A stretch of 64,000 nucleotides of DNA from Halopseudomonas xinjiangensis. GTDB taxonomy: Bacteria; Pseudomonadota; Gammaproteobacteria; Pseudomonadales; Pseudomonadaceae. Shown here in pieces: positions 1 to 64,000 of this stretch. The stretch is from positions 186,001 to 250,000 of the forward strand of contig DRFO01000017.1 in the NCBI GenBank assembly GCA_011050525.1, read 5' to 3'. Position 1 is the stretch's first letter. Each line of letters starts with the position of its first letter. A program made the position numbers and the translations under genes. The notes beneath the pieces were generated by a model. It did no database searches. It worked only from the letters and a program-made list of their open reading frames with translations, and was not told the DNA's origin.

Positions 1-2749
1 GCACCTCGGATAGCGCAACGCAGCCGTCACGCGTGGTAATGTCCTGGCTGGCAAAAACCCCCGTAAGGGAATTTCCATTCAGTTGCCCGGGCAACCGTAC
101 TCGCGTGTCGCCCCATTGATCGGGACGGACATGGGGGGTGGGTTGCCCGGCCAGTAAGCCGGCTACATGAAGTGGCGCGATGATGATCATGTAGTCTCCT
201 TCGTAGCGGCGGGCGAAGGCAATGACCCGGCCAGCATGCTCGCCTTCCACCTCCAGCGGGATATAAGCTCCCAGGCTGAAGAGTTGCGGCTGAATGCTTC
301 TCACGGAGAGCACACAGCGAATCAGCCATTGTTTGATGCGTCCATCACGCCAATGTTCCACCAGTTCACTTTTTTCGGGCATGTCGTTAAGGGAGCGGAT
401 ACGGGGCGCGAAATCAACGGGGCGGCGATTATCCGGATCCACCAGATTGAAATCCCAGAATTCGGCACCCTGGTAAAGATCCGGCACCCCCGGCACCGTC
501 ATCCGGAGCAGGGTTTGGGTCAGGCTGTTCAACGCGCCGGCCGGTGCCAATGACGCTGCGGCGGCGGCAAGTGCATGGCGCAGCTCGCGGGCATCGTTGG
601 CGGTGAGCAGCGAACCGAGAAATTCACGGCATGCTGTTTCATACGGGCCATTCGGCGCGCTCCAGCTGCTCTTCAGCTTGGCTTCACGCAGTGCTTTTTC
701 CTGCCAACCAGTCAGCCTTTCCAGATAGATAGTCATCTGTTCGGCATTGTCAGGATCGACTTCTGGCGGCCAACTACCGAGTAGCGTCTGATAGATGATG
801 AGCTCGTCCGCCGGGCTGGGCGCGATACCGTCGGCCAGTTCCTGCCGTAGAGGAAGGGCAAGTTCGTGCCAATGCTGCACCTGCTCGGCAAACCAGTCTG
901 CCCGCTCGCTGATCACTGCCAGCCGGGCACGAGTATCCTCCCCGCGCTTGTTGTCATGCGTGGCGGTGGTCAGCAGGTTATCCGGAAAATCATCGAGTCT
1001 GCGCAGACATTCATCATGGAATGTCTGGACCGGCGCGCTGAATTGCTGCGGGTCATAGCCGACGTCATAGCGAGATAGCAGAACGCCGGCCCGGTAGCAG
1101 GCGGTGTCCTCCACGGCCTTGGCCGCCGCCGGGGAGGTGAGCTGTTGGAAGCGGGCTAGAATTTTTTGGCGCAAGTGCCGCTGATTGCCTTGAGGGACCG
1201 CGCGGAGCGGTTGTCCGCCCAGCCAGTAGTCAAGTTTGTCGAGGATCGGCCAATCAGCCTCGGATAGTTCTTCCCGCGCGCCTTCGAAGGCCATGTCAAA
1301 GAATTGCTGATCTTCGACGGATCGCCCGCAGGCACCGGCATAGGTGCGGTAAACCGGGAAATGGGCGATCAGCTCGGTCAGTGCCCTGCGAATCGAACCC
1401 AGGGTCAGGTCGCGGGTATCGATATCGTGGCGGGCGATTTGCAGCAGACCCTGGGCCACTGTTTCCAGGTCGCCGGCCAGCGAGCCGGCCAGCACCAGTT
1501 TACGGGCCTCGTATACCTCTTCCATGAAATCCGCAGGCCTGCCGCTGATTCGAGCCCAAAGTTCGGTGAGTGTTTTCTCTCCCCGTGGATCGTGTTGCAG
1601 CAGGGAGACCTGATTCATGAATTCGTAACCTGTGGTCCCGTTCACGCCCCAGTCGGTGGGCAGGGATTCGCCTTCGCCAATTATCTTTTCGACGAATATC
1701 GGGAATTGCTCGCCTATCAGGCCTGCCGGTCGTTTGTGCAGCAGCCCGGTGACACGGCGGCGCAGTTTGCGACAGTACGCCCGCGGATTGGCCAGACCGT
1801 CGACGTGGTCGATCCGCAGCCCGTTGATCCAGCCTTTCTCGACCAGTTCGAAGATCTTGGCGTGGGTGGCCTCGAATACGTCCGGGTTTTCCACACTCAG
1901 ACCACCGAGTTCGTTGATGTCAAAGAAGCGGCGCCAATTGATATCATCCGAGGCAGTACGCCAACTGGCCAGGCGGTAGTGCTGACGTTCAAGCAACTGG
2001 TGCAGTGCCTGTTTGCCCCCGTCGGTTTTCGGGTAAAAGGTGGCCATGGCCTGCTCGATGGCCTGCTGCATTTCTGCAGTATGGGCGCGTTCCGACAGCT
2101 CACGGCGCAACGCCTGAGCGGTTTTCCAGGCGCCGGAGGTACTTTCGAGGGCGGCAAATTTCTGTCCGATTTCCTGCAGGATCGGGTTATCCGTGGTCTT
2201 CAGCAAGATCGCGTAGGTTGGTGGATACAACGGGAAATGATGCTCGTAATGGGAGGCATAGAACGTGCCTTCGACGGCATCGAAGTGCAGTTCAATCTCT
2301 CCACTGGCAAGCACTTCGCCGTAATCGGTACGCAGAAAAGGAACCAGCAGTTGCCCCTGCATGAGTGGGTCCTGGGACTGCCACTGGATATCGAAGAAGT
2401 GCGCATAGGGACTCATTGGCCCCCATTCCATGACGTCCAGCCACCATGGGTTGGCGTGTCCGCCTACCGCCATATGATTGGATACTATGTCGAGAATCAG
2501 GCCCATGCGGTGGCTGCGCAGCTCTTCAATCAGGCGTTGCAGCGCCTCTTCACCGCCCAGCTCGGGGTTGATGCGGGTCGGGTCGACCACGTCGTAGCCA
2601 TGCATTGAGCCGGCACGGGCGGTGAGTAGCGGCGATGCATAAATATGACTTACGCCCAGCTTGGCGAAATAGCCCACCAGCGGCACCGCATCGTCCAGTG
2701 TGAAGCCCTTGTGAAACTGCAATCTTATCGTGGCCCGCAAATCAGTCAT
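1..2749 (-). CDS. treY: Malto-oligosyltrehalose synthase (3' end outside window)
   Basis: TreY rearranges the reducing-end alpha-1,4 bond of malto-oligosaccharides into an alpha,alpha-1,1 bond, giving maltooligosyl-trehalose, the substrate of TreZ. The minus-strand frame opens with ATG at 2749 (MTDLRATIRLQFHKGF) and stays open to base 1, about 916 codons, so probably only a few C-terminal residues are missing. Visible GH13 features are the N-terminal YFAKLGVSHIYASPLLTAR strand, HGYDVVDPTRINPELGG, and GLRIDHVDGL with the likely nucleophile Asp near residue 314. The C-terminal WGDTRVRLPGQL stretch is typical of the family end. The start overlaps the malQ stop by 8 bases, so translation is probably coupled. 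It is the last visible gene of glgA-treZ-malQ-treY. A 434-codon plus-strand frame inside it is antisense shadow. Confidence 0.95.
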   Translation of the reverse strand, partial: MTDLRATIRLQFHKGFTLDDAVPLVGYFAKLGVSHIYASPLLTARAGSMHGYDVVDPTRINPELGGEEALQRLIEELRSHRMGLILDIVSNHMAVGGHANPWWLDVMEWGPMSPYAHFFDIQWQSQDPLMQGQLLVPFLRTDYGEVLASGEIELHFDAVEGTFYASHYEHHFPLYPPTYAILLKTTDNPILQEIGQKFAALESTSGAWKTAQALRRELSERAHTAEMQQAIEQAMATFYPKTDGGKQALHQLLERQHYRLASWRTASDDINWRRFFDINELGGLSVENPDVFEATHAKIFELVEKGWINGLRIDHVDGLANPRAYCRKLRRRVTGLLHKRPAGLIGEQFPIFVEKIIGEGESLPTDWGVNGTTGYEFMNQVSLLQHDPRGEKTLTELWARISGRPADFMEEVYEARKLVLAGSLAGDLETVAQGLLQIARHDIDTRDLTLGSIRRALTELIAHFPVYRTYAGACGRSVEDQQFFDMAFEGAREELSEADWPILDKLDYWLGGQPLRAVPQGNQRHLRQKILARFQQLTSPAAAKAVEDTACYRAGVLLSRYDVGYDPQQFSAPVQTFHDECLRRLDDFPDNLLTTATHDNKRGEDTRARLAVISERADWFAEQVQHWHELALPLRQELADGIAPSPADELIIYQTLLGSWPPEVDPDNAEQMTIYLERLTGWQEKALREAKLKSSWSAPNGPYETACREFLGSLLTANDARELRHALAAAAASLAPAGALNSLTQTLLRMTVPGVPDLYQGAEFWDFNLVDPDNRRPVDFAPRIRSLNDMPEKSELVEHWRDGRIKQWLIRCVLSVRSIQPQLFSLGAYIPLEVEGEHAGRVIAFARRYEGDYMIIIAPLHVAGLLAGQPTPHVRPDQWGDTRVRLPGQLNGNSLTGVFASQDITTRDGCVALSEV

Positions 2750-4817
2750 TAAGTGTGTCTCGCTTGGATTTTCGGGCACTCGCCAGACGTTCCAGTCGGT
2801 CTTCAACCGATGGCTCGCTCAACATGATCGCTGCATCGGCGGTCCATCTGCGACGCCAGTTGGGGTGGTCTGCCCCCGGTCCGGGAAGGTTAGGCTGTTC
2901 CACGCTGCCCAGGGCATCTTCCAGCGGCAACAGCACCAGCGGGGCCGGAGTGCTACCTACGAACTCTATGCTGGCCATCAATCGTTCGGCTGGCCCCGGC
3001 TGGTTACCGTATAACCGTCCGTCTTTTCGCAACGCGGCAGTCAATGCGGCTTTTTCTTCTTCGCGCAGGGGGCGATCGTCTTCTGTCTGCTCGGCGGAAC
3101 GATGGCCGGCTTCAAGGCGCCAGTCGATATCTCGCCCCTCGTACCAGCCGGTAATGCTGGGCAGGTCATGCGTTGTAGTGGTGGCGAGCGCATCCTGCGG
3201 CCAGTCTGCGGAAGGTATGAACACGCCCTTGTCCTGTTCGAAAAGGAGCACGCGCATGCCGAGAATATTGCGCCTTGCCAGCTCTTCCCGCATGCCGGAC
3301 GGAACCGTACCCAGGTCCTCTCCGACCACCAGTGCCTTATGCCGCCAGGCCTCCAATGCGAGCAATCGCAACTGGTCCTCGAAGGGGTAGTCAAGGTAAG
3401 CGCCGTCCTGCGGAGAGGCGCCCTGCGGCATAACCCACAAACGCTTGAGCCCCATCACATGGTCGATACGGATACCGCCAGCATAGGCGAGGTTGGCCCG
3501 CAGCATTTCGATGAACGCGCGAAAACCGTTTGCTTTCAGCCCGCTGGGGGAGAAGGCGGAAATGCCCCAGTTCTGACCGTTGCCATTGAGGATGTCCGGT
3601 GGCGCGCCTACGCTTATGGCAGGCAGAAACTCGGACTGGCGTGTCCAGGTCTGGCTGCCGGAACCGTGAGCGCCGACGGCCAGGTCGGCTATCAAGCCTA
3701 CCCGCATACCGGCGTCGCATGCCGCTTTCTGGGCGCGCTGCAGGCTACGGGTAATGAGCCACTGGGCAAAGCAGTGAAAGTCCACCTCGGACTGATGCTC
3801 TGTGGCAAACCGTTCCACGGCGGGGCTTTCAGGGTCGCGAAATTCCTGTGGCCATTGCCGCCAGTCGCCAGGTTGGCCATCGCTGAGCATGAAGGCATGC
3901 AGGGCTTCAAATCGGCAGTGCTGGGCGAGGGCGGTCCCGCCAGCCGCGGTGAATGCCACAAAATCCTCGTGCTGCGGTCCGCCTTGCCCGATGAAGCTTT
4001 CGTGTAGCTGGCGTAATAGTTTGATCCTGACGGCAGAGGCGGCTGGCCAGTCAACCAGGTCCAATTCTTCGAGACGCTTCATCTCGGCCTGCAGGCCTGA
4101 TTGGGAAACGGCATCAGCCAGCGCCTGGTCCCCAAGGATCTGACCTGGAGCACTGTGCAAAATATTGAAGAACATCCGGCTGGAGGGGGAGTAGGGACTG
4201 TAGTTCGAGGTGTCTGCCGTGAACATGGCATGCACGGGGCTGATCGCCACGGCGTCTGCCCCGTGTTCGGCCGCCTGATGAACCAGCAACTCCAGTGCGC
4301 CGGTATCACCCAGCCCGCCATCACCTGGTCTGCGCAATGAATACAGCTGAGCAGTGAGCCCCCAGATCCTGGCGTTCTGCTCGCCGGTCAGATCGTCCAC
4401 ACTGGGGCAGGCCAACGGTGCGACGGCTAGGGTGACGTGTTCGTTATCAATTGTCAGCAGGTGATAGCCGCAATCGACAACGGGTCCCAGGGTCGCTGAC
4501 TCATCGAGATGGCCGTTCTGGGTTTCGCCGCTTTCGAGGGTCAAGCGGTAGGCGCTACCCGGCTTGAACCGTGGGGAAAGGCAAAGCGGCTTGTTCTGGT
4601 CATGGGTGATCAGTGGGGCGCTGGTTCCGCTGTTATCCTGTTCAAGCTGCCGAAGGCTGGTCTGTATCTGCTCTTCGGTCTGCGCTGCAAAGCCCAGCTG
4701 CTCGAGGATTGCCCGCTGCGTCTGCGGAGTGACAGTCTGGGGGTTGTCGAATGCGTCTATCCAGTCGATGTTGATTCCTGCGGCCTTGGCCAGTCGGGTC
4801 AGCAGCGCATCACTCAT
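2742..4817 (-). CDS. malQ: 4-alpha-glucanotransferase (amylomaltase)
   Basis: MalQ disproportionates malto-oligosaccharides by moving glucan chains between acceptors. In this operon it would adjust chain lengths for TreY. The 691-residue product is a GH77 enzyme: GGIRIDHVMGLKRLW carries the nucleophile Asp452, VVGEDLGTVP the acid/base Glu500, and THDLPSITGWY the third conserved acidic motif near residues 550-560. The first ~140 residues are the extra N-terminal domain seen in long bacterial MalQ proteins. ATG at 4817 overlaps the treZ stop as ATGA, and the 3' end overlaps treY by 8 bases. Its place between treZ and treY, without a maltose regulon nearby, points to a role in trehalose/alpha-glucan metabolism rather than maltose uptake. 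Confidence 0.95.
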   Translation of the reverse strand: MSDALLTRLAKAAGINIDWIDAFDNPQTVTPQTQRAILEQLGFAAQTEEQIQTSLRQLEQDNSGTSAPLITHDQNKPLCLSPRFKPGSAYRLTLESGETQNGHLDESATLGPVVDCGYHLLTIDNEHVTLAVAPLACPSVDDLTGEQNARIWGLTAQLYSLRRPGDGGLGDTGALELLVHQAAEHGADAVAISPVHAMFTADTSNYSPYSPSSRMFFNILHSAPGQILGDQALADAVSQSGLQAEMKRLEELDLVDWPAASAVRIKLLRQLHESFIGQGGPQHEDFVAFTAAGGTALAQHCRFEALHAFMLSDGQPGDWRQWPQEFRDPESPAVERFATEHQSEVDFHCFAQWLITRSLQRAQKAACDAGMRVGLIADLAVGAHGSGSQTWTRQSEFLPAISVGAPPDILNGNGQNWGISAFSPSGLKANGFRAFIEMLRANLAYAGGIRIDHVMGLKRLWVMPQGASPQDGAYLDYPFEDQLRLLALEAWRHKALVVGEDLGTVPSGMREELARRNILGMRVLLFEQDKGVFIPSADWPQDALATTTTHDLPSITGWYEGRDIDWRLEAGHRSAEQTEDDRPLREEEKAALTAALRKDGRLYGNQPGPAERLMASIEFVGSTPAPLVLLPLEDALGSVEQPNLPGPGADHPNWRRRWTADAAIMLSEPSVEDRLERLASARKSKRDTLND

Positions 4818-6565
4818 GCAGGGTTCTCCAGCACGGCAACCATGCTTCGTGGCGCAAGCATGTCAGTACCTGGCTCGGCACGGTAAAAAAACAATACCTC
4901 GGCTGTATCGGAGGCGGGCTCGCAGGTGACGAAGGCTTCACTCAAATTGATGTCGATGCGCAGTACGCTCTGGTCGCTCAGGGTCCATGCTGCCGATACC
5001 GCGCTGTCAGCCAGTACCTTGACCCCGGCAAATTGGGTGTCAGCCAGTCGAGGAATAATTTTGTCATGACGAAGCGTCAGGAGATGACTGTAAAAATCCT
5101 GCCAGGGCTGATGCTGTTCGGTACCGATAGCGCTGTAATCCGGCCGGGATGCCGAGAAGGTGTCAATGGAATTTGGATCAGGGACGGTACGCTCAGGGTG
5201 ACTTGCGAACAGGGAAAATTCCTTGAATTCGTTCTGACGTCCTTCGCGCACAGCCTGGGCCAGCTCCTCGTTGTGGTCTGTGAAAAACAGGAAGGGTTTT
5301 CGCGATCCCCATTCCTCGCCCATGAACAGCAGCGGCACCATGGGCGAGAGCAGCATCAGGGCAATGGATGCTTTCAGGGCGTCCTCATCGGCAAGGGTGA
5401 TCAGCCGTTCCCCAAAGGCCCGATTGCCGATCTGGTCATGGTTCTGCAGGAACAGCACAAAGGAGGAAGGCGGCAGGTGCGCGCTTGGCTCGCCGCGAGC
5501 ATGGCCATGCCGGGTGGCTTGCCCCTGGTAGATGAACCCTTCGCTCATGCAGCGCGCCATCTTTACCGTCGAATCACTCGCGAAGTCAGCGTAATAGCCT
5601 TCTTCTTCGCCGGTCAGCAGGGCATGCAGCACGTTGTGGCCGTCATCGTTCCATTGCGCATCAAACCCGCGCTGCAGCAAGTTGGCGGCGTTGTCTTCGT
5701 TTTCCAGCACCAGATGGACATGACGCTCAGGGCCTGCAGCCTGACGAACGCGTTGGGCCAGCTCGACCAGAAAGTCCTTTTCGCTGATGGCGTGTACGGC
5801 GTCCAGTCGTAAACCGTCGATGCGGTAATCCATTATCCACATCAGCGCATTTTCACAGAAGTAGTCCCGCACCTCGGTGCGTCGGAAGTCGATCGACGGT
5901 CCCCAGGGTGTTTGAATATCGGTACGAAAGAAGTCACTGGCGTACTGGCCCAGATAGTTGCCATCCGGGCCGAAGTGGTTATAAACCACATCCACGTAAA
6001 CCATCAGGCTCAGGGAGTGGGCGGTATCGACCAGATCCTTCAGATCCTCTGGCGAGCCGTAGGAGGCTTCGGGGGCAAAGGGCAGAACGCCGTCATAACC
6101 CCAGTTTCGCGAACCCGGAAACTCGCCCAGAGGCATCAATTCCACCGCGGTGACGCCAAGCTTCTTCAAATAGGGCAGATAGGCTTGCACACCCTTGAAA
6201 CCGCCAAGCAGTCCCACATGCAATTCGTAGATAACTGTCTCGTGCCAGGGTCGGCCTTGCCAGGTGTCGGTTGTCCAATGATATGCCCTATGGTCGACCA
6301 CCGAGCTGAAACCGTGGACGTCTCCGATCTGGGCACGGGACGCCGGATCGGGAACCTTCGAGTCTCCGTTGATCAAAAAACGATAGCCAGTGCCTGCCTT
6401 GCAGGGGAACTCGGTCGCAAACCAGCCATCCGGGCGCGCCTGAAGAGTGTGGCTATTGCCATCGTCCAGTTCGATTGATACCTGATGGGCATCCGGAGCC
6501 CAGAGAGAAAAATGTGTGTGACCGTTTTCGTCCAGAAAGGCGCCATGGGTTGGCCTAGTTGGCAT
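4814..6565 (-). CDS. treZ: Malto-oligosyltrehalose trehalohydrolase
   Basis: TreZ hydrolyses maltooligosyl-trehalose made by TreY and releases free trehalose. The product has an N-terminal beta-sandwich (about 1-95, with FSLWAPDAHQVSIEL) followed by a GH13 barrel. Catalytic motifs are DGLRLDAVHAI (Asp255 counted from this start) and LVLENEDN (Glu288). I chose ATG at 6565 (MPTRPTHGAF), not the in-frame ATG at 6583, because GGAGG lies 8 bases upstream of 6565, while 6583 would lie inside the end of glgA. The resulting 583 residues fit the family. The gene begins 4 bases after the glgA stop, and its own stop overlaps the malQ start as ATGA. Confidence 0.95.
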   Translation of the reverse strand: MPTRPTHGAFLDENGHTHFSLWAPDAHQVSIELDDGNSHTLQARPDGWFATEFPCKAGTGYRFLINGDSKVPDPASRAQIGDVHGFSSVVDHRAYHWTTDTWQGRPWHETVIYELHVGLLGGFKGVQAYLPYLKKLGVTAVELMPLGEFPGSRNWGYDGVLPFAPEASYGSPEDLKDLVDTAHSLSLMVYVDVVYNHFGPDGNYLGQYASDFFRTDIQTPWGPSIDFRRTEVRDYFCENALMWIMDYRIDGLRLDAVHAISEKDFLVELAQRVRQAAGPERHVHLVLENEDNAANLLQRGFDAQWNDDGHNVLHALLTGEEEGYYADFASDSTVKMARCMSEGFIYQGQATRHGHARGEPSAHLPPSSFVLFLQNHDQIGNRAFGERLITLADEDALKASIALMLLSPMVPLLFMGEEWGSRKPFLFFTDHNEELAQAVREGRQNEFKEFSLFASHPERTVPDPNSIDTFSASRPDYSAIGTEQHQPWQDFYSHLLTLRHDKIIPRLADTQFAGVKVLADSAVSAAWTLSDQSVLRIDINLSEAFVTCEPASDTAEVLFFYRAEPGTDMLAPRSMVAVLENPA

Positions 6566-6569
6566 CAAA

Positions 6570-8114
6570 TCAACCTCCCACATCGGTAGCCAATAGTCTG
6601 GGCACTTTTTCGTTGATCAGGTGCTGATAAAGCTGATCGTATGGTTTGACCGATTCCTGCCAGTAGAGAGGCGAGACCATAGCTCTGCGGCGCATGGCAT
6701 TTAGCAGCTCGGGGTGCTGATAGACATTGATGGCGCGCTGAATGGCTTCCATGTAACTTGCGGCACTGGCCTTGCTGAAGAGAAAGCCGGTCACGCCGTC
6801 CTCGATAGTGTCTGCCAGCCCGCCGGTACGCCGCGCGATGGGCAGCGATCCGTAGCGTTGGGCATACATCTGGCTGAGTCCGCATGGCTCAAATCGGGAC
6901 GGCATCAACAGGAAGTCACTGCCAGCAAACATGCGCCGCGCGTCCAGTTCGTTAAAGCCGATATGCACGCCAATCCTGCCGGGATGGCTGGCGGCGAGCT
7001 CCTTCATGGACGATTCCAGCAAGGATTCACCGCGACCGATCACGGCGATCCTTCCTCCTGCTTCAACAATGGAACTGGCGACTGCTTGTGTCAGGTCCAG
7101 ACCTTTCTGATGAACCAGACGCGAGACCACCACGAAGAGCGGTCCAATATCCTGGTCAAGCGCGAACTTTTCCTCGATGTAGCGGGAATGCACGCGTTTG
7201 CCGTCTCGTTCCAGATCAGTGCTGCCCTGGATCAAATGTGTATCACTGCCGGGTTCCCAGCTTTGATCAATGCCGTTGGTAATGCCAGTCAGCAGACCGC
7301 TTCCTGCTTTGCTGCGGAGCATACCGTCCAGGCCGCAGCCCAATTCAGGCGTAGTTATCTCGCGTGCGTAGGTCTCGCTTACCGTTGTCAGATGCGTCGA
7401 ATAGACGATACCGGCTTTCATGAATGACAGCTTGCCGTAATACTCGATGCCTTCGGGTGTGAAGGCTTCGGCCGGAACACCGAGCTCGGACAGGCATTCA
7501 GCATCACACAGACCTTGATAGGTAAGATTATGAATGGTGAATATGGACGGGGTGCGCTGGCCTCTCCACGCCATGTAGGCGGGTGCTAGCGCGGCTGGCC
7601 AGTCATGGGCATGCACCAGTTGCGGAGACCAACTGATGCCGGCGTGCCCTGCGGCTATTTCGGCAGCGGCGAGCCCGAGCCGGGCAAAGCGAATGTGGTT
7701 GTCTGGCCAGTCTCTGCCCTGGGCATCCCCATAGGGAGAGCCTTCGCGCTCGTAGAGCTCGGGGCAAATGACGACATAGATGATCAGCCCGTCGGGCAGA
7801 TCCATTCGGCCAATCCGGCATTCGGGGAGCGCGGCATGTCCAGGGACTTTGCCCACAATCCGGATGGGGTTCCCGCTATCCATTACGTCGCGGTAACCCG
7901 GAATAAGTACCCGAATGTCGTGGCGCAATCCTAGAGCGCGGGGAAGGGCGGAAGACACATCACCTAGTCCGCCTACTTTGACCAGATCGGTAATTTCAGA
8001 AGTAACAAACAGGACCTTTTTATTATGATCCTGCAAACTTTGCATCTGTAACTGAGGCCTAACGGCAACTTTAGCCGGGTCATCACGCTCCACCGATGCA
8101 ACAACATTTCCCAT
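6570..8114 (-). CDS. glgA: Glycogen synthase (GT5)
   Basis: GlgA extends alpha-1,4-glucan using ADP-glucose and here would supply glucan to the TreY/TreZ pair. The N-terminal Rossmann domain shows the family signature VLFVTSEITDLVKVGGLGDV (nucleotide-sugar loop KVGGLGD at 46-52, where many relatives have KTGGLAD). The C-terminal domain has FVVVSRLVHQKGLDL, LLMPSRFEPCGLSQMYAQRYG and RRTGGLADTIED. The start is ATG 8114, with GGAGG 5 bases upstream; the same frame continues to 8213, but residues before the chosen Met do not look like protein of this family. It is the first gene of the glgA-treZ-malQ-treY operon, with a 299-base leader/promoter region before pncC-like gene 8414. Confidence 0.94.
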   Translation of the reverse strand: MGNVVASVERDDPAKVAVRPQLQMQSLQDHNKKVLFVTSEITDLVKVGGLGDVSSALPRALGLRHDIRVLIPGYRDVMDSGNPIRIVGKVPGHAALPECRIGRMDLPDGLIIYVVICPELYEREGSPYGDAQGRDWPDNHIRFARLGLAAAEIAAGHAGISWSPQLVHAHDWPAALAPAYMAWRGQRTPSIFTIHNLTYQGLCDAECLSELGVPAEAFTPEGIEYYGKLSFMKAGIVYSTHLTTVSETYAREITTPELGCGLDGMLRSKAGSGLLTGITNGIDQSWEPGSDTHLIQGSTDLERDGKRVHSRYIEEKFALDQDIGPLFVVVSRLVHQKGLDLTQAVASSIVEAGGRIAVIGRGESLLESSMKELAASHPGRIGVHIGFNELDARRMFAGSDFLLMPSRFEPCGLSQMYAQRYGSLPIARRTGGLADTIEDGVTGFLFSKASAASYMEAIQRAINVYQHPELLNAMRRRAMVSPLYWQESVKPYDQLYQHLINEKVPRLLATDVGG

Positions 8115-8413
8115 AACAACCTCCGGTAATTTATAGCCACTGGCCAGACAGCTCTTACCTTGGGCCCTGGGCACCATGTTTTGTGCGCAGTGATAGTTGC
8201 GTCGACATGGCACAAGGCCTTGTCGCGCATTCTTAATGCAAGGGGGGCTGCTGTTGCAGATTTGTTATCCGCTTACAGTTCCAGACCGATTTGTTTACAA
8301 GAAAGTTCCTGATTTTACGGCGCTGTTTCGATTCCGGATGGACGGAACTTTGGATGAGCCGACGATCTCATAAAGTCATCTAGTTAAGCCTTCTCGACTG
8401 CCAGGAAACAAAT
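8115..8413. other. Divergent intergenic region glgA / CinA-like gene
   Basis: This 299-base gap separates divergently transcribed glgA and the CinA-like gene. It holds the putative AlgU promoter for glgA, a short palindrome around 8208-8226 (GGCACAAGGCCTTGTC region), and an AGGA ribosome-binding site about 8 bases before the 8414 start. I see no further ORF with coding character and no RNA gene. Confidence 0.6.
8281..8309 (-). promoter_or_regulatory. Putative AlgU (sigma-22/RpoE-type) promoter of the glgA-treZ-malQ-treY operon
   Basis: Read on the minus strand, GGAACTT (8309-8303) is followed by a 17-base spacer and TCTGG (8285-8281). The AlgU/RpoE consensus is GAACTT-N16/17-TCTGA, so only the last -10 base differs. 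It lies about 167 bases before the glgA ATG. A weaker second GGAACT on the same strand (about 8280) follows it. AlgU control of trehalose and osmotic-stress genes is known in Pseudomonas; its use at this site is inference from the motif. Confidence 0.5.
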
Positions 8414-8896
8414 ATGCGAAGTGTCGAACATGTGGTTGATTTTCTCAAAAGCCACCAACTTTCCGTGGCCACTGCCGAGTCCTGCACGTCGGGATTGATT
8501 GCGGCAAAAATCGGGGATATTCCTGGCTGCGGCGCGGTGTTCGAACGCGGCTATGTGGTCTATTCGCCAGAGGCCAAAAACGACTGTTTGGGCGTAAGCT
8601 TCGATACGATTGAAGAATATGGCTTAACCAGTGAACCGGTCGCCAGGGAGATGGCGTTGGGAGCGCTTCGGCACAGCGGCTCAAACATGGCCATTGCCAA
8701 TACCGGCGTCGCGCAAGCGGATAGCGAGCTGGACGGGGTCGTGTGTTTTGCCTGTGCACTGTTGATCGACGGGTGCGAAAAGGTCACCAGCGAGACGGTC
8801 AAGTTCGATGGCAGTCGGAACGAAGTCCGCGAAGCGGCTGCGATGTATGCCTTGTTGCAGATTCCGCAATATTTCGACAGCCTGGTCCGTAGCTAG
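8414..8896 (+). CDS. CinA C-terminal-domain family protein (NMN amidohydrolase-like)
   Basis: This 160-residue protein is a stand-alone CinA C-terminal domain. Members of this fold such as PncC deamidate nicotinamide mononucleotide in pyridine-nucleotide recycling. The recognisable core is VATAESCTSGLIAAKIGDIPGC with the catalytic-type Ser/Cys region, then GYVVYSPEAKNDCLGV and ANTGVAQADSELDGVV. In canonical PncC these read AESCTGG and TGIAGP; the changes (CTSG, TGVAQADSE) suggest a diverged paralogue whose substrate may differ. The ATG start has AGGA upstream. The TAG stop overlaps the convergent MscS-type gene by four bases. Confident in the family, not in the reaction. Confidence 0.8.
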   Translation: MRSVEHVVDFLKSHQLSVATAESCTSGLIAAKIGDIPGCGAVFERGYVVYSPEAKNDCLGVSFDTIEEYGLTSEPVAREMALGALRHSGSNMAIANTGVAQADSELDGVVCFACALLIDGCEKVTSETVKFDGSRNEVREAAAMYALLQIPQYFDSLVRS

Positions 8897-10017
8897 ACAG
8901 GTGGCTGACGCTCGGCTTCGCTGGTTTCGCGCTCAACCGGCGGAGCGTCCGGATTCGCAAAGTCCTCATCTGCTACCAGGGCGCGCAGCTTGGGCAAGGC
9001 ACCAGGATAATTGTCATTGATATAGCAGAGCAGGTGTTCGCGCAGGTAGCAGCGCAGGTCCCAACTGAGTGACGAATCCCCGGAACTGGCAAGCACCCGT
9101 ACTTGCATTGCGCGCTCATTGCAGTCGGTGACCTGAAGAATACAGACCTCCCCATCCCACAACTCGGGAACCGACTGACACAGACGCTCCAGCTCCTGAC
9201 GCAGGGGAACCATGGGCACCGAATAGTCTACCCAGAAGAATACCGAACCGAGCAGTGAGGAGGTATGTCGGGTCCAGTTCTGAAAGGGATTTTCTATAAA
9301 CCATTGCAAGGGCACGACCAAGCGTCGGTTATCCCACACCCGCACCACGACGTAGGTTCCGGTGATTTCCTCGATACGTCCCCATTCGCCTTCAACTATC
9401 ACCACGTCGTCCAGGCGAATGGGTTGGGTAATGGCGATCTGCAGGCCGGCGATCATGTTGCCCAATACCGGCCTGGCGGCGAAGCCCACCGCGAGGCCGG
9501 CCAGGCCTGCCGAGGCCAGGAGGCTGGCGCCAAACTGGCGTGCTGCGGGAAAGGTCATCAGCATGCCGGCGACGCCGATGATCAGAACCAGAACGCTCAA
9601 GGTGCGCGTCAGCACCCGGGTCTGGGTCTGAATGCGTCTGGCCCGCAGGTTGTTGCTGATATTGACCGGATTCTGCAACAGGATCGCTTGCTGGATGGCG
9701 TCCACCGCCCGCAGCCCCAGCCAGGTAAAGACGCCGATGATGGCCAGGGCGGTGACGTGGCGAAGCCCGCCTATCATAAGCAAATCATCCGGAGCGGCGG
9801 TCCATATGGTTTGCATGGCCATCAGCGGCAACAGCACATGAACGGGCTTTTTGATGTTGCGGGCCAGTTCGCGAAAGAAGGTGAACGAGCCTGTCAGGCG
9901 GATCATCAGACGGGTGAGTGCGCGCGCGACAAAGCTCATGATCAGTACGGCAATTGCGGCAGCCAGTAACGCACGCAATTCGGGGATGGGAATGTAGGTC
10001 GTCCAGACGTCGAGCAT
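8893..10017 (-). CDS. Mechanosensitive ion channel protein (MscS family)
   Basis: An inner-membrane protein of the small-conductance mechanosensitive channel family, which releases solutes on hypo-osmotic shock. The first ~190 residues carry several hydrophobic segments (ALLAAAIAVLIMSFVARAL; ALAIIGVFTWLGL; LSVLVLIIGVAGMLM). They are followed by the pore-lining Gly/Ala-rich helix ASLLASAGLAGLAVGFAARP, the beta domain (DDVVIVEGEWGRIEEITGTYVVVRVWDNRRLVVPLQWF) and a mixed C-terminal domain. I place the start at ATG 10017 (MLDVWTTYIP), preceded by GAGAGG at 6 bases. The open frame runs on to 10428 antisense to yaeQ, and that extension has no family resemblance. The gene is convergent with the CinA-like gene and divergent from yaeQ. 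Confidence 0.9.
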   Translation of the reverse strand: MLDVWTTYIPIPELRALLAAAIAVLIMSFVARALTRLMIRLTGSFTFFRELARNIKKPVHVLLPLMAMQTIWTAAPDDLLMIGGLRHVTALAIIGVFTWLGLRAVDAIQQAILLQNPVNISNNLRARRIQTQTRVLTRTLSVLVLIIGVAGMLMTFPAARQFGASLLASAGLAGLAVGFAARPVLGNMIAGLQIAITQPIRLDDVVIVEGEWGRIEEITGTYVVVRVWDNRRLVVPLQWFIENPFQNWTRHTSSLLGSVFFWVDYSVPMVPLRQELERLCQSVPELWDGEVCILQVTDCNERAMQVRVLASSGDSSLSWDLRCYLREHLLCYINDNYPGALPKLRALVADEDFANPDAPPVERETSEAERQPPV

Positions 10018-10188
10018 GTATGGCCTCTCGGGACATGGCGTTATGCTAGAGACTGGAACCTGCCGCAAGGGTTCATTCTGAACGGGTTCAGAGCGTCCGC
10101 CGAGCCTGTTTGGTTGCAACAGGCTGCGTGGGACGCCGCCGTTTGCGGTACACTCCCTGCCCATTCTCCCTGACAAGATGACCGTTCC
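10018..10188. other. Divergent intergenic region MscS-type gene / yaeQ
   Basis: 171 bases between two divergent starts. It must contain the promoters of both genes. I see a possible -10 (TACACT, about 10150) for yaeQ but no convincing -35 box, and no ORF or repeat. Confidence 0.4.
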
Positions 10189-10728
10189 ATGGCCCTGCAA
10201 GCAACAACCTATAAAGTGCATCTTGGTCTCTCCGACGTGGATCGAGGCATTTATGAGTCGGTGCGCATGACCGTCGCCCGTCATCCTTCGGAAACCGAAC
10301 AGCGCATGACGGCGCGCATACTTGCCTATGGGTTGTGGTATCAGGAGCGATTGGCCTTCGGTCGGGGCCTCTCGGATGTCGATGAGCCGGCACTCTGGCA
10401 CAAGAGCCTGGATGACCGTATTGAACACTGGATCGAGGTAGGCCAGCCTGATGCCGAGCGGTTAACCTGGTGTTCGCGTCGTGCGGAGCGGGTCTCCTTG
10501 CTGCTGTATGGCAATCCCCGGGTGTGGGCCAACAAGGTACTGCCTGCCGTGGCAGGACTCAGGAACCTCAACATAGCTGTGCTGCCCCAGGAAGCGCTGG
10601 ACGCGCTGGCAATTGACCTGCCGCGGACAATCGACTGGGGCGTGATGATTACCGACGGCGTTCTTTACATCAGCGATGCCGACATGCAGCACGAGTTGCC
10701 CCTGAAATGGCTGCAAGGGGAGCGTTGA
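10189..10728 (+). CDS. yaeQ: YaeQ family protein
   Basis: A 179-residue soluble protein of the YaeQ family, which has a restriction-endonuclease-like (PD-(D/E)XK) fold but no settled biochemical role. E. coli YaeQ was once proposed to compensate for RfaH loss. Family features are the N-terminal LQATTYKVHLGLSDVDRGIY strand, then ARHPSETEQRMTARILAYGLWY, the acidic GLSDVDEPALW and DDRIEHWIEVGQPDAERL motifs, and the C-terminal SDADMQHELPLKWLQGER. Length is normal. The stop is only 7 bases before recJ, so the two are probably co-transcribed. Confidence 0.92.
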   Translation: MALQATTYKVHLGLSDVDRGIYESVRMTVARHPSETEQRMTARILAYGLWYQERLAFGRGLSDVDEPALWHKSLDDRIEHWIEVGQPDAERLTWCSRRAERVSLLLYGNPRVWANKVLPAVAGLRNLNIAVLPQEALDALAIDLPRTIDWGVMITDGVLYISDADMQHELPLKWLQGER

Positions 10729-10735
10729 ACCGCTA

Positions 10736-12454
10736 ATGCGTATCGAATCACGCCCCATCCCCAACCAATTGCCGCATCTCGGTGACTTGCCGCCGCTGCT
10801 GCAGCGGCTTTACGCCGCCCGGGGAGTAAGCAGCGCCGCGGAACTCGACAAGACGGTGAAATCCCTGCTGCCCTATAGTCTGTTCAAGGGTATGGGGCAG
10901 GCGGTGGCGGTGCTGCGCGAGGCACTCGAGCAGCAGAAATCGATTCTTGTAGTGGGCGATTTCGATGCTGACGGCGCCACTGCCAGCAGCGTTGCAGTGC
11001 TCGCGCTTCGGCGGCTGGGTGCGGGAAAGGTCGACTACCTGGTTCCCAACCGTTTTGAGTTCGGCTATGGCCTGACGCCGGAAATTGTCGAGGTGGCCCT
11101 GACTCGCCAACCCCAGGTGCTGCTAACGGTGGACAATGGCATCTCCAGTCTGGACGGGGTGGCCGCCGCCAAGGCTGCGGGTCTGACGGTGGTTGTCACC
11201 GATCATCATTTGCCCGCCGAGCAGCTTCCGGCCGCCGATGCCATCGTCAACCCCAGCCAGCCAGGGTGCGATTTCCCGAGCAAGGCAATTGCCGGCGTGG
11301 GCGTAATTTTCTACGTGATGCTGGCGCTACGGGCAGAAATGCGAGAATGCGGATGGTTCAACAGCCATCGCCCTGAGCCCAACCTGGCGGAGCTGCTGGA
11401 TCTTGTTGCACTGGGTACGGTCGCCGACGTGGTGCCGCTTGATGCCAATAACCGGATTCTGGTTCACCAGGGACTGGCGCGCATCCGCAGCGGGCGTTGT
11501 CGTCCTGGCATCCGGGCGTTGCTCGAGGTGGCGGGGCGTCCAGCTGAGCGGCTGGTTTCGACTGATCTTGGGTTTATTGTCGGGCCCCGTTTGAACGCGG
11601 CGGGGCGTTTGGATGACATGAGCCTGGGGATCGAGTGCCTGCTTACCGAGAACGACGATCTGGCCCGCGACATGGCCCGGGAGCTGGAGGAGCTGAACCG
11701 TGATCGCAAGGCAATCGAGCGGGACATGCAACGTCAGGCTCTGGCCAGTCTGGAGGCCACACGGATTGACGAGCGGGACATTCCCTTCGGCCTGTGCCTG
11801 TTTGACCCTGACTGGCACCAGGGGGTCATCGGAATTCTCGCTTCACGACTGAAGGATCGCTACCACCGGCCGGTGATAGCCTTCGCCGACGCGGGGAACG
11901 GCCAACTGAAGGGCTCGGCTCGATCCGTGGCCGGCTTTCATATCCGCGATGCGCTGGATGCGGTAGCGGCCTCCTGTCCCGGCTTGATAGCCAAATTCGG
12001 CGGACATGCGATGGCCGCCGGCTTATCGCTGGCGCAGGACAAGTTCGCTCAGTTCGCCGAGGCGTTTGACGTTCAGGTGCGCAAGCAACTCTGCGCTGAC
12101 GATCTCACCGGACGGCTGCTGTCGGACGGGGAGCTGTGCGCGGACGAATTCAGCCTGCTGATCGCCTCGCAGCTCAGGGAAGCAGGCCCGTGGGGGCAGC
12201 ACTTTCCCGAGCCCGGCTTTCATGGAGAATTTCAGTTGGTTCAGCAGCGGCTTCTGGCCGACCGGCATTTGAAAATGGTGCTGCAAATGCCCGGTTGCTC
12301 TCAACTGCTGGACGCAATTGCCTTCAATATTGATCCGAAGCTATGGCCCAATCCGACCATCCAGAAGGTGCTGGCAGCTTATACACTGGATATCAATGAG
12401 TACCGGGGCCGCCAGAGCCTGCAACTGCTGATCAAACATATCCAGCCTGTTTAA
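10736..12454 (+). CDS. recJ: Single-stranded-DNA-specific 5'-3' exonuclease RecJ
   Basis: RecJ degrades 5'-ended single strands in RecFOR recombination, mismatch repair and base-excision repair. DHH-superfamily motifs are in order: VVGDFDADGATASSVAV (motif I), LTVDNGISS, VVVTDHHLP (the DHH triad) and LVALGTVADVVPL, then the DHHA1 domain with FGGHAMAAGLSL near residue 425 and the C-terminal OB-type domain. At 572 residues the length matches the family. The gene begins 7 bases after yaeQ. recO, which acts in the same pathway, lies further along at 35443. Confidence 0.96.
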   Translation: MRIESRPIPNQLPHLGDLPPLLQRLYAARGVSSAAELDKTVKSLLPYSLFKGMGQAVAVLREALEQQKSILVVGDFDADGATASSVAVLALRRLGAGKVDYLVPNRFEFGYGLTPEIVEVALTRQPQVLLTVDNGISSLDGVAAAKAAGLTVVVTDHHLPAEQLPAADAIVNPSQPGCDFPSKAIAGVGVIFYVMLALRAEMRECGWFNSHRPEPNLAELLDLVALGTVADVVPLDANNRILVHQGLARIRSGRCRPGIRALLEVAGRPAERLVSTDLGFIVGPRLNAAGRLDDMSLGIECLLTENDDLARDMARELEELNRDRKAIERDMQRQALASLEATRIDERDIPFGLCLFDPDWHQGVIGILASRLKDRYHRPVIAFADAGNGQLKGSARSVAGFHIRDALDAVAASCPGLIAKFGGHAMAAGLSLAQDKFAQFAEAFDVQVRKQLCADDLTGRLLSDGELCADEFSLLIASQLREAGPWGQHFPEPGFHGEFQLVQQRLLADRHLKMVLQMPGCSQLLDAIAFNIDPKLWPNPTIQKVLAAYTLDINEYRGRQSLQLLIKHIQPV

Positions 12455-12597
12455 TGCGCGGACAGGCACGTGGCGGCTGCTTTCGGCGCAGCGAAGTTGA
12501 CGGCCTGCGCAAAAATGAGGTTCTATAGCGGGCCAAGACAAAAGTGTATATTGCGTCACATTTCTACCTCGCTCTACTCTTGCATGTTGACGACTAA
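12455..12597. other. Short intergenic region before the GGDEF/EAL gene
   Basis: 143 bases. It contains an AT-rich TATATT (about 12547) that could be a -10 box; I do not find a good -35 at the right distance. No hairpin with a T tract follows recJ. Confidence 0.35.
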
Positions 12598-14865
12598 ATG
12601 CTTTTAGCCTTGCGATTAGGGAGAGCCAGGGCAGTGCCTGATTTGAAGAAACGCCTCGAAGAAATGCAGGCTAGCCTGCGTCTCACTACGGACGATATTG
12701 AACTGCGCCTGAGCTTGTTGCTGCTCAAAGACCTTCGTGCGGCCGAACTGAGCGCCTATCTGCCTGAACTCGACTCCCTGCACGGACGCTTCGTCAACGA
12801 GTTGCACGAGCATCTCGGCCAGTTTCCCCAATATACCGAGGCGACGGATCCGCCACGGCAACCTGTTGGTCTGAAGGAACAACAGCTGCGGTATTGTCAG
12901 CAAATGCTGCGTGGTCCTTATAACGTCCAATACGCACGGCTACGCATTCTGGCTGGCCTGTCTTCGCCGAGCGCGCGGCAGGAGCAAAAGTGGTCCATCG
13001 CTACCTACCATTTCTATCTGAATTTCATGCATCGTGAGCTGCGGGCCCTGTGGTCGGACAAGCTAGAGCTCGCCGACCGGATTTTCAGCAATCTGATGAA
13101 GATCTCGTTCTTCGATCTGACACTCAGGGTGGAGACCCATTCCGCCAGCAATCGGCTGGCGCTTGAAGAAAGCCAGACGCGCTATGATCGAACGATCCAT
13201 GCCGCCAATGATGGTTTCTGGGAATGGCACGTAGATGAGGACCGCCTGGAGGTGTCAGAGCGCTGGCTAGCCATGTTGGGGCTGGAAGCAGACAAAGCGC
13301 CAAAAACATTGCAACAGTTTTGCGCGTTGATATCAGACACCCAGCGAGGTGCCTTCGAAGACTTGATAACGGCTCATCTGGAGGGTCGCCAGCCCTGGCT
13401 TGACATGGAGTGTCAGCTGTATGGCGGGGCTGGCCGCCCACTATGGGTTCTGCTGCGTGGTGTGGTATCGGATAACCTGCGTGGCGAGCGGGTGCTGGCC
13501 GGCTCGCTATCAGACATCACGGCGCGCAAAGTAGCCGAGCAGGAACTCGCCCATGCCACGCTGCACGATCCGTTGACCGGTCTACCCAACCGGCAGAGCA
13601 TGAACAAGCAGTTGATTCAGGCCTTGCAGCGGCAGGCCAAGCCCGGTGCACGGCATGCGGCGGTACTGTTTATCAATCTCGACAGATTCAAGCTGATCAA
13701 TGACAGCCTTGGCCATCAGGCCGGGGATCAGGTTCTGGTACAGGTAGCTGCACGCATGGGGCGTTGCCTCAGGCCGGGAGACCACCTGTTCCGGTTCGGC
13801 GGGGACGAGTTCGTGGTCCTGCTTAATGATATGGCAGAGGCGGGCGACGCCGAAACTGTTGCCAAGCGCATCATGGAAACCCTGCATTATCCTCTTCTGG
13901 CTGGAGGGCAGCGCCTCAGCGTGACGGCGAGCATCGGCTTGGCGCCCCTGAAGGCGCAGGGCCAGGAGCAGGATGCGCTGCGTGAGGCGGATCTTGCATT
14001 GTATCGGGCCAAGGCTTCAGGCAAATCGCAACTGGCGCTCTACAGCGATAATCTCCAGGTCGAAGTTCACCACCGTCTTAAACTCGAAAATGCCTTGAGC
14101 GAGGCCCTGCGACGTAAACAGTTCGAGCTTTATTACCAGCCGATCGTCAAGGTCCAGAACGGCGAATCAAGCGTAGTGGGCGTCGAGGCGCTGCTGCGCT
14201 GGTGGCAGGATGGGGTCCTGATATCGCCCGATGAATTCATTCCCGTGCTGGAAGAGTCCGGACAGATTGTTGAAGTAGGTGAGTGGGTGCTGCGGCAGGC
14301 CTGCACCCAAGTGCTGGAGTGGCATGCCGATGGCCATGAAGCGCTACGCTGCTCGGTAAACCTGTCCAGCCGCCAGCTACAAGCGCCTAATTTCGCCGGC
14401 AGCGTAGCCAGGGTACTGGAAGAAACCGGCTTCCCCGCCACCAGCCTGGTGCTCGAGATTACCGAAAGCCTCCTGATGCTGGATAGCCCCGATACGCTGG
14501 CGACCCTGCGGGAGCTGGAGAGCCTGGGCATACGTATCGCACTGGACGATTTCGGCACGGGGTTTTCGTCCCTTGGCTACCTGCACCGCTACCCGCTGCA
14601 TATCATCAAGGTCGACAAGAGCTTCATTACCAAGGCGCCGGACGACGAGAGACTGCGGGCCATCAGTCGAGCCATCATCGGACTGGGTCATGGCCTGAGT
14701 ATGGACGTCATTGCCGAAGGGATAGAGACCCTGGAACAGATGGATTTTCTGCACGACGAAGGCTGCCATTATATTCAAGGGTACTGGTTCAGCAGGCCAC
14801 TGTCGGCTGAACTGATAAAACCGGTGCTGAACCAGCTTGCCGGACAGCCTGCCAGCCTGGCCTGA
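12598..14865 (+). CDS. Globin-like/PAS/GGDEF/EAL c-di-GMP signalling protein
   Basis: A 755-residue, apparently cytoplasmic protein without obvious membrane segments. Residues ~20-180 resemble a globin-coupled sensor (GPYNVQY, then KWSIATYHFYL). A PAS fold follows at ~195-310 (ANDGFWEWHVDEDRL). The GGDEF domain is intact (RFGGDEF, 401-405), with a product-inhibition RxxD site (RPGD, 392-395) five residues ahead. The EAL domain keeps GVEALLRW (EAL 530-532), LEITESLLM, DDFGTGFSSLGYL and KVDKSFI. It could therefore make and degrade c-di-GMP; which activity dominates cannot be read from sequence. The proximal heme His expected in the globin part is not seen (Ser123 in an ungapped comparison with the family pattern). 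The start may instead be GTG 12634, which has AGGGAGAG upstream. Confidence 0.85.
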   Translation: MLLALRLGRARAVPDLKKRLEEMQASLRLTTDDIELRLSLLLLKDLRAAELSAYLPELDSLHGRFVNELHEHLGQFPQYTEATDPPRQPVGLKEQQLRYCQQMLRGPYNVQYARLRILAGLSSPSARQEQKWSIATYHFYLNFMHRELRALWSDKLELADRIFSNLMKISFFDLTLRVETHSASNRLALEESQTRYDRTIHAANDGFWEWHVDEDRLEVSERWLAMLGLEADKAPKTLQQFCALISDTQRGAFEDLITAHLEGRQPWLDMECQLYGGAGRPLWVLLRGVVSDNLRGERVLAGSLSDITARKVAEQELAHATLHDPLTGLPNRQSMNKQLIQALQRQAKPGARHAAVLFINLDRFKLINDSLGHQAGDQVLVQVAARMGRCLRPGDHLFRFGGDEFVVLLNDMAEAGDAETVAKRIMETLHYPLLAGGQRLSVTASIGLAPLKAQGQEQDALREADLALYRAKASGKSQLALYSDNLQVEVHHRLKLENALSEALRRKQFELYYQPIVKVQNGESSVVGVEALLRWWQDGVLISPDEFIPVLEESGQIVEVGEWVLRQACTQVLEWHADGHEALRCSVNLSSRQLQAPNFAGSVARVLEETGFPATSLVLEITESLLMLDSPDTLATLRELESLGIRIALDDFGTGFSSLGYLHRYPLHIIKVDKSFITKAPDDERLRAISRAIIGLGHGLSMDVIAEGIETLEQMDFLHDEGCHYIQGYWFSRPLSAELIKPVLNQLAGQPASLA

Positions 14866-14942
14866 GCGAAGTACAGGATAACCGTCTGCATCTGCCCGCG
14901 GCCTGCTATAGTCGGTTTTCCAACAAGAAAGGGAGTTTGACC

Positions 14943-15350
14943 ATGCGCTGGCTTTTCTGTTTTATCGCGGGCTTTCTAGCTGTTTTCTGTTTCCATCAGC
15001 CCGCTCTGGGCTTGTTGAATGCTGCTGGCATTGTGCCGATTGCCCCGTTCTCCCTGACACCTACCGCCCCGTTTGGCGTGCCGTCGGTGGTATCTGGCGC
15101 GTTTTTTGGAGGGCTCTGGGCCATTGTCATGATTGCGGTGCTTAATCGCCTCGGCTCAGCGCTCATCTGGCTCAAGGCGGCGCTGTTTGGCGGCGTTGCG
15201 CTGACGTCGGTAGCCCTGTTGCTGGTCTTCCCGCTCAAGGGTTATCCGTTCGATGTGGCTCAGCTCCCTGGTCGCTTCATGATCGGTTTTGTTCTCAATG
15301 CATTGTGGGGCATCGGCACCATAGTCTTCCTGCGGGTACTTCCTCGCTAA
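14943..15350 (+). CDS. Small hydrophobic membrane protein, function unknown
   Basis: I do not recognise a characterised family. The 135-residue product is almost wholly hydrophobic, with about four membrane segments: WLFCFIAGFLAVFCF, VVSGAFFGGLWAIVMIAVL, ALFGGVALTSVALLLVF and FVLNALWGIGTIVFL. Only short loops and a C-terminal Arg separate them. The start is ATG 14943, with GGGAG 7 bases upstream; an in-frame TTG at 14937 overlaps that site and is less likely. It lies alone between the c-di-GMP gene and prfB, and a TATAGT (about 14906) could be its -10 box. Confidence 0.75.
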   Translation: MRWLFCFIAGFLAVFCFHQPALGLLNAAGIVPIAPFSLTPTAPFGVPSVVSGAFFGGLWAIVMIAVLNRLGSALIWLKAALFGGVALTSVALLLVFPLKGYPFDVAQLPGRFMIGFVLNALWGIGTIVFLRVLPR

Positions 15351-15465
15351 GCTCGGGTATCTTGCCGGCGGCGCTGCATGCCCCGCCGTTGCAAGCACAT
15401 CGACACTGCACGTGACGGTTGATTTCCGCTACAATGGCGCCTTTTTCCTGACGGGATTTGTCACC

Positions 15466-16561
15466 ATGGAAATCAATCCGATTTTGAACACCATCAAAGA
15501 CCTGCGTGGCCGCTCCGAAACCATCAGGGGGTATCTTTGACTACGATCACAAGCGTGATCGCCTCACCGAAGTAGAACGCGAACTGGAAGACCCCTCTGT
15601 CTGGAATGACCCTGAACGAGCACAGAACCTTGGCCGCGAACGCGCCCAACTGGCGCTGATTGTCGAAACTCTTGATGAGATGAGCGGCGGACTGACGGAT
15701 GCGTCCGAGCTGCTGGACATGGCCGCCGAAGAGGAAGACGAATCGGCTGTTGCAGATATCGTAACCGAGCTAGAGCGGCTGCAGGTCAGCCTCGAAAAGC
15801 TCGAGTTCCGCCGCATGTTCAGCGGCGAAATGGATGCCAACAATTGTTATCTGGATATTCAGGCGGGCTCTGGAGGGACCGAAGCGCAGGACTGGGCCAA
15901 CATGTTGCTGCGCATGTACCTGCGTTGGGCCGACCAGCGCGGTTTCGAGACCGACATCGTGGAATTGTCCGACGGGGAAGTGGCGGGTATCAAGAGCGCT
16001 ACGGTCTACATCAAGGGCGAATACGCCTTCGGCTGGCTGCGCACCGAGATCGGCGTGCACCGCCTGGTGCGCAAGAGCCCGTACGACTCGGGCAATCGCC
16101 GGCACACCTCGTTTTCCGCGGTATTCGTCTCGCCGGAAATCGATGACGATATCGAAATCGACATCAATCCGGCTGACCTGCGGGTGGATACCTATCGTTC
16201 ATCCGGTGCGGGTGGCCAGCACGTTAACACCACCGACTCGGCGATCCGTATTACCCACGTACCGACCAACACCGTGGTCAGTTGCCAGAACCAGCGCTCT
16301 CAGCACGCCAACCGTGACACGGCCATGAAGATGCTCCGTGCCAAGATGTACGAGCAGGAAATGATGAAGCGCAACGCCGCTGCACAGGCGCTGGAAGACA
16401 CCAAGTCCGACATCGGATGGGGTCACCAGATCCGCTCCTATGTGCTCGACCAGTCACGAATCAAGGATTTGCGCACCAATATCGAGAACAGCAACTGCAA
16501 CGCGGTGCTGGACGGCGATCTGGATGGGTTTATCGAGGCGAGTCTGAAGCAGGGCTTGTAA
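15466..16561 (+). CDS. prfB: Peptide chain release factor 2, with programmed +1 frameshift
   Basis: RF2 terminates translation at UGA and UAA. ATG 15466 opens a 24-codon frame that meets an in-frame TGA at 15538. Reading continues in the +1 frame (CTT, skip T, GAC TAC GAT), giving a 364-residue protein, the usual RF2 length. The peptidyl-hydrolysis loop [18 protein letters not shown] is intact. The stop-codon recognition tripeptide, normally SPF, reads SPY here ([14 protein letters not shown], codons 16076-16084). A TACAAT at 15430 could be the -10 box. lysS follows 70 bases later, as in many gammaproteobacteria. Confidence 0.97.
15526..15541 (+). promoter_or_regulatory. RF2 autoregulatory frameshift signal
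   Basis: The signal reads AGGGGG, three bases TAT, then CTT TGA C. This is the classic arrangement: a Shine-Dalgarno-like run pairs with 16S rRNA just behind the slippery CTT codon and the UGA is followed by C, a weak terminator context. Low RF2 makes the ribosome slip +1 and complete RF2. Established mechanism in E. coli; inferred here from identical layout. Confidence 0.95.
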
Positions 16562-16631
16562 CAACCGCCTGGTTACTGAATCCGCGCTACGTTAAACAGC
16601 ATCAATAACAGTTTTTCAGGAATAACCGAAC

Positions 16632-18134
16632 ATGACCGATCAGCCGCAGGACCAGCAGGCCCAACACGAGGAAGAAAACAGCCTCATCGCACTGCGCAAG
16701 GAAAAGCTTGCCGCCGAGCGGGCCAAGGGCAGCGCCTTCCCGAACGATTTCCGCCGCGACAGCTATGCAGGCGACCTGCAGAAAAAATACGCGGAAAAAG
16801 GCAAGGAAGAGCTGGAGACGGCCGCTATTCCGGTCAAGATTGCCGGGCGCATCATGCTCAATCGGGGCGCCTTCATGGTTGTGCAGGATATGACCGGACG
16901 CATTCAGGTCTACGTTGATCGCAAAGGACTGCCGGCCGAAACCCTGGAAGCCATCAAGCACTGGGACCTGGGTGATATTATCGCCGCCGAGGGCACGCTG
17001 GCGCGCTCCGGCAAGGGCGATCTGTACGTGAACATGAAGAGCGTCAAGCTGCTGACCAAATCCTTGCGCCCTCTGCCGGACAAGCACCACGGTCTGACCG
17101 ACACCGAGCAGCGCTATCGTCAGCGCTATGTTGATCTGATCGTCAACGAAGACACCCGCAAAACGTTTCTGGTGCGCTCGCGTGTGATTGCCCATATTCG
17201 CAAGTTTCTGGCTGAGCGCAACTTCCTTGAAGTTGAAACGCCGATGCTGCAAACCATTCCCGGTGGCGCGGCAGCCAAGCCGTTCGAAACCCACCACAAC
17301 GCGCTGGATTTGCCAATGTTCCTGCGTATCGCGCCGGAGCTGTATCTGAAGCGCCTGGTGGTCGGCGGCTTCGAGCGGGTCTTCGAGATCAATCGCAACT
17401 TTCGCAATGAAGGCGTCTCGACCCGGCACAACCCCGAGTTCACCATGCTTGAGTTCTATCAGGCCTATGCTGACTACGAAGACAACATGGACCTGACCGA
17501 GGAGCTGTTCCGCGAGCTGGCCATGGATGTGCTGGGCAGCACCGACGTGCCTTATCAGGGCAAGGTATTTCACTTCGGCGAACCCTTTGCGCGCCTTTCG
17601 GTGTTCGATTCGATCCTTAAATACAACCCTGAAATCACCGCGGCCGATCTGCAGGACCTCGACAAGGCTCGCGCCATTGCCAGGAAAGCTGGCGCGGCTG
17701 TGAAAGGGTTCGAGGGTCTGGGCAAGTTGCAGACCATGATATTCGAGGAGTTGGTCGAGCATCTTCTGGAGCAGCCGACTTTCATTACCCGTTATCCGTT
17801 CGAGGTGTCGCCGCTGGCCCGTCGCAGCGATGATGATCCAAGCGTTACCGATCGCTTCGAGCTGTTCATTGGTGGACGTGAGATTGCCAACGCCTATTCC
17901 GAGCTTAACGATGCCGAAGACCAGGCCGAACGTTTCCACGCCCAGGTTCAGGACAAGGACGCTGGTGATGACGAAGCCATGCACTACGACGCTGATTTCG
18001 TGCGCGCCCTGGAATACGGCATGCCGCCGACTGCCGGTGAAGGTATCGGCATTGATCGTCTGGTTATGCTGCTGACCGACGCGCCGTCGATTCGGGATGT
18101 GATTTTGTTTCCGCATATGCGGCCTGAGGTTTGA
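16632..18134 (+). CDS. lysS: Lysyl-tRNA synthetase (class II)
   Basis: LysS charges tRNA-Lys. The 500-residue product has an N-terminal OB-fold anticodon-binding domain (about 65-150: [20 protein letters not shown], then GRIQVYVDR). The class II catalytic core shows motif 1 ([23 protein letters not shown]), motif 2 ([32 protein letters not shown]) and motif 3 ([19 protein letters not shown]). The start ATG 16632 follows AGGAATAACC. It is downstream of prfB and probably co-transcribed. After its stop comes the repeat-bearing 18135-18602 region, which may end the transcript. A 504-codon frame on the opposite strand is shadow. Confidence 0.97.
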
Positions 18135-18147
18135 TCGCGGCCGGATT

Positions 18148-18171
18148 GTTGAGCTGTTGAGCTGTTGAGCT
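18148..18171 (+). repeat. Three tandem GTTGAGCT octamers
   Basis: GTTGAGCT occurs three times back to back, 14 bases after the lysS stop. It may be simple slippage; no role is evident. Confidence 0.85.
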
Positions 18172-18179
18172 TTGTGAGG

Positions 18180-18350
18180 GAAACACTGATCAAGCGGGTC
18201 AAGGTGTATGGCCCAGCCAGGTTCGGCCTATGCCGGACACGCTACAAGCCATCCATGGGGCTCGTCGATGGCCATCCCTGGCCATCGACGGTCCGGCATA
18301 GGCCGAACCCGGCTGGGCTTGCATGGTTTGGGTGGGATGATCAGTGTTTC
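18180..18350 (+). repeat. Structured repeat, copy 1 (core inside two-tier inverted arms)
   Basis: The conserved core is 18238-18291. It holds two hairpins: a small one with apex CCATCCATGG, and a large one with 12-base arms (18263-18274 and 18279-18290) around TCCC. Flanking it are inner arms 18211-18237 and 18292-18318, complementary at 26 of 27 positions. Then come unpaired stretches of 18 and 19 bases, then perfectly complementary 13-base outer arms (18180-18192 and 18338-18350). The core recurs inverted in copy 2, but the arms do not. I know similar core sequences occur scattered in marine gammaproteobacteria, but I know no established name or function. Confidence 0.85.
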
Positions 18351-18399
18351 ACATGGCCACCGGGGGCATTTTGGCCGGTGTTACGATGAATAAGCGGGA

Positions 18400-18568
18400 A
18401 TTATGGGGCGTTGTAAAACAGATAAGCTGCGGTGTCGGAGGTCTCCCTATCCTGGACCGTCGATGGCCAGGGATGGCCATCGTCGAGCCCACATGGATGT
18501 GCTTGTAGCGTGTCCATGATAGGGAGACCTCTGATACCGCATGACACAGTGATCCGTCGCCCCATAAT
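18400..18568 (-). repeat. Structured repeat, copy 2 (inverted relative to copy 1)
   Basis: The core (18457-18512, read on the minus strand) matches copy 1 except for one substitution in the large hairpin and a paired one-base insertion on each side of the small hairpin, which therefore keeps its pairing. Inner arms are 18428-18456 and 18513-18541 (about 26 of 29 complementary). Unpaired stretches of 17 and 16 bases follow, then 11-base outer arms (18400-18410 and 18558-18568). Arm sequences are unrelated to copy 1. The outer right arm ends 34 bases before the 18603 start codon. Confidence 0.85.
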
Positions 18569-18602
18569 GTCCTTGCACGGATCGGTACACCCAGGGGTCC
18601 CC

Positions 18603-19886
18603 ATGACAGTAAAACAGAGCGAACAGTACCAATTGGTAATCCGCAGCCTGTCGGACCGGATCGTCGAGGCGCAGGCGCCTATCCGGATTCTGGATGCGAT
18701 CAAATGGGATGATGGTTTGCGCGAAGCGTTTTTCCGCAGCAACTGCCAGAGCCTGCCGCAGGTGGGGCCCGACTATTACGCGCAGCGTCCGCTCGGTTTC
18801 GATCCAGGCGAGCGGCGGCAGGTCTTTCAGGATATCGAACGTGATATTACCCGCCAGCTGGGCACCTTCAACCCGGTAGGGCAGATCATGCGCCGCATGT
18901 GCCGGGAATACCGGATGGTCATTCGCATGCTGGAGGGCAGGGGTACGCCCGAGATGGGGCTTATCTCCCAGGAGCTCTACGGGTCTGCTTCGGATGCCTT
19001 CCACGCTGGTGATCCTACCTTGACCGATCTGGGGATTACTCTCAGCGAATCCCTGGCCAATATCGGGTCGGATCTGGGCCATGAACCCAAAACCATTGCC
19101 GCGCCCGAAGCTGTCGCCATTTTGCAGGAACGCATGAATCAGGCATTCCCTGACGATCAGGCCGTAAGGGTGTTCGAGTCTGACGGTATTGTTGCCGACG
19201 CGGCCGCCGGGGCGGATTACATCAAGATACGCAGCGACGCGATGTTCAATCCGCGCGACCTGAAAATTCTCGCAGTGCATGAAGGAATGGTGCATGTCGC
19301 GACCAGCCTCAACGGCCAGCATCAGCCCATATGCACCTTCCTGGCCAAAGGGCCGCCGTCTTCCACTGTTACCCAGGAAGGGCTGGCCATTTTGATGGAG
19401 GTGATAACCTTTGCCTCTTATCCGGCGCGCCTGCGCAAGCTGACCAATCGTACCCGCGCTATTCAATTGGCCGAATCCGGTGGCGACTTCATGGACGTGT
19501 TTCGTTTCTACCAGGAGCAGAACTATACCCGTCAGGATAGTTATACCAACGCCAGTCGGGTTTTCCGCGGGTCCAGTAGCGACGGGATGCCGTTCACTAA
19601 AGATCTTGCCTACCTGAAAGGCTTTATTCTGACCTACAACTATATTCAGTTGGCGGTGCGCAAAGGCAAATTGCAGCAGATACCGCTGTTGTTCTGCGGC
19701 AAGACCACGCTTGAAGATATGCGTACCCTGGGGCAACTGGTGGAGGAGGGGCTGGTAGTGCCGCCCAGGTACCTGCCAGAGCCCTTCGCGGACCTGAACG
19801 CACTGAGCGCCTGGATGTGCTTTTCAGGCTTTCTGAATAACCTGAGTCTTGACCGTATCGAAGCGGATTATGCCAATATTCTTTGA
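18603..19886 (+). CDS. DUF1704 / QEGLA-motif protein, putative zinc metallopeptidase
   Basis: Annotated in relatives as a flavohemoglobin-expression-modulating QEGLA motif protein. The 427-residue product has HEGMVH (226-231), an HExxH zinc-binding motif, and the name-giving QEGLA (258-262), whose Glu259 could be the third zinc ligand. DUF1704 also contains the animal MATCAP tubulin tyrosine carboxypeptidases, so a peptidase of the gluzincin type is the best inference; a bacterial substrate is not known. I set the start at ATG 18603, with AGGGG 5 bases upstream. The frame extends back to 18432 only through repeat copy 2. The next small membrane gene begins 12 bases after the stop and is probably in the same operon. 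Confidence 0.85.
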   Translation: MTVKQSEQYQLVIRSLSDRIVEAQAPIRILDAIKWDDGLREAFFRSNCQSLPQVGPDYYAQRPLGFDPGERRQVFQDIERDITRQLGTFNPVGQIMRRMCREYRMVIRMLEGRGTPEMGLISQELYGSASDAFHAGDPTLTDLGITLSESLANIGSDLGHEPKTIAAPEAVAILQERMNQAFPDDQAVRVFESDGIVADAAAGADYIKIRSDAMFNPRDLKILAVHEGMVHVATSLNGQHQPICTFLAKGPPSSTVTQEGLAILMEVITFASYPARLRKLTNRTRAIQLAESGGDFMDVFRFYQEQNYTRQDSYTNASRVFRGSSSDGMPFTKDLAYLKGFILTYNYIQLAVRKGKLQQIPLLFCGKTTLEDMRTLGQLVEEGLVVPPRYLPEPFADLNALSAWMCFSGFLNNLSLDRIEADYANIL

Positions 19887-19898
19887 TGGAGTTATTTG

Positions 19899-20228
19899 AT
19901 GGCTGAGGCTAGAAGCATCAACACATTACCCTTGATCCTGACCTTTATGGGGACAGTGCTGTTCACCGTGATGGTGCTGCATTTCTACGGCTACCTGAAC
20001 TACACCCAGGAAGAAGAGGGGATGCTGGTTGCCGAATTCAGCCTGATAACCGTCGGCTCCGAAGAGGCCGGTCAACTGCGCAGTAGAGCGGCTAATCAGA
20101 TGGCAGAATGTGTTGATGGCATCCTCGTGCTTCACGATGGCCGTCACAATGGTTTGTCCGGTCTCCTGGTCGATGCGCGACAGCGCATAGTGCGGTGCAA
20201 CGCTCAAACCGTTCCAGTCGCGGAGTAG
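19899..20228 (+). CDS. Single-span membrane protein of unknown function
   Basis: Family not recognised. The 109-residue product has one N-terminal membrane helix (about residues 10-30, [23 protein letters not shown]), then an acidic soluble region, so it is likely anchored in the inner membrane. ATG 19899 has GGAG 7 bases upstream; an in-frame TTG at 19896 is less likely. It follows the DUF1704 gene by 12 bases and precedes ung by 5 bases, so the three probably form one transcript. Its constant pairing with the DUF1704 protein could be tested in other genomes. Confidence 0.7.
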
Positions 20229-20233
20229 GTCGC

Positions 20234-20926
20234 ATGGGCGATAGAGTGGTGCAATTGGAGCCGGGTTGGAGAAAAGCCCTGGCCGCAGAGTTCGAGCAGC
20301 CTTACATGCAAGAGCTCAGGCATTACCTGCTTGAGCAGAAAACGGCTGGTAAGACGGTTTATCCTCCGGGACCTCTGATTTTCAATGCGCTGAACAGCGC
20401 CACGCTGGACCGTGTGAAAGTGGTGATCATTGGTCAGGACCCCTACCATGGGCCAGGACAGGCGCACGGATTAAGCTTTTCTGTTCCTCCAGGCGTCAGG
20501 CCGCCGCCTTCACTGCAAAACATATTCAAGGAAATCCAGCGTGATCTCGGACTTCCGATCCCCTCCCATGGCTGCCTGCAGAGCTGGGCAAATCAGGGAG
20601 TTATGCTTCTCAATGCGGTGCTGACGGTGGAGCATGGTCAGGCTGGCTCCCATGCCAGGCGCGGTTGGGAGCGATTCACGTCTGCGGTCATCGATGTGCT
20701 GAACGCACGGTGTGAGCATCTGGTTTTCATGCTGTGGGGAAGCTATGCGCAAAAAAAAGGTCAACAGATAGATTCGTCGCGGCATCTGGTGTTGACCTCG
20801 GTGCATCCGTCGCCCTTGTCTGCCCATAAGGGATTTATCGGTAACGGCCATTTTTCCGCGGCGAATGATTATTTGCTCGCCCATGGGCGCGAGCCGATTG
20901 ACTGGCAGTTGCCTCCACTGGATTGA
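20234..20926 (+). CDS. ung: Uracil-DNA glycosylase
   Basis: Ung removes uracil from DNA and starts base-excision repair. The 230-residue product has the water-activating motif [18 protein letters not shown] (Asp69), the Leu/His loop [11 protein letters not shown] (His191) and [18 protein letters not shown]. These are diagnostic of family 1 enzymes. The frame is open from 20195, but the conserved protein starts at ATG 20234 ([10 protein letters not shown]), 5 bases after the stop of the preceding small membrane protein gene. Confidence 0.97.
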
Positions 20927-21016
20927 TCAACTGACGGCGCCTGTGGTTGGATCGGAAAGACCTGAGTGCCAGACCGGCCTTATCAGCATTCCCAGTAGCA
21001 TTAATAGGAGTCTCCC

Positions 21017-21832
21017 ATGGAACATCCCTTGCAGCCCTATACCGCCCTGGTCCCGCGCACCGATAAGCTGGTGGTGCAAAAGGTTGGCCATACGGCGCTG
21101 GTAACTATCGATAATCCGCCTGCCAATACCTGGGACTCGGATACCCTGCATGGTCTGTATGAGCTGGTAGCCCACCTGAACAGCGACCCAGAGATTTATG
21201 CGTTGGTTATCACGGGTCGAGGAGAGCGGTTTTTCTCCGCTGGCGCTGACCTCAAGCTCTTTGCCGAAGGTGACAAAGCTCAAGCGAGAATGATGGCTCG
21301 CCTGTTCGGCCAGGCATTCGAAGCGTTGCGTGACTTCTCGGGAGTTTCCATTGCTGCCCTTAACGGTTATGCCATGGGCGGCGGGCTGGAATGCGCGTTG
21401 GCTTGCGATATCCGTATCGCCGAGCGGCAAGTGCAACTGGCTTTGCCGGAGGCGAGTGTCGGACTGTTGCCCTGTGCGGGCGGTACCCAGGCCTTGTCCT
21501 GGCTGGTGGGTGAAGGCTGGGCCAAGCGCATGATTCTGTGTGGCGAGCGGATTGATGGGGTCAAGGCCGAGCGCATCGGGCTAGTAGAGGAGGTCGTCGA
21601 AGAGGGGCAGGCCTTGGCCACGGCCCTGCGTCTGGCCGCGCAGGTTGCTCGCCAGAGCCCCCTCTCTGTACGGCAGTGCAAGGCGCTCATTCAGGGAGCG
21701 CGCAGCCAGCCATTGAACAGCATGCTGGCTGAGGAAAGGGAGCGTTTTGTCGATCTGTTCGATGATGACGATACGTTGGAGGGCGTTAACGCCTTCCTGG
21801 AGAAGCGTCCCCCGCAATGGAGGAATCGCTAA
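21017..21832 (+). CDS. Enoyl-CoA hydratase/isomerase family protein
   Basis: A 271-residue crotonase. Enoyl-CoA hydratases add water to trans-2-enoyl-CoA in beta-oxidation. The oxyanion-hole segments FFSAGADLKLF and GYAMGGGLECALACDIRI are present. Both catalytic glutamates are at the expected places (Glu in GGGLEC and in LALPEASVGLLPCAGGTQ), which favours hydratase activity over other crotonase reactions. ATG 21017 has AGGAG 6 bases upstream. It stands alone: 90 bases after ung and convergent with the HDOD gene, with a hairpin between them. The exact acyl-CoA substrate cannot be told from sequence. Confidence 0.88.
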   Translation: MEHPLQPYTALVPRTDKLVVQKVGHTALVTIDNPPANTWDSDTLHGLYELVAHLNSDPEIYALVITGRGERFFSAGADLKLFAEGDKAQARMMARLFGQAFEALRDFSGVSIAALNGYAMGGGLECALACDIRIAERQVQLALPEASVGLLPCAGGTQALSWLVGEGWAKRMILCGERIDGVKAERIGLVEEVVEEGQALATALRLAAQVARQSPLSVRQCKALIQGARSQPLNSMLAEERERFVDLFDDDDTLEGVNAFLEKRPPQWRNR

Positions 21833-21840
21833 GTCGGAAA

Positions 21841-21877
21841 CAGGCGGCAGGCCGTTCGGTGTTCGGACTGCCGCCTG
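21841..21877. terminator. Bidirectional hairpin between convergent genes
   Basis: Ten-base perfect arms CAGGCGGCAG (21841-21850) and CTGCCGCCTG (21868-21877) close a 17-base loop, 8 bases after the crotonase stop and 7 bases before the HDOD stop. There is AAAA after it on the plus strand but no T tract. Position between convergent genes supports termination. Confidence 0.6.
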
Positions 21878-21883
21878 AAAACA

Positions 21884-22717
21884 TCAGCCCAACAGCTGCA
21901 TCGCTGCTTCCATTTCTGCGGAAAGATCTTCCTCTTCTTCATCTTCGTGAGGATTCAGGCCCAGCTTGGCGAAAGAGGGAATGGTGCCCCAGTCCATCTG
22001 CGCGTAAGGATGATCCGTTCCTGCCAGACTTTGCAACAAGGCCACCTGAACCACATCGGAATAGTCTGTCGCCTGGGACACCCGTTCAAAGTCCAAATGC
22101 TGAGTTGGCACGTGACGCAATGGGATAGGGAAATCCCACGCCTCCAAAATCTTGTCACCAATAACCGGATGAATCCGTGCTATCACCAAATCAAGACTTT
22201 TGGGGTCAGCCATCAGTTCGCTGTGCTCTTCGGCGTAGGCCAGAATTGGCAGCACCCCGATCTGATGCACCAGGCCGGCCAGCGTGGCCTGATCGGGCTT
22301 CAGTTTGGTGTAATGACGACTCAGAACATGGCTGATCCCGGCCACCTCCGTGCTGCGACCCCAGACTTCGCGCATTTTACGGTCAATGACATCCGACGTC
22401 GCCTGGAACATCTGCGCCATGGCCAGCCCGGTCGCGAGATTGGCGGTATAGGTTATTCCCATACGATTCACCGCCATCCCCAGATCGGTAATCTCCTGGC
22501 GGGTACGTAATAACGGGCTGTTGACTACCTTGATCAAACGGGCGCTGAGCGCGGCGTCGGTACTGATCTCTTTGACCAGCTCCGGAATGCTCACCTCAGG
22601 ATTTTCCGCCGCCTCCCTTACACGCAGGGCGACTTCCGGCAGTGTTGGTAAAACCAATTGATCCTTATCAATGGCTTCCATTAATTGTTCTTGAACGCGT
22701 TGGGCCAGATCTGTCAT
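21884..22717 (-). CDS. HDOD domain protein
   Basis: HDOD domains are catalytically dead relatives of HD phosphohydrolases used as signalling modules in motility, type IV pilus and c-di-GMP circuits. The 277-residue product opens with LPTLPEVALRVREAAENPEVSIPELVKEISTDAALSARLIKVVNSP, the typical N-terminus, continues with AGLVHQIGVLPILAYAE, where active enzymes have HDIG, and ends in a strongly acidic tail (EDEEEEDLSAEME). ATG 22717 has AGGG upstream. The gene starts 12 bases after ygfZ ends, so both probably share a transcript. No partner domain is fused, so its output is not predictable. Confidence 0.88.
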   Translation of the reverse strand: MTDLAQRVQEQLMEAIDKDQLVLPTLPEVALRVREAAENPEVSIPELVKEISTDAALSARLIKVVNSPLLRTRQEITDLGMAVNRMGITYTANLATGLAMAQMFQATSDVIDRKMREVWGRSTEVAGISHVLSRHYTKLKPDQATLAGLVHQIGVLPILAYAEEHSELMADPKSLDLVIARIHPVIGDKILEAWDFPIPLRHVPTQHLDFERVSQATDYSDVVQVALLQSLAGTDHPYAQMDWGTIPSFAKLGLNPHEDEEEEDLSAEMEAAMQLLG

Positions 22718-22729
22718 GGATATCCCTGC

Positions 22730-23752
22730 TCAGTTTTCCTTGTCGGCCTCACTGGCCGCCAATTCGAATTCGTATGGCAAATCCGCCAGGGTCAGTAATG
22801 GCCCACTGCTATCTGCCACGCTCATTATGACTGATTGTGCAGCATCTTTTTGCAGTACCGCCAGTATTTCTACCATCCGGTTACTGCGCGCGGCCAGCAC
22901 TACTTCGCCGACGGGCTTGCCGGTATCACGGTCGACAATGACAGTGCCTGACGGCGGGGCTGCCTCACCTGCCAGAAGTAGCCGGTACATACGCCTTTTC
23001 AGTTTCCCCAGATATTGCATTCTGGCAACGATTTCCTGGCCCGTATAGCAGCCTTTGCGAAAGCTCACGCCACCTAGCTGCTGGAGATTGATCATTTGCG
23101 GAATAAAACTTTCATAGGTCAGCTTGTTGATCTGGCCGATTCCCGAGCGAATCTGCCGGACTGTCCACGCTTCTCTGGAAACAGGCGTTGCGCCTTGGCA
23201 AAGGGCATCCAGCGCGGGCATGGCATGATCTACCCTTAGCCACACCTCGTAAACGTCTTCATTCTGCCTGGCAATCAGGCCGGCAGCGTGGTGGGTCACG
23301 TCGTTGCTTTGCCCGGGAATGTCGAACCCTGCTGCTATCAAAATTTGCTGCGCTTGCGGGCCCCAGATCCCCAGACGAATCCATTGAGCAGAGATATCGG
23401 CAATCTTGGCCTTGAAAAAAACCGCATATTTGCCGAGCTCGCTGATCTGAGCCTGGAGCAGATCGGCGCTCAAGGCGAGCAGGTAGTCGGTGTCGGTCGT
23501 TTTCAGTAGCCGGAAACTTGACTGCATCCGTCCCTTTGGGTTGCATCTGGCCCCGAGCGTACTGGTCTGCAGGCTCAGATTGGAAAGGTCACAGGTTAGC
23601 TGGCCCTGCAAAAAGCGAGCAGCGTCAGCGCCGCTCACTTCCATAATCCCTTCGTGGTCAAGCCAGGCGATAGCGTTCTCTGCGTTCTCTGCATCTGCTG
23701 CGCTCGCAAAGCGATCAGACAGCAGTGTGGCGATGTCGTGTGTCTGGGTCAT
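22730..23752 (-). CDS. ygfZ: YgfZ/GcvT-like folate-binding protein
   Basis: YgfZ (related to the T protein of glycine cleavage) is a folate-dependent factor supporting assembly or repair of certain Fe-S enzymes such as MiaB. The diagnostic KGCYTGQEIVAR motif is present, together with LQGQLTCDLSNL and the C-terminal barrel (RRMYRLLLAG, GKPVGEVVLAA). I start at ATG 23752 (MTQTHDIATL), giving 340 residues. An in-frame GTG at 23824 would add 24 residues without family likeness. It is divergent from sdhE, another factor for an Fe-S/flavin complex, as in other Pseudomonas. Confidence 0.92.
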   Translation of the reverse strand: MTQTHDIATLLSDRFASAADAENAENAIAWLDHEGIMEVSGADAARFLQGQLTCDLSNLSLQTSTLGARCNPKGRMQSSFRLLKTTDTDYLLALSADLLQAQISELGKYAVFFKAKIADISAQWIRLGIWGPQAQQILIAAGFDIPGQSNDVTHHAAGLIARQNEDVYEVWLRVDHAMPALDALCQGATPVSREAWTVRQIRSGIGQINKLTYESFIPQMINLQQLGGVSFRKGCYTGQEIVARMQYLGKLKRRMYRLLLAGEAAPPSGTVIVDRDTGKPVGEVVLAARSNRMVEILAVLQKDAAQSVIMSVADSSGPLLTLADLPYEFELAASEADKEN

Positions 23753-23843
23753 GGCGTTACTGGTTGTCCCCTCGTAGTCAGCTGTTACATCATAGGGGTA
23801 GGCGCGGTCATTTGTCAGCGCCACTGCGCATCAATCTTGCGGC

Positions 23844-23849
23844 TATAAT
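23844..23849 (+). promoter_or_regulatory. Possible -10 box of sdhE-ygfX
   Basis: A perfect TATAAT lies 47 bases before the sdhE start. No good -35 hexamer is found 16-18 bases upstream (a TTGTCA is 26 bases away), so the call rests on the -10 and position only. Confidence 0.4.
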
Positions 23850-23896
23850 GATGTTTAGGTAGTAATCGCCGCTTTCAATAGGTAATGGAGATTTCG

Positions 23897-24151
23897 ATGT
23901 CGGCCGATATAGAGTTCAAGCGGTTGTATTGGCACAGCCGACGCGGCATGCTGGAGTTGGATGTTCTTCTTGGTCCGTTTCTGGAAGAGGCTTACAGGGA
24001 CCTGGAGGCGGCAGATCAGGATCGGTTTCGTATGCTGCTTGAATCAGAGGATCAGGATATGTTCGGTTGGTTCATGCAACGCAGTGAACCGGAAAATCCT
24101 GATCTTAAACGCATCGTGAGGATGATATTGGATCGTGTCCAGCCCAACTGA
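23897..24151 (+). CDS. sdhE: FAD assembly factor SdhE
   Basis: SdhE promotes covalent FAD attachment to succinate dehydrogenase (and fumarate reductase). The 84-residue product has the hallmark [19 protein letters not shown] (the conserved RGMxEL) and [18 protein letters not shown] 23897 ([10 protein letters not shown]) has GGAG 6 bases upstream; the in-frame ATG at 23885 lacks a site. ygfX overlaps its 3' end, the same pair as in E. coli. Confidence 0.93.
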
Positions 24152-24587
24152 TTATTTGATGCTAAGCCGCAGACCTTCCAGATTTCTGGGAGGCTTGGTA
24201 CTGCTCGTGACGATCCTGGCCATCGCTGCCCTATACCGTAGCGCGTTGCCGGTATTGCAGGCAGCCCTGTGCATGACTGCGGTACTGGTCTACTGCTGGT
24301 GGATCTGGCCGCGGCAGGTCAGCTTGCGTCATGCGCATTCCATAACGGGCCTGCGATTTGATAGCCATGGGTGGCACGTTCTGCGGCGCAATGGTACCGA
24401 AGCGGGTGCGAATCTGCAGCCGGATACCTTCGTTAGCGCATTCCTGACGGTTGTGCGGCTGAGGGAGCCGGGGCGGTGGCTGCCTGTATCCGTCATTCTT
24501 CCTGCAGATTCAGCCAGCGAAGACGCCCTGCGACGCCTTCGTTTGCGTCTGCGGTTCAGTCGCCAGCGTTGGGCGGCGACAGAATAG
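24135..24587 (+). CDS. ygfX: YgfX family membrane protein
   Basis: YgfX (CptA) is the small inner-membrane partner encoded with SdhE; in E. coli it has been described both as interacting with SdhE and as a toxin of cytoskeletal proteins. The 150-residue product has two close membrane helices ([38 protein letters not shown]) followed by a soluble beta-rich tail ([18 protein letters not shown]). GTG 24135 overlaps sdhE by 17 bases; ATG 24159 in the same frame is an alternative without a ribosome-binding site. The 3' end overlaps the convergent nadB by 32 bases. Assignment rests on topology, size and neighbour. Confidence 0.75.
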
Positions 24588-26169
24588 TGTCTTCGGCGGC
24601 GTCCAGCATCGCCGGATAATCCAGCGTATAATGCAGGCCACGACTTTCCCTGCGCAGAATGGCAGAGCGGATGATAAGATCTGCCACCACTGCCAGGTTT
24701 CGTAGCTCCAGAAGATCCCGAGTCACTCGATAATTGCTGTAGAACTCGTGGATTTCGGCCAGGAGCATATCGACTCTATGTTTCGCTCGCTGCAGTCGCT
24801 TGGTAGTCCGAACGATTCCCACGTAATCCCACATGAAGCGCCTCAGTTCATCCCAGTTATGGGAGATGATGACGTCCTCGTCAGAGTCGGTTACCTGGCT
24901 TTCATCCCACGGCGGCAGATCGGCAGGCATGCTGCTGGTGTGTAGCTTCTCCAGAATGTCGTGCGCTGCAGAGCGCCCGTAGACAATGCATTCGAGCAAA
25001 GAGTTGCTCGCCATGCGATTGGCTCCATGCAAACCGGTAAAACTGGTTTCGCCAATGGCATACAGGTTCGCCTGGTCCGTTTGTCCGGCAGAATCCACTA
25101 CCACGCCGCCGCAGGTGTAATGCGCCGCAGGAACTACCGGAATAGGCTCACGGGTAATGTCTATGCCAAACGTCAGGCAGCGCTCGTAAACAGTAGGAAA
25201 GTGGTCACGAATGAACTGCGCCGGTTTGTGACTGATATCCAAATAGACGCAATCCAGACCCAGGCGCTTCATTTCGTGGTCGATAGCGCGCGCAACGATG
25301 TCCCGTGGAGCCAGTTCGGCACGCTTGTCGAAACGCGGCATAAAGCGGCTTCCATCCGGCAATTTAAGCAAGGCGCCTTCGCCGCGGAGCGCTTCAGTTA
25401 TCAGGAAGCTTTTGGCCTTGGGGTGGTACAGGCACGTTGGGTGAAACTGGTTGAATTCCATGTTGGCTACCCGACAGCCCGCCCGCCAGGCCATCGCTAT
25501 GCCATCCCCCGAGGCGCTGTCGGGGTTGCTGGTATAAAGATAGACCTTGCTCGCCCCGCCGGTTGCCAGGACGGTAAATCGGGCGCCAAAGGTTTCCACG
25601 CGACCAGAAGCGCGGTTAAAAATATAGGCGCCGAAGCAGCGTTTGCCAGCTCTGCCCAGTTTTTGCGAGGTGATCAGATCCACAGCCACTCGATCTTCCA
25701 GCAGTTCTATATTGGTGTGTTCCTGAGCTCTGAGCAGCAAGGTGTTAAAAATCGCAGCCCCGGTAGCATCGGCGGCATGAATGATCCTGCGATGACTATG
25801 GCCACCCTCGCGGGTAAGGTGGAAATCATCGGTTTCGCTACCATCCTCTCGCTTCTCGCGGGTAAAGGGGACCCCTTGGTCGACAAGCCAGCCAATGGCT
25901 TCGCGACTATTCCCCACAATCTGGCGTACCGCTTCTTCATGGCACAGGCCGCCGCCGGCATCCAAGGTGTCCTGCACGTGGGCATCCACCGTGTCGCTGT
26001 CATCCAGAACGCCGGCAACACCGCCCTGGGCCCAGTAGGTAGAGCCCTCGGACAGGCGGCCTTTGCTGAGCACGGCTACACGCAGCTCTGAGGCCAGATG
26101 CAAGGCCAGGGTCAAACCCGCGGCGCCGCTGCCGATCACCAGAACGTCGTATTCATGTTTAGAGGTCAT
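24556..26169 (-). CDS. nadB: L-aspartate oxidase
   Basis: NadB oxidises L-aspartate to iminoaspartate with FAD, the first step of de novo NAD synthesis. The 537-residue protein starts with the dinucleotide-binding [18 protein letters not shown], continues with [48 protein letters not shown], and the signature [10 protein letters not shown], then [24 protein letters not shown], and a C-terminal helical domain. It is divergent from algU, the standard Pseudomonas neighbour. The stop lies 32 bases inside ygfX. GAGAG sits just ahead of the ATG. Confidence 0.96.
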
Positions 26170-26308
26170 AGTCTCTCAATCGGCCAATAGGCATTCATTT
26201 GGGCATCTGGCTAGTATATAGAAGGCTAGTGCTGGACAATACAGAGCGCCTTAAGATGTAGTGCCGGGTCGTTTCCCGGTGTTGTATCATTGGCCACAAA
26301 TCGCGATG

Positions 26309-26335
26309 GAACTTTTCGAAAAACACCTGTTCCTA
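26309..26335 (+). promoter_or_regulatory. AlgU-type promoter, distal
   Basis: GAACTT (26309-26314), 16-base spacer, TCCTA (26331-26335). Consensus for AlgU/RpoE is GAACTT-N16/17-TCTGA. It lies about 95 bases before algU and would give autoregulation, as known for P. aeruginosa algU. Confidence 0.6.
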
Positions 26336-26356
26336 TTGCTGAACCTGATAAGGGGA

Positions 26357-26383
26357 GAACTTTTGGCTACATTGCGGGTCTAT
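26357..26383 (+). promoter_or_regulatory. AlgU-type promoter, proximal
   Basis: GAACTT (26357-26362), 16-base spacer, TCTAT (26379-26383), a close match to the AlgU consensus, with its -35 48 bases downstream of the distal copy. The same spacing in both makes coincidence unlikely. Confidence 0.7.
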
Positions 26384-26429
26384 CATAACAAGGCAGGAAT
26401 GTTGCCTATTCGCAACGGAGTGCCTGGGA

Positions 26430-27005
26430 ATGGCTGAACAGACGGACCAGCAGTTGGTCGAACGGGTTCAAAAAGGTGATAAACGAGCATTTGATCTGTT
26501 GGTACTCAAATATCAGCACAAGATTTTGGCCTTGGTTACCCGGTTTGTGCACGACACGCATGAAGCGCAGGATGTGGCTCAGGAAGCCTTTATCAAGGCT
26601 TATCGCGCCTTGGCTAATTTTCGTGGCGATAGCGCGTTCTATACCTGGTTGTACAGGATCGCCATCAACACGGCGAAAAATTACCTGGTAGCCCGAGGCA
26701 GACGCCCGCCTGATTCTGATATTGCGGCTGAAGACGCCGAGTATTACGAAGGCGACAGCGCCTTGAAAGATATACATTCGCCAGAACGCGATTTGCTGCG
26801 CAACGAGATTGAACAAGTGGTCAATCGGACGCTGCAGCAGTTGCCAGACGATTTACGAACGGCTTTGACCTTGCGTGAGTTTGAAGGTTTGAGCTATGAA
26901 GATATTGCCGCTGTGATGGAATGTCCGGTCGGAACTGTAAGATCGCGCATTTTCCGGGCACGTGAGGCAATCGACAAAGCCCTTAAGCCCCTGTTGGAAG
27001 CATAA
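26430..27005 (+). CDS. algU: RNA polymerase sigma factor AlgU (RpoE/sigma-22)
   Basis: AlgU is the extracytoplasmic-function sigma factor that drives envelope-stress, alginate and osmotic-stress genes and is held by MucA. The 191-residue product is nearly collinear with P. aeruginosa AlgU: region 2 KGDKRAFDLLVLKYQHKI...DVAQEAFIKAYRAL and SAFYTWLYRIAINTAKNYL, and region 4 LPDDLRTALTLREFEGLSYEDIAAVM with PVGTVRSRIFRAREAI. It is divergent from nadB and first of algU-mucA-mucB-mucC-mucD. Two AlgU-like promoters upstream indicate positive autoregulation. Confidence 0.97.
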   Translation: MAEQTDQQLVERVQKGDKRAFDLLVLKYQHKILALVTRFVHDTHEAQDVAQEAFIKAYRALANFRGDSAFYTWLYRIAINTAKNYLVARGRRPPDSDIAAEDAEYYEGDSALKDIHSPERDLLRNEIEQVVNRTLQQLPDDLRTALTLREFEGLSYEDIAAVMECPVGTVRSRIFRAREAIDKALKPLLEA

Positions 27006-27059
27006 GTAGGGGTACGGGTTTAACGCAGCGAGCCCTTTGGGCCTTTGAGAGGTACACCA

Positions 27060-27659
27060 ATGAGAAGCGAATCCTTGCAGGAATCTCTCTCCGCGTTCAT
27101 GGATGGCGAAGCCGGAGAACTTGAAATACGGCGTGTCCTCCAGGCCACCGAACAGGATCCTGCTGTTCGCAGCACTTGGGAGCGCTATCAGACTGCCCGG
27201 GCGGTAATGCATAAAGAGCCGTGGCAGGGCAAGATTGATCTGTCGGCGGGAATTGCTGCGGCGTTGGCTGATGAGCCTGCGCTTGGTACGCCGGCCAGGA
27301 AATCTGCCGGTATCTGGCAGACTGCCAGTAAATTCGCTGTAGCGGCCTCTGTAACTGTTGCTGTGCTGGTAGGTGTGCGAATGATGAACCAGGAAGCCAC
27401 GCCCACTCAGCCAGCGCTCGCAGAGCGTTCCGCAGTTGAGCAGGCACCAGTGGCTGCACCTGCCGCTGCTCCGGCTGCCCAGTCAGGTAGCGCGGTTCTG
27501 GCTGGCTTCCCGGCGACAGCTGAATCTGCCCAGGCAGTCTCTGGCTGGCACGAGGAGCGCATTGAGGGCTATCTGCGTCAACACGCTGAGCAAGGTGCTC
27601 AGACGGCTACGCCGCATCTGGTTCCACAAGCTCGTGCCGCGAGCCTGGATAACAAGTAG
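27060..27659 (+). CDS. mucA: Anti-sigma factor MucA
   Basis: MucA spans the inner membrane, binds AlgU with its cytoplasmic part and is cleaved by regulated proteolysis under envelope stress. The N-terminus has the RseA-like SLQESLSAFMDGEAGELEIRRVL. One membrane segment lies at ~87-108 (TASKFAVAASVTVAVLVGV), followed by an Ala/Pro-rich periplasmic tail ending in HEERIEGYLRQHAEQGAQ. ATG 27060 has GAGAGG 7 bases upstream; the frame opens 15 bases earlier. The 199 residues are close to the 194 of P. aeruginosa. I see no long G run of the kind mutated in mucoid isolates. The stop overlaps mucB by one base. Confidence 0.95.
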   Translation: MRSESLQESLSAFMDGEAGELEIRRVLQATEQDPAVRSTWERYQTARAVMHKEPWQGKIDLSAGIAAALADEPALGTPARKSAGIWQTASKFAVAASVTVAVLVGVRMMNQEATPTQPALAERSAVEQAPVAAPAAAPAAQSGSAVLAGFPATAESAQAVSGWHEERIEGYLRQHAEQGAQTATPHLVPQARAASLDNK

Positions 27660-28618
27660 TGTTAGGGCACGGCGCCAATCAGCGCCGTTGTATCGGCTTT
27701 GCTCTACTGTTGTTATCGCCTGTTGTGGCCGCGCAGGCCGCTCAGGACTGGTTAGCTAGAATGGCTGAGGCCGCTCGTGAAGAAAATTTTCACGGTGCCT
27801 TCATCTACGAGCGAACTGGCAGCTTTACCACCCACCAGATCTGGCATCAGGTCGCGGATGAGGTTGTCACCGAGCGTTTGATCCAGACCGATGGAGAGCC
27901 TCGGGAGTGGTTATGGCGCGATGGCGAATTGCAGTGTGCCAATTTGTCGACTGCGAAGTCCGGATGGCGAAATACCATTTCCCCGGTTGCCGAGCCGGTC
28001 GCTCTGGGAGACTGGTACGAATTTCAGGTTCTCGGCACTACTCGGGTGGCATCGCGACCCGTCACCGTATTGGCGGTTCAGCCTCGAGACGCCCACCGGT
28101 ACGGCTATGAATACTATCTCGATACTGAAACCGGTTTATTGCTGAAATCCTTGATGATCAATGACCGCCAGGCACTGCTTGAGCGTTTTCAGTTCGCCAC
28201 GTTTGAACATGGCCCTTCCCTTGATGATCGATTGACTCCCTCTCCTGCTTGCATAGACATCGAGCCGACGTCGGCTAGCGACGTGGTTCCAGCCTATAGC
28301 TGGCAACCTGCCTGGTTGCCAGCCGGCTTTGCCATCAAAGGGCAGGCTACTGGCCTGGTTGACGAGACAGGCGCGTTGGTGGCCAGTCAGGTCTATTCGG
28401 ATGGTATCGCCCGCTTTACGTTGTTCATCGAGCCGCTGGTTGATGTTCAGCTGGCGGAAAATATCCGTGCCCAGCTGGGGCCGACGGTGGCGGTTAGCCG
28501 CGTTGTGGATATGAGCGACGGTGCCTATCTAGCGACGCTCGTTGGAGAAATACCCCCCGAAACTGCCGAGTCCATAGTGGGCTCACTACTGCCGGATCAG
28601 CGCGAGGCGACCCCGTGA
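27659..28618 (+). CDS. mucB: Periplasmic sigma-factor regulator MucB (RseB-like)
   Basis: MucB binds the periplasmic part of MucA and protects it from the site-1 protease until mislocalised lipids or envelope proteins displace it. The 319-residue product starts with a signal peptide (IGFALLLLSPVVAAQA) and then a LolA-like domain with NFHGAFIYERTGSFTTHQIWH, DAHRYGYEYYLDTETGLLLKS and QALLERFQFA, and a C-terminal domain with WLPAGFAI and GIARFTLFIEPL. The start is GTG 27659, sharing a base with the mucA stop. The stop overlaps mucC as GTGA. Confidence 0.95.
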   Translation: MLGHGANQRRCIGFALLLLSPVVAAQAAQDWLARMAEAAREENFHGAFIYERTGSFTTHQIWHQVADEVVTERLIQTDGEPREWLWRDGELQCANLSTAKSGWRNTISPVAEPVALGDWYEFQVLGTTRVASRPVTVLAVQPRDAHRYGYEYYLDTETGLLLKSLMINDRQALLERFQFATFEHGPSLDDRLTPSPACIDIEPTSASDVVPAYSWQPAWLPAGFAIKGQATGLVDETGALVASQVYSDGIARFTLFIEPLVDVQLAENIRAQLGPTVAVSRVVDMSDGAYLATLVGEIPPETAESIVGSLLPDQREATP

Positions 28619-29076
28619 TCGAAGAGCGGGGGCGAGTGCTGAGCGTGGAAGCAGGTGCTGTCTGGGTGGAGACTGTCCGCCGTAGCACCTGTGGAAGCTG
28701 CCAGGCTCGCGCAGGCTGTGGCCATGCCCTTTTACAGCGCCTTGGATCTGGCTCGCGGCAGGGTTTCATCAGAGTTTTGTCCGAACGATTGCACACCGTC
28801 GGCGACGAGGTGCTGATCGGCATTCCGGAGGAAGCCGTGCTGCGCGGCTCCATGTGGGTATATGTCGTGCCGCTGCTAGGGCTGTTCGGATTTGCGCTCC
28901 TCGCGCAGATGTTCGAAACTGGCGAACCGGGGATTATTGCTGCGGCCTTCGCCGGGTTGTTTGCCGGTTTCGGATTGGTACGTCTGCATGCTCGGCGCAC
29001 CATGGAGGACCCGACTCTTCAGCCCCATGTAATATGTCGTATTGATACCGTGCATTTGACAACCGCTGAGAGTTGA
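28615..29076 (+). CDS. mucC: MucC/RseC family membrane protein
   Basis: RseC-family proteins are small inner-membrane proteins linked to the SoxR-reducing system and to modulation of AlgU/RpoE activity. This one has 153 residues: a cysteine-rich N-terminus (TCGSCQARAGCG, residues ~26-37) and two membrane helices (MWVYVVPLLGLFGFALLAQMF; GIIAAAFAGLFAGFGLV). GTG 28615 overlaps the mucB stop by four bases, so translation is probably coupled. Identity follows from domain layout and position. Confidence 0.88.
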   Translation: MIEERGRVLSVEAGAVWVETVRRSTCGSCQARAGCGHALLQRLGSGSRQGFIRVLSERLHTVGDEVLIGIPEEAVLRGSMWVYVVPLLGLFGFALLAQMFETGEPGIIAAAFAGLFAGFGLVRLHARRTMEDPTLQPHVICRIDTVHLTTAES

Positions 29077-29133
29077 TCCCATCCGGAAATTTCTGAACAA
29101 TCTACGAGTTTCGTCTATTGGGAGTTGGTTCGT

Positions 29134-30570
29134 ATGATATCAATGCAGCGCTGGTTGCTGGCCGTAGCAGGGACAGTCATGTTGGTATGGCAGTCGCCAA
29201 TCATGGCTCAAGATCTTCCGGATTTTGCTGATCTTGTAGAAGAGGCTTCCCCGGCCGTAGTCAATATTAGTACCCGCCAGGCCATCAGCGAAGGCCGGTC
29301 GGCCGGTATGCCACCCGGAATGCCAGACCTGGAAGGTTTGCCGCCCATATTCCGTGAATTTTTCGAGCACGGTATGCCCCAGCAGTCACCTTCGGTTCCG
29401 CAGCGTCGGCAGGCGCCGCAATCGCTGGGATCCGGGTTCATCATTTCGGCCGACGGCTATGTACTGACCAATAATCATGTGGTGGCTGGTGCCGACGAAA
29501 TTTTCGTGCGGTTATCCGACCGACGTGAACTGGAGGCCGAGCTGGTCGGGGCAGACCCGCGTTCCGATCTGGCCCTGCTGAAGATCGAGGCCGGGGCCGA
29601 CTTGCCCGTCGTACGCATTGGCTCATCTGCCGACATGCGCCCCGGTGAATGGGTCCTGGCTATCGGCTCGCCGTTCGGTTTTGATTATTCGGTAACCTCG
29701 GGAATCATCAGTGCCAAGGGTCGCAGCTTGCCTAATGAGAGCTACGTACCCTTCATCCAGACCGATGTGGCCATTAATCCGGGCAACTCGGGTGGGCCGC
29801 TGTTCAATCTGGCCGGCGAAGTGATCGGTATCAATTCCCAGATTTTCACTCGTTCCGGCGGGTTCATGGGCCTTTCATTCGCCATACCGGTCGACGTGGC
29901 GATGGACGTGGTCGAGCAGCTCAAGGAAACCGGCACGGTTCGCAGAGGCTGGCTCGGGGTGGTGATTCAGGAAGTTAACAAGGACCTGGCAGAATCCTTT
30001 GGCTTGCCGAAACCCGCAGGCGCGCTGGTTGCCCAGGTGATGCCGGAAGGTCCCGCTGCCAAGGGCGGACTGGAAGTAGGGGATGTGATTCTGAAATTCA
30101 ATGATCGCGAGATCGTGATGTCATCCGATTTGCCCCATGCGGTAGGTCTGGTCCGTCCCGGCAAGCGGGCGACTCTTGAGGTAATGCGCGACAAGAAGCG
30201 TCTGGAGCTGGAAATTGAAATAGGCGCGTTGCCCGAGGAGGATAATGTTGCGGCCTCAAGCGCACCGTCGTCAGGACCATCAGGCGTGACGGATAATCGC
30301 CTCGGTATCAATGTTTCCGATCTGACCGAGCGCCAGAAGAACGACCTTGGCGTGCAGGGCGGCGTGGTGGTCAGTGATGTCCGACAAGGTCCTGGGGCTA
30401 TGGTCGGTCTGCGCCCTGGCGATATCATTACCAATCTGGATAACCAGGCCGTCGAGTCGGTAGAGGGTTTCCGGGAAGTGGTCGGAGAGCTGCCTACCAA
30501 CCGTTCCATCTCGATGCGTGTCATACGCCAGGGCCGCGCCAGTTACATTACCTTCCGGCTTGCTGAATAG
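29134..30570 (+). CDS. mucD: Periplasmic serine protease/chaperone MucD (DegP/HtrA family)
   Basis: MucD degrades misfolded periplasmic proteins and dampens AlgU activation. The signal peptide (WLLAVAGTVMLVWQSPIMAQ) precedes a trypsin-like domain with the full triad: His115 (LTNNHVV), Asp145 (RSDLALLKI) and Ser219 (NPGNSGGPLF). Two PDZ domains follow (about 265-360 and 385-475; GWLGVVIQEVNKDLAESFGL and GVVVSDVRQGPGAMVGLRPGD). I start at ATG 29134, which has GGGAG 9 bases upstream; a TTG at 29125 is in frame. It closes the algU-muc operon. A hairpin lies between it and lepA. Confidence 0.96.
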   Translation: MISMQRWLLAVAGTVMLVWQSPIMAQDLPDFADLVEEASPAVVNISTRQAISEGRSAGMPPGMPDLEGLPPIFREFFEHGMPQQSPSVPQRRQAPQSLGSGFIISADGYVLTNNHVVAGADEIFVRLSDRRELEAELVGADPRSDLALLKIEAGADLPVVRIGSSADMRPGEWVLAIGSPFGFDYSVTSGIISAKGRSLPNESYVPFIQTDVAINPGNSGGPLFNLAGEVIGINSQIFTRSGGFMGLSFAIPVDVAMDVVEQLKETGTVRRGWLGVVIQEVNKDLAESFGLPKPAGALVAQVMPEGPAAKGGLEVGDVILKFNDREIVMSSDLPHAVGLVRPGKRATLEVMRDKKRLELEIEIGALPEEDNVAASSAPSSGPSGVTDNRLGINVSDLTERQKNDLGVQGGVVVSDVRQGPGAMVGLRPGDIITNLDNQAVESVEGFREVVGELPTNRSISMRVIRQGRASYITFRLAE

Positions 30571-30588
30571 AGCCTTCTTTTCCTGATT

Positions 30589-30626
30589 CTTGATCAGTTG
30601 CACCTGGGACGGTGTGACTGATCAAG
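30589..30626. terminator. Hairpin between mucD and lepA
   Basis: CTTGATCAGT (30589-30598) pairs with ACTGATCAAG (30617-30626). After a 2x2 mismatch, CACC (30601-30604) pairs with GGTG (30611-30614) around TGGGAC. It starts 18 bases after the mucD stop. No T tract follows, so it may be a rho-independent terminator of weak type, an mRNA-end stabiliser or a processing site. Confidence 0.5.
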
Positions 30627-30736
30627 GATGGGACCCAATGGCGTCGCCACCCTTATTCGGGTACACTCGCGGGCTGTTTTCGGGAACCTCCCCGTCCACC
30701 GCCATGTCTGGCAATCAAGTCTGGAAGATCCTTGCT

Positions 30737-32536
30737 GTGAGTGACCTGAGTCTCATCCGAAATTTTTCGATTATCGCCCACATTGACCACGGCAAGTCGA
30801 CACTGGCCGACCGCTTCATCCAGATCTGCGGGGGGCTCACCGAGCGGGAGATGGCGGAGCAGGTACTCGACTCGATGGATCTTGAGCGCGAGCGCGGCAT
30901 CACCATCAAAGCTCACAGTGTGACGCTGTATTACACAGCTCGGGATGGCAAGACCTACCAGCTGAATTTTATCGATACGCCTGGTCACGTGGACTTCCAT
31001 TATGAGGTCAGCCGCTCGCTGGCTGCCTGTGAAGGTGCTTTGCTGGTAGTCGACGCTGCTCAAGGTGTTGAGGCGCAGTCGGTTGCCAACTGCTATACCG
31101 CCATTGAGCAGGGGCTGGAAGTGATGCCCGTGCTTAACAAGATCGATCTTCCGCAAGCCGAACCTGAACGGGTGATGGCGGAAATCGAAAGCGTGATAGG
31201 CATCGATGCCACTGATGCGGTGGCCTGTAGTGCCAAAAGCGGCGTGGGTGTCGAGGATGTGCTGGAACGGTTGATCAAGGTGATACCGCCGCCGGTCGGC
31301 GAAGTTGAAGCGCCGTTGCAGGCATTGATTATCGATTCCTGGTTCGATAACTACCTGGGAGTGGTTTCCCTGGTGCGGGTCAAGCATGGTCGCATCAAGA
31401 AGGGCGACAAGGTGCTGGTCAAGTCAACGGGCAAGATACACCAGGTCGACAGCGTAGGTGTATTCAACCCCAAGCACAGCGAAACGGTGGATCTCAAGGC
31501 CGGTGAGGTAGGCTTTATCATTGCCGGCATCAAGGATATTCATGGCGCGCCAGTTGGCGATACGCTGACCTTGTCGAACACTCCTGACGTAGACATGCTG
31601 CCCGGATTCAAGAAGGTCAAGCCGCAGGTCTACGCGGGCCTGTTCCCGGTCAGTTCCGACGATTTTGAAGATTTTCGCGAAGCGCTTTCCAAGTTGACAC
31701 TGAATGACGCATCGCTGCATTTCGAGCCCGAAAGCTCCGACGCGCTGGGTTTTGGTTTCCGTTGCGGCTTTCTCGGCATGCTGCACATGGAAATCATTCA
31801 GGAGCGCCTGGAGCGCGAATACGATCTGGACCTGATCACCACTGCTCCCACCGTAGTGTTTGAGGTGTTGAAGAAAGACGGAACCCTCATTTACGTGGAC
31901 AATCCTTCGTATCTGCCAGATCCATCAATGATCGAGGAAATGCGTGAACCCATCGTGCGGGCCAATATCCTGGTGCCACAGCCGCACCTGGGTGGCGTGA
32001 TCACCTTGTGTGTAGAGAAGCGCGGCGTTCAGCACGATATGCTTTTTCTGGGTACCCAGGTCCAGGTTGTCTACGATCTGCCGATGAACGAAGTCGTGCT
32101 CGATTTCTTTGATCGTCTGAAATCGGTTAGCCGCGGATATGCGTCACTCGACTACTCATTCGACCGGTTCCAGGCGGCCAAACTGGTGCGTCTGGATGTG
32201 CTTATCAACGCTGAAAAGGTCGACGCGCTGGCGTTGATCGTGCACCGCGACAATGCAGCCTATAAAGGCCGCCAGTTGGTCGAGAAAATGAAAGAATTGA
32301 TTCCTCGACAGATGTTCGATGTGGCCATCCAGGCCGCCATTGGCGGTCAGGTGGTGGCGCGCTCTACGGTGAAGGCTTTGCGCAAGAACGTTATCGCCAA
32401 GTGCTACGGCGGTGACGCAAGCCGGAAGAAAAAGCTGTTGGAAAAGCAAAAAGCGGGCAAGAAGCGAATGAAGCAGGTGGGCAATGTGGAGATTCCTCAG
32501 GAAGCCTTCCTTGCGGTGTTGAAAGTCGATAATTAG
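30737..32536 (+). CDS. lepA: Elongation factor 4 (LepA)
   Basis: LepA is a ribosome-associated GTPase related to EF-G, implicated in back-translocation and initiation/30S assembly. The 599-residue product has [18 protein letters not shown] (P-loop), [32 protein letters not shown], domain II, and the LepA-specific C-terminal domain ([20 protein letters not shown]; lysine-rich [17 protein letters not shown]). I use GTG 30737 because it gives exactly the family's usual N-terminus ([11 protein letters not shown]) and length. The frame is open from 30590, but the extra 49 residues cross the mucD-lepA hairpin. Confidence 0.96.
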
Positions 32537-32550
32537 GAAGTCCGTAAGGA

Positions 32551-33432
32551 ATGATGCACATCAATTTTCCGCTCTTGCTAGTGATAGCAGTAGCTATCGC
32601 AGGCTTTCTGGCGCTGCTGGATTTTGTCTGGCTGGCGCCCCGTCGACGTCGCGCTATTGCGGCTTATCAGGCCAGGGTGGACGTGACCGATCCGCAGACT
32701 GTGCAGCAGTTGGAGAAAGAGCCGCTGCTGGTGGAGTATGGCAAGTCGTTCTTTCCGGTGCTGGCAGTAGTGTTGATCCTGCGCTCGTTTCTGGTAGAGC
32801 CTTTCCAGATTCCTTCAGGATCGATGAAGCCTACCCTTGAGGTGGGCGATTTCATTCTGGTCAATAAATTTGCCTATGGCATTCGCTTGCCGGTGCTGGA
32901 TCTGAAAGTGCTGGATGTTGGAGATCCGCAGCGGGGCGATGTGATGGTGTTCCGCTATCCGAATGATCCCAGAATCAATTACATCAAGCGTGTCGTAGGA
33001 TTGCCGGGAGATCACGTCCGGTATGCCAACAAACAGCTCTTCATCAATGGTGATGTGGTCGAACGGGATCTGCTGCGGGTAGTGCCGGATGACGAAGTGC
33101 CAGCGGGTCATCCGTTGCAGTCCATCGCCCAGGCTGAAATATATGAAGAACAGCTTGGCGAGGCAAGCCATGAAATCCGCCTCAAGCGGCTGGCGAAGGC
33201 GCCTTCTGCGGATCAGTGGGTAGTGCCGGAGGGGCACTATTTCATGGTGGGTGACAATCGAGACAATTCCAATGACAGTAGATACTGGAGTGCACCCAAC
33301 ATGCCCCAGGAGTTGTGGGGAATGGTGCCGGACAATTATATTGTCGGGAAGGCATTCGCGGTGTGGATGCATTGGCCGGAACCGAAATTCAGTAATCTGC
33401 CAAGTTTTTCCAGGGTGTCCCTGATCCACTGA
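32551..33432 (+). CDS. lepB: Signal peptidase I
   Basis: LepB cleaves signal peptides of exported proteins at the periplasmic face. The 293-residue product has two N-terminal membrane helices (LLLVIAVAIAGFLALLDFVWL; FFPVLAVVLILRSFL) around a basic cytoplasmic loop. The catalytic Ser91 is in PSGSMKPTL, the general-base Lys146 in YIKRVVGLPGD, and the box E motif GDNRDNSNDSR follows. It sits 14 bases after lepA, the usual coupling. ATG 32551 is followed directly by a second ATG. Confidence 0.97.
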   Translation: MMHINFPLLLVIAVAIAGFLALLDFVWLAPRRRRAIAAYQARVDVTDPQTVQQLEKEPLLVEYGKSFFPVLAVVLILRSFLVEPFQIPSGSMKPTLEVGDFILVNKFAYGIRLPVLDLKVLDVGDPQRGDVMVFRYPNDPRINYIKRVVGLPGDHVRYANKQLFINGDVVERDLLRVVPDDEVPAGHPLQSIAQAEIYEEQLGEASHEIRLKRLAKAPSADQWVVPEGHYFMVGDNRDNSNDSRYWSAPNMPQELWGMVPDNYIVGKAFAVWMHWPEPKFSNLPSFSRVSLIH

Positions 33433-33487
33433 TCAGGAGGTGGTGGCAGTCGAATATAACATCAACAACGGACGTCACGAGGTTATC

Positions 33488-33865
33488 ATGCGCCACTCCC
33501 AGAAGGGCATGTCATTCTTTGGTTGGTTAGCAGTCATCACGATCCTGATCTTTGGAATGGTGGTCGCCATGAAGCTGATCCCCATCTACATGGATCATTT
33601 CGCACTGCGCAAGATAGTTACATCAGTAAGTGAAGATCCCAGCATCAAGATCGGCTCGTTGAGGGATTTGACCAGCCACATCACCAAAGGCATGCAGATC
33701 AATAGCATCCGCGACATAAACGCGTCAGAGGCTATAAATGTGAAGGCCAGTGGGGCCGATGTCTACACTGTCACAATCAAGTATGAGGTGAGATCACCCA
33801 TGCTGCAAACGGTGGACCTGCTGGTTCACTTCGATGAAACCCACATTGTCAGACCTATAAAGTGA
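33488..33865 (+). CDS. DUF4845 membrane-anchored protein
   Basis: A 125-residue protein with an N-terminal membrane helix ([26 protein letters not shown]) resembling a type IV pilin-like leader, then a soluble domain ([47 protein letters not shown]). DUF4845 proteins are encoded between lepB and rnc in many Pseudomonas but have no assigned function. ATG 33488 has ACGAGG 5 bases upstream; the upstream 16 codons in frame look non-coding. The stop overlaps the rnc GTG start by four bases. Confidence 0.85.
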
Positions 33866-34551
33866 GCAATAAGTTAGACCGACTTGAACGCAAAATTGGC
33901 TACAGCTTCAACGATCCGGACCTCCTGATCCTGGCGCTCACCCATCGAAGCCTGGGCGGGCGTAATAATGAGCGTCTGGAATTTCTGGGCGACTCGATCC
34001 TGAATTTCGTTGCTGCCGAAGCGTTGTTCGAGCGCTTTCCGCAGGCACGTGAAGGGCAGCTGTCCAGATTGCGCGCTCGGTTGGTCAAGGGCGTTACGCT
34101 GGCCGAACTGGCCAAGGGTTTTGAGTTGGGCGAGTACCTTCGGCTGGGGTCGGGGGAGCTCAAGAGCGGCGGGTTCAGACGAGAGTCGATTCTGGCCGAC
34201 GCTACCGAGGCGATCATCGGGGCTATCTACCTCGACAGCGGCATGGAGGCCGCTCGTGAACGAACGTTGTTCTGGCTCCAGGAACACATTTCTACACTGA
34301 CCGTTGTTGACAACAACAAAGATCCGAAAACCCGGCTGCAGGAGTATCTCCAGTCCCGCCAGTGTGAACTGCCTCGTTATGAAGTCATCGAAAGTAGCGG
34401 TGAAGCTCACTGCCGTATCTTTCGCGTAGAGTGCCAGATCACTCCGCTTGAAGAGCGCACCTTTGGTGTGGGTAATAGCCGCCGTCTGGCAGAACAGGAA
34501 GCGGCTGAGAAAGCCCTTATCGCCCTAGGCGTGGAGAAAACCGATGAGTGA
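33862..34551 (+). CDS. rnc: Ribonuclease III
   Basis: RNase III cuts double-stranded RNA in rRNA precursors and structured mRNAs. The 229-residue product has the nuclease signature [34 protein letters not shown] with the metal-binding acidic residues, and a C-terminal dsRNA-binding domain ([24 protein letters not shown]... [18 protein letters not shown]). GTG 33862 overlaps the previous stop as GTGA, and era starts 8 bases before its end. rnc-era-recO is the classic operon, often autoregulated by RNase III cutting its leader. Confidence 0.97.
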
Positions 34552-35443
34552 AACGAGCCGCTGCGGCTACGTTGCGATAGTAGGCAGGCCCAACGTTGGC
34601 AAGTCTACATTGCTCAACCATATCCTTGGTCAGAAGCTGGCGATTACCTCGCGCAAGCCTCAGACCACCCGCCACACCATGCTTGGCATAAAGTCCGAAG
34701 GGGGCGTCCAGGCGATCTATGTCGACACCCCGGGCTTGCACAAGGATAACGACAAGGCTCTGAATCGCTACATGAACAAAAGCGCCACCCAGGCGCTACG
34801 TGATGTGGATGTCGTGCTGTTCGTTGTTGATCGCATGCGCTGGACAGATGAAGATGAGATGGTGCTGGAAAAGGTGCGTTACGTTAAGTGCCCGGTGATT
34901 CTGGTCGTCAACAAGGTCGACCGGATGGATGACAAGCGGGAAATGCTGCCGCATCTGGAATGGCTGACCACGCAGTTGCCAAATGCCGAGGTGGTGCCCG
35001 TTTCGGCCCTGCACGGCCGCAATATCGACTCGCTGGAACAACTCATTGCCGAGCGGTTGCCGGAGAGTGAACATTTCTTTCCGGATGACCAGCTTACTGA
35101 TCGCAGCTCGCGCTTTCTGGCCGCAGAACTGGTTCGCGAAAAAGTGATGCGCCAGTTGGGTGCGGAGATTCCCTACCAGGTTACCGTCGAGATCGAGCAG
35201 TTCAAGCAGGAAGGCAAGGTTCTGCATATCCATGCGCTGATTCTGGTCGAGCGCGAAGGACAGAAGAAGATCATCATCGGCGACGGGGGTGATCGCATGA
35301 AGAAGATTGGCCAGGAAGCCCGTCTGGACATGCAGAAACTGTTCGGCAGCAAGATCATGCTCAATCTGTGGGTCAAGGTGCGGCGTGGTTGGTCCGATGA
35401 CGAAAGGGCCCTGAGTTCGCTGGGTTACAATTTCGATCAGTAA
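34544..35443 (+). CDS. era: GTPase Era
   Basis: Era binds the 3' end of 16S rRNA and assists 30S maturation. The 299-residue product has the G1 loop [18 protein letters not shown], the switch region [19 protein letters not shown] and NKVDRM, then the type II KH domain (about 200-290; [22 protein letters not shown]). The start overlaps rnc by 8 bases and its TAA shares one base with the recO ATG. Confidence 0.98.
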
Positions 35444-36168
35444 TGAATTCGCCGCTGAGTCCTGCGTACGTTCTGCATAGTCGCCCGTATCGTGATACGA
35501 GCGCCCTGGTTGATTTGCTGTCATTGCATGAGGGGCTGCAGCGGGTGGTCTGGCGCGGGGCCCGTGGTCAGCGCAAGGGATTGACTCCCCAACCCTTCAT
35601 GCCGCTACTGGTTGCCACCGGTGGGCGGGGCGAGCTGAAGACGGTCTCCCAGGCTGAGGTGGCAGGGGCATTTTCCGTGTTGCAGGGCCAGGGTCTGTTT
35701 AATGGCCTCTATCTGAATGAATTACTCATCCGCCTCCTGTCCCCTGGGGATCCCCAGCCCATCCTGTTTGCGGCCTATCAGCAAGCCCTCGAACGGCTAG
35801 CCGCCGCCGGGCCGGTGGAGCCGATACTGCGCGAATTCGAGTGGCAGCTGCTGGATCTTCTGGGCTATGGTTTCAGTCTGACCGTTGATGCCTATGGTGA
35901 TCCGATAGAGCCAGCCGGGCGTTACGTCTGGCAAGCGGAGCAGGGACTGATACGCATCGTCGGCCCGGAGCTGGCGGCCCCCGGCATGACCGGCGCGGCG
36001 CTTCTGGCGATGGCCGCAAGAGACTGGACCCTGCCGCAGACGCTCAAGGCGGCCAAGCAACTGATGCGCCAGTCGTTGGCGGTACATCTCGGTGATCGAC
36101 CGCTGGTCAGTCGGCAGCTGTTCAGTCAACAAAGCCATCCATCCCGAAAGGAGACAGACAGTGATTAA
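35443..36168 (+). CDS. recO: DNA repair protein RecO
   Basis: RecO, with RecF and RecR, loads RecA on SSB-coated single-stranded DNA. The 241-residue product has the N-terminal OB fold ([36 protein letters not shown]) and a helical C-terminal domain ([47 protein letters not shown]). It lacks the zinc-binding cysteines of some homologues, as usual for Pseudomonas. ATG overlaps the era stop by one base; its end overlaps pdxJ by 8 bases. Confidence 0.95.
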
Positions 36169-36904
36169 TCCATCGCGTGTGTTGCTGGGCGTCAATATCG
36201 ATCACGTTGCCACGCTGAGGCAGGCTCGGGGCACCCGTTACCCTGACCCGATTCAGGCGGCAATCGAAGCCGAGCAGGCGGGAGCTGATGGCATAACCTT
36301 GCATTTGCGTGAGGATCGCCGGCATATACAAGAGCGCGATGTACGACTGCTTGCTGGGGTATTGCAAACCAGAATGAATCTGGAGGTAGCGGTCACCGAC
36401 GAAATGCTCAGGTTTGCTGGCGAGATACGTCCTGCGCATGTTTGTCTGGTACCGGAGCGGCGCGAAGAGCTCACCACCGAGGGCGGCCTGGATGTAGCCG
36501 GAAATCAGGCGAGGATTCAGGAGGCGGTGGAGGAATTGGCGGCTCTGGGGATCGAGGTGTCGCTGTTCATCGATGCCGATCCGCGACAGCTTGAGGCGGC
36601 CAGGCGAGTAGGTGCTCCGGTGATTGAACTACATACCGGGCACTATGCGGATTCCTCCGGAGCTGAGCAGGCCGAGGCGCTGAAACGCATTCGCGAGGGC
36701 GTGGCTTACGCCCGAAAGCTAGGCCTGGTGGTTAACGCCGGCCACGGATTGCATTACCACAACGTCGAACCTATCGCGGGGATCTCCGGCATCAACGAGT
36801 TGAATATCGGGCACGCCATCATTGCCCGGGCAATGTTTTCCGGCCTGGCCGTGGCGGTTGCCGACATGCGCGCATTGATCATGGCTGCATCGGCGGCTCG
36901 ATGA
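36161..36904 (+). CDS. pdxJ: Pyridoxine 5'-phosphate synthase
   Basis: PdxJ condenses 3-amino-1-hydroxyacetone-1-phosphate with deoxyxylulose-5-phosphate to make pyridoxine phosphate (vitamin B6). The 247-residue barrel shows [56 protein letters not shown] and [15 protein letters not shown] use GTG 36161 because AAAGGAG lies 7 bases upstream and the protein then starts like the family; the same frame reaches back to 36092 inside recO. The stop overlaps acpS as ATGA. Confidence 0.97.
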
Positions 36905-37281
36905 TAGTCGGTATCGGTACCGATCTGGTTCTGGTCAGCCGCATCGAAGCGGTGCTGGGTCGCCAGGGCGATCGTTTTGCCGAGCGCATACTGACCGAAG
37001 TCGAACTGCAACGGTTCCGGGCACACAACCAGCCTGCACGTTATCTTGCCAAGCGCTTCGCCGCCAAAGAGGCAATCCTCAAGGCTCTGGGAACTGGCCT
37101 GGCAAAGGGTATGTCGTGGCAGGATATGCAGATCGACAATGATGAGCTGGGCGCTCCCTTGGTCAGGCTTTCCGGGGCCGCGCTACAGCGACTTGAGGAG
37201 GGTGGGGGTGGACGGATGTTGCTTTCCCTCAGTGACGAACGCGAGCAGGCGCTGGCTTTTGTCGTCTGGTCAGCCGTCTAG
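36901..37281 (+). CDS. acpS: Holo-[acyl-carrier-protein] synthase
   Basis: AcpS transfers 4'-phosphopantetheine from CoA to acyl carrier protein. The 126-residue product has [16 protein letters not shown] (Asp for Mg2+) and [19 protein letters not shown] (Glu of the second metal site), both diagnostic. It ends the rnc-era-recO-pdxJ-acpS run with a 4-base overlap to pdxJ. The last 12 bases overlap the convergent gacS end. Confidence 0.96.
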
Positions 37282-40056
37282 CGCCGCATAGCTTGCCTGC
37301 AGACGCTCGATGGCCCGTAGCAGCTCGTCGATAGTCGCCTGGGTTTCCATGCCGGTTTTCAGCAAATTCTCCGCGTGGTGGCAACAGGCACGCAACTCGG
37401 GTACGCCGCAATACCGGGTAGCACCATGGAGTTTATGTACCGTTTCAAGTAGGCCGGCTCTATTACCTTCCAGCTGGGCCTGCTCTATCCTTCGCTGTTC
37501 TTCCGGCAGGCTGGCAATCAGCATGTCCAGCATGTCATTCGCCAGCTCGGCTTTGCCTGCCGCCAGTTTCAATCCTTCCTGCCTGTCGATTATTTGCACA
37601 GCGGTGGCGGGAAGGGGAGCGTTCTGGGCATTGTCGGATTGATCAGGCAGGGGATTCAGCTCGATTCCGGTCCATTTCTGTACCGACTGGCGCAGCTGTT
37701 CCGGGTTGATCGGCTTGCTCATATAGTCGTTCATCCCGCATTTAAGCAGTTGGCGACGTTCACCAGCCAGGGCATGCGCGGTCAAGGCGATGATCGGAAC
37801 TGGCCGAGACTGGGCCGCTTCCTCCCTCAGGCGTAGTTCGGAAGTTGTTTGCCGACCGTCCATTCCAGGCATCTGCACGTCCATAAACACCAGTTCCACT
37901 TTCTGCTGCCTTAGTATCTCCAGCGCCTGTTCGCCACTCGTAGCCGTGAGTACGTTGGCGCCCATGTCAGTCAGCAAGGCTTCAACCAGTTTCAGATTCG
38001 CCAGATTGTCGTCAACGCACAACACGCTGAGCATTGGCGGGCGGGCGTCGGGCTCGATGCGCGCGACAGGGCTGGTCGCCGTCACAGGTTTGAGCAGCAT
38101 CTGTGCCGCGGCGCGAAACAGCTTGCGTGTGCACAGGGGTTTGGAGAGCACCTGGCATTCAGAGCGAGGCAGTGTGTCGAGCATTGGATAATGCTCTGTG
38201 GTATCGGTAAACAGGACGGTTTTACATAGACCACGCTCGGCCCAGAGGGTTGCCAGTTCCAGCACCTCGTCTGCTGAGGCGGACAGGTTGCGGGTACTCA
38301 GCAAGGCAAGATGAATGCTATCTGCACCGTTTGCAGACTGCAGGGCCTGATTTAGCTGGGCAGGCGTATCGAACAGAGTCACCGCCAGGCCAAGATCTTC
38401 GAGATTATGCAGAACCGACTGGCGGCTAAGCGTCTGGGACTCGATGAGACCTGCGCGCATGCCCGCCAGCGGGCGCCTGGGTAAATCATCCAGTGCCTGA
38501 CTCGATTTGTTCAGGCGAAGCGTCAACCAGAACTCGGAACCTTCCCCCGGCTGGCTGTGCAGACCGATTTCGCCCTGCATCTGTTCTACCAGGCGCTTGG
38601 ATATGACCAGGCCAAGGCCGGTACCACCGCTCTGGCGCGACAGGGAATTGTCTGCCTGGCTGAATGCCTGGAACAGCGACTTCTGCTGGTTGGGCGTAAG
38701 ACCGATTCCGGTATCGGTAACGCTGATGCGTAGCAGAGCATGGAAGTCATCCTCCTGCTCAAGCATGACCCGTACGCTGACCGAGCCCTGATGGGTAAAC
38801 TTGATGGCGTTGCTGACCAGATTGGCCAGTATCTGCTTCATGCGCAATGGATCGCCGCTGAGCCCAAGCGGAGTGTCCCGGTAAATGAGGCTGACCAGCT
38901 CGAGGTTCTTCTGGTGCGCGGCGGGGGCGAGCATCGTCAGGGTATCCTGAATCAGGTCGCGAAGATTGAAAGGCAGATTGTCGAGGACCAGCTTGCCCGC
39001 TTCTATCTTGGAGAAATCCAGTATCTCGTTGATGATCGCCAGCAGGTTGTCAGCCGATTTCTCGATAGTGCCCAGGTATTCCTGCTGACGTCCGCTGAGA
39101 TCGGTGCGCTGCAACAGATTGCTGAAGCCAAGGATACCATTGAGCGGAGTTCGCAACTCGTGGCTCATGTTGGCCAGGAACTCCGACTTGATCCGGCTGG
39201 CCTCCTGCGCGGTCTTGCGGGCCAGATCCAGCTCGATGTTCTGGATCTCGATGGTTTCCAGCGTCTGGCGCAGATCTTCGGTTGCCTGATCAATATTCTG
39301 CTGCAGTTCCCCCTGGGCGCTCTGCAGCGTCTGGGCCATGGTATTGATGCCCTCAGCCAGCTCATTGAGTTCGCGGCTTCCCTGGGCTGGCAGACGAATA
39401 TCCAGCTGGCCCTCGCTTATCCGGCTGATAGCCTGGTTGATCTGGCCAATCGGGCGCGTTATGCGCCGCCCCATGAGCCCTACCACAGTCCCGGTTAACA
39501 GCAGGCCCAGTACAATGATCACCAAGGTACTGAGAATGGTCTGGTAACCCCTGATCTGGGTGTTGCCATGGCTGAGCTCCACTTCCAGCCAGCCCAGCAG
39601 GCCGTCCACTTCTACCTGGGGGTAGGGCTGCAGACTTACCAGCTCCGGACTGGCCAGCACCGGCAGCATGAAGCGGCTGCTGTGGTCGCTGGTCCTGATC
39701 TGCAAACCGGTTCCGGCGCCCAACGGGCCCTGAATGGTGCTGTCTGCGATATGCATTTGCGGACCGCTATGCTCAAGCGGACGCATATCCTGGTCGTATA
39801 CGGTGATGGCGCGTACATCGCTATGGTTGAGAGCGCTGGACAGGATGGAGCGGAGTTGCGTTGGGTCATCATCCAGCAGGGCGCTGGTGGCTGGCCGCTG
39901 CAGGTACTCCACGTTGCTGAGGCCTCGTTCCAGGAGCCGCTGGTCCAGGTCCTGCAGATGCTGCCAGCTGAAATAGATCCCCAGCGTCAGGGCCAGCAAG
40001 CCAGCCGGGACCAGGGTCATCAGCAGAATGCGAGCTTTGATGCCAATCTCGTTCAT
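37270..40056 (-). CDS. gacS: Hybrid sensor histidine kinase GacS (BarA-like)
   Basis: GacS phosphorylates GacA, which turns on small RNAs that titrate RsmA/CsrA and so governs secondary metabolism, biofilm and virulence in pseudomonads. The 928-residue protein has membrane helices at ~8-28 and ~173-195 around a periplasmic domain, a HAMP region (~195-248), a coiled coil, the H-box SEFLANMSHELRTPLNGI (His299), ATPase boxes (DTGIGLT, GTGLGLVISKRLVEQM), a degenerate and a full receiver (VFMDVQMPGMDGR) and a C-terminal HPt domain (LLETVHKLHGATRYCG). Start ATG 40056 (MNEIGIKARILLM); the frame continues to 40764 only as antisense of cysM. Divergent from cysM. Confidence 0.94.
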   Translation of the reverse strand: MNEIGIKARILLMTLVPAGLLALTLGIYFSWQHLQDLDQRLLERGLSNVEYLQRPATSALLDDDPTQLRSILSSALNHSDVRAITVYDQDMRPLEHSGPQMHIADSTIQGPLGAGTGLQIRTSDHSSRFMLPVLASPELVSLQPYPQVEVDGLLGWLEVELSHGNTQIRGYQTILSTLVIIVLGLLLTGTVVGLMGRRITRPIGQINQAISRISEGQLDIRLPAQGSRELNELAEGINTMAQTLQSAQGELQQNIDQATEDLRQTLETIEIQNIELDLARKTAQEASRIKSEFLANMSHELRTPLNGILGFSNLLQRTDLSGRQQEYLGTIEKSADNLLAIINEILDFSKIEAGKLVLDNLPFNLRDLIQDTLTMLAPAAHQKNLELVSLIYRDTPLGLSGDPLRMKQILANLVSNAIKFTHQGSVSVRVMLEQEDDFHALLRISVTDTGIGLTPNQQKSLFQAFSQADNSLSRQSGGTGLGLVISKRLVEQMQGEIGLHSQPGEGSEFWLTLRLNKSSQALDDLPRRPLAGMRAGLIESQTLSRQSVLHNLEDLGLAVTLFDTPAQLNQALQSANGADSIHLALLSTRNLSASADEVLELATLWAERGLCKTVLFTDTTEHYPMLDTLPRSECQVLSKPLCTRKLFRAAAQMLLKPVTATSPVARIEPDARPPMLSVLCVDDNLANLKLVEALLTDMGANVLTATSGEQALEILRQQKVELVFMDVQMPGMDGRQTTSELRLREEAAQSRPVPIIALTAHALAGERRQLLKCGMNDYMSKPINPEQLRQSVQKWTGIELNPLPDQSDNAQNAPLPATAVQIIDRQEGLKLAAGKAELANDMLDMLIASLPEEQRRIEQAQLEGNRAGLLETVHKLHGATRYCGVPELRACCHHAENLLKTGMETQATIDELLRAIERLQASYAALDG

Positions 40057-40155
40057 TATATGTATCCGTCTCTCTGTTGCCGGTATCATAGGCTGACTGA
40101 AAAAAAAGCACAGCCTTGTGATCGGATCAGCCGGCACAAGCAACAAGGGTGGGCG
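40057..40155. other. gacS/cysM divergent intergenic region
   Basis: 99 bases between two divergent starts. It contains an A-rich run (GACTGAAAAAAAAGC) and GGGTGGGCG just before the cysM ATG. I cannot place promoter boxes with confidence. Confidence 0.4.
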
Positions 40156-41058
40156 ATGAATACCGACTTTCCAACGATTGCCGATTGCATCGGAAATACC
40201 CCGCTGGTACGTCTGCAGCGGCTGCCAGGCAATACCAGTAACGTTATTCTGGTAAAGCTGGAGGGCAACAATCCGGCCGGCTCGGTCAAGGATCGCGCGG
40301 CTATGGGGATGATCTCGAGCGCCGAGCAGCGGGGGGAGATCCGGCCAGGAGATACGCTTGTTGAGGCTACCTCGGGCAATACCGGCATCGCGCTGGCGAT
40401 GGCTGCGGCCATCAAAGGCTACCGGATGGTATTGATCATGCCGGACAACATGAGTGCCGAACGCAAGGCGGCGGTCACTGCGTACGGCGCTGAGTTGATT
40501 ATTGTGACGCAGCAGGAGGGAATGGAAGGGGCCCGGGATCTCGCGTTGCAGATGCAAGACAACGGGCAGGGCAAGGTACTGGATCAGTTCGGTAACCATG
40601 CCAATCCGGAGTCGCACTACACCGGCACCGGTCCGGAAATATGGCGCGACACGCGCGGCACCGTCACGCATTTTGTCAGCTCCATGGGTACTACCGGCAC
40701 CATCATGGGAACCTCGCGTTTTCTCAAGGAGCAGAACCCCGAGATTCAGATCGTCGGTCTGCAACCGTTGGAAGGTGCCTCCATTCCTGGGATTCGTCGC
40801 TGGCCGGAGGCCTATCTGCCGAGCATATTTGAAGCCAGTCGGGTGGATAGAGTCATCGACATGGGGCAGGAGGAGGCCGAGGTCGTCATGCGGCGCCTGG
40901 CCAGAGAGGAAGGCATTTTCTGCGGCGTTTCCTCAGGTGGGTCTGTTGCGGCGGCGCTGCGCCTGTCCGCCGAGGTAGAGAATGCCGTTATCGTGGCGAT
41001 CATCTGTGATCGGGGCGACCGGTACCTCTCCACCGGGGTGTTTGACGGCAAATCATGA
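40156..41058 (+). CDS. cysM: Cysteine synthase B
   Basis: CysM makes cysteine (or S-sulfocysteine from thiosulfate) from O-acetylserine with pyridoxal phosphate. The 300-residue product has the PLP lysine in NPAGSVKDRAAMGMI, the substrate loop EATSGNTGIALAMAA, the phosphate-binding SSMGTTGTIMGTSRFL and CGVSSGGSVAAALRL. Length and the RRWPEAYLPSIF segment fit CysM better than CysK. ATG 40156 is chosen since the sequence before it lies in the gacS start region. Its stop overlaps rlmD as ATGA. Confidence 0.95.
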   Translation: MNTDFPTIADCIGNTPLVRLQRLPGNTSNVILVKLEGNNPAGSVKDRAAMGMISSAEQRGEIRPGDTLVEATSGNTGIALAMAAAIKGYRMVLIMPDNMSAERKAAVTAYGAELIIVTQQEGMEGARDLALQMQDNGQGKVLDQFGNHANPESHYTGTGPEIWRDTRGTVTHFVSSMGTTGTIMGTSRFLKEQNPEIQIVGLQPLEGASIPGIRRWPEAYLPSIFEASRVDRVIDMGQEEAEVVMRRLAREEGIFCGVSSGGSVAAALRLSAEVENAVIVAIICDRGDRYLSTGVFDGKS

Positions 41059-42410
41059 ACAGACCCCGCGGAAGGCAGAGGCGCAATACAGACGCCCCGG
41101 CCGCAATTGGCCAGCGCATAGAGCTGGCGCTGGATCGCCTTTCACATGACGGGCGCGGTATCGGCAGCTGGCAGGGGCGGACGACCTTCGTGGAGGGCGG
41201 ATTGCCTGGCGAGCGGGTGACCGCCAGGGTGGTACGGGCCCGCAGCAAACTGATCGAAGCGCGACTGGATGCGCTGCTCGTGGCCAGCCCTGAGCGTCAG
41301 GTTCCGCGCTGTCAGCATGCTGACCTGTGCGGTGGCTGCAATCTGCAACACATGGCGCACCACACCCAGATCGGTATCAAGCAGCAGACGCTGGCCCAGC
41401 AATTGCGTCACTTTGCCGGCGTTGAGCCAGAGAAATGGATGCCGCCCTTGCTTGGGCCCGCCTATGGCTATCGCCAACGTACACGACTCTCTGCTCGCTG
41501 GGATTCCCGTAACGCTCGGCTGGAAGTGGGTTATCGACAGCGCGCCAGCAGCGACCTGGTTCAGGTTGTCGAGTGTCCGGTTCTGGTGCCCTCGCTGGAG
41601 GGCTTGCTGAAGGCGTTGCCCGCGCTGCTGTCGCAACTGGATGGACGGGCAGGGCTCGGGCATATCGAACTGATAGGTGGTCATCAACCCGCGATGGTTG
41701 TGCGCCACACTGGGCCCCTGTCGGCAGCTGACTGCGAAAATCTCGGGCGCCTGTCCCACAGGCATGGTGTGCAGCTATGGTTGCAGGGCGACGAGAACGC
41801 GGCGTGGCCCTATGGAACAAGCGAAGCGCCTCAGCCTCGCTACACACTTGACGATCAGCAGCTAAGCTTCACTTTCGGACCGGGAGATTTTACCCAGGTC
41901 AACGCTGCGATCAACCAGCTGATGGTCAACCAGGCGCTGGCCTGGCTCGACGTGAAGCCAGGCGAACAGGTGCTGGATCTGTTCTGCGGAGTGGGTAATT
42001 TTGCCCTGCCCATGGCCCAGATGGGGGCTATCGTTACCGGTATTGAAGGTAGCGCCGAGATGGTCGAGCGCGCCGCAGACAATGCGCGAAATAATCAATC
42101 GCAGGGGGTGCACTTTTATCAGGCTGACTTGTCGAAGCCCCTTGAAAAATACACGCTGGATCAGCAATACCAGGCGGCCCTCTTGGATCCGCCACGCGAC
42201 GGAGCCGAGGTATTGGTGGCTGCGTTGGCCGAGCGACGCGTCGGCAGGATTCTCTATGTTTCCTGCAATCCGGCTACGCTGGCCCGCGATGCGGGTATTC
42301 TGGCAGCGAAGGGTTACAGATTGGTGCAGGCGGGTGTCATGGACATGTTCCCGCAGACTGCCCATGTTGAAGCCATGGCATTGTTTGTGTCAGGCAAGGA
42401 CAAGAATTAA
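41055..42410 (+). CDS. rlmD: 23S rRNA (uracil-1939-C5)-methyltransferase RlmD
   Basis: RlmD (RumA) methylates U1939 of 23S rRNA with S-adenosylmethionine. The 451-residue product has an N-terminal TRAM domain (IELALDRLSHDGRGIGSW...GERVTARVV), a 4Fe-4S cluster motif (RCQHADLCGGCNLQHM plus a later Cys in VECPVL), the SAM-binding VLDLFCGVGNFALPMA, DPPRDGA, and the catalytic cysteine in YVSCNPATLARD. The gene is coupled to cysM (ATGA) and to relA (TAATG). Confidence 0.96.
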   Translation: MNRPRGRQRRNTDAPAAIGQRIELALDRLSHDGRGIGSWQGRTTFVEGGLPGERVTARVVRARSKLIEARLDALLVASPERQVPRCQHADLCGGCNLQHMAHHTQIGIKQQTLAQQLRHFAGVEPEKWMPPLLGPAYGYRQRTRLSARWDSRNARLEVGYRQRASSDLVQVVECPVLVPSLEGLLKALPALLSQLDGRAGLGHIELIGGHQPAMVVRHTGPLSAADCENLGRLSHRHGVQLWLQGDENAAWPYGTSEAPQPRYTLDDQQLSFTFGPGDFTQVNAAINQLMVNQALAWLDVKPGEQVLDLFCGVGNFALPMAQMGAIVTGIEGSAEMVERAADNARNNQSQGVHFYQADLSKPLEKYTLDQQYQAALLDPPRDGAEVLVAALAERRVGRILYVSCNPATLARDAGILAAKGYRLVQAGVMDMFPQTAHVEAMALFVSGKDKN

Positions 42411-44656
42411 TGGTACAAGTCAGAGCAGAGCATCCGGTCAATCAGGATGGCAGTGTCAACCTGAATGCCTGGATGGAGCGGATCCAGAGTCGGGTGCCGC
42501 TGACTTCCCCCGAGCAATTGCGGGAGGCTTGTGAATGGGCCTTGCAGCTAGAGCAGGCCGCGATTGCTGCGGAAAATATCTGGGCGAAGGGCAACAGCAG
42601 CTATCGGACCGGGCTGGAGATGGCCGAGATTCTGGCGGACCTCAAGTTGGATCAGGACTCCCTGGTCGCTGCGGTAATCTATCGCGCCGTGCGCGAACAC
42701 AAGGCTGGCCTGGATGAAGTGGAGCGTCGCCTTGGGCCTGCCGTAGCGGGTCTGGTGGATGGTGTACAGCGTATGGCTGCGATCAGCGGCTCGCAAAGTC
42801 GTGACAAGGAGTGCGCCTTTGGCACCCAGTCCCAGGTTGATAATCTGCGCAAGATGCTGATTACCATGGTCGACGATGTCCGCGTGGCGTTGATCAAGCT
42901 CGCCGAGCGTACCTGCGCGATCAGAGCGGTAAAGGACGCCACTGAGGAAAAACGGTATCGCGTCGCACGGGAGGTGTTCGATATCTACGCGCCTCTGGCT
43001 CATCGGCTGGGCATCGGACACATCAAATGGGAGCTGGAGGATCTGTCTTTCCGCTATCTGGAGCCTTTGCAATACAAGCAGATCGCCAAGCTTCTGGACG
43101 AACGCCGCCTCGATCGTCAGGACTACATAGAGGAGGTAATGGGTCAGCTTCGAGCCGAATTGGAGGAGGCCGGGATTGATGGCGACATCTCCGGACGGGC
43201 GAAACACATTTATTCGATATGGCGCAAGATGAGCCGCAAGGGCATCGAATTCAGCCAGATCTATGACGTGCGCGCCGTTCGGATACTGGTTCCGCTGGTG
43301 CGCGACTGCTATACCGCGTTAGGAATCGTGCATAGTCTCTGGCGCCATATTCCCAACGAATTCGACGACTATATCGCCAATCCCAAGGAGAACGGCTACC
43401 GTTCACTGCACACTGCAGTGGTCGGGCCTGGCGGCAAGGTGCTGGAAGTTCAGATACGCACCCAGGGCATGCATGAGGAAGCCGAGTTGGGCGTGTGTGC
43501 GCACTGGCGCTACAAAGGCACCGATACCAGCCAGTCCTCCAATGCTTACGAAGACAAGATTTCCTGGTTGCGCCAGGTACTTGAGTGGCACGAGGAAATG
43601 GGCGATATCGGCGGCCTCGCCGACCAGCTGCGGGTGGACTTCGAACCTGATCGCATCTACCTTTTTACCCCCGATGGCCACGTGCTGGACGTGCCAAAGG
43701 GCGCTACTCCGCTGGATTTCGCCTACAGGGTACACACCGAGATTGGTCATAGCTGCCGTGGCGCCAAGGTAAATGGCCGCATCGTCCCGTTGAACTACAT
43801 TCTTCAGACAGGCGAGCAGGTCGAGATCATCACCGGCAAGCACAGCGGCCCAAGTCGCGATTGGCTGAACTCCAATCTGGGCTATGTGAATACCTCGCGC
43901 GCACGGGCCAAGATCCAGCACTGGTTCAAGCTTCAGGCCCGGGAACAGAATGTTGCCGCCGGCAAACTGATGCTCGAGCGGGAACTCACCCGGCTGGCAT
44001 TGAACGGCGCCGACTACGCGCAGTTGATAGATCGTCTGGGTATCCGGAGCCAGGAAGATCTGTTTGCCGCCGTGGGTTCGGGTGATATCCGTATGGCCCA
44101 TGTGGCTAACGTGGCGCAGCAACTGGTCGAGCCGGACCGGCGCACCGAGCAACTCGAGCTGATCCCGCGTCGTCCCAGCAAGACGGGCCGGCGTGGTGAC
44201 GTCTACATTCAAGGGGTGGGCAATCTGCTTACCCAACTGGCCGGCTGCTGCCAGCCGGTGCCGGGTGATCCGATTATTGGTTACATCACGCTGGGCCGCG
44301 GCGTCACCGTGCATCGGGCGGATTGCGCCACCGCCATGCAGTTGCAGGATCGCGTCTCGGAGCGGTTGATAGAGGTAAATTGGGGCGGCAAACCGGTGCA
44401 GACCTACCCGGTGGAAATATTCATCCGCGCCTATGATCGTGCGGGGCTGCTGCGAGACGTGTCGCAGTTGCTGGCAAACGAAAAGATAAACGTGCTTGAG
44501 GTCAGTACCCGGACCAACAAGGACGACAATTACGCCGCCATGTTGCTCACCGTGGAAATACCCAACCTGAACATGCTCGGCCGTTTGCTGGGGCGTATCA
44601 GCCAGTTGCCGAACGTCATCGAAGCCTGGCGCAACCGGCAGGAAAATCGCGCGTGA
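42410..44656 (+). CDS. relA: GTP pyrophosphokinase RelA
   Basis: RelA makes (p)ppGpp on stalled ribosomes during amino-acid starvation. The 748-residue product has an N-terminal HD region without the intact HD catalytic pair (AVIYRAVREHKAGLDEVERRLG), so it should be synthetase only. The synthetase domain follows (HIYSIWRKMSRKGIEFSQIYDVRAVRI; NPKENGYRSLHTAVVGP), then TGS (DRIYLFTPDGHVLDVPKGATPLDFAY), a conserved-Cys domain (LAGCCQPVPGDPI) and a C-terminal ACT domain (DRAGLLRDVSQLLANEKINVLEV). ATG shares a base with the rlmD stop; mazG starts as GTGA at its end. Confidence 0.97.
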   Translation: MVQVRAEHPVNQDGSVNLNAWMERIQSRVPLTSPEQLREACEWALQLEQAAIAAENIWAKGNSSYRTGLEMAEILADLKLDQDSLVAAVIYRAVREHKAGLDEVERRLGPAVAGLVDGVQRMAAISGSQSRDKECAFGTQSQVDNLRKMLITMVDDVRVALIKLAERTCAIRAVKDATEEKRYRVAREVFDIYAPLAHRLGIGHIKWELEDLSFRYLEPLQYKQIAKLLDERRLDRQDYIEEVMGQLRAELEEAGIDGDISGRAKHIYSIWRKMSRKGIEFSQIYDVRAVRILVPLVRDCYTALGIVHSLWRHIPNEFDDYIANPKENGYRSLHTAVVGPGGKVLEVQIRTQGMHEEAELGVCAHWRYKGTDTSQSSNAYEDKISWLRQVLEWHEEMGDIGGLADQLRVDFEPDRIYLFTPDGHVLDVPKGATPLDFAYRVHTEIGHSCRGAKVNGRIVPLNYILQTGEQVEIITGKHSGPSRDWLNSNLGYVNTSRARAKIQHWFKLQAREQNVAAGKLMLERELTRLALNGADYAQLIDRLGIRSQEDLFAAVGSGDIRMAHVANVAQQLVEPDRRTEQLELIPRRPSKTGRRGDVYIQGVGNLLTQLAGCCQPVPGDPIIGYITLGRGVTVHRADCATAMQLQDRVSERLIEVNWGGKPVQTYPVEIFIRAYDRAGLLRDVSQLLANEKINVLEVSTRTNKDDNYAAMLLTVEIPNLNMLGRLLGRISQLPNVIEAWRNRQENRA

Positions 44657-45471
44657 GCTATCAGTTGGAGGATCTGCTGTATCTCATGGAGCGCTTGCGC
44701 GATCCCCAACATGGCTGTCCATGGGATCTTCAGCAATCATTCGAGACCATTGTGCCGCACACCCTGGAGGAAGCCTACGAAGTGGCCGATGCCATAGCGC
44801 AAGGCGACTTCGACCAACTCAACGGCGAGCTTGGCGACCTGTTGTTTCAGGTCGTCTATTACGCGCAACTGGGGCGCGAAGCAGGGCATTTCGATTGGGA
44901 CAGGGTAGTGGATGGTATTACCAGCAAGCTGGTCCGCCGCCATCCCCATGTGTTCCCGGACGGCAACCTGCGTACGGCGCCGGGGTCTGTTGCCCTGGCG
45001 CCGGAGCAGGTCAAGCAGCGCTGGGAAGCAATCAAGGCCGAAGAGCGTGCCGCCAAAGCCGTGGTCCCCGCGCAGTTGTCCCTGCTGGACGATGTTCCCC
45101 ACGCGTTGCCTGCGCTAAGCCGAGCCCAGAAGCTGCAAAAGCGCGCCAGTCAGTCAGGCTTCGATTGGGCGGAAGTGGGTCCGGTATTCGACAAGGTCGC
45201 GGAAGAATTGGAGGAAATCCGAGGAGCCATCACAGCAGGCGACCAACCCGCGATAGCTGAAGAAGTTGGTGATCTGCTTTTTTGTGTGGTGAACCTCGCC
45301 CGTCATTTGAAGGTAGACGCCGAGACTGCGTTGCGCGAGGGCAATGGCAAATTTGAAAGACGCTTCCGCTGGATTGAGCAGGAGCTCGTCCGGACTGCTT
45401 GTACTCTGGAGGAAAGTTCCCCTATGCGCCTGAACCAATTATGGGAAGAGGCCAAGCGCAAGGGGCTTTGA
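44653..45471 (+). CDS. mazG: Nucleoside triphosphate pyrophosphohydrolase MazG
   Basis: MazG hydrolyses NTPs to NMPs and in E. coli also lowers (p)ppGpp, consistent with its place after relA. The 272-residue product is a tandem MazG protein. The first domain has CPWDLQQSFETIVPHTLEEAYEVADAI and GELGDLLFQVVYYAQL (metal-binding EExxE...ExxD). The second has VFDKVAEELEEIRGAI and EEVGDLLFCVVNLARHLKVDAETALREGNGKFERRFRWIE. GTG 44653 overlaps the relA stop by four bases. Confidence 0.96.
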   Translation: MSYQLEDLLYLMERLRDPQHGCPWDLQQSFETIVPHTLEEAYEVADAIAQGDFDQLNGELGDLLFQVVYYAQLGREAGHFDWDRVVDGITSKLVRRHPHVFPDGNLRTAPGSVALAPEQVKQRWEAIKAEERAAKAVVPAQLSLLDDVPHALPALSRAQKLQKRASQSGFDWAEVGPVFDKVAEELEEIRGAITAGDQPAIAEEVGDLLFCVVNLARHLKVDAETALREGNGKFERRFRWIEQELVRTACTLEESSPMRLNQLWEEAKRKGL

Positions 45472-45483
45472 GTCCAGCCAGGC

Positions 45484-45828
45484 CTAGTGCTCGAGTTCCT
45501 GCTGCTGTTCTGCCAGCGCCTGATAATGCTTGCGGCTTAGTTCAAGGTAACGCGGAGTCGGACCGGCATCATTGTAGAGGGGGTCGCCCATTTCATCCTG
45601 GGCGATCACGTCCTCACCCCGCTTGTAGGGAAGGCTGGCTTCAAGCTCTTCCAGCGCGGTCGCGAGCAGATCGGTAATCAGATCTTCGACGCAGCGTTTG
45701 GGATACATTTCATGCAAGGCGGCTAGCCGAGCCGCATCTTCCAGCGGCAGATTTACCTGATAGGTGTTCTTGGTAACGCGACCTTTAGCGGTGCGTTCCC
45801 ATTCCTGGGTAAGTTCACGGATCTTCAT
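45484..45828 (-). CDS. Conserved small protein, function unknown
   Basis: This 114-residue soluble protein has no membrane segment or signal peptide. The N-terminal half (MKIRELTQEWERTAKGRVTK, then YQVNLPLEDAARLAALHEMYP) looks like a strand followed by helices, compatible with a ribbon-helix-helix-like element. The C-terminus is a Gln/Glu-rich helix (YQALAEQQQELEH). Close relatives in Pseudomonas have, to my recollection, carried vague names such as type 1 pili tip component, for which I see no support. It is convergent with mazG (12-base gap) and divergent from ppc. AGGGGAAA precedes the ATG. Confidence 0.75.
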   Translation of the reverse strand: MKIRELTQEWERTAKGRVTKNTYQVNLPLEDAARLAALHEMYPKRCVEDLITDLLATALEELEASLPYKRGEDVIAQDEMGDPLYNDAGPTPRYLELSRKHYQALAEQQQELEH

Positions 45829-45978
45829 GTTTTTCCCCTAAATGACTGAATTCGCTTGTGGCGACATCTTCAGCTTAGCTGATATACAAACCTTCGCTGC
45901 TTCCATAGTGGACCAACGAGAGCTTGTCAGGGTTCCGGCATGGAAGCATGCTGTGGCAAAGAAGCTAAGGAGCAGACC

Positions 45979-48624
45979 ATGGCCATGACGGAAATTGATG
46001 CACGCCTGCGTGAAGATGTTCACGATCTGGGCGAGCTGCTTGGAGACACCATCAAGTCACATCTGGGGGCTGAATTCCTGGAGCGGATCGAGCGCATTCG
46101 CCTGGGCGCCAAGCACAGCCGGCGCACTGACCAGGACGCCCACGAGGCTTTGCTCACCGCACTGCACGACCTGCCGGATAATCAGTTATTGCCGGTATGC
46201 CGAGCCTTCAACCAGTTCCTCAATCTGGCCAATATCGCCGAGCAGTACCATCGCATTCGCCGACGTCGTGAGGATGAGACGTCCGGCTTCGAGGAGCGCT
46301 GCCTGGGTGAAATCTTCCAGCGGCTAAGGCAGTCGGGCATGACCGGCGAGTCAATCACGCAGCACGTTGCGGCCTTGGATATCGAGCTGGTGCTAACGGC
46401 TCATCCTACCGAGGTCGCACGTCGAACACTGATTCAGAAATATGATGCCATCGCCGCAGCGCTGGCGCGCCGGGATCACGATGATCTGTCGACGTCGGAA
46501 AAGGAAGAAATCCGCCATGATCTTGCGCGCCTGATCAGCGAGGCCTGGCATACCGACGAGATCCGTCGCAGCCGTCCAACCCCCGTCGATGAAGCCAAAT
46601 GGGGATTTGCGGTAATCGAAAATTCGCTCTGGGAGGCCATACCGCAGTTTCTCCGCAGGCTGGACCGGGAGCTGCAAGCAGGCACGGGAGGCTCGCTTGA
46701 CGAGCGGGCGGCACCGATCCGGGTCGCGTCCTGGATGGGCGGTGACCGCGATGGTAATCCGAATGTCACGGCTTTGGTCACCCGCGAGGTGCTGTTGCTG
46801 GGACGCTGGATGGCGGCCGATCTGTATTTGCGGGATATCGAAAAGCTGAGTACCCAGTTATCCATGCAGACCGCTAGTGCGGAACTCTATGAAGAGGTTG
46901 GCCAGGTAGACGAACCTTACAGAGCTTTGATGAAAACGCTGCGGAGCAGGCTGCAGGCTACTCGGGCATGGGCGCAAGCGTCCCTGACGGCGCAGACGCC
47001 GGAACCGGACAATATGTTGCACACGCTTGATGATCTGCGTGGGCCGCTGGAATGCTGTTATCGATCACTGGTTGAGCAGGGTATGGAGCTGATCGCCAGC
47101 GGCCCGCTGCTGGATACGCTGCGGCGCGTCAACGCCTTCGGCTTGGGGCTGGTGCGTCTTGATATCAGGCAGGATGCCGCCAGACACAGCGAAGTCCTGG
47201 ATGAGCTGACCGATTACCTTGGGCTGGGGAGATACAGCGAATGGGACGAGCAGCGCTGTTGTGATTTTCTCCTGGAGGAGCTGCGCAGCAGGCGACCCTT
47301 GCTGCCCCCCGATTGGCAGCCCTCTGCCGACGTGGCCGAGGTCCTGGCTACCTGCCGGGTGATCGCTTCCCAGCCCGCGGAGCTGATGGGGTCTTATGTC
47401 ATATCAATGGCGTCGACTGCGTCTGACGTCCTGGCGGTGAAGCTGCTGTTAAAGGTGGTCGGCGTGACCTGGCCGATGCGGGTGGCTCCGCTGTTCGAAA
47501 CGCTGGATGACCTGGATAACGCCGCCCCCGCGGTGCAACGGCTTTTATCCCTAGAGGGTTATCGTGATCTGGCAGGTGATGAGCAGGAAGTGATGATCGG
47601 CTATTCGGATTCGGCCAAGGACGCTGGAGCACTCGCGGCAGGCTGGGCCCAGTACCGCGCGCAGGAGGCGTTGGTTGAGGTGTGTCAGCGAATGGGTGTT
47701 CGGCTGCGACTCTTCCATGGCCGCGGGGGCACCGTAGGGCGCGGCGGTGCCCCGGCGCATATGGCCATACTTTCCCAGCCTCCAGGCTCGGTGAACGGTC
47801 AGTTCCGGGTAACCGAGCAGGGCGAAATGATTCGGTTCAAGTTTGGCCTGCCGGGGATCGCCATCCAGAGTTTACAGCTCTATACCAGCGCCATTCTCGA
47901 GGCCACCTTGTTGCCCCCACCGGCGCCTGAACCTGCCTGGCGGGATCTGATGCAGCGGTTGGCGGACCGATCAGTGGAAATTTATCGGGGCGTAGTGCGA
48001 GATGAGCCGACGTTTGTCGAATATTTCCGTCAGGCTACACCTGAGCAGGAACTGGCGCGTCTTCCGCTGGGCAGTCGTCCAGCCAAGCGTCGCGCTCAGG
48101 GCGGCATCGAGACGCTCAGGGCAATTCCGTGGATATTTGCCTGGACCCAGACGCGCTTGATGTTGCCCGCCTGGCTGGGCGCGGGGCAGGCGCTGACTGA
48201 AGCCATCGCGCAAGGGAAGCAGGACCAGCTAAGAGAGATGATGGCCCGGTGGCCGTTTTTCCTCGCGCGCGTCGAAATGCTGGAAATGGTGTTATCCAAG
48301 GCCGACGGCGGTATTGCCCAGTTGTATGAACAACGGCTGGCCCAGCCGGAACTATGGCCGCTGGGTAAGAAGCTGCGCGATGCATTGCAGCAGTCGATCG
48401 ATGTGGTACTTGACCTTCGACAGAGCGGCCAGCTGCTGGCGCACAATAGTGCGCTGGCTGAGTCCGTTGCGATCAGAAATCCCTATACCGATCCCCTGCA
48501 CCTGTTACAGGCAGAGCTGTTGGCACGTACCCGCGCGCAGGGGCAATCCGTTGGAGAAGATCTGGAGCGGGCATTGCTGGTAACCGTCGCCGGTATCGCT
48601 GCCGGAATGAGAAATACCGGTTGA
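45979..48624 (+). CDS. ppc: Phosphoenolpyruvate carboxylase
   Basis: Ppc adds bicarbonate to PEP to give oxaloacetate, refilling the TCA cycle. The 881-residue product has the catalytic-His motif [15 protein letters not shown], the [14 protein letters not shown] loop, the second signature [13 protein letters not shown], the Gly-rich [16 protein letters not shown], and the C-terminal GMRNTG. ATG 45979 ([10 protein letters not shown]) has AAGGAG 6 bases upstream; the frame opens at 45940 without such a site. Single gene, divergent from the 114-residue protein. Confidence 0.97.
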
Positions 48625-49541
<917 letters not shown>

Positions 49542-49559
49542 TCACTTTGCGGTTTTTCA

Positions 49560-49591
49560 AAGGCCCGTGCGACTCCTGTCGCACGGGCCTT
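49560..49591 (+). terminator. Rho-independent terminator of adk
   Basis: A perfect 14-base stem (49560-49573 with 49578-49591; GC-rich AAGGCCCGTGCGAC) closes the tetraloop TCCT and is followed by GTCGTTT, a weak T-rich tail. It starts 18 bases after the adk stop. Confidence 0.8.
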
Positions 49592-49635
49592 GTCGTTTGG
49601 GTACAATTTGCCGCCCTGTCTAGGTAGCGATCAGC

Positions 49636-50313
49636 ATGACCACACTCTTAGCTCTGGATACCGCCACTGAGGCCTGTTCCGCTGCGCTTCTGCATGACGG
49701 CAAGGTCTATCACCGTTATGAGGTAATCCCGCGGCTGCATGCCCAGCGCCTGTTACCCATGATTGATGAGATCCTGGTCGAAGCCGGGGTGGTACTGGCG
49801 CAGGTCGATGCCCTGGTATTTGGTCGCGGCCCAGGCGCGTTTACCGGGGTGCGTATTGCCACTGGCATGGTGCAGGGTCTGGCTTTCGCCAGCGGCAAGC
49901 CGGTGATCGCCATATCCAATCTCGCTGCGCTGGCGCAGCGGGCATGGCGTGAATACGGCGCGCAGGAAGTCTGCGCGGCGATAGACGCACGGATGGATGA
50001 GGTGTATTGGGGCTGCTATCGGTTGCACGAGGGAGCAATGCAGCTGGTTGGTGAGGAAAGGGTGAGCGCACCGGAAAGTGTGAAGCTTGCCGAGGGAATG
50101 AACGAGGCTGCCGGGTCTGGTACCGGTTGGCAATACGCAGACCGGATAACCGTAAAGGTCGACCACGCCTGGCCGGAGTTGTTGCCGGATGCGCGGGATT
50201 TGCTGGCTCTGGCCATGCCGCGCTGGCTGACAGGGGACACCCTTGATGCTGCTGACGCCCAGCCTGTCTATCTGCGCGATCAGGTGGCAACGCCCAAGCC
50301 GCGGCCTGAGTAA
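49636..50313 (+). CDS. tsaB: tRNA threonylcarbamoyladenosine biosynthesis protein TsaB
   Basis: TsaB is the scaffold partner of TsaD and TsaE in making t6A at position 37 of ANN-decoding tRNAs. The 225-residue ASKHA-fold protein has LLALDTATEACSAALL, HAQRLLPMIDEIL, VDALVFGRGPGAFTGVRIATGMVQGLAFA (the family signature) and AIDARMDEVYWGCY. A TACAAT at 49602 could be its -10 box. The tcdA gene at the window end acts on the t6A product. Confidence 0.95.
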   Translation: MTTLLALDTATEACSAALLHDGKVYHRYEVIPRLHAQRLLPMIDEILVEAGVVLAQVDALVFGRGPGAFTGVRIATGMVQGLAFASGKPVIAISNLAALAQRAWREYGAQEVCAAIDARMDEVYWGCYRLHEGAMQLVGEERVSAPESVKLAEGMNEAAGSGTGWQYADRITVKVDHAWPELLPDARDLLALAMPRWLTGDTLDAADAQPVYLRDQVATPKPRPE

Positions 50314-50476
50314 TGTTGGCACTCTATCGGACAGACGGTTGGATTAAGCCCTTGTTAGCGGGATATCTGTCCATGAAATGCGGTCGGAGTTATGCAAGCC
50401 AATCGGTTCGTCGGCTGGTTTTGCGGTTTTTCATGACACCGGGTAATCTGCGATTTCTTCCTTCTGGAGTGGTTTC

Positions 50477-50788
50477 ATGCGTCTGGATGGTTTCAATCCG
50501 TTCAATGCGCTTCCTGAGCGCGGCACCAGGCCGGTTCCTCCACCAGCCAGCGAGAGTGCGCGCGTCGATCAGGCGGGCGCAGCCACGGCTGTCTCCATTG
50601 TTCGATTGCCGGCTGCGCGACCCGTCAACGCCATTACCCCCAGCGCTGAATACATCCCCGCCCGGCGTGAGGCTCAAGAGCCCGTTTATGGGCGCGCGAA
50701 TCAGGCCCTTGCCAGCTATCAAGCTACCGCCAATCTGCCCGCCGATTACGAAGCCGATGGCATCTTTGGAATTGACCTCTACGCCTGA
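50477..50788 (+). CDS. Small proline/alanine-rich conserved protein, function unknown
   Basis: Family not recognised. The 103-residue product is rich in Pro and Ala and looks largely disordered (RPVPPPASESARVDQAG, YIPARREAQEPVYG), with a conserved-looking end ADYEADGIFGIDLYA. The repeated NQALASYQATANLP and YEADGIFGIDLYA segments recall short proteins sitting between tsaB and rsmJ in Pseudomonas. ATG 50477 has GGAG 7 bases upstream. No signal peptide or membrane segment is seen. Confidence 0.7.
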   Translation: MRLDGFNPFNALPERGTRPVPPPASESARVDQAGAATAVSIVRLPAARPVNAITPSAEYIPARREAQEPVYGRANQALASYQATANLPADYEADGIFGIDLYA

Positions 50789-50806
50789 TGTTGTTCGGGT
50801 TTGTGC

Positions 50807-51592
50807 ATGACCCCTTCCTCTGTGGATCTCGCCGTTACCTGGCTCGCCCCTGAGTTTGAACAGCGCGCGTTGCGCCTGGCAGACCAACTCGGTTATTCCT
50901 GTCACATGCCGGGCCAGCCTGTCGCGGCACTTCTGCTTCAGGTTGGCGAGGGTGGCCTTAGCCTGCGCGCCACGGAAGCCGGTGCGCCCGGAGCGATACG
51001 GGTGGATTTCGTCGAGGGGGCGCTGGCGCATAGGCGTCAATACGGCGGGGGCGTCGGCCAGATGGTCGCCAAGGCGGTAGGTTTGAAAGGAGTTCTCAGA
51101 CCTACCGTACTCGATGCAACGGCTGGCCTGGGGCGCGATGCCTTCGTGCTGGCGGCGCTGGGTTGCGAAGTGACCATGCTGGAACGCCAGCCAGTCATCG
51201 CTGCCTTGTTGGCGGATGGTCTGGAGCGGGCAATCCAGGCTGGCGGAGAGGTGGCAGGGATTGCTCTGCGCATGCGCCTGATGCAGGCAGATTCCATTCA
51301 GGCTATGCGCGACTGGTCACTACCCGCGCCCCAGGTGATTCATCTGGATCCGATGTTCCCGCACCGCGAAAAATCGGCCCTGGTGAAGAAGGAGATGCGC
51401 CTGTTCAAACCGCTGGTTGGCGATGACCTGGATGCGCCCGCATTACTTGCAGCAGCGCTCGATCTGGCGAGTCACCGGGTGGTGGTAAAGCGATCACGCA
51501 AGGCGCCGGCAATCGAGGGCCCGGCACCTACTGCGCAACTGACCGGGCAGTCCAGCCGCTACGACCTTTATGGCCTGCGGAAGCTGGCGTAA
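50807..51592 (+). CDS. rsmJ: 16S rRNA (guanine-1516-N2)-methyltransferase RsmJ
   Basis: RsmJ methylates G1516 of 16S rRNA. The 261-residue product has the SAM-binding motif [29 protein letters not shown], the catalytic-type [20 protein letters not shown] and [15 protein letters not shown], all typical. I use ATG 50807 ([10 protein letters not shown]); a TTG two codons earlier is in frame. It follows the small proline-rich gene by 18 bases and is convergent with plsB (19-base gap). Confidence 0.95.
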
Positions 51593-51611
51593 CTGAACCG
51601 GGCGGGAAGGA

Positions 51612-54098
51612 TCATTCCATCGGCGCGACCGTTTTCGACGTTCGAGCTACTTGCCTGATGGACAATCTTATCTCTGCACTGAGAACCCGTTTCGCCGCAT
51701 TTTCGGCTATGTCCTCAAGCCCCGACTGGTAATGTAGTTTGCCCTGCGCATCCGTGCTTAATACCCCGGTTTCTCCCAATCGCTGAATGAATTGGCGGAA
51801 TAGCGTCTTGTCAAAAAATTCCGGCGCGTTGAGTCCGTGCAGGATCGACAAGCGCTGAGCCATGACGGTGCAGAGCGTTTCCAGTTCCTCGGCGGACAAG
51901 CTGCCGTTCGGATTGTTGAGCAGTAGCGCAGAGGCCATATAGAAGCGCTCAAGCATCTGAATAATACTGCGGGCAAGCAGGCTGAGCAGCACGAATTCCC
52001 CCGAGCTTGGGTCCGGGCGGTGAATCTGATCGTTTTCTTCCATGAGCAGACCCTGGGCGATAAAACCGTCAACCCAGGCGCGGATCACCCCGGGGAGTCC
52101 TTTTTCATCCCATTGCAGGAACAGCTCGCCCTGCAAATAGGGGTAGATTGCGACGATCAGCTTCTCGATCTGAATCCTGGTCATCCGGGCGTTGTTGAGG
52201 AACAGGCAGGCGATCAATGCGGGCAGGGCGACCAGATGCAGCACATTATTGCGGTAGTAGGTCATCAGCACGGCCTGGGGCTCGTCGAGATAGAGAATCT
52301 CGCCAAGCGCGTCTGATTGCCTGCCGATCAGGTCCATGTCTTCCACATAGCGAATCAGCGCCTGACCATCCAGGTCCGGGAGCGTCATGCTAGAGCTGTA
52401 GGGAACCCGGCGTAGCAAGGCTATATAGGTCTCGAGGACGCGCACAAGTGCCGGCTCATCCAGGGCCAGCCGGGCGGTCGAGAGCATTGCCAGCGCGACC
52501 AGATTTACCGGATTGGCATCCGCGGCGGCGTTGATCGAAGCGGCCAGGGTGCGTGCCAGATTGCTGGTCGCCACCGGCAGCCAGTCCGGTTTGAAATCAA
52601 CCCCATGATCCATTTGTCGCCAGCCGGGTTGTTGCTGGTCGAGAAATCCGGCTAGCGATACGGGTTCACCAAAATTGACCGCCACCTGACCGAATTTCAG
52701 TTTCAGCGCCGAGAGCACGCGGAATATGTCGAAAAAAGACTCTTTTTTCTTTTCCTGGCCACGCAGCTCGCCAAGATAGGTTTGCCCTTCCAGAACCCGC
52801 TCATATCCCACGTAAACCGGGACGAAGACGATGGGGCGGCGCGAGGAGCGCAGGAAACTGCGCAGCGTGATGGATAGCAAACCTGGCTTGGGGTTGAGTG
52901 TGCGCCCGGTACGTGATCGGCCACCCTCGATAAAGTACTCCACGGGAAAGCCACGGCTGAACAGTGTGTGGAGATACTCATTGAATACGGCGGAATACAG
53001 TTTGTTACCCTTGAACGTCCGACGCATGAAAAACGCGCCGCCACGTCGGAGAATGCCACCCACCAACGGCATGTTGAGGTTGATGCCTGCTGCGATGTGG
53101 GGCGGGGTAAGACTGTTCTGAAAGAGGATGTAGGACAACAACAGATAATCTATATGGCTACGATGGCAGGGCACATAGATGATCTCGTTGCCGCGGGCTA
53201 TGTCATGTACCCGTTCCAGATGATTGATGCGAATGCCCTGGTAAAGCTTGTTCCAGAACCAGGAAAGCAGTACCTCGATAAAGCGAATGATGTTGTAGGT
53301 GAAGTCCGAGGCAATTTCGCCAGCATAACGGGCCGCCTCCTTGCGTACTTTTTCTTCCGGCACGCCGCGCTCCCGGGCTTCACGCGTGATGGCCTCACGC
53401 ACGAGCGGGGCATGCAACAGGCCCTTCAGCAGTGAGCGGCGGTGCGACAGCTCTGGACCTACCACGGCGCCTCGTTGCTGACGGAAGTGAACGCGCAGCA
53501 GGCGGTTTATCCTGCGCAGGTTGCGATCGTGACCGAGCTGCTCATCCACCAGACTACGCAGGGATATCGCGGCTCCAAAGCTGACGCGGATCTTGCGCCC
53601 ATGCAGCAGAATCGCCAGTAGCTTGCGCAGGCGTCCACCGACCGTCCAGTTGTAGGCAAACAACAGCTTGATAGGCGACGACTCAACATCCGGAGACTGA
53701 CCCCAGAACGCGCTTACCGGCACAAGCTGCACATCGCCACTGTTGTAGTCTTCCACCGAGGCGATCACACGCAATAGGCGTGGAGATTGCCCGCGTGGAT
53801 CGGGCCTCGCCACCCAGGCGTGCTGATTGCTCAGAAATACAAAGGATTCCGCCTCGGCGAGTGGTTCGGCGGGCGCACGAACTGGTCTTGGCAAGCCTGC
53901 TTTGGCACATTCCCGGTCCAGCACCATGAGATCGGAAAGCGAACGATACGGAAGGACATAAACAATCGGTACCCGCTGGTCGAGGTGCTGATTGAATGCG
54001 GAATTGCCTATGCTCTCCGAACGAGTCCACAGATAAAGCAGTCGGCGCAGGAATCCGAAACGCAAACGGCCAAAAAAAGTCGAGTAAACGGCTGACAT
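51612..54098 (-). CDS. plsB: Glycerol-3-phosphate 1-O-acyltransferase
   Basis: PlsB acylates glycerol-3-phosphate at the inner membrane, the first step of phospholipid synthesis. The acyltransferase boxes are clear: [17 protein letters not shown] (HX4D, near residue 316 of the frame), [31 protein letters not shown] and [15 protein letters not shown] set the start at ATG 54098 ([12 protein letters not shown]), just after AAGAGAG, giving 828 residues; the frame extends to 54155. A 296-base gap separates it from the divergent ABC operon. Confidence 0.95.
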
Positions 54099-54394
54099 GT
54101 AACTCTCTTGCAAGGCGTGCCTGAAGGTAAAGAGTGATTCTAACGGTTTTAACACCCTGTTACAGCGAGCTTGCTTGCTAAGGCGGTCTTTAGTTTTGCA
54201 GTGCTTGAAATAGAGGTGGTGGATTCATATAGTCACTGCCTTCAGTGCAAATACATATTGCTGGCTTGCGGACTTACCGGAAGCGGCGAAGGCTTGTTAA
54301 TCCCCCGTTTGCCCGCAATCCATGTATCCTTGCGCGTTGCAGCGCCCGCCTGCCGGCGGTGTGCCAGTATCTTGGGGAAGATGGGAAAGAGGCC
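54099..54394. other. plsB / ABC-operon divergent intergenic region
   Basis: 296 bases with the sigma-70-like promoter at 54205-54233 for the ABC operon. The rest carries no evident ORF, hairpin or repeat; the frame crossing it into 54395 is not protein-like. Confidence 0.55.
54205..54233 (+). promoter_or_regulatory. Sigma-70-like promoter of the ABC operon
   Basis: TTGAAA (54205-54210), exactly 17 bases, TATAGT (54228-54233): one or two mismatches from each consensus box, about 160 bases before the first gene. Confidence 0.65.
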
Positions 54395-55324
54395 ATGATA
54401 AAGATAAACAGCCTGACCAAACGCTTTGGCGCACATGTCGCCGTGGACAATCTGTCCTTTGATGTACAGCCTGGAGAGGTGCTTGGATTTCTAGGCCCGA
54501 ACGGCGCCGGAAAATCCACCACCATGAAGATGCTCACCGGGTTTCTTACCCCGGACGGGGGGTCTGCTTCGGTTTGCGGTTTCAATATCCAGACCCAGAT
54601 TCTTCAAGCCCAGCAGCAGATGGGCTATCTGCCCGAAGGCGCGCCCTGTTATGGCGATATGCGCGTGAAGGGCTTCCTGGAATTCATCGCCTCGGTGCGT
54701 GGTTTCAGTGGTGCTGAAAAGCAGCGGCTGGTAGCCCGAGCCGTGGAGCAGGTCGAATTGCAAGGGGTGCTCAATCAGAGCATCGAAACCTTGTCCAAGG
54801 GATTCAAGCGTCGCGTGGGCCTGGCCCAGGCGATTCTGCATGACCCCAAGGTGCTGATACTGGATGAGCCCACCGATGGCCTGGATCCGAACCAGAAGCA
54901 TCAGGTGCGCAACCTGATTCAGCAACTGGCTGGCGGTAGCAACAAGATCGTGATCATCTCCACTCATATTCTTGAGGAAGTGAGCGCGGTCTGTACCCGT
55001 GCGGTGGTTATCGCCCATGGCCGCCTGCTGGCCGATGGCACCCCGGATGAACTGGAAGCCCGTTCACGTTATCACCAGGCTGTCACGGTCGCGCTTGAAC
55101 AGCCGGTTGATCATGCACCGCTTTTGGCCTTGCCCGGCGTGCTGGATATAGAAAGCCAGCGCGAAGGTCGCTTGCTCACCGTGCTCGCCCAGCCGGACGC
55201 AGTGATTTTTCCTGTGATCGGCCAGTATGCCCGTGAGCACCAGTGGCCGGTGAAGGAGCTGTCGGTTGAGCGTGGTCGTCTGGATGAAGTCTTCCGCCGT
55301 CTGACCACGGAGGAAGCGGCATGA
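54395..55324 (+). CDS. ABC transporter ATP-binding protein (GldA-like)
   Basis: The ATPase of a four-gene export-type ABC system. The 309-residue product has Walker A (FLGPNGAGKSTTMKMLTG), Q-loop (MGYLPEGAPCYGDM), the signature region LSKGFKRRVGLAQAIL (LSKGF in place of LSGGQ), Walker B (VLILDEPTDGLDPNQ) and the H-loop (IISTHILEE), plus a ~70-residue C-terminal extension. It is of the type paired with ABC-2 permeases. ATG 54395 is chosen because it starts the canonical MIKINSLTKRFG. Its stop overlaps the permease as ATGA. Substrate unknown. Confidence 0.93.
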   Translation: MIKINSLTKRFGAHVAVDNLSFDVQPGEVLGFLGPNGAGKSTTMKMLTGFLTPDGGSASVCGFNIQTQILQAQQQMGYLPEGAPCYGDMRVKGFLEFIASVRGFSGAEKQRLVARAVEQVELQGVLNQSIETLSKGFKRRVGLAQAILHDPKVLILDEPTDGLDPNQKHQVRNLIQQLAGGSNKIVIISTHILEEVSAVCTRAVVIAHGRLLADGTPDELEARSRYHQAVTVALEQPVDHAPLLALPGVLDIESQREGRLLTVLAQPDAVIFPVIGQYAREHQWPVKELSVERGRLDEVFRRLTTEEAA

Positions 55325-56055
55325 AAAACCTCGGTGTGATTTTCAAGCGCGAGCTGGCCAGTTACTTCGCCACCCCGCTCGCTTATATATTCATCGTCAT
55401 CTTCCTGGTGCTGTCTGCGGTATTCACCTTTTACCTGGGCGGCTTTTACGAAGGCGGTCAGGCTGATCTGAATGCGTTCTTCAACTTCCACCCTTGGTTG
55501 TATCTGTTCCTGGTGCCGGCCGTGGCGATGCGCTTGTGGGCCGAGGAGCGTAAATCCGGCACCATCGAGTTACTGATGACGCTTCCGGTGTCCCGCTCGG
55601 ACATGGTGCTCGGCAAGTTTCTGGCGGCCTGGGTGTTTATCGGCATCGCCCTGCTGCTGACCTTCCCGATTATCGTCACGGTCAACTACCTGGGCTCGCC
55701 TGATAACGGCGCAATCTTTACCGGGTATCTGGGCAGCTGGTTGCTGGCGGGCGGCTATCTGGCGATCGGTTCGTGCATGTCTGCGCTGACCAAAAACCAG
55801 GTGATCGCTTTCATCGTCAGTGTTGTGGCCTGTTTTGTTTTCATCGTCAGCGGCTTTCCGCTGGTGCTTGACCTGTTCAGCAGCTGGGCACCCCAGTGGC
55901 TGCTGGATGCCATCGCCTCACTCAGTTTTCTGATTCGCTTCGATGCCATAAGCAAAGGCGTACTGGATCTGCGTGACTTGCTGTATTTCATCTCGCTCAT
56001 GGCGGTCTGGTTGTTTGCCACAGCGATTGTCATCGACCTGAAAAAGGCCGATTGA
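55321..56055 (+). CDS. ABC-2 type permease (GldF-like)
   Basis: The membrane channel of the ABC system. 244 residues with about six membrane helices: PLAYIFIVIFLVLSAVFTF, LYLFLVPAVAMRLW, FIGIALLLTFPIIVTV, LLAGGYLAIGSCM, VIAFIVSVVACFVFIVSGF and LLYFISLMAVWLFATA. The RLWAEERKSGTIELLMTLPVS loop is the conserved ABC-2 coupling segment. ATG overlaps the ATPase stop by four bases, and 16 bases separate it from the GldG-like gene. Confidence 0.92.
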   Translation: MKNLGVIFKRELASYFATPLAYIFIVIFLVLSAVFTFYLGGFYEGGQADLNAFFNFHPWLYLFLVPAVAMRLWAEERKSGTIELLMTLPVSRSDMVLGKFLAAWVFIGIALLLTFPIIVTVNYLGSPDNGAIFTGYLGSWLLAGGYLAIGSCMSALTKNQVIAFIVSVVACFVFIVSGFPLVLDLFSSWAPQWLLDAIASLSFLIRFDAISKGVLDLRDLLYFISLMAVWLFATAIVIDLKKAD

Positions 56056-56071
56056 GGCGAAGGAGATATAA

Positions 56072-57916
56072 ATGAAACGTATCATGTATTCAGGTACCGG
56101 TTTGCTGGTACTGCTGCTGGCCTTTATCGCCTTCAACATGGCTTCCGGTGTGCTGCTGCCCGGCGCGCGGCTGGATCTGACCGAGCAGAAGCTGTACACC
56201 ATTTCCGACGGAACCCGTCAGATCCTTGAGGATCTGGAAGAGCCGATCAACCTGTATTTCTTTTTCTCCGATGACGCCAGTACGGACATGGTGGTCCTGC
56301 GCAATTACGCTCGCCGGGTGGAAGAAATGCTCAAGGAATACGAGCGCGTCGCCGGGGACAACCTGCGTTTGCAGATAATTGACCCTCAGCCATTCTCCGA
56401 AGCTGAGGACCGCGCTGCTGAATTCGGCCTGCAGGCGATTCCGCTTTCTGCCACAGGAGAGCAGCTTTATTTCGGTCTGGCTGGCACTAACAGTCTGGCT
56501 CAGCGTGAGGTCATCCCGTTCTTCGCCTTGGAACAGGAGGGTTTGCTTGAATACGAGCTGAGCCGTCTGATCAATACCCTGGCCCAGGAGGAGAAGCCCC
56601 AGATCGGCCTGATTTCGGGATTGCCAATATCCGGTGGCATGAATCCCATGACCGGCCAGTCCAGTGCGCCCTGGGTGTCGTTTGAGCAGATTCAGCAGAT
56701 GTTTACCGTGCAAAATCTGGAGGCAACCGTCGATGAAATACCCGAGGAAATTGAGGTGTTGCTGCTGGTCCATCCCAAGGCACTGAGTGAGGCTGCCTTG
56801 TTTGCGGTGGATCAGTTCGTGCTGCGCGGCGGCCGTCTGCTGGCGTTCATCGATCCACTGGCCGAGTCTGACCAGAGCCAGGAAGCGATGATGGATGCGA
56901 TGCCCGACGGCAAGGCGTCCGAGCTTGGACCTTTGCTGCAGGCCTGGGGCGTCCAGTTCCAGCCTGAACGCGTGGTGCTGGACGCCCGTCTGGGCATGTC
57001 GGTGAGCCGCGGTGAAGGGCAGTTGCCTGCACGACATATCGGTTGGCTGGAGCTGGAACAGGCGCAGCTGAATCAGGACGATACGGTGACGGCTCCCCTG
57101 AGCCTGCTGACCGTGGCCACCGCCGGTGCGCTGGTGCCGATAGAAGGGGCAGCGACGGAATTCACTCCGCTGTTTTCGAGTACCGCCAACAGTGCGCTGG
57201 TTCCAAGCAGCCGCTTCGCCGCAATGCAGGACCCTGAAGTGCTGCTGGATGGCTTCGAGCCAGACAGTGACAGCTACCACTTTGCCGCTCGTTTGCACGG
57301 ACCGGCAGAAACAGCGTTTCCCGAGGGGCTTGAAAGTCGCGAGCCGGGCATCCGCCAGAGCGACAATATCAATGTCATAGTGGTTGCCGATACCGACATG
57401 CTGACCGACCGGATGTGGGTCCAGGTACAGGACTTCTTCGGCGAGCGCGTACCGCAACCCTGGGCAGATAATGGTGGTTTTGTGATCAACGCCCTGGATA
57501 ACCTGTCCGGCTCCGAAGCCTTGATCAGTGTTCGGTCCCGTGGTGATTCCACCCGTCCATTCACGCTGGTGGAAGACATTCAGCGTGGCGCCGAGCGGCG
57601 CTTCCGTGCCAGCGAACAGCGTTTGCAACAGCAGCTGGCCGAGACCGAGCGACGGCTGGCGCAGATGCAGCAGACCCAGGACCCCACGCAGCTTGCTCAG
57701 CTGACTGACGAGCAGCAGCAGGAGATCCAGCGCTACCTGGATCAGAAGCTGGCCATTCGCAAGCAGCTGCGGGATGTGCGCTTTCAGCTGAACGCAGATA
57801 TCGAGCATCTCGGCACCAGACTGAAGGTCATCAATATCGCTCTGGTACCGGCTTTGCTTACGCTTGGCGTGATCCTGTGGTGGGGCGTTGGCCGGTTACG
57901 TCGCCGGTCTGCCTGA
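56072..57916 (+). CDS. GldG-like ABC-type uncharacterised transport protein
   Basis: A 614-residue protein anchored by an N-terminal helix (GTGLLVLLLAFIAFNMASGV) and a C-terminal one (VPALLTLGVILWWGVGRL). In between is a large periplasmic domain of the GldG/IFT52 type (RLDLTEQKLYTISDGTRQIL, INLYFFFSD, RNYARRVEEMLKEYE) and, near residues 505-590, a Gln/Glu-rich coiled coil. GldG partners ABC transporters in Bacteroidota gliding; in pseudomonads its role is unknown. GGAG precedes the ATG. A long open frame on the opposite strand is shadow. Confidence 0.88.
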   Translation: MKRIMYSGTGLLVLLLAFIAFNMASGVLLPGARLDLTEQKLYTISDGTRQILEDLEEPINLYFFFSDDASTDMVVLRNYARRVEEMLKEYERVAGDNLRLQIIDPQPFSEAEDRAAEFGLQAIPLSATGEQLYFGLAGTNSLAQREVIPFFALEQEGLLEYELSRLINTLAQEEKPQIGLISGLPISGGMNPMTGQSSAPWVSFEQIQQMFTVQNLEATVDEIPEEIEVLLLVHPKALSEAALFAVDQFVLRGGRLLAFIDPLAESDQSQEAMMDAMPDGKASELGPLLQAWGVQFQPERVVLDARLGMSVSRGEGQLPARHIGWLELEQAQLNQDDTVTAPLSLLTVATAGALVPIEGAATEFTPLFSSTANSALVPSSRFAAMQDPEVLLDGFEPDSDSYHFAARLHGPAETAFPEGLESREPGIRQSDNINVIVVADTDMLTDRMWVQVQDFFGERVPQPWADNGGFVINALDNLSGSEALISVRSRGDSTRPFTLVEDIQRGAERRFRASEQRLQQQLAETERRLAQMQQTQDPTQLAQLTDEQQQEIQRYLDQKLAIRKQLRDVRFQLNADIEHLGTRLKVINIALVPALLTLGVILWWGVGRLRRRSA

Positions 57917-57926
57917 GGAGCAAGGT

Positions 57927-58907
57927 ATGAAAAAATTGATTGTGGCACTGGCGGTACTGACTGTGGTGTTCGTGCTGGTTGCCCTGCAGATGCAGGACAA
58001 CAATCGAGTGGCTGATCTGCAAAGCCGCCCGTTGCTTTCCGATGACCAGAAGACGGCACTCGCGGATGTAGACCGAGTGACCGTTGCCCGGGACGACCAG
58101 GTAGTGGAACTGGTGCGCCAGGATGGCACCTGGGGCGTGGCAAACCATGATATGTATCCGGTGCAGCGCCAACGTATGGCGGCGCTGCTGCATGCGGTGA
58201 GAGGGGCGCGGGTGATCGAAGAATACACCGCTGACCCAGCGCACCATGCGCGTCTCGGGTTGGCCCCGCAAGCCGAAGGCGCCAGCACCCTGTCGGTCGG
58301 CTTGCAGGCGGGTGAGCAGCAGCTGGGTGTGCTGTATGGCAACGCCGTCGGCAGCGGTCAACTGGTGCGTTTTGAAGATCAGAATCAGGTGTGGATGATC
58401 GACCGCCCGCTGAGCATGTCGGTCAACAGCCTGGATTGGCTGGCGCTGGATATTATTGCGATGCCGATGGAAGGCGTTGCGTCTGCGCGCTGGGAGCACG
58501 CCGATGGCGAGGTTCTGGAACTGGGAAAGGCTGAACAGGGTGATTACAACCTGCGTCTGGTCGACCTTGATCCGTCGTTCCAGGCCGGTAACGAGCGCTG
58601 GATAAACGGTATGGTCCTGGCGCTCATCAACCTGCGGGCGCAAAACGTCGCGTTGCGCAGCAGTCTGGATCTGGCCGAGCCGATCCTGCGCATGCAGGTC
58701 ACCACCTGGGATGACGCCAGGCTGGAAGCCAGCTTGCACGATGTCGGCGGAAAGTACTGGCTGGTCATCGATGATTTTCAGCAGCCTGAGGACGGGACTC
58801 TGGGGGTCAACGATGATCCGCGCTGGGCCTTCCAGCTCGGAATCGGGCAGATAGAAAACTTGATCAAGCGGCGCTCGGACATCGTAAGGGCGCCGGAGGA
58901 AGCCTAG
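57927..58907 (+). CDS. DUF4340 domain protein
   Basis: The last gene of the ABC operon. The 326-residue product has one N-terminal membrane helix or signal anchor (KLIVALAVLTVVFVLVALQM) and a periplasmic domain built of repeated units: VDRVTVARDDQVVELVRQDGTW, then VLYGNAVGSGQLVRF, and MEGVASARWEHADGEVLELGK. DUF4340 proteins regularly accompany GldG-like subunits, but their job is not established. ATG 57927 follows GAGGAG. A strong hairpin lies 13 bases after the stop. Confidence 0.87.
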   Translation: MKKLIVALAVLTVVFVLVALQMQDNNRVADLQSRPLLSDDQKTALADVDRVTVARDDQVVELVRQDGTWGVANHDMYPVQRQRMAALLHAVRGARVIEEYTADPAHHARLGLAPQAEGASTLSVGLQAGEQQLGVLYGNAVGSGQLVRFEDQNQVWMIDRPLSMSVNSLDWLALDIIAMPMEGVASARWEHADGEVLELGKAEQGDYNLRLVDLDPSFQAGNERWINGMVLALINLRAQNVALRSSLDLAEPILRMQVTTWDDARLEASLHDVGGKYWLVIDDFQQPEDGTLGVNDDPRWAFQLGIGQIENLIKRRSDIVRAPEEA

Positions 58908-58916
58908 CTCCGTCGC

Positions 58917-58954
58917 GGTAATGCCCATGGAGCGCTGCTCCATGGGCATCTACC
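58917..58954. terminator. Perfect hairpin ending the ABC operon
   Basis: A perfect 13-base stem (58921-58933 with 58937-58949, ATGCCCATGGAGC) around GCT; four more pairs (58917-58920 with 58951-58954) extend it across a one-base bulge. It lies between convergent genes. No T tract on either strand, so bidirectional termination or mRNA protection is inferred. Confidence 0.6.
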
Positions 58955-58980
58955 CTGTCTTCAGGAAACATCGATCAGCT

Positions 58981-59367
58981 TCAGGGTTTTTCTGCCCAGA
59001 TGAACTCGGTCTCGCCCTCGCTGGTGACCTTCAGCCAACGATCCGCATCGGCTTCACCCTCTTCCTCCGACCAGCCGCCGACCGAGCAGCGTACCTCATG
59101 TTGTATGGCGGAGCTTATGGCTCTGGCGCAATCGGCATCCGTTGCCCAGGGTGTGCTGTCGCTGTCGAACCAGATGCTCGCCCACTTGCCCGCAGCCTTG
59201 CGTACGATCATCAACGGGACGGGCCGGTCTTCGCAGGTCAGGGTGCCGTGCCGGATCAACCCGCTCCACGGCTCAAGCGCTATTGGCCCGATCTGTTGGT
59301 CAAGCCAGGTGGTCAACGTGTCCAGATGTTCTTCACGCAGGTAAATCTCGATGTCAGGTTGGCGCAC
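58981..59367 (-). CDS. Small conserved protein, function unknown
   Basis: Not recognised. The 128-residue soluble product is acidic and Trp-rich (REEHLDTLTTWLDQQIG, GKWASIWFDSDSTPWATDADCARAI, VGGWSEEEGEADADRWLKV), with no membrane segment. The start GTG 59367 (RQPDIEIYL) has GAGAGG 7 bases upstream, 11 bases after the rlmA stop. It is therefore the third gene of dapE-rlmA-this, all close together on the minus strand. A folded beta/alpha domain is likely; nothing points to a reaction. Confidence 0.75.
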   Translation of the reverse strand: MRQPDIEIYLREEHLDTLTTWLDQQIGPIALEPWSGLIRHGTLTCEDRPVPLMIVRKAAGKWASIWFDSDSTPWATDADCARAISSAIQHEVRCSVGGWSEEEGEADADRWLKVTSEGETEFIWAEKP

Positions 59368-59378
59368 GGATAGTCCTC

Positions 59379-60181
59379 TCAGCAACGTTGCAGCATGACC
59401 ATGCGCATGGCCACCTCAAGTTCCGGCACGCCCGATTCGAGCAGCGCTTGTTGGCGCTCGGGGCGGCTACGGAAGCCATGGGGTGTCATGCCGATAAGGT
59501 TGGCCAAATCGGCCGCTTCCAGCTTCAGATCATAGCGCAGCGTCTGATCGTTGACGATCTGCATGCCTGCCGGTAACGCTTTTATCAGCTCCGGAGTGGG
59601 GTGGATGCTCTCGTACAGATTTTTCCGCAGAGCCAGCAGGTGGTCTGCGTGCGGGCCGACCAGCAGCGCATGGCCGCCGGGTTTGAGCACCCGCTGGCAC
59701 TCTTCCCAGGACCAGGGGCTGAACACGCAGAGCACTGCATCCAGACTGGCATCAGCCACAGGTAGCCGTGCACTGGAGCCAACCAGCCATTGAGTGCTAC
59801 GGCTGCGCCGGCAGGCTTTGAGAACGGCATCCTTGCTGATGTCCAGTCCGCCACAAACAGTACCCGGCAATGCGTTAGCCAGACGCTCGGTGTAATAACC
59901 TTCACCGCAGCCCATGTCCAGCAGATGCGCTGGAGAGCGGGCGGCAAAGAGCTGATTGATCTCGTCGCTTACTGGCTGGTAATGCCCGGCATCCAGAAAA
60001 GCCTGGCGGCAGCCCAGCATTGCCGGCGTGTCGCCCGGCCGACGGCTGTTCTTGTGCTGCACCAGCAGCAAGTTGAGATAACCCTGGCGGGCCTGATCGT
60101 AACCATGACCGTTTGGGCAGCTCCAGGTCTTGTCGGCAAGCGTCAAGGGCTCCCTACAGTGCGGGCAAATTAATGCAAGCA

Positions 60182-60182
<1 letters not shown>
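59379..60182 (-). CDS. rlmA: 23S rRNA (guanine-745-N1)-methyltransferase RlmA
   Basis: RlmA (RrmA) methylates G745 of 23S rRNA. The 267-residue product has an N-terminal zinc finger (ICPHCREPLTL, WSCPNGHGYDQARQGYLNLL), the SAM motif LLDMGCGEGYYTERLA, and ECQRVLKPGGHALLVGP. The QHKNSRRPGDTPAML segment also fits. ATG 60182 overlaps the dapE stop as ATGA. Confidence 0.95.
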
Positions 60183-61357
<1,175 letters not shown>

Positions 61358-61362
61358 TCAGA

Positions 61363-61378
61363 CAAGCCGACCGGCTTG
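61363..61378. terminator. Weak hairpin between rlmF and dapE
   Basis: CAAGCC (61363-61368) and GGCTTG (61373-61378) form a six-base stem around GACC in the 93-base gap after rlmF. No T tract; a terminator role for rlmF is only a possibility. Confidence 0.3.
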
Positions 61379-61411
61379 ATGGGGTCCTGCGCCGGGTTTC
61401 GCCCGTTCTCA

Positions 61412-62401
61412 TCAGGCAACCGGTCTGGTCGTGCTCCAGCGCGCCTTGCGCCAGGCCCGTCGCTGTTTTTTGTCGCGAAAGGTCCAGGCCAGCAACCGGC
61501 TGTGCTTCAGACCCTGGGTCATGCCTATCACGCGTATGTCAGTGGCGCCGAGGACTTTCAGCTGCTCCTCCATCGCCTTGATATTAGCGGCTTTGGATAC
61601 CAGCGAGCTGAACCAGAAGACCTGCGCGGCTGCTCCGGCGCTCTCAGTGATCAGACGTGACAAAAAGCCGGCCTCGCCCCCATCGCAATAAAGCTCGGTT
61701 CCCTGACCGCCAAAACTCTGGTGTGGGGTGACGGCCTTCCCGGTGGTTTTTTCGAGGTTGCGCCACTTCCGACGGCTCTGCTCCTGCGCTGCGGCAGCAC
61801 TGGCATAGAAGGGTGGGTTGCACAGGGTAAAGTCGAAGTGCTCGTCTGCGGCAATAATGCCGTGGAACAGGTTGGCGGGGTCAGCTTGCAGGCGCAGCGA
61901 GATGTGATCAGCCAAGCCGGAATTGGCGTCGATGATGGCCTGTGCATTGCTCAGGGCCTTTGGATCGATATCGGTACCTACAAACCGCCACTTGTATTCC
62001 TTGCTGCCAATCAACGGATAGATCGCATTGGCGCCAGTGCCTATATCCAGTCCAACCAGGTTCCGGCCCTTGGGAATATGCCCGTCGTGGCTTTCGCCAA
62101 GCAGATCGGCCAGTGCGTGGACATAGTCGGCGCGGCCTGGCACGGGTGGGCAGAGGTAACCGGCGGGAATATCCCAGTCCCGAATGCCGTAATGATGCAG
62201 CAACAGGGCGCGATTCAAGGCTTTGACTGCATTCGGATCGGTAAAATCCAGTGTGGTGTTGCCCTCTTGCCCGGGTACCAGGTAGGCGAGTAACTCGGGG
62301 CTGGTTGCGCCGAGGGTCTTGAAGTCGTAGCGGCCCTGGTGGCGGTTGCGAGGATGCAAGCCCGCTGCGGGTTTTTTGGTCTGGTGTGGCTTGCTGGACA
62401 T
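61412..62401 (-). CDS. rlmF: 23S rRNA (adenine-1618-N6)-methyltransferase RlmF
   Basis: RlmF methylates A1618 of 23S rRNA. The 329-residue product starts with a basic tail and LHPRNRHQGRYDF, then TLDFTDPNAVKALNRALLLHHYGI, the SAM motif VGLDIGTGANAIYPLIG, and the N6-adenine catalytic NPPFYAS. The C-terminus is basic (RDKKQRRAWRKARW). ATG 62401. It stands between the spermidine-synthase-like gene (68-base gap) and dapE. Confidence 0.95.
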   Translation of the reverse strand: MSSKPHQTKKPAAGLHPRNRHQGRYDFKTLGATSPELLAYLVPGQEGNTTLDFTDPNAVKALNRALLLHHYGIRDWDIPAGYLCPPVPGRADYVHALADLLGESHDGHIPKGRNLVGLDIGTGANAIYPLIGSKEYKWRFVGTDIDPKALSNAQAIIDANSGLADHISLRLQADPANLFHGIIAADEHFDFTLCNPPFYASAAAAQEQSRRKWRNLEKTTGKAVTPHQSFGGQGTELYCDGGEAGFLSRLITESAGAAAQVFWFSSLVSKAANIKAMEEQLKVLGATDIRVIGMTQGLKHSRLLAWTFRDKKQRRAWRKARWSTTRPVA

Positions 62402-62469
62402 GACGGATTCGCTTTTCAGGTTTCGATTTCAGTACGGTCTTGAATGGCAATGCGTGGCTGTGTATGGGC

Positions 62470-63192
62470 TCAGGCGGTCACTCCAACGTAGACGGTATTG
62501 GTCGCCTGGGCGTTCTGAAACGGATTGTAAAACGGCACCACGTGGGCGTGATTATTGACAAATACCTGCTCCATGACAGCCATGAACTCCTCGTCCGGTG
62601 GGTCCTGTGACCACAGGGCGAAAACGCCTCCAGTTCGTAATTGACGAGCCATGAGTGACAGATTCTCTATGGTATAGAAGCTGGCGTTGGACTGATGCAG
62701 CAGGGCGCGGGGAGAGTGGTCGATGTCCAGCAGGATGGCGTCGAACAGGCGTCCCGGATTGTTGGAGTCAAAACCCGACTGCTGGTCTACCGCCAGGTCA
62801 AAAAAGCTTCCGTGTATGTAGCGGCAGCGCGGGTCGGCGTTTAGCACCTTGCCCAGCGGTACTTTTTCCTGCTGATGCCAGCGGATAACGGTTTCCAGAA
62901 AATCGACGATCAACAGCTCGCTCACGCGGGTGTCCTTGAGCGCCGCCTCGGCGGTATAGCCCAACCCGAGCCCGCCGACCACCACCTGCAGAGTTTCGCC
63001 CTCGACGGCAGCCAGCCCCAGGTCCGCCAAGGCGATTTCGGCTTCATAGAACATGCTCGACATGAGAAACTCCTCGCCGAGTTTGACCTCGTAGATGTCC
63101 CGGTCTCCCAGCGCTGGAATCCGCCGCCGGCGCAGTGAGATCTCGCCGATCGCCGATGGCTGGCTGTCGATTTCTTCGAATAAAAGTCCCAT
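62470..63192 (-). CDS. Spermidine-synthase-like (PABS-fold) methyltransferase-fold protein
   Basis: A 240-residue protein with the fold of polyamine synthases: VVVGGLGLGYTAEAALKD for the nucleotide site, LLIVDFLETVIRWHQ, DAILLDIDHSPRALLH and GGVFALWSQDPPDEEFMAVM. True spermidine synthases have GGGDG and an aspartate-rich amine site, which are altered here (GGLGLGY), so the substrate is uncertain. The start ATG 63192 has GGAG 5 bases upstream; the frame runs on to 63237 with low-complexity sequence. Confidence 0.82.
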   Translation of the reverse strand: MGLLFEEIDSQPSAIGEISLRRRRIPALGDRDIYEVKLGEEFLMSSMFYEAEIALADLGLAAVEGETLQVVVGGLGLGYTAEAALKDTRVSELLIVDFLETVIRWHQQEKVPLGKVLNADPRCRYIHGSFFDLAVDQQSGFDSNNPGRLFDAILLDIDHSPRALLHQSNASFYTIENLSLMARQLRTGGVFALWSQDPPDEEFMAVMEQVFVNNHAHVVPFYNPFQNAQATNTVYVGVTA

Positions 63193-63252
63193 GCCTGCTC
63201 CGCTGCCGTATCTGCCGGCAGCCATACTAACACTCATGCGATCAGGCGGCTC

Positions 63253-63309
63253 TGTCCGGGTCCGGGCAACCCTGTCCGGGCGACCCTATCCGGGCGACCC
63301 TATCCTCGG
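63253..63309 (+). repeat. Short tandem 14-base repeats
   Basis: TGTCCGGG-type units follow each other: an expanded unit from 63253, then TGTCCGGGCGACCC (63273-63286), TATCCGGGCGACCC (63287-63300) and a partial TATCCTCGG (63301-63309). They fill the gap between the divergent spermidine-synthase-like gene and tcdA. Confidence 0.8.
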
Positions 63310-63326
63310 CGTCTGACAGGCTGAGG

Positions 63327-63332
63327 TATACT
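63327..63332 (+). promoter_or_regulatory. Possible -10 box of tcdA
   Basis: TATACT 25 bases before the tcdA start. No clear -35 box at 16-18 bases upstream; that position falls in or next to the tandem repeats. Confidence 0.4.
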
Positions 63333-63357
63333 GGCGACAGTTTGTTAAGAGGTGCAC

Positions 63358-64000
63358 ATGACAGAAGATGATCCCCGGTTTGGCGGTATCGTACGGGTCT
63401 ATGGCCGGGAGGGGTTTGCTCGGTTGCAGAATAGCCATGTCACGATTGTTGGCATAGGCGGTGTGGGCTCATGGGCAGCGGAAGCGCTCGGGCGCACCGG
63501 GGTAGGGCGGATCACGCTGATAGACCTTGATGAGGTATGTCAGACGAATACCAACCGGCAGCTACCGGCGATGGAGGGTCAGATAGGCCGGCCCAAGGTG
63601 GTGGTGATGGCTGAGCGTTTGCGTGCCATCAATCCGTCCTGCATCGTCACGCCGATCATGGATTTCGTCACCGAGAGCACGTTGGCAGGCTACATCAATG
63701 AAGACACCGATGCCGTCGCGGACTGCATAGACAGTATCAATTCCAAGGTGGCGCTGATTGCCTGGTGTCGCCGTCGGCGTATCCCCATCGTCACGGCAGG
63801 CGGGGCGGGCGGGCAGATTGATCCGACCCAGGTCAAGGTGGCGGATCTGTCAAAAACCGTCAACGACCCCCTGGCCGCCAAGGCGCGCGCGCAGCTACGT
63901 CGCAAGCACAATTTTCCACGGGCCGAGAGCAAGCGCAGTTTCGGGGTACCCTGTGTGTATTCGACCGAGCAACTGCGATATCCATCGGATGACGGCGGTG
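63358..64000 (+). CDS. tcdA: tRNA threonylcarbamoyladenosine dehydratase (3' end outside window)
   Basis: TcdA (CsdL) uses ATP to cyclise t6A in tRNA to ct6A. The first 214 codons are visible. An E1-like adenylation fold is shown by VTIVGIGGVGSWAAEALGRTGVG, TLIDLDEVCQTNTNRQLPA, GRPKVVVMAERLRAINP and AGGAGGQIDPTQVKVADLSKTVNDPL, collinear with E. coli TcdA through CVYSTEQLRYP. ATG 63358 has AAGAGG 5 bases upstream. The visible part covers most of the ~270-residue protein. Confidence 0.94.
   Translation, partial: MTEDDPRFGGIVRVYGREGFARLQNSHVTIVGIGGVGSWAAEALGRTGVGRITLIDLDEVCQTNTNRQLPAMEGQIGRPKVVVMAERLRAINPSCIVTPIMDFVTESTLAGYINEDTDAVADCIDSINSKVALIAWCRRRRIPIVTAGGAGGQIDPTQVKVADLSKTVNDPLAAKARAQLRRKHNFPRAESKRSFGVPCVYSTEQLRYPSDDGG

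Follow-up and report, generated by a model that had tools for sequence, protein, structure and literature searches.

The sponge RNAs CsrB, RsmY and RsmZ are single dedicated genes. TwoAYGGAY (Rfam RF01731) belongs to clan CL00106, in which a control scan also places CsrB. In the accessible parts of the two reports, TwoAYGGAY is recorded from the human gut, gammaproteobacteria and Clostridiales (PMC2864571), and is proposed from its loops to bind CsrA (PMC4333381). The CsrA/RsmA target is given as CANGGANG, A/UCANGGANGU/A, with the SELEX consensus RUACARGGAUGU, in the available text of PMC6849547. A literature search, whose sources were likewise accessible in part, found no published test of binding between TwoAYGGAY and CsrA.

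The Yersinia repeats YPAL and ERIC are similar in size to the elements described here and have a message-stabilising role. In the accessible text of PMC3733652 they are palindromic, intergenic and classed as MITEs, the likeness to our elements being one of description only; the same text gives REPs as repeats of 20–40 bp that carry a tag, either GTAG or CGTC. Searching the open literature by words and by sequence strings, as judged from the listings, returned no paper recognisable as describing the present repeat.

The window is a stretch of 64,000 nucleotides from Halopseudomonas xinjiangensis, in which the intergenic gap between a lysine-tRNA-ligase-like gene (lysS, in our own reading) and a QEGLA-motif protein gene holds two inverted elements. 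We read the pair, with a probability of about 0.6, as one inverted dimer of a TwoAYGGAY-related RNA element that carries a predicted CsrA/RsmA-dimer site and has spread in the manner of REPs. The idea of CsrA binding is not new; the addition made here is the reach of the family, which continues well under the Rfam cut-off, and its nature as a dispersed repeat of high copy number.

The inverted elements of the window

Both window copies share one architecture, in which outer paired ends enclose a 28-bp stem, and the stem encloses a core with two hairpins, of which B is small and A large (Table 1). The preliminary description had placed the two cores at 18238–18291 and 18457–18512, where we find them, and had drawn in each a small and a large hairpin with shared apices; both hairpins are present, with apices CATCC(A/C)TG, and the arms 18258–18302 and 18446–18490 are 93% complementary. 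It stopped at the core, however, and so missed the 28-bp stems and the outer paired ends around each. The extra A and extra T that flank the small stem of copy 2 do pair in the alignment, and the folds are better than those of dinucleotide shuffles, none of 200 being as good for either copy. No intrinsic terminator is predicted at the window copies. There is one promoter-like site, at 18541–18568 on the plus strand, against 0.3 in shuffles, and no conserved promoter-like signal adjoining the element stem was found.

Table 1. Features of the two elements and their neighbouring genes, in window coordinates
Feature	Position	Strand	Basis
Element 1 (w1), whole unit with outer ends	18179..18351	- (predicted RNA strand; core reads on +)	R2 match 18211-18318 on -, 84.3 bits; fold z -12.1 on + strand
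Element 1 outer paired end, left arm (GGAAACACTGATCA)	18179..18192		pairs with 18338-18351; different yet complementary sequence in orthologues
Element 1 outer paired end, right arm	18338..18351		pairs with 18179-18192
Element 1 28-bp stem, left arm	18211..18238		96% complementary to 18291-18318
Element 1 28-bp stem, right arm	18291..18318		pairs with 18211-18238
Element 1 small hairpin B loop, ATGGAT on RNA strand	18251..18256	-	sequence; fold
Element 1 large hairpin A loop, AGGGAT on RNA strand	18274..18279	-	sequence; fold
Element 2 (w2), whole unit	18400..18568	+ (predicted RNA strand; core reads on -)	R2 match 18430-18539 on +, 84.9 bits; fold z -9.7 on - strand
Element 2 outer paired end, left arm	18400..18410		sequence; fold pairing with 18558-18568
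Element 2 outer paired end, right arm	18558..18568		sequence; fold pairing with 18400-18410
Element 2 28-bp stem, left arm	18430..18457		90% complementary over 18428-18457 / 18512-18541
Element 2 28-bp stem, right arm	18512..18539		pairs with 18430-18457
Element 2 large hairpin A loop (AGGGAT)	18469..18474	+	sequence; fold
Element 2 small hairpin B loop (ATGGAT)	18493..18498	+	sequence; fold
Upstream gene, lysine-tRNA-ligase-like, with class II synthetase domains	16632..18134	+	Pfam PF00152, PF01336
Downstream neighbour, QEGLA-motif protein gene	18603..19886	+	TIGR02421, 393.7 bits; PF08014

Copy number, range and named relatives

The two copies belong to a repeat family that is real, large, structure-conserved, dispersed and intergenic, and far bigger than the pair first noted. 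A pattern search followed by a covariance model (R1, built from 10 of 12 aligned copies) gives 14 copies in the source genome of 3.97 Mb. R1 matches 23 of 148 genomes of the family and, in the same genus, 13 genomes (the source included), with six listed without a match. A second model (R2, built from 39 diverse copies) matches 79 of 369 gammaproteobacterial genomes and 71 of 272 genera; in a draw of 398 genomes from the phylum, whose share from outside the class is not stated, all 33 matching genomes lie inside the class. Copies number at least 150 each in Xanthomonas hortorum and X. arboricola, 134 in Marinobacter azerbaijanicus, 124 in Stenotrophomonas maltophilia SJTL3, 88 in Microbulbifer elongatus, 80 in Luteimonas weifangensis, 42 in Halopseudomonas yangmingensis and 40 in Halomonas socia. 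Among the matches listed, the pattern also occurs in Alcanivorax, Sedimenticola and Rheinheimera. Elements are carried by Pantoea plasmids; phage records gave no element match, and IMG/VR held 0 exact matches to the element pattern. The matches listed also include one record under the title Bacillus subtilis and one under Klebsiella pneumoniae (MAG) (loci L144 and L172), for which contamination or mislabelling seems likelier than true presence.

The covariance-model search proposed in the preliminary description yields what it had looked for, i.e., copies with paired substitutions in Halopseudomonas, Marinobacter and Halomonas; a lack of copies elsewhere, and stem differences without covariation, were both sought and neither occurred. 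Its suggestion of cores scattered in marine gammaproteobacteria is too narrow, as copies also lie in Xanthomonas, Stenotrophomonas, Luteimonas and Pantoea.

In Rfam, the window copies match nothing credible at the gathering cut-off or at E up to 1. Two of the 54 loci scanned pass the TwoAYGGAY cut-off of 43 bits (L259 with 44.7 and L260 with 44.0 bits), and R2 scores the same two at 102.9 and 98.9 bits on the same strand and span. Three further loci (L378, 32.3; L249, 35.3; L266, 36.8 bits) match on the strand of the R2 match but below the cut-off. Matches in that range carry little weight in general, because hairpin families with no relation to the element (microRNAs, DUF3800-IV) score there too. 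Even at E up to 10, TwoAYGGAY matches are confined to five of the 54 loci, the window and the other scanned loci having none. The earlier view that the element has no named family needs amending, as two relatives found by R2 pass the cut-off, the window copies falling below it.

The likeness to TwoAYGGAY lies in two hairpins with (A)NGGA(N) loops on one long stem, on the same strand and span. Compared with an AYGGAY loop, many element loops have G at position 2, loop A of the two window copies included, and, unlike TwoAYGGAY as described, the elements form a high-copy dispersed repeat with inverted dimers, on both of which points the accessible text of PMC2864571 and PMC4333381 is silent. A second named family, the Yersinia sRNA Ysr224 (RF02770), has a consensus that resembles the element core. 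In two scans it hit the elements in 16 of 20 and in 12 of 20 loci, always below its cut-off of 70 bits (best 40.8). Ysr224 differs from the elements in that it lies on the core strand, opposite the predicted RNA strand, and is by name a narrow family; E. coli gave no match to the Ysr224 stretch. Ysr224 seems to be a narrow relative that lies on the other strand.

Paired changes, folded strand and loops

In 10 source-genome copies, with the structure set by hand from one of them, 16 of 25 pairs show changes in both partners and pairing holds in 94.3% of cells; 0 of 500 shuffles are as high on either measure. The wider test uses A5, a gapless 108-column alignment of 39 diverse copies. Of 125 copies that were extended, 53 have a core of 60 nt, and the 39 are those left once near-duplicates and other small-hairpin lengths had been removed by hand. 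Here 91.4% of cells pair, against at most 43.2% when the registers are slid by 1–3 columns. Changes on both sides affect 36 of 44 pairs, a weak result alone since shuffles give 33.1, and 538 cells, against 176 in shuffles. Arm pairing runs for about 28 positions and then ends, as seen in 95 copies (20 of 115 without a clear core edge having been dropped). The covariation claimed earlier from a lone A/T insertion, weak evidence by itself, is borne out by these additional copies.

Mismatches within the stems favour one strand. On the core strand, 95 copies contain 153 A-C and 49 G-T mismatches (our own sum over positions 4–27), which amounts to G-T wobble on the opposite strand. On that opposite strand the 39 copies have 57 G-T against 24 A-C (p 0.0003); counted per sequence, G-T prevails 24 to 7 with 8 ties (p 0.003), and the arms only, set against a composition background, give 50 G-T to 22 A-C (p 0.0075). 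In X. hortorum the same strand has 190 G-T to 7 A-C, or 24 to 6 as distinct column events, and S. maltophilia shows no strand asymmetry (13 to 11). Since G-T exceeds A-C on the strand opposite the core, that strand is, with moderate support, the likelier one to fold, i.e., the reverse complement of the one drawn as folded in the preliminary description.

Read on this strand, the loops are nearly constant. In the cross-class set of 53 copies (four of 57 dropped), an ANGGAN hexaloop caps hairpin A in 51 and hairpin B in 52, with positions 1, 3, 4 and 5 invariant among the hexaloops and positions 2 and 6 variable. In X. hortorum and S. maltophilia together, 111 of 113 copies have ANGGAN in each hairpin; position 2 of loop B takes all four bases, and loop A is almost uniform. 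The models favour ANGGAN loops, which makes copies lacking them harder to find, and three weak matches below 40 bits, of 125, were excluded from the loop and strand counts in these two species and from the arrangement counts. The paired loops match the published CsrA/RsmA target and mark each element as a predicted CsrA-binding site; the full 12-base SELEX consensus occurs in 16 of 262 distinct copies.

Four species of the genus retain the inverted dimer at the orthologous site, where all 16 loops, read by eye, are ANGGAN, while the stems and outer ends have largely been swapped for other complementary sequence. Arms that largely differ at one locus within one genus, yet stay complementary, could also arise if the complementarity came mainly from a mutational process (template switching, with one arm corrected from the other) instead of selection on the fold; the scarcity of wobbles, 50 G-T of 936 arm cells, points the same way. 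We consider this unlikely as the main cause, because it accounts neither for the fixed loops and junction nor for a G-T excess over A-C that is confined to a single strand; it may operate alongside selection. The earlier proposal that the fold is under selection is better supported by loops fixed save at their N positions than by paired change in the long arms, which palindrome-correcting mutation could explain in part and which by itself does not prove selection. The set is a large body of covariation data in which constraints on stem and loop can be told apart clearly, and it cautions that rapid covariation of long palindromic arms is no proof of function.

Arrangement, mobility and predicted CsrA binding

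By our own codon-based gene calls, 272 of 274 elements lie outside genes and two inside. Neighbouring pairs are divergent in the predicted RNA sense in 74 of 95 cases, as in the window, and the other arrangements number 12, 5 and 4. Two sampling routes supplied the X. hortorum and S. maltophilia records, and possible overlaps are left in these arrangement counts. Singles and clusters together fall in 57 convergent and 15 divergent gene contexts, against 51 and 83 for other gaps. Single copies in tandem gene contexts are sense in 27 cases and antisense in 24, i.e., without bias (an earlier count that included pairs gave 46 and 33), so that orientation does not support a cis-acting role in messages. 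Around 110 loci no neighbouring gene cluster recurs in more than five, and we read the neighbours as ordinary chromosomal genes.

A preference for convergent gaps, together with very stable hairpins on both strands, would suit a strand-neutral device at 3' ends, of the terminator or message-stabilising kind suggested for REPs, acting without CsrA. This seems quite improbable, as it leaves the conserved loops, the junction and the strand asymmetry unexplained, and no terminator-like site is present at the window copies.

Placement resembles that of REPs. With GTAG/CGTC REPs, REPINs and the TIR repeats associated with RAYT/TIRYT, the elements share an intergenic location, high copy number, inverted dimers and avoidance of promoter regions, as far as the accessible text of PMC3733652 and, for SMAG, PMC2613905 describes them. 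They differ from REPs in that the unit is at least 108 nt, no GTAG or CGTC stands at the stem foot in A5, and the Y1 transposase genes sampled are not flanked by elements; GTAG letters inside the junction of the window copies are incidental only. The main rival to our reading is a mobile DNA repeat of REP/REPIN or MITE type. Its strand would fold as single-stranded DNA, a transposase or recombinase would recognise the loops and the junction, and effects in RNA would be incidental. The location outside genes, the one prevailing inverted arrangement, the avoidance of divergent gene pairs and the lack of sense bias all agree with it, as do near-identical Luteimonas copies at many sites and the terminal paired ends of several Halopseudomonas copies, around which no target-site duplication was established.

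Also in favour of this rival, Y1 transposase is found more often in genomes that bear elements (64 of 79) than in element-free ones (177 of 290; p 0.0008, a hand tally uncorrected for descent). A role for Y1 transposase as the mover was nevertheless not supported: none of 17 Y1 loci in eight genomes has an element within the 3 kb fetched, no Y1 match was obtained in the 80-copy Luteimonas genome, and by hand tally eight element-bearing genomes at least 97% complete lack Y1. On plasmid pDCA (NZ_KU922118.1; L232, 2927–4518) an ISAs1-family transposase gene (NF033564) lies between an inverted element pair, which likewise suits the rival; by visual reading, 16-bp terminal repeats enclose this unit and a 10-bp direct duplication lies beyond them. 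This unit is possibly an autonomous relative or a captured pair; as none of nine other ISAs1 loci carries elements, the ISAs1 transposase was not supported as a general mover, and the pDCA case may be a capture. A purely DNA-level repeat also leaves unexplained why its loops equal the CsrA target, and we hold it to be somewhat unlikely.

Several loci show further arrangements. In X. hortorum, dimers (L341–L366; e.g., L349, 2531–2800) have common outer flanks, with spacers of about 53 or 130–147 nt in the examples, and the dispersed unit there seems to be the dimer and not the single element. Six elements in the same orientation form a tandem array at about 227-bp spacing in L264 (G684:C1, 818–2062). 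Elements of Luteimonas weifangensis (L319–L337) are near-identical with more diverged flanks, and upstream of many of them a decayed second core seems present.

The csrA gene is found in 74 of 79 element-bearing and 239 of 290 element-free genomes (p 0.013) and, among high-quality genomes of the class, in 65 of 66 with and 215 of 248 without elements (p 0.003), both being hand tallies uncorrected for descent. One genome 98% complete with at least nine element matches (G342, locus L247) gave no csrA match.

The reading as a TwoAYGGAY-related RNA element with a CsrA/RsmA-dimer site draws on the ANGGAN loops, the covariation, the G-T excess, the two loci above the TwoAYGGAY cut-off, the CsrB clan and the co-occurrence with csrA. 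Counted against it are the absence of sense bias in single copies, of a conserved promoter, of a terminator in the window and of asymmetry in S. maltophilia, as well as G342 without csrA, Ysr224 on the opposite strand and the window copies below the TwoAYGGAY cut-off. On the strand opposite each core, the 28-bp stem would end in a junction bearing two hairpins with ANGGAN hexaloops, and in a copy transcribed in that sense one CsrA/RsmA dimer would be expected to grip both loops. Such a copy could provide a local CsrA site in its own transcript, or many copies could sum to a CsrA sponge. Because close pairs mostly point apart, a transcript crossing from either side would carry one copy in the binding sense; in the window, a transcribed element 2 would form part of the downstream gene's leader. 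As in the CsrB, RsmY and RsmZ sponges, with whose clan RF01731 is grouped, paired GGA loops are expected to bind CsrA dimers; unlike them, the elements are many dispersed copies with two predicted sites each, for which a promoter was not found. From these features we infer CsrA binding and regulation by the elements.

Tentatively, and as one possibility, the family may be a mobile RNA element whose spread supplies gammaproteobacterial genomes with ready-made CsrA-dimer sites. Inverted dimers would offer a site to transcripts from either side, such that an insertion could put new genes under Csr/Rsm control, and the copies together could buffer CsrA, the size of the pool following their number. 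For TwoAYGGAY, an orphan RNA, relatives at tens to at least 150 copies per genome make the CsrA prediction testable in many laboratory strains. If our reading is true, a mobile repeat would be tied to a global post-transcriptional regulator.
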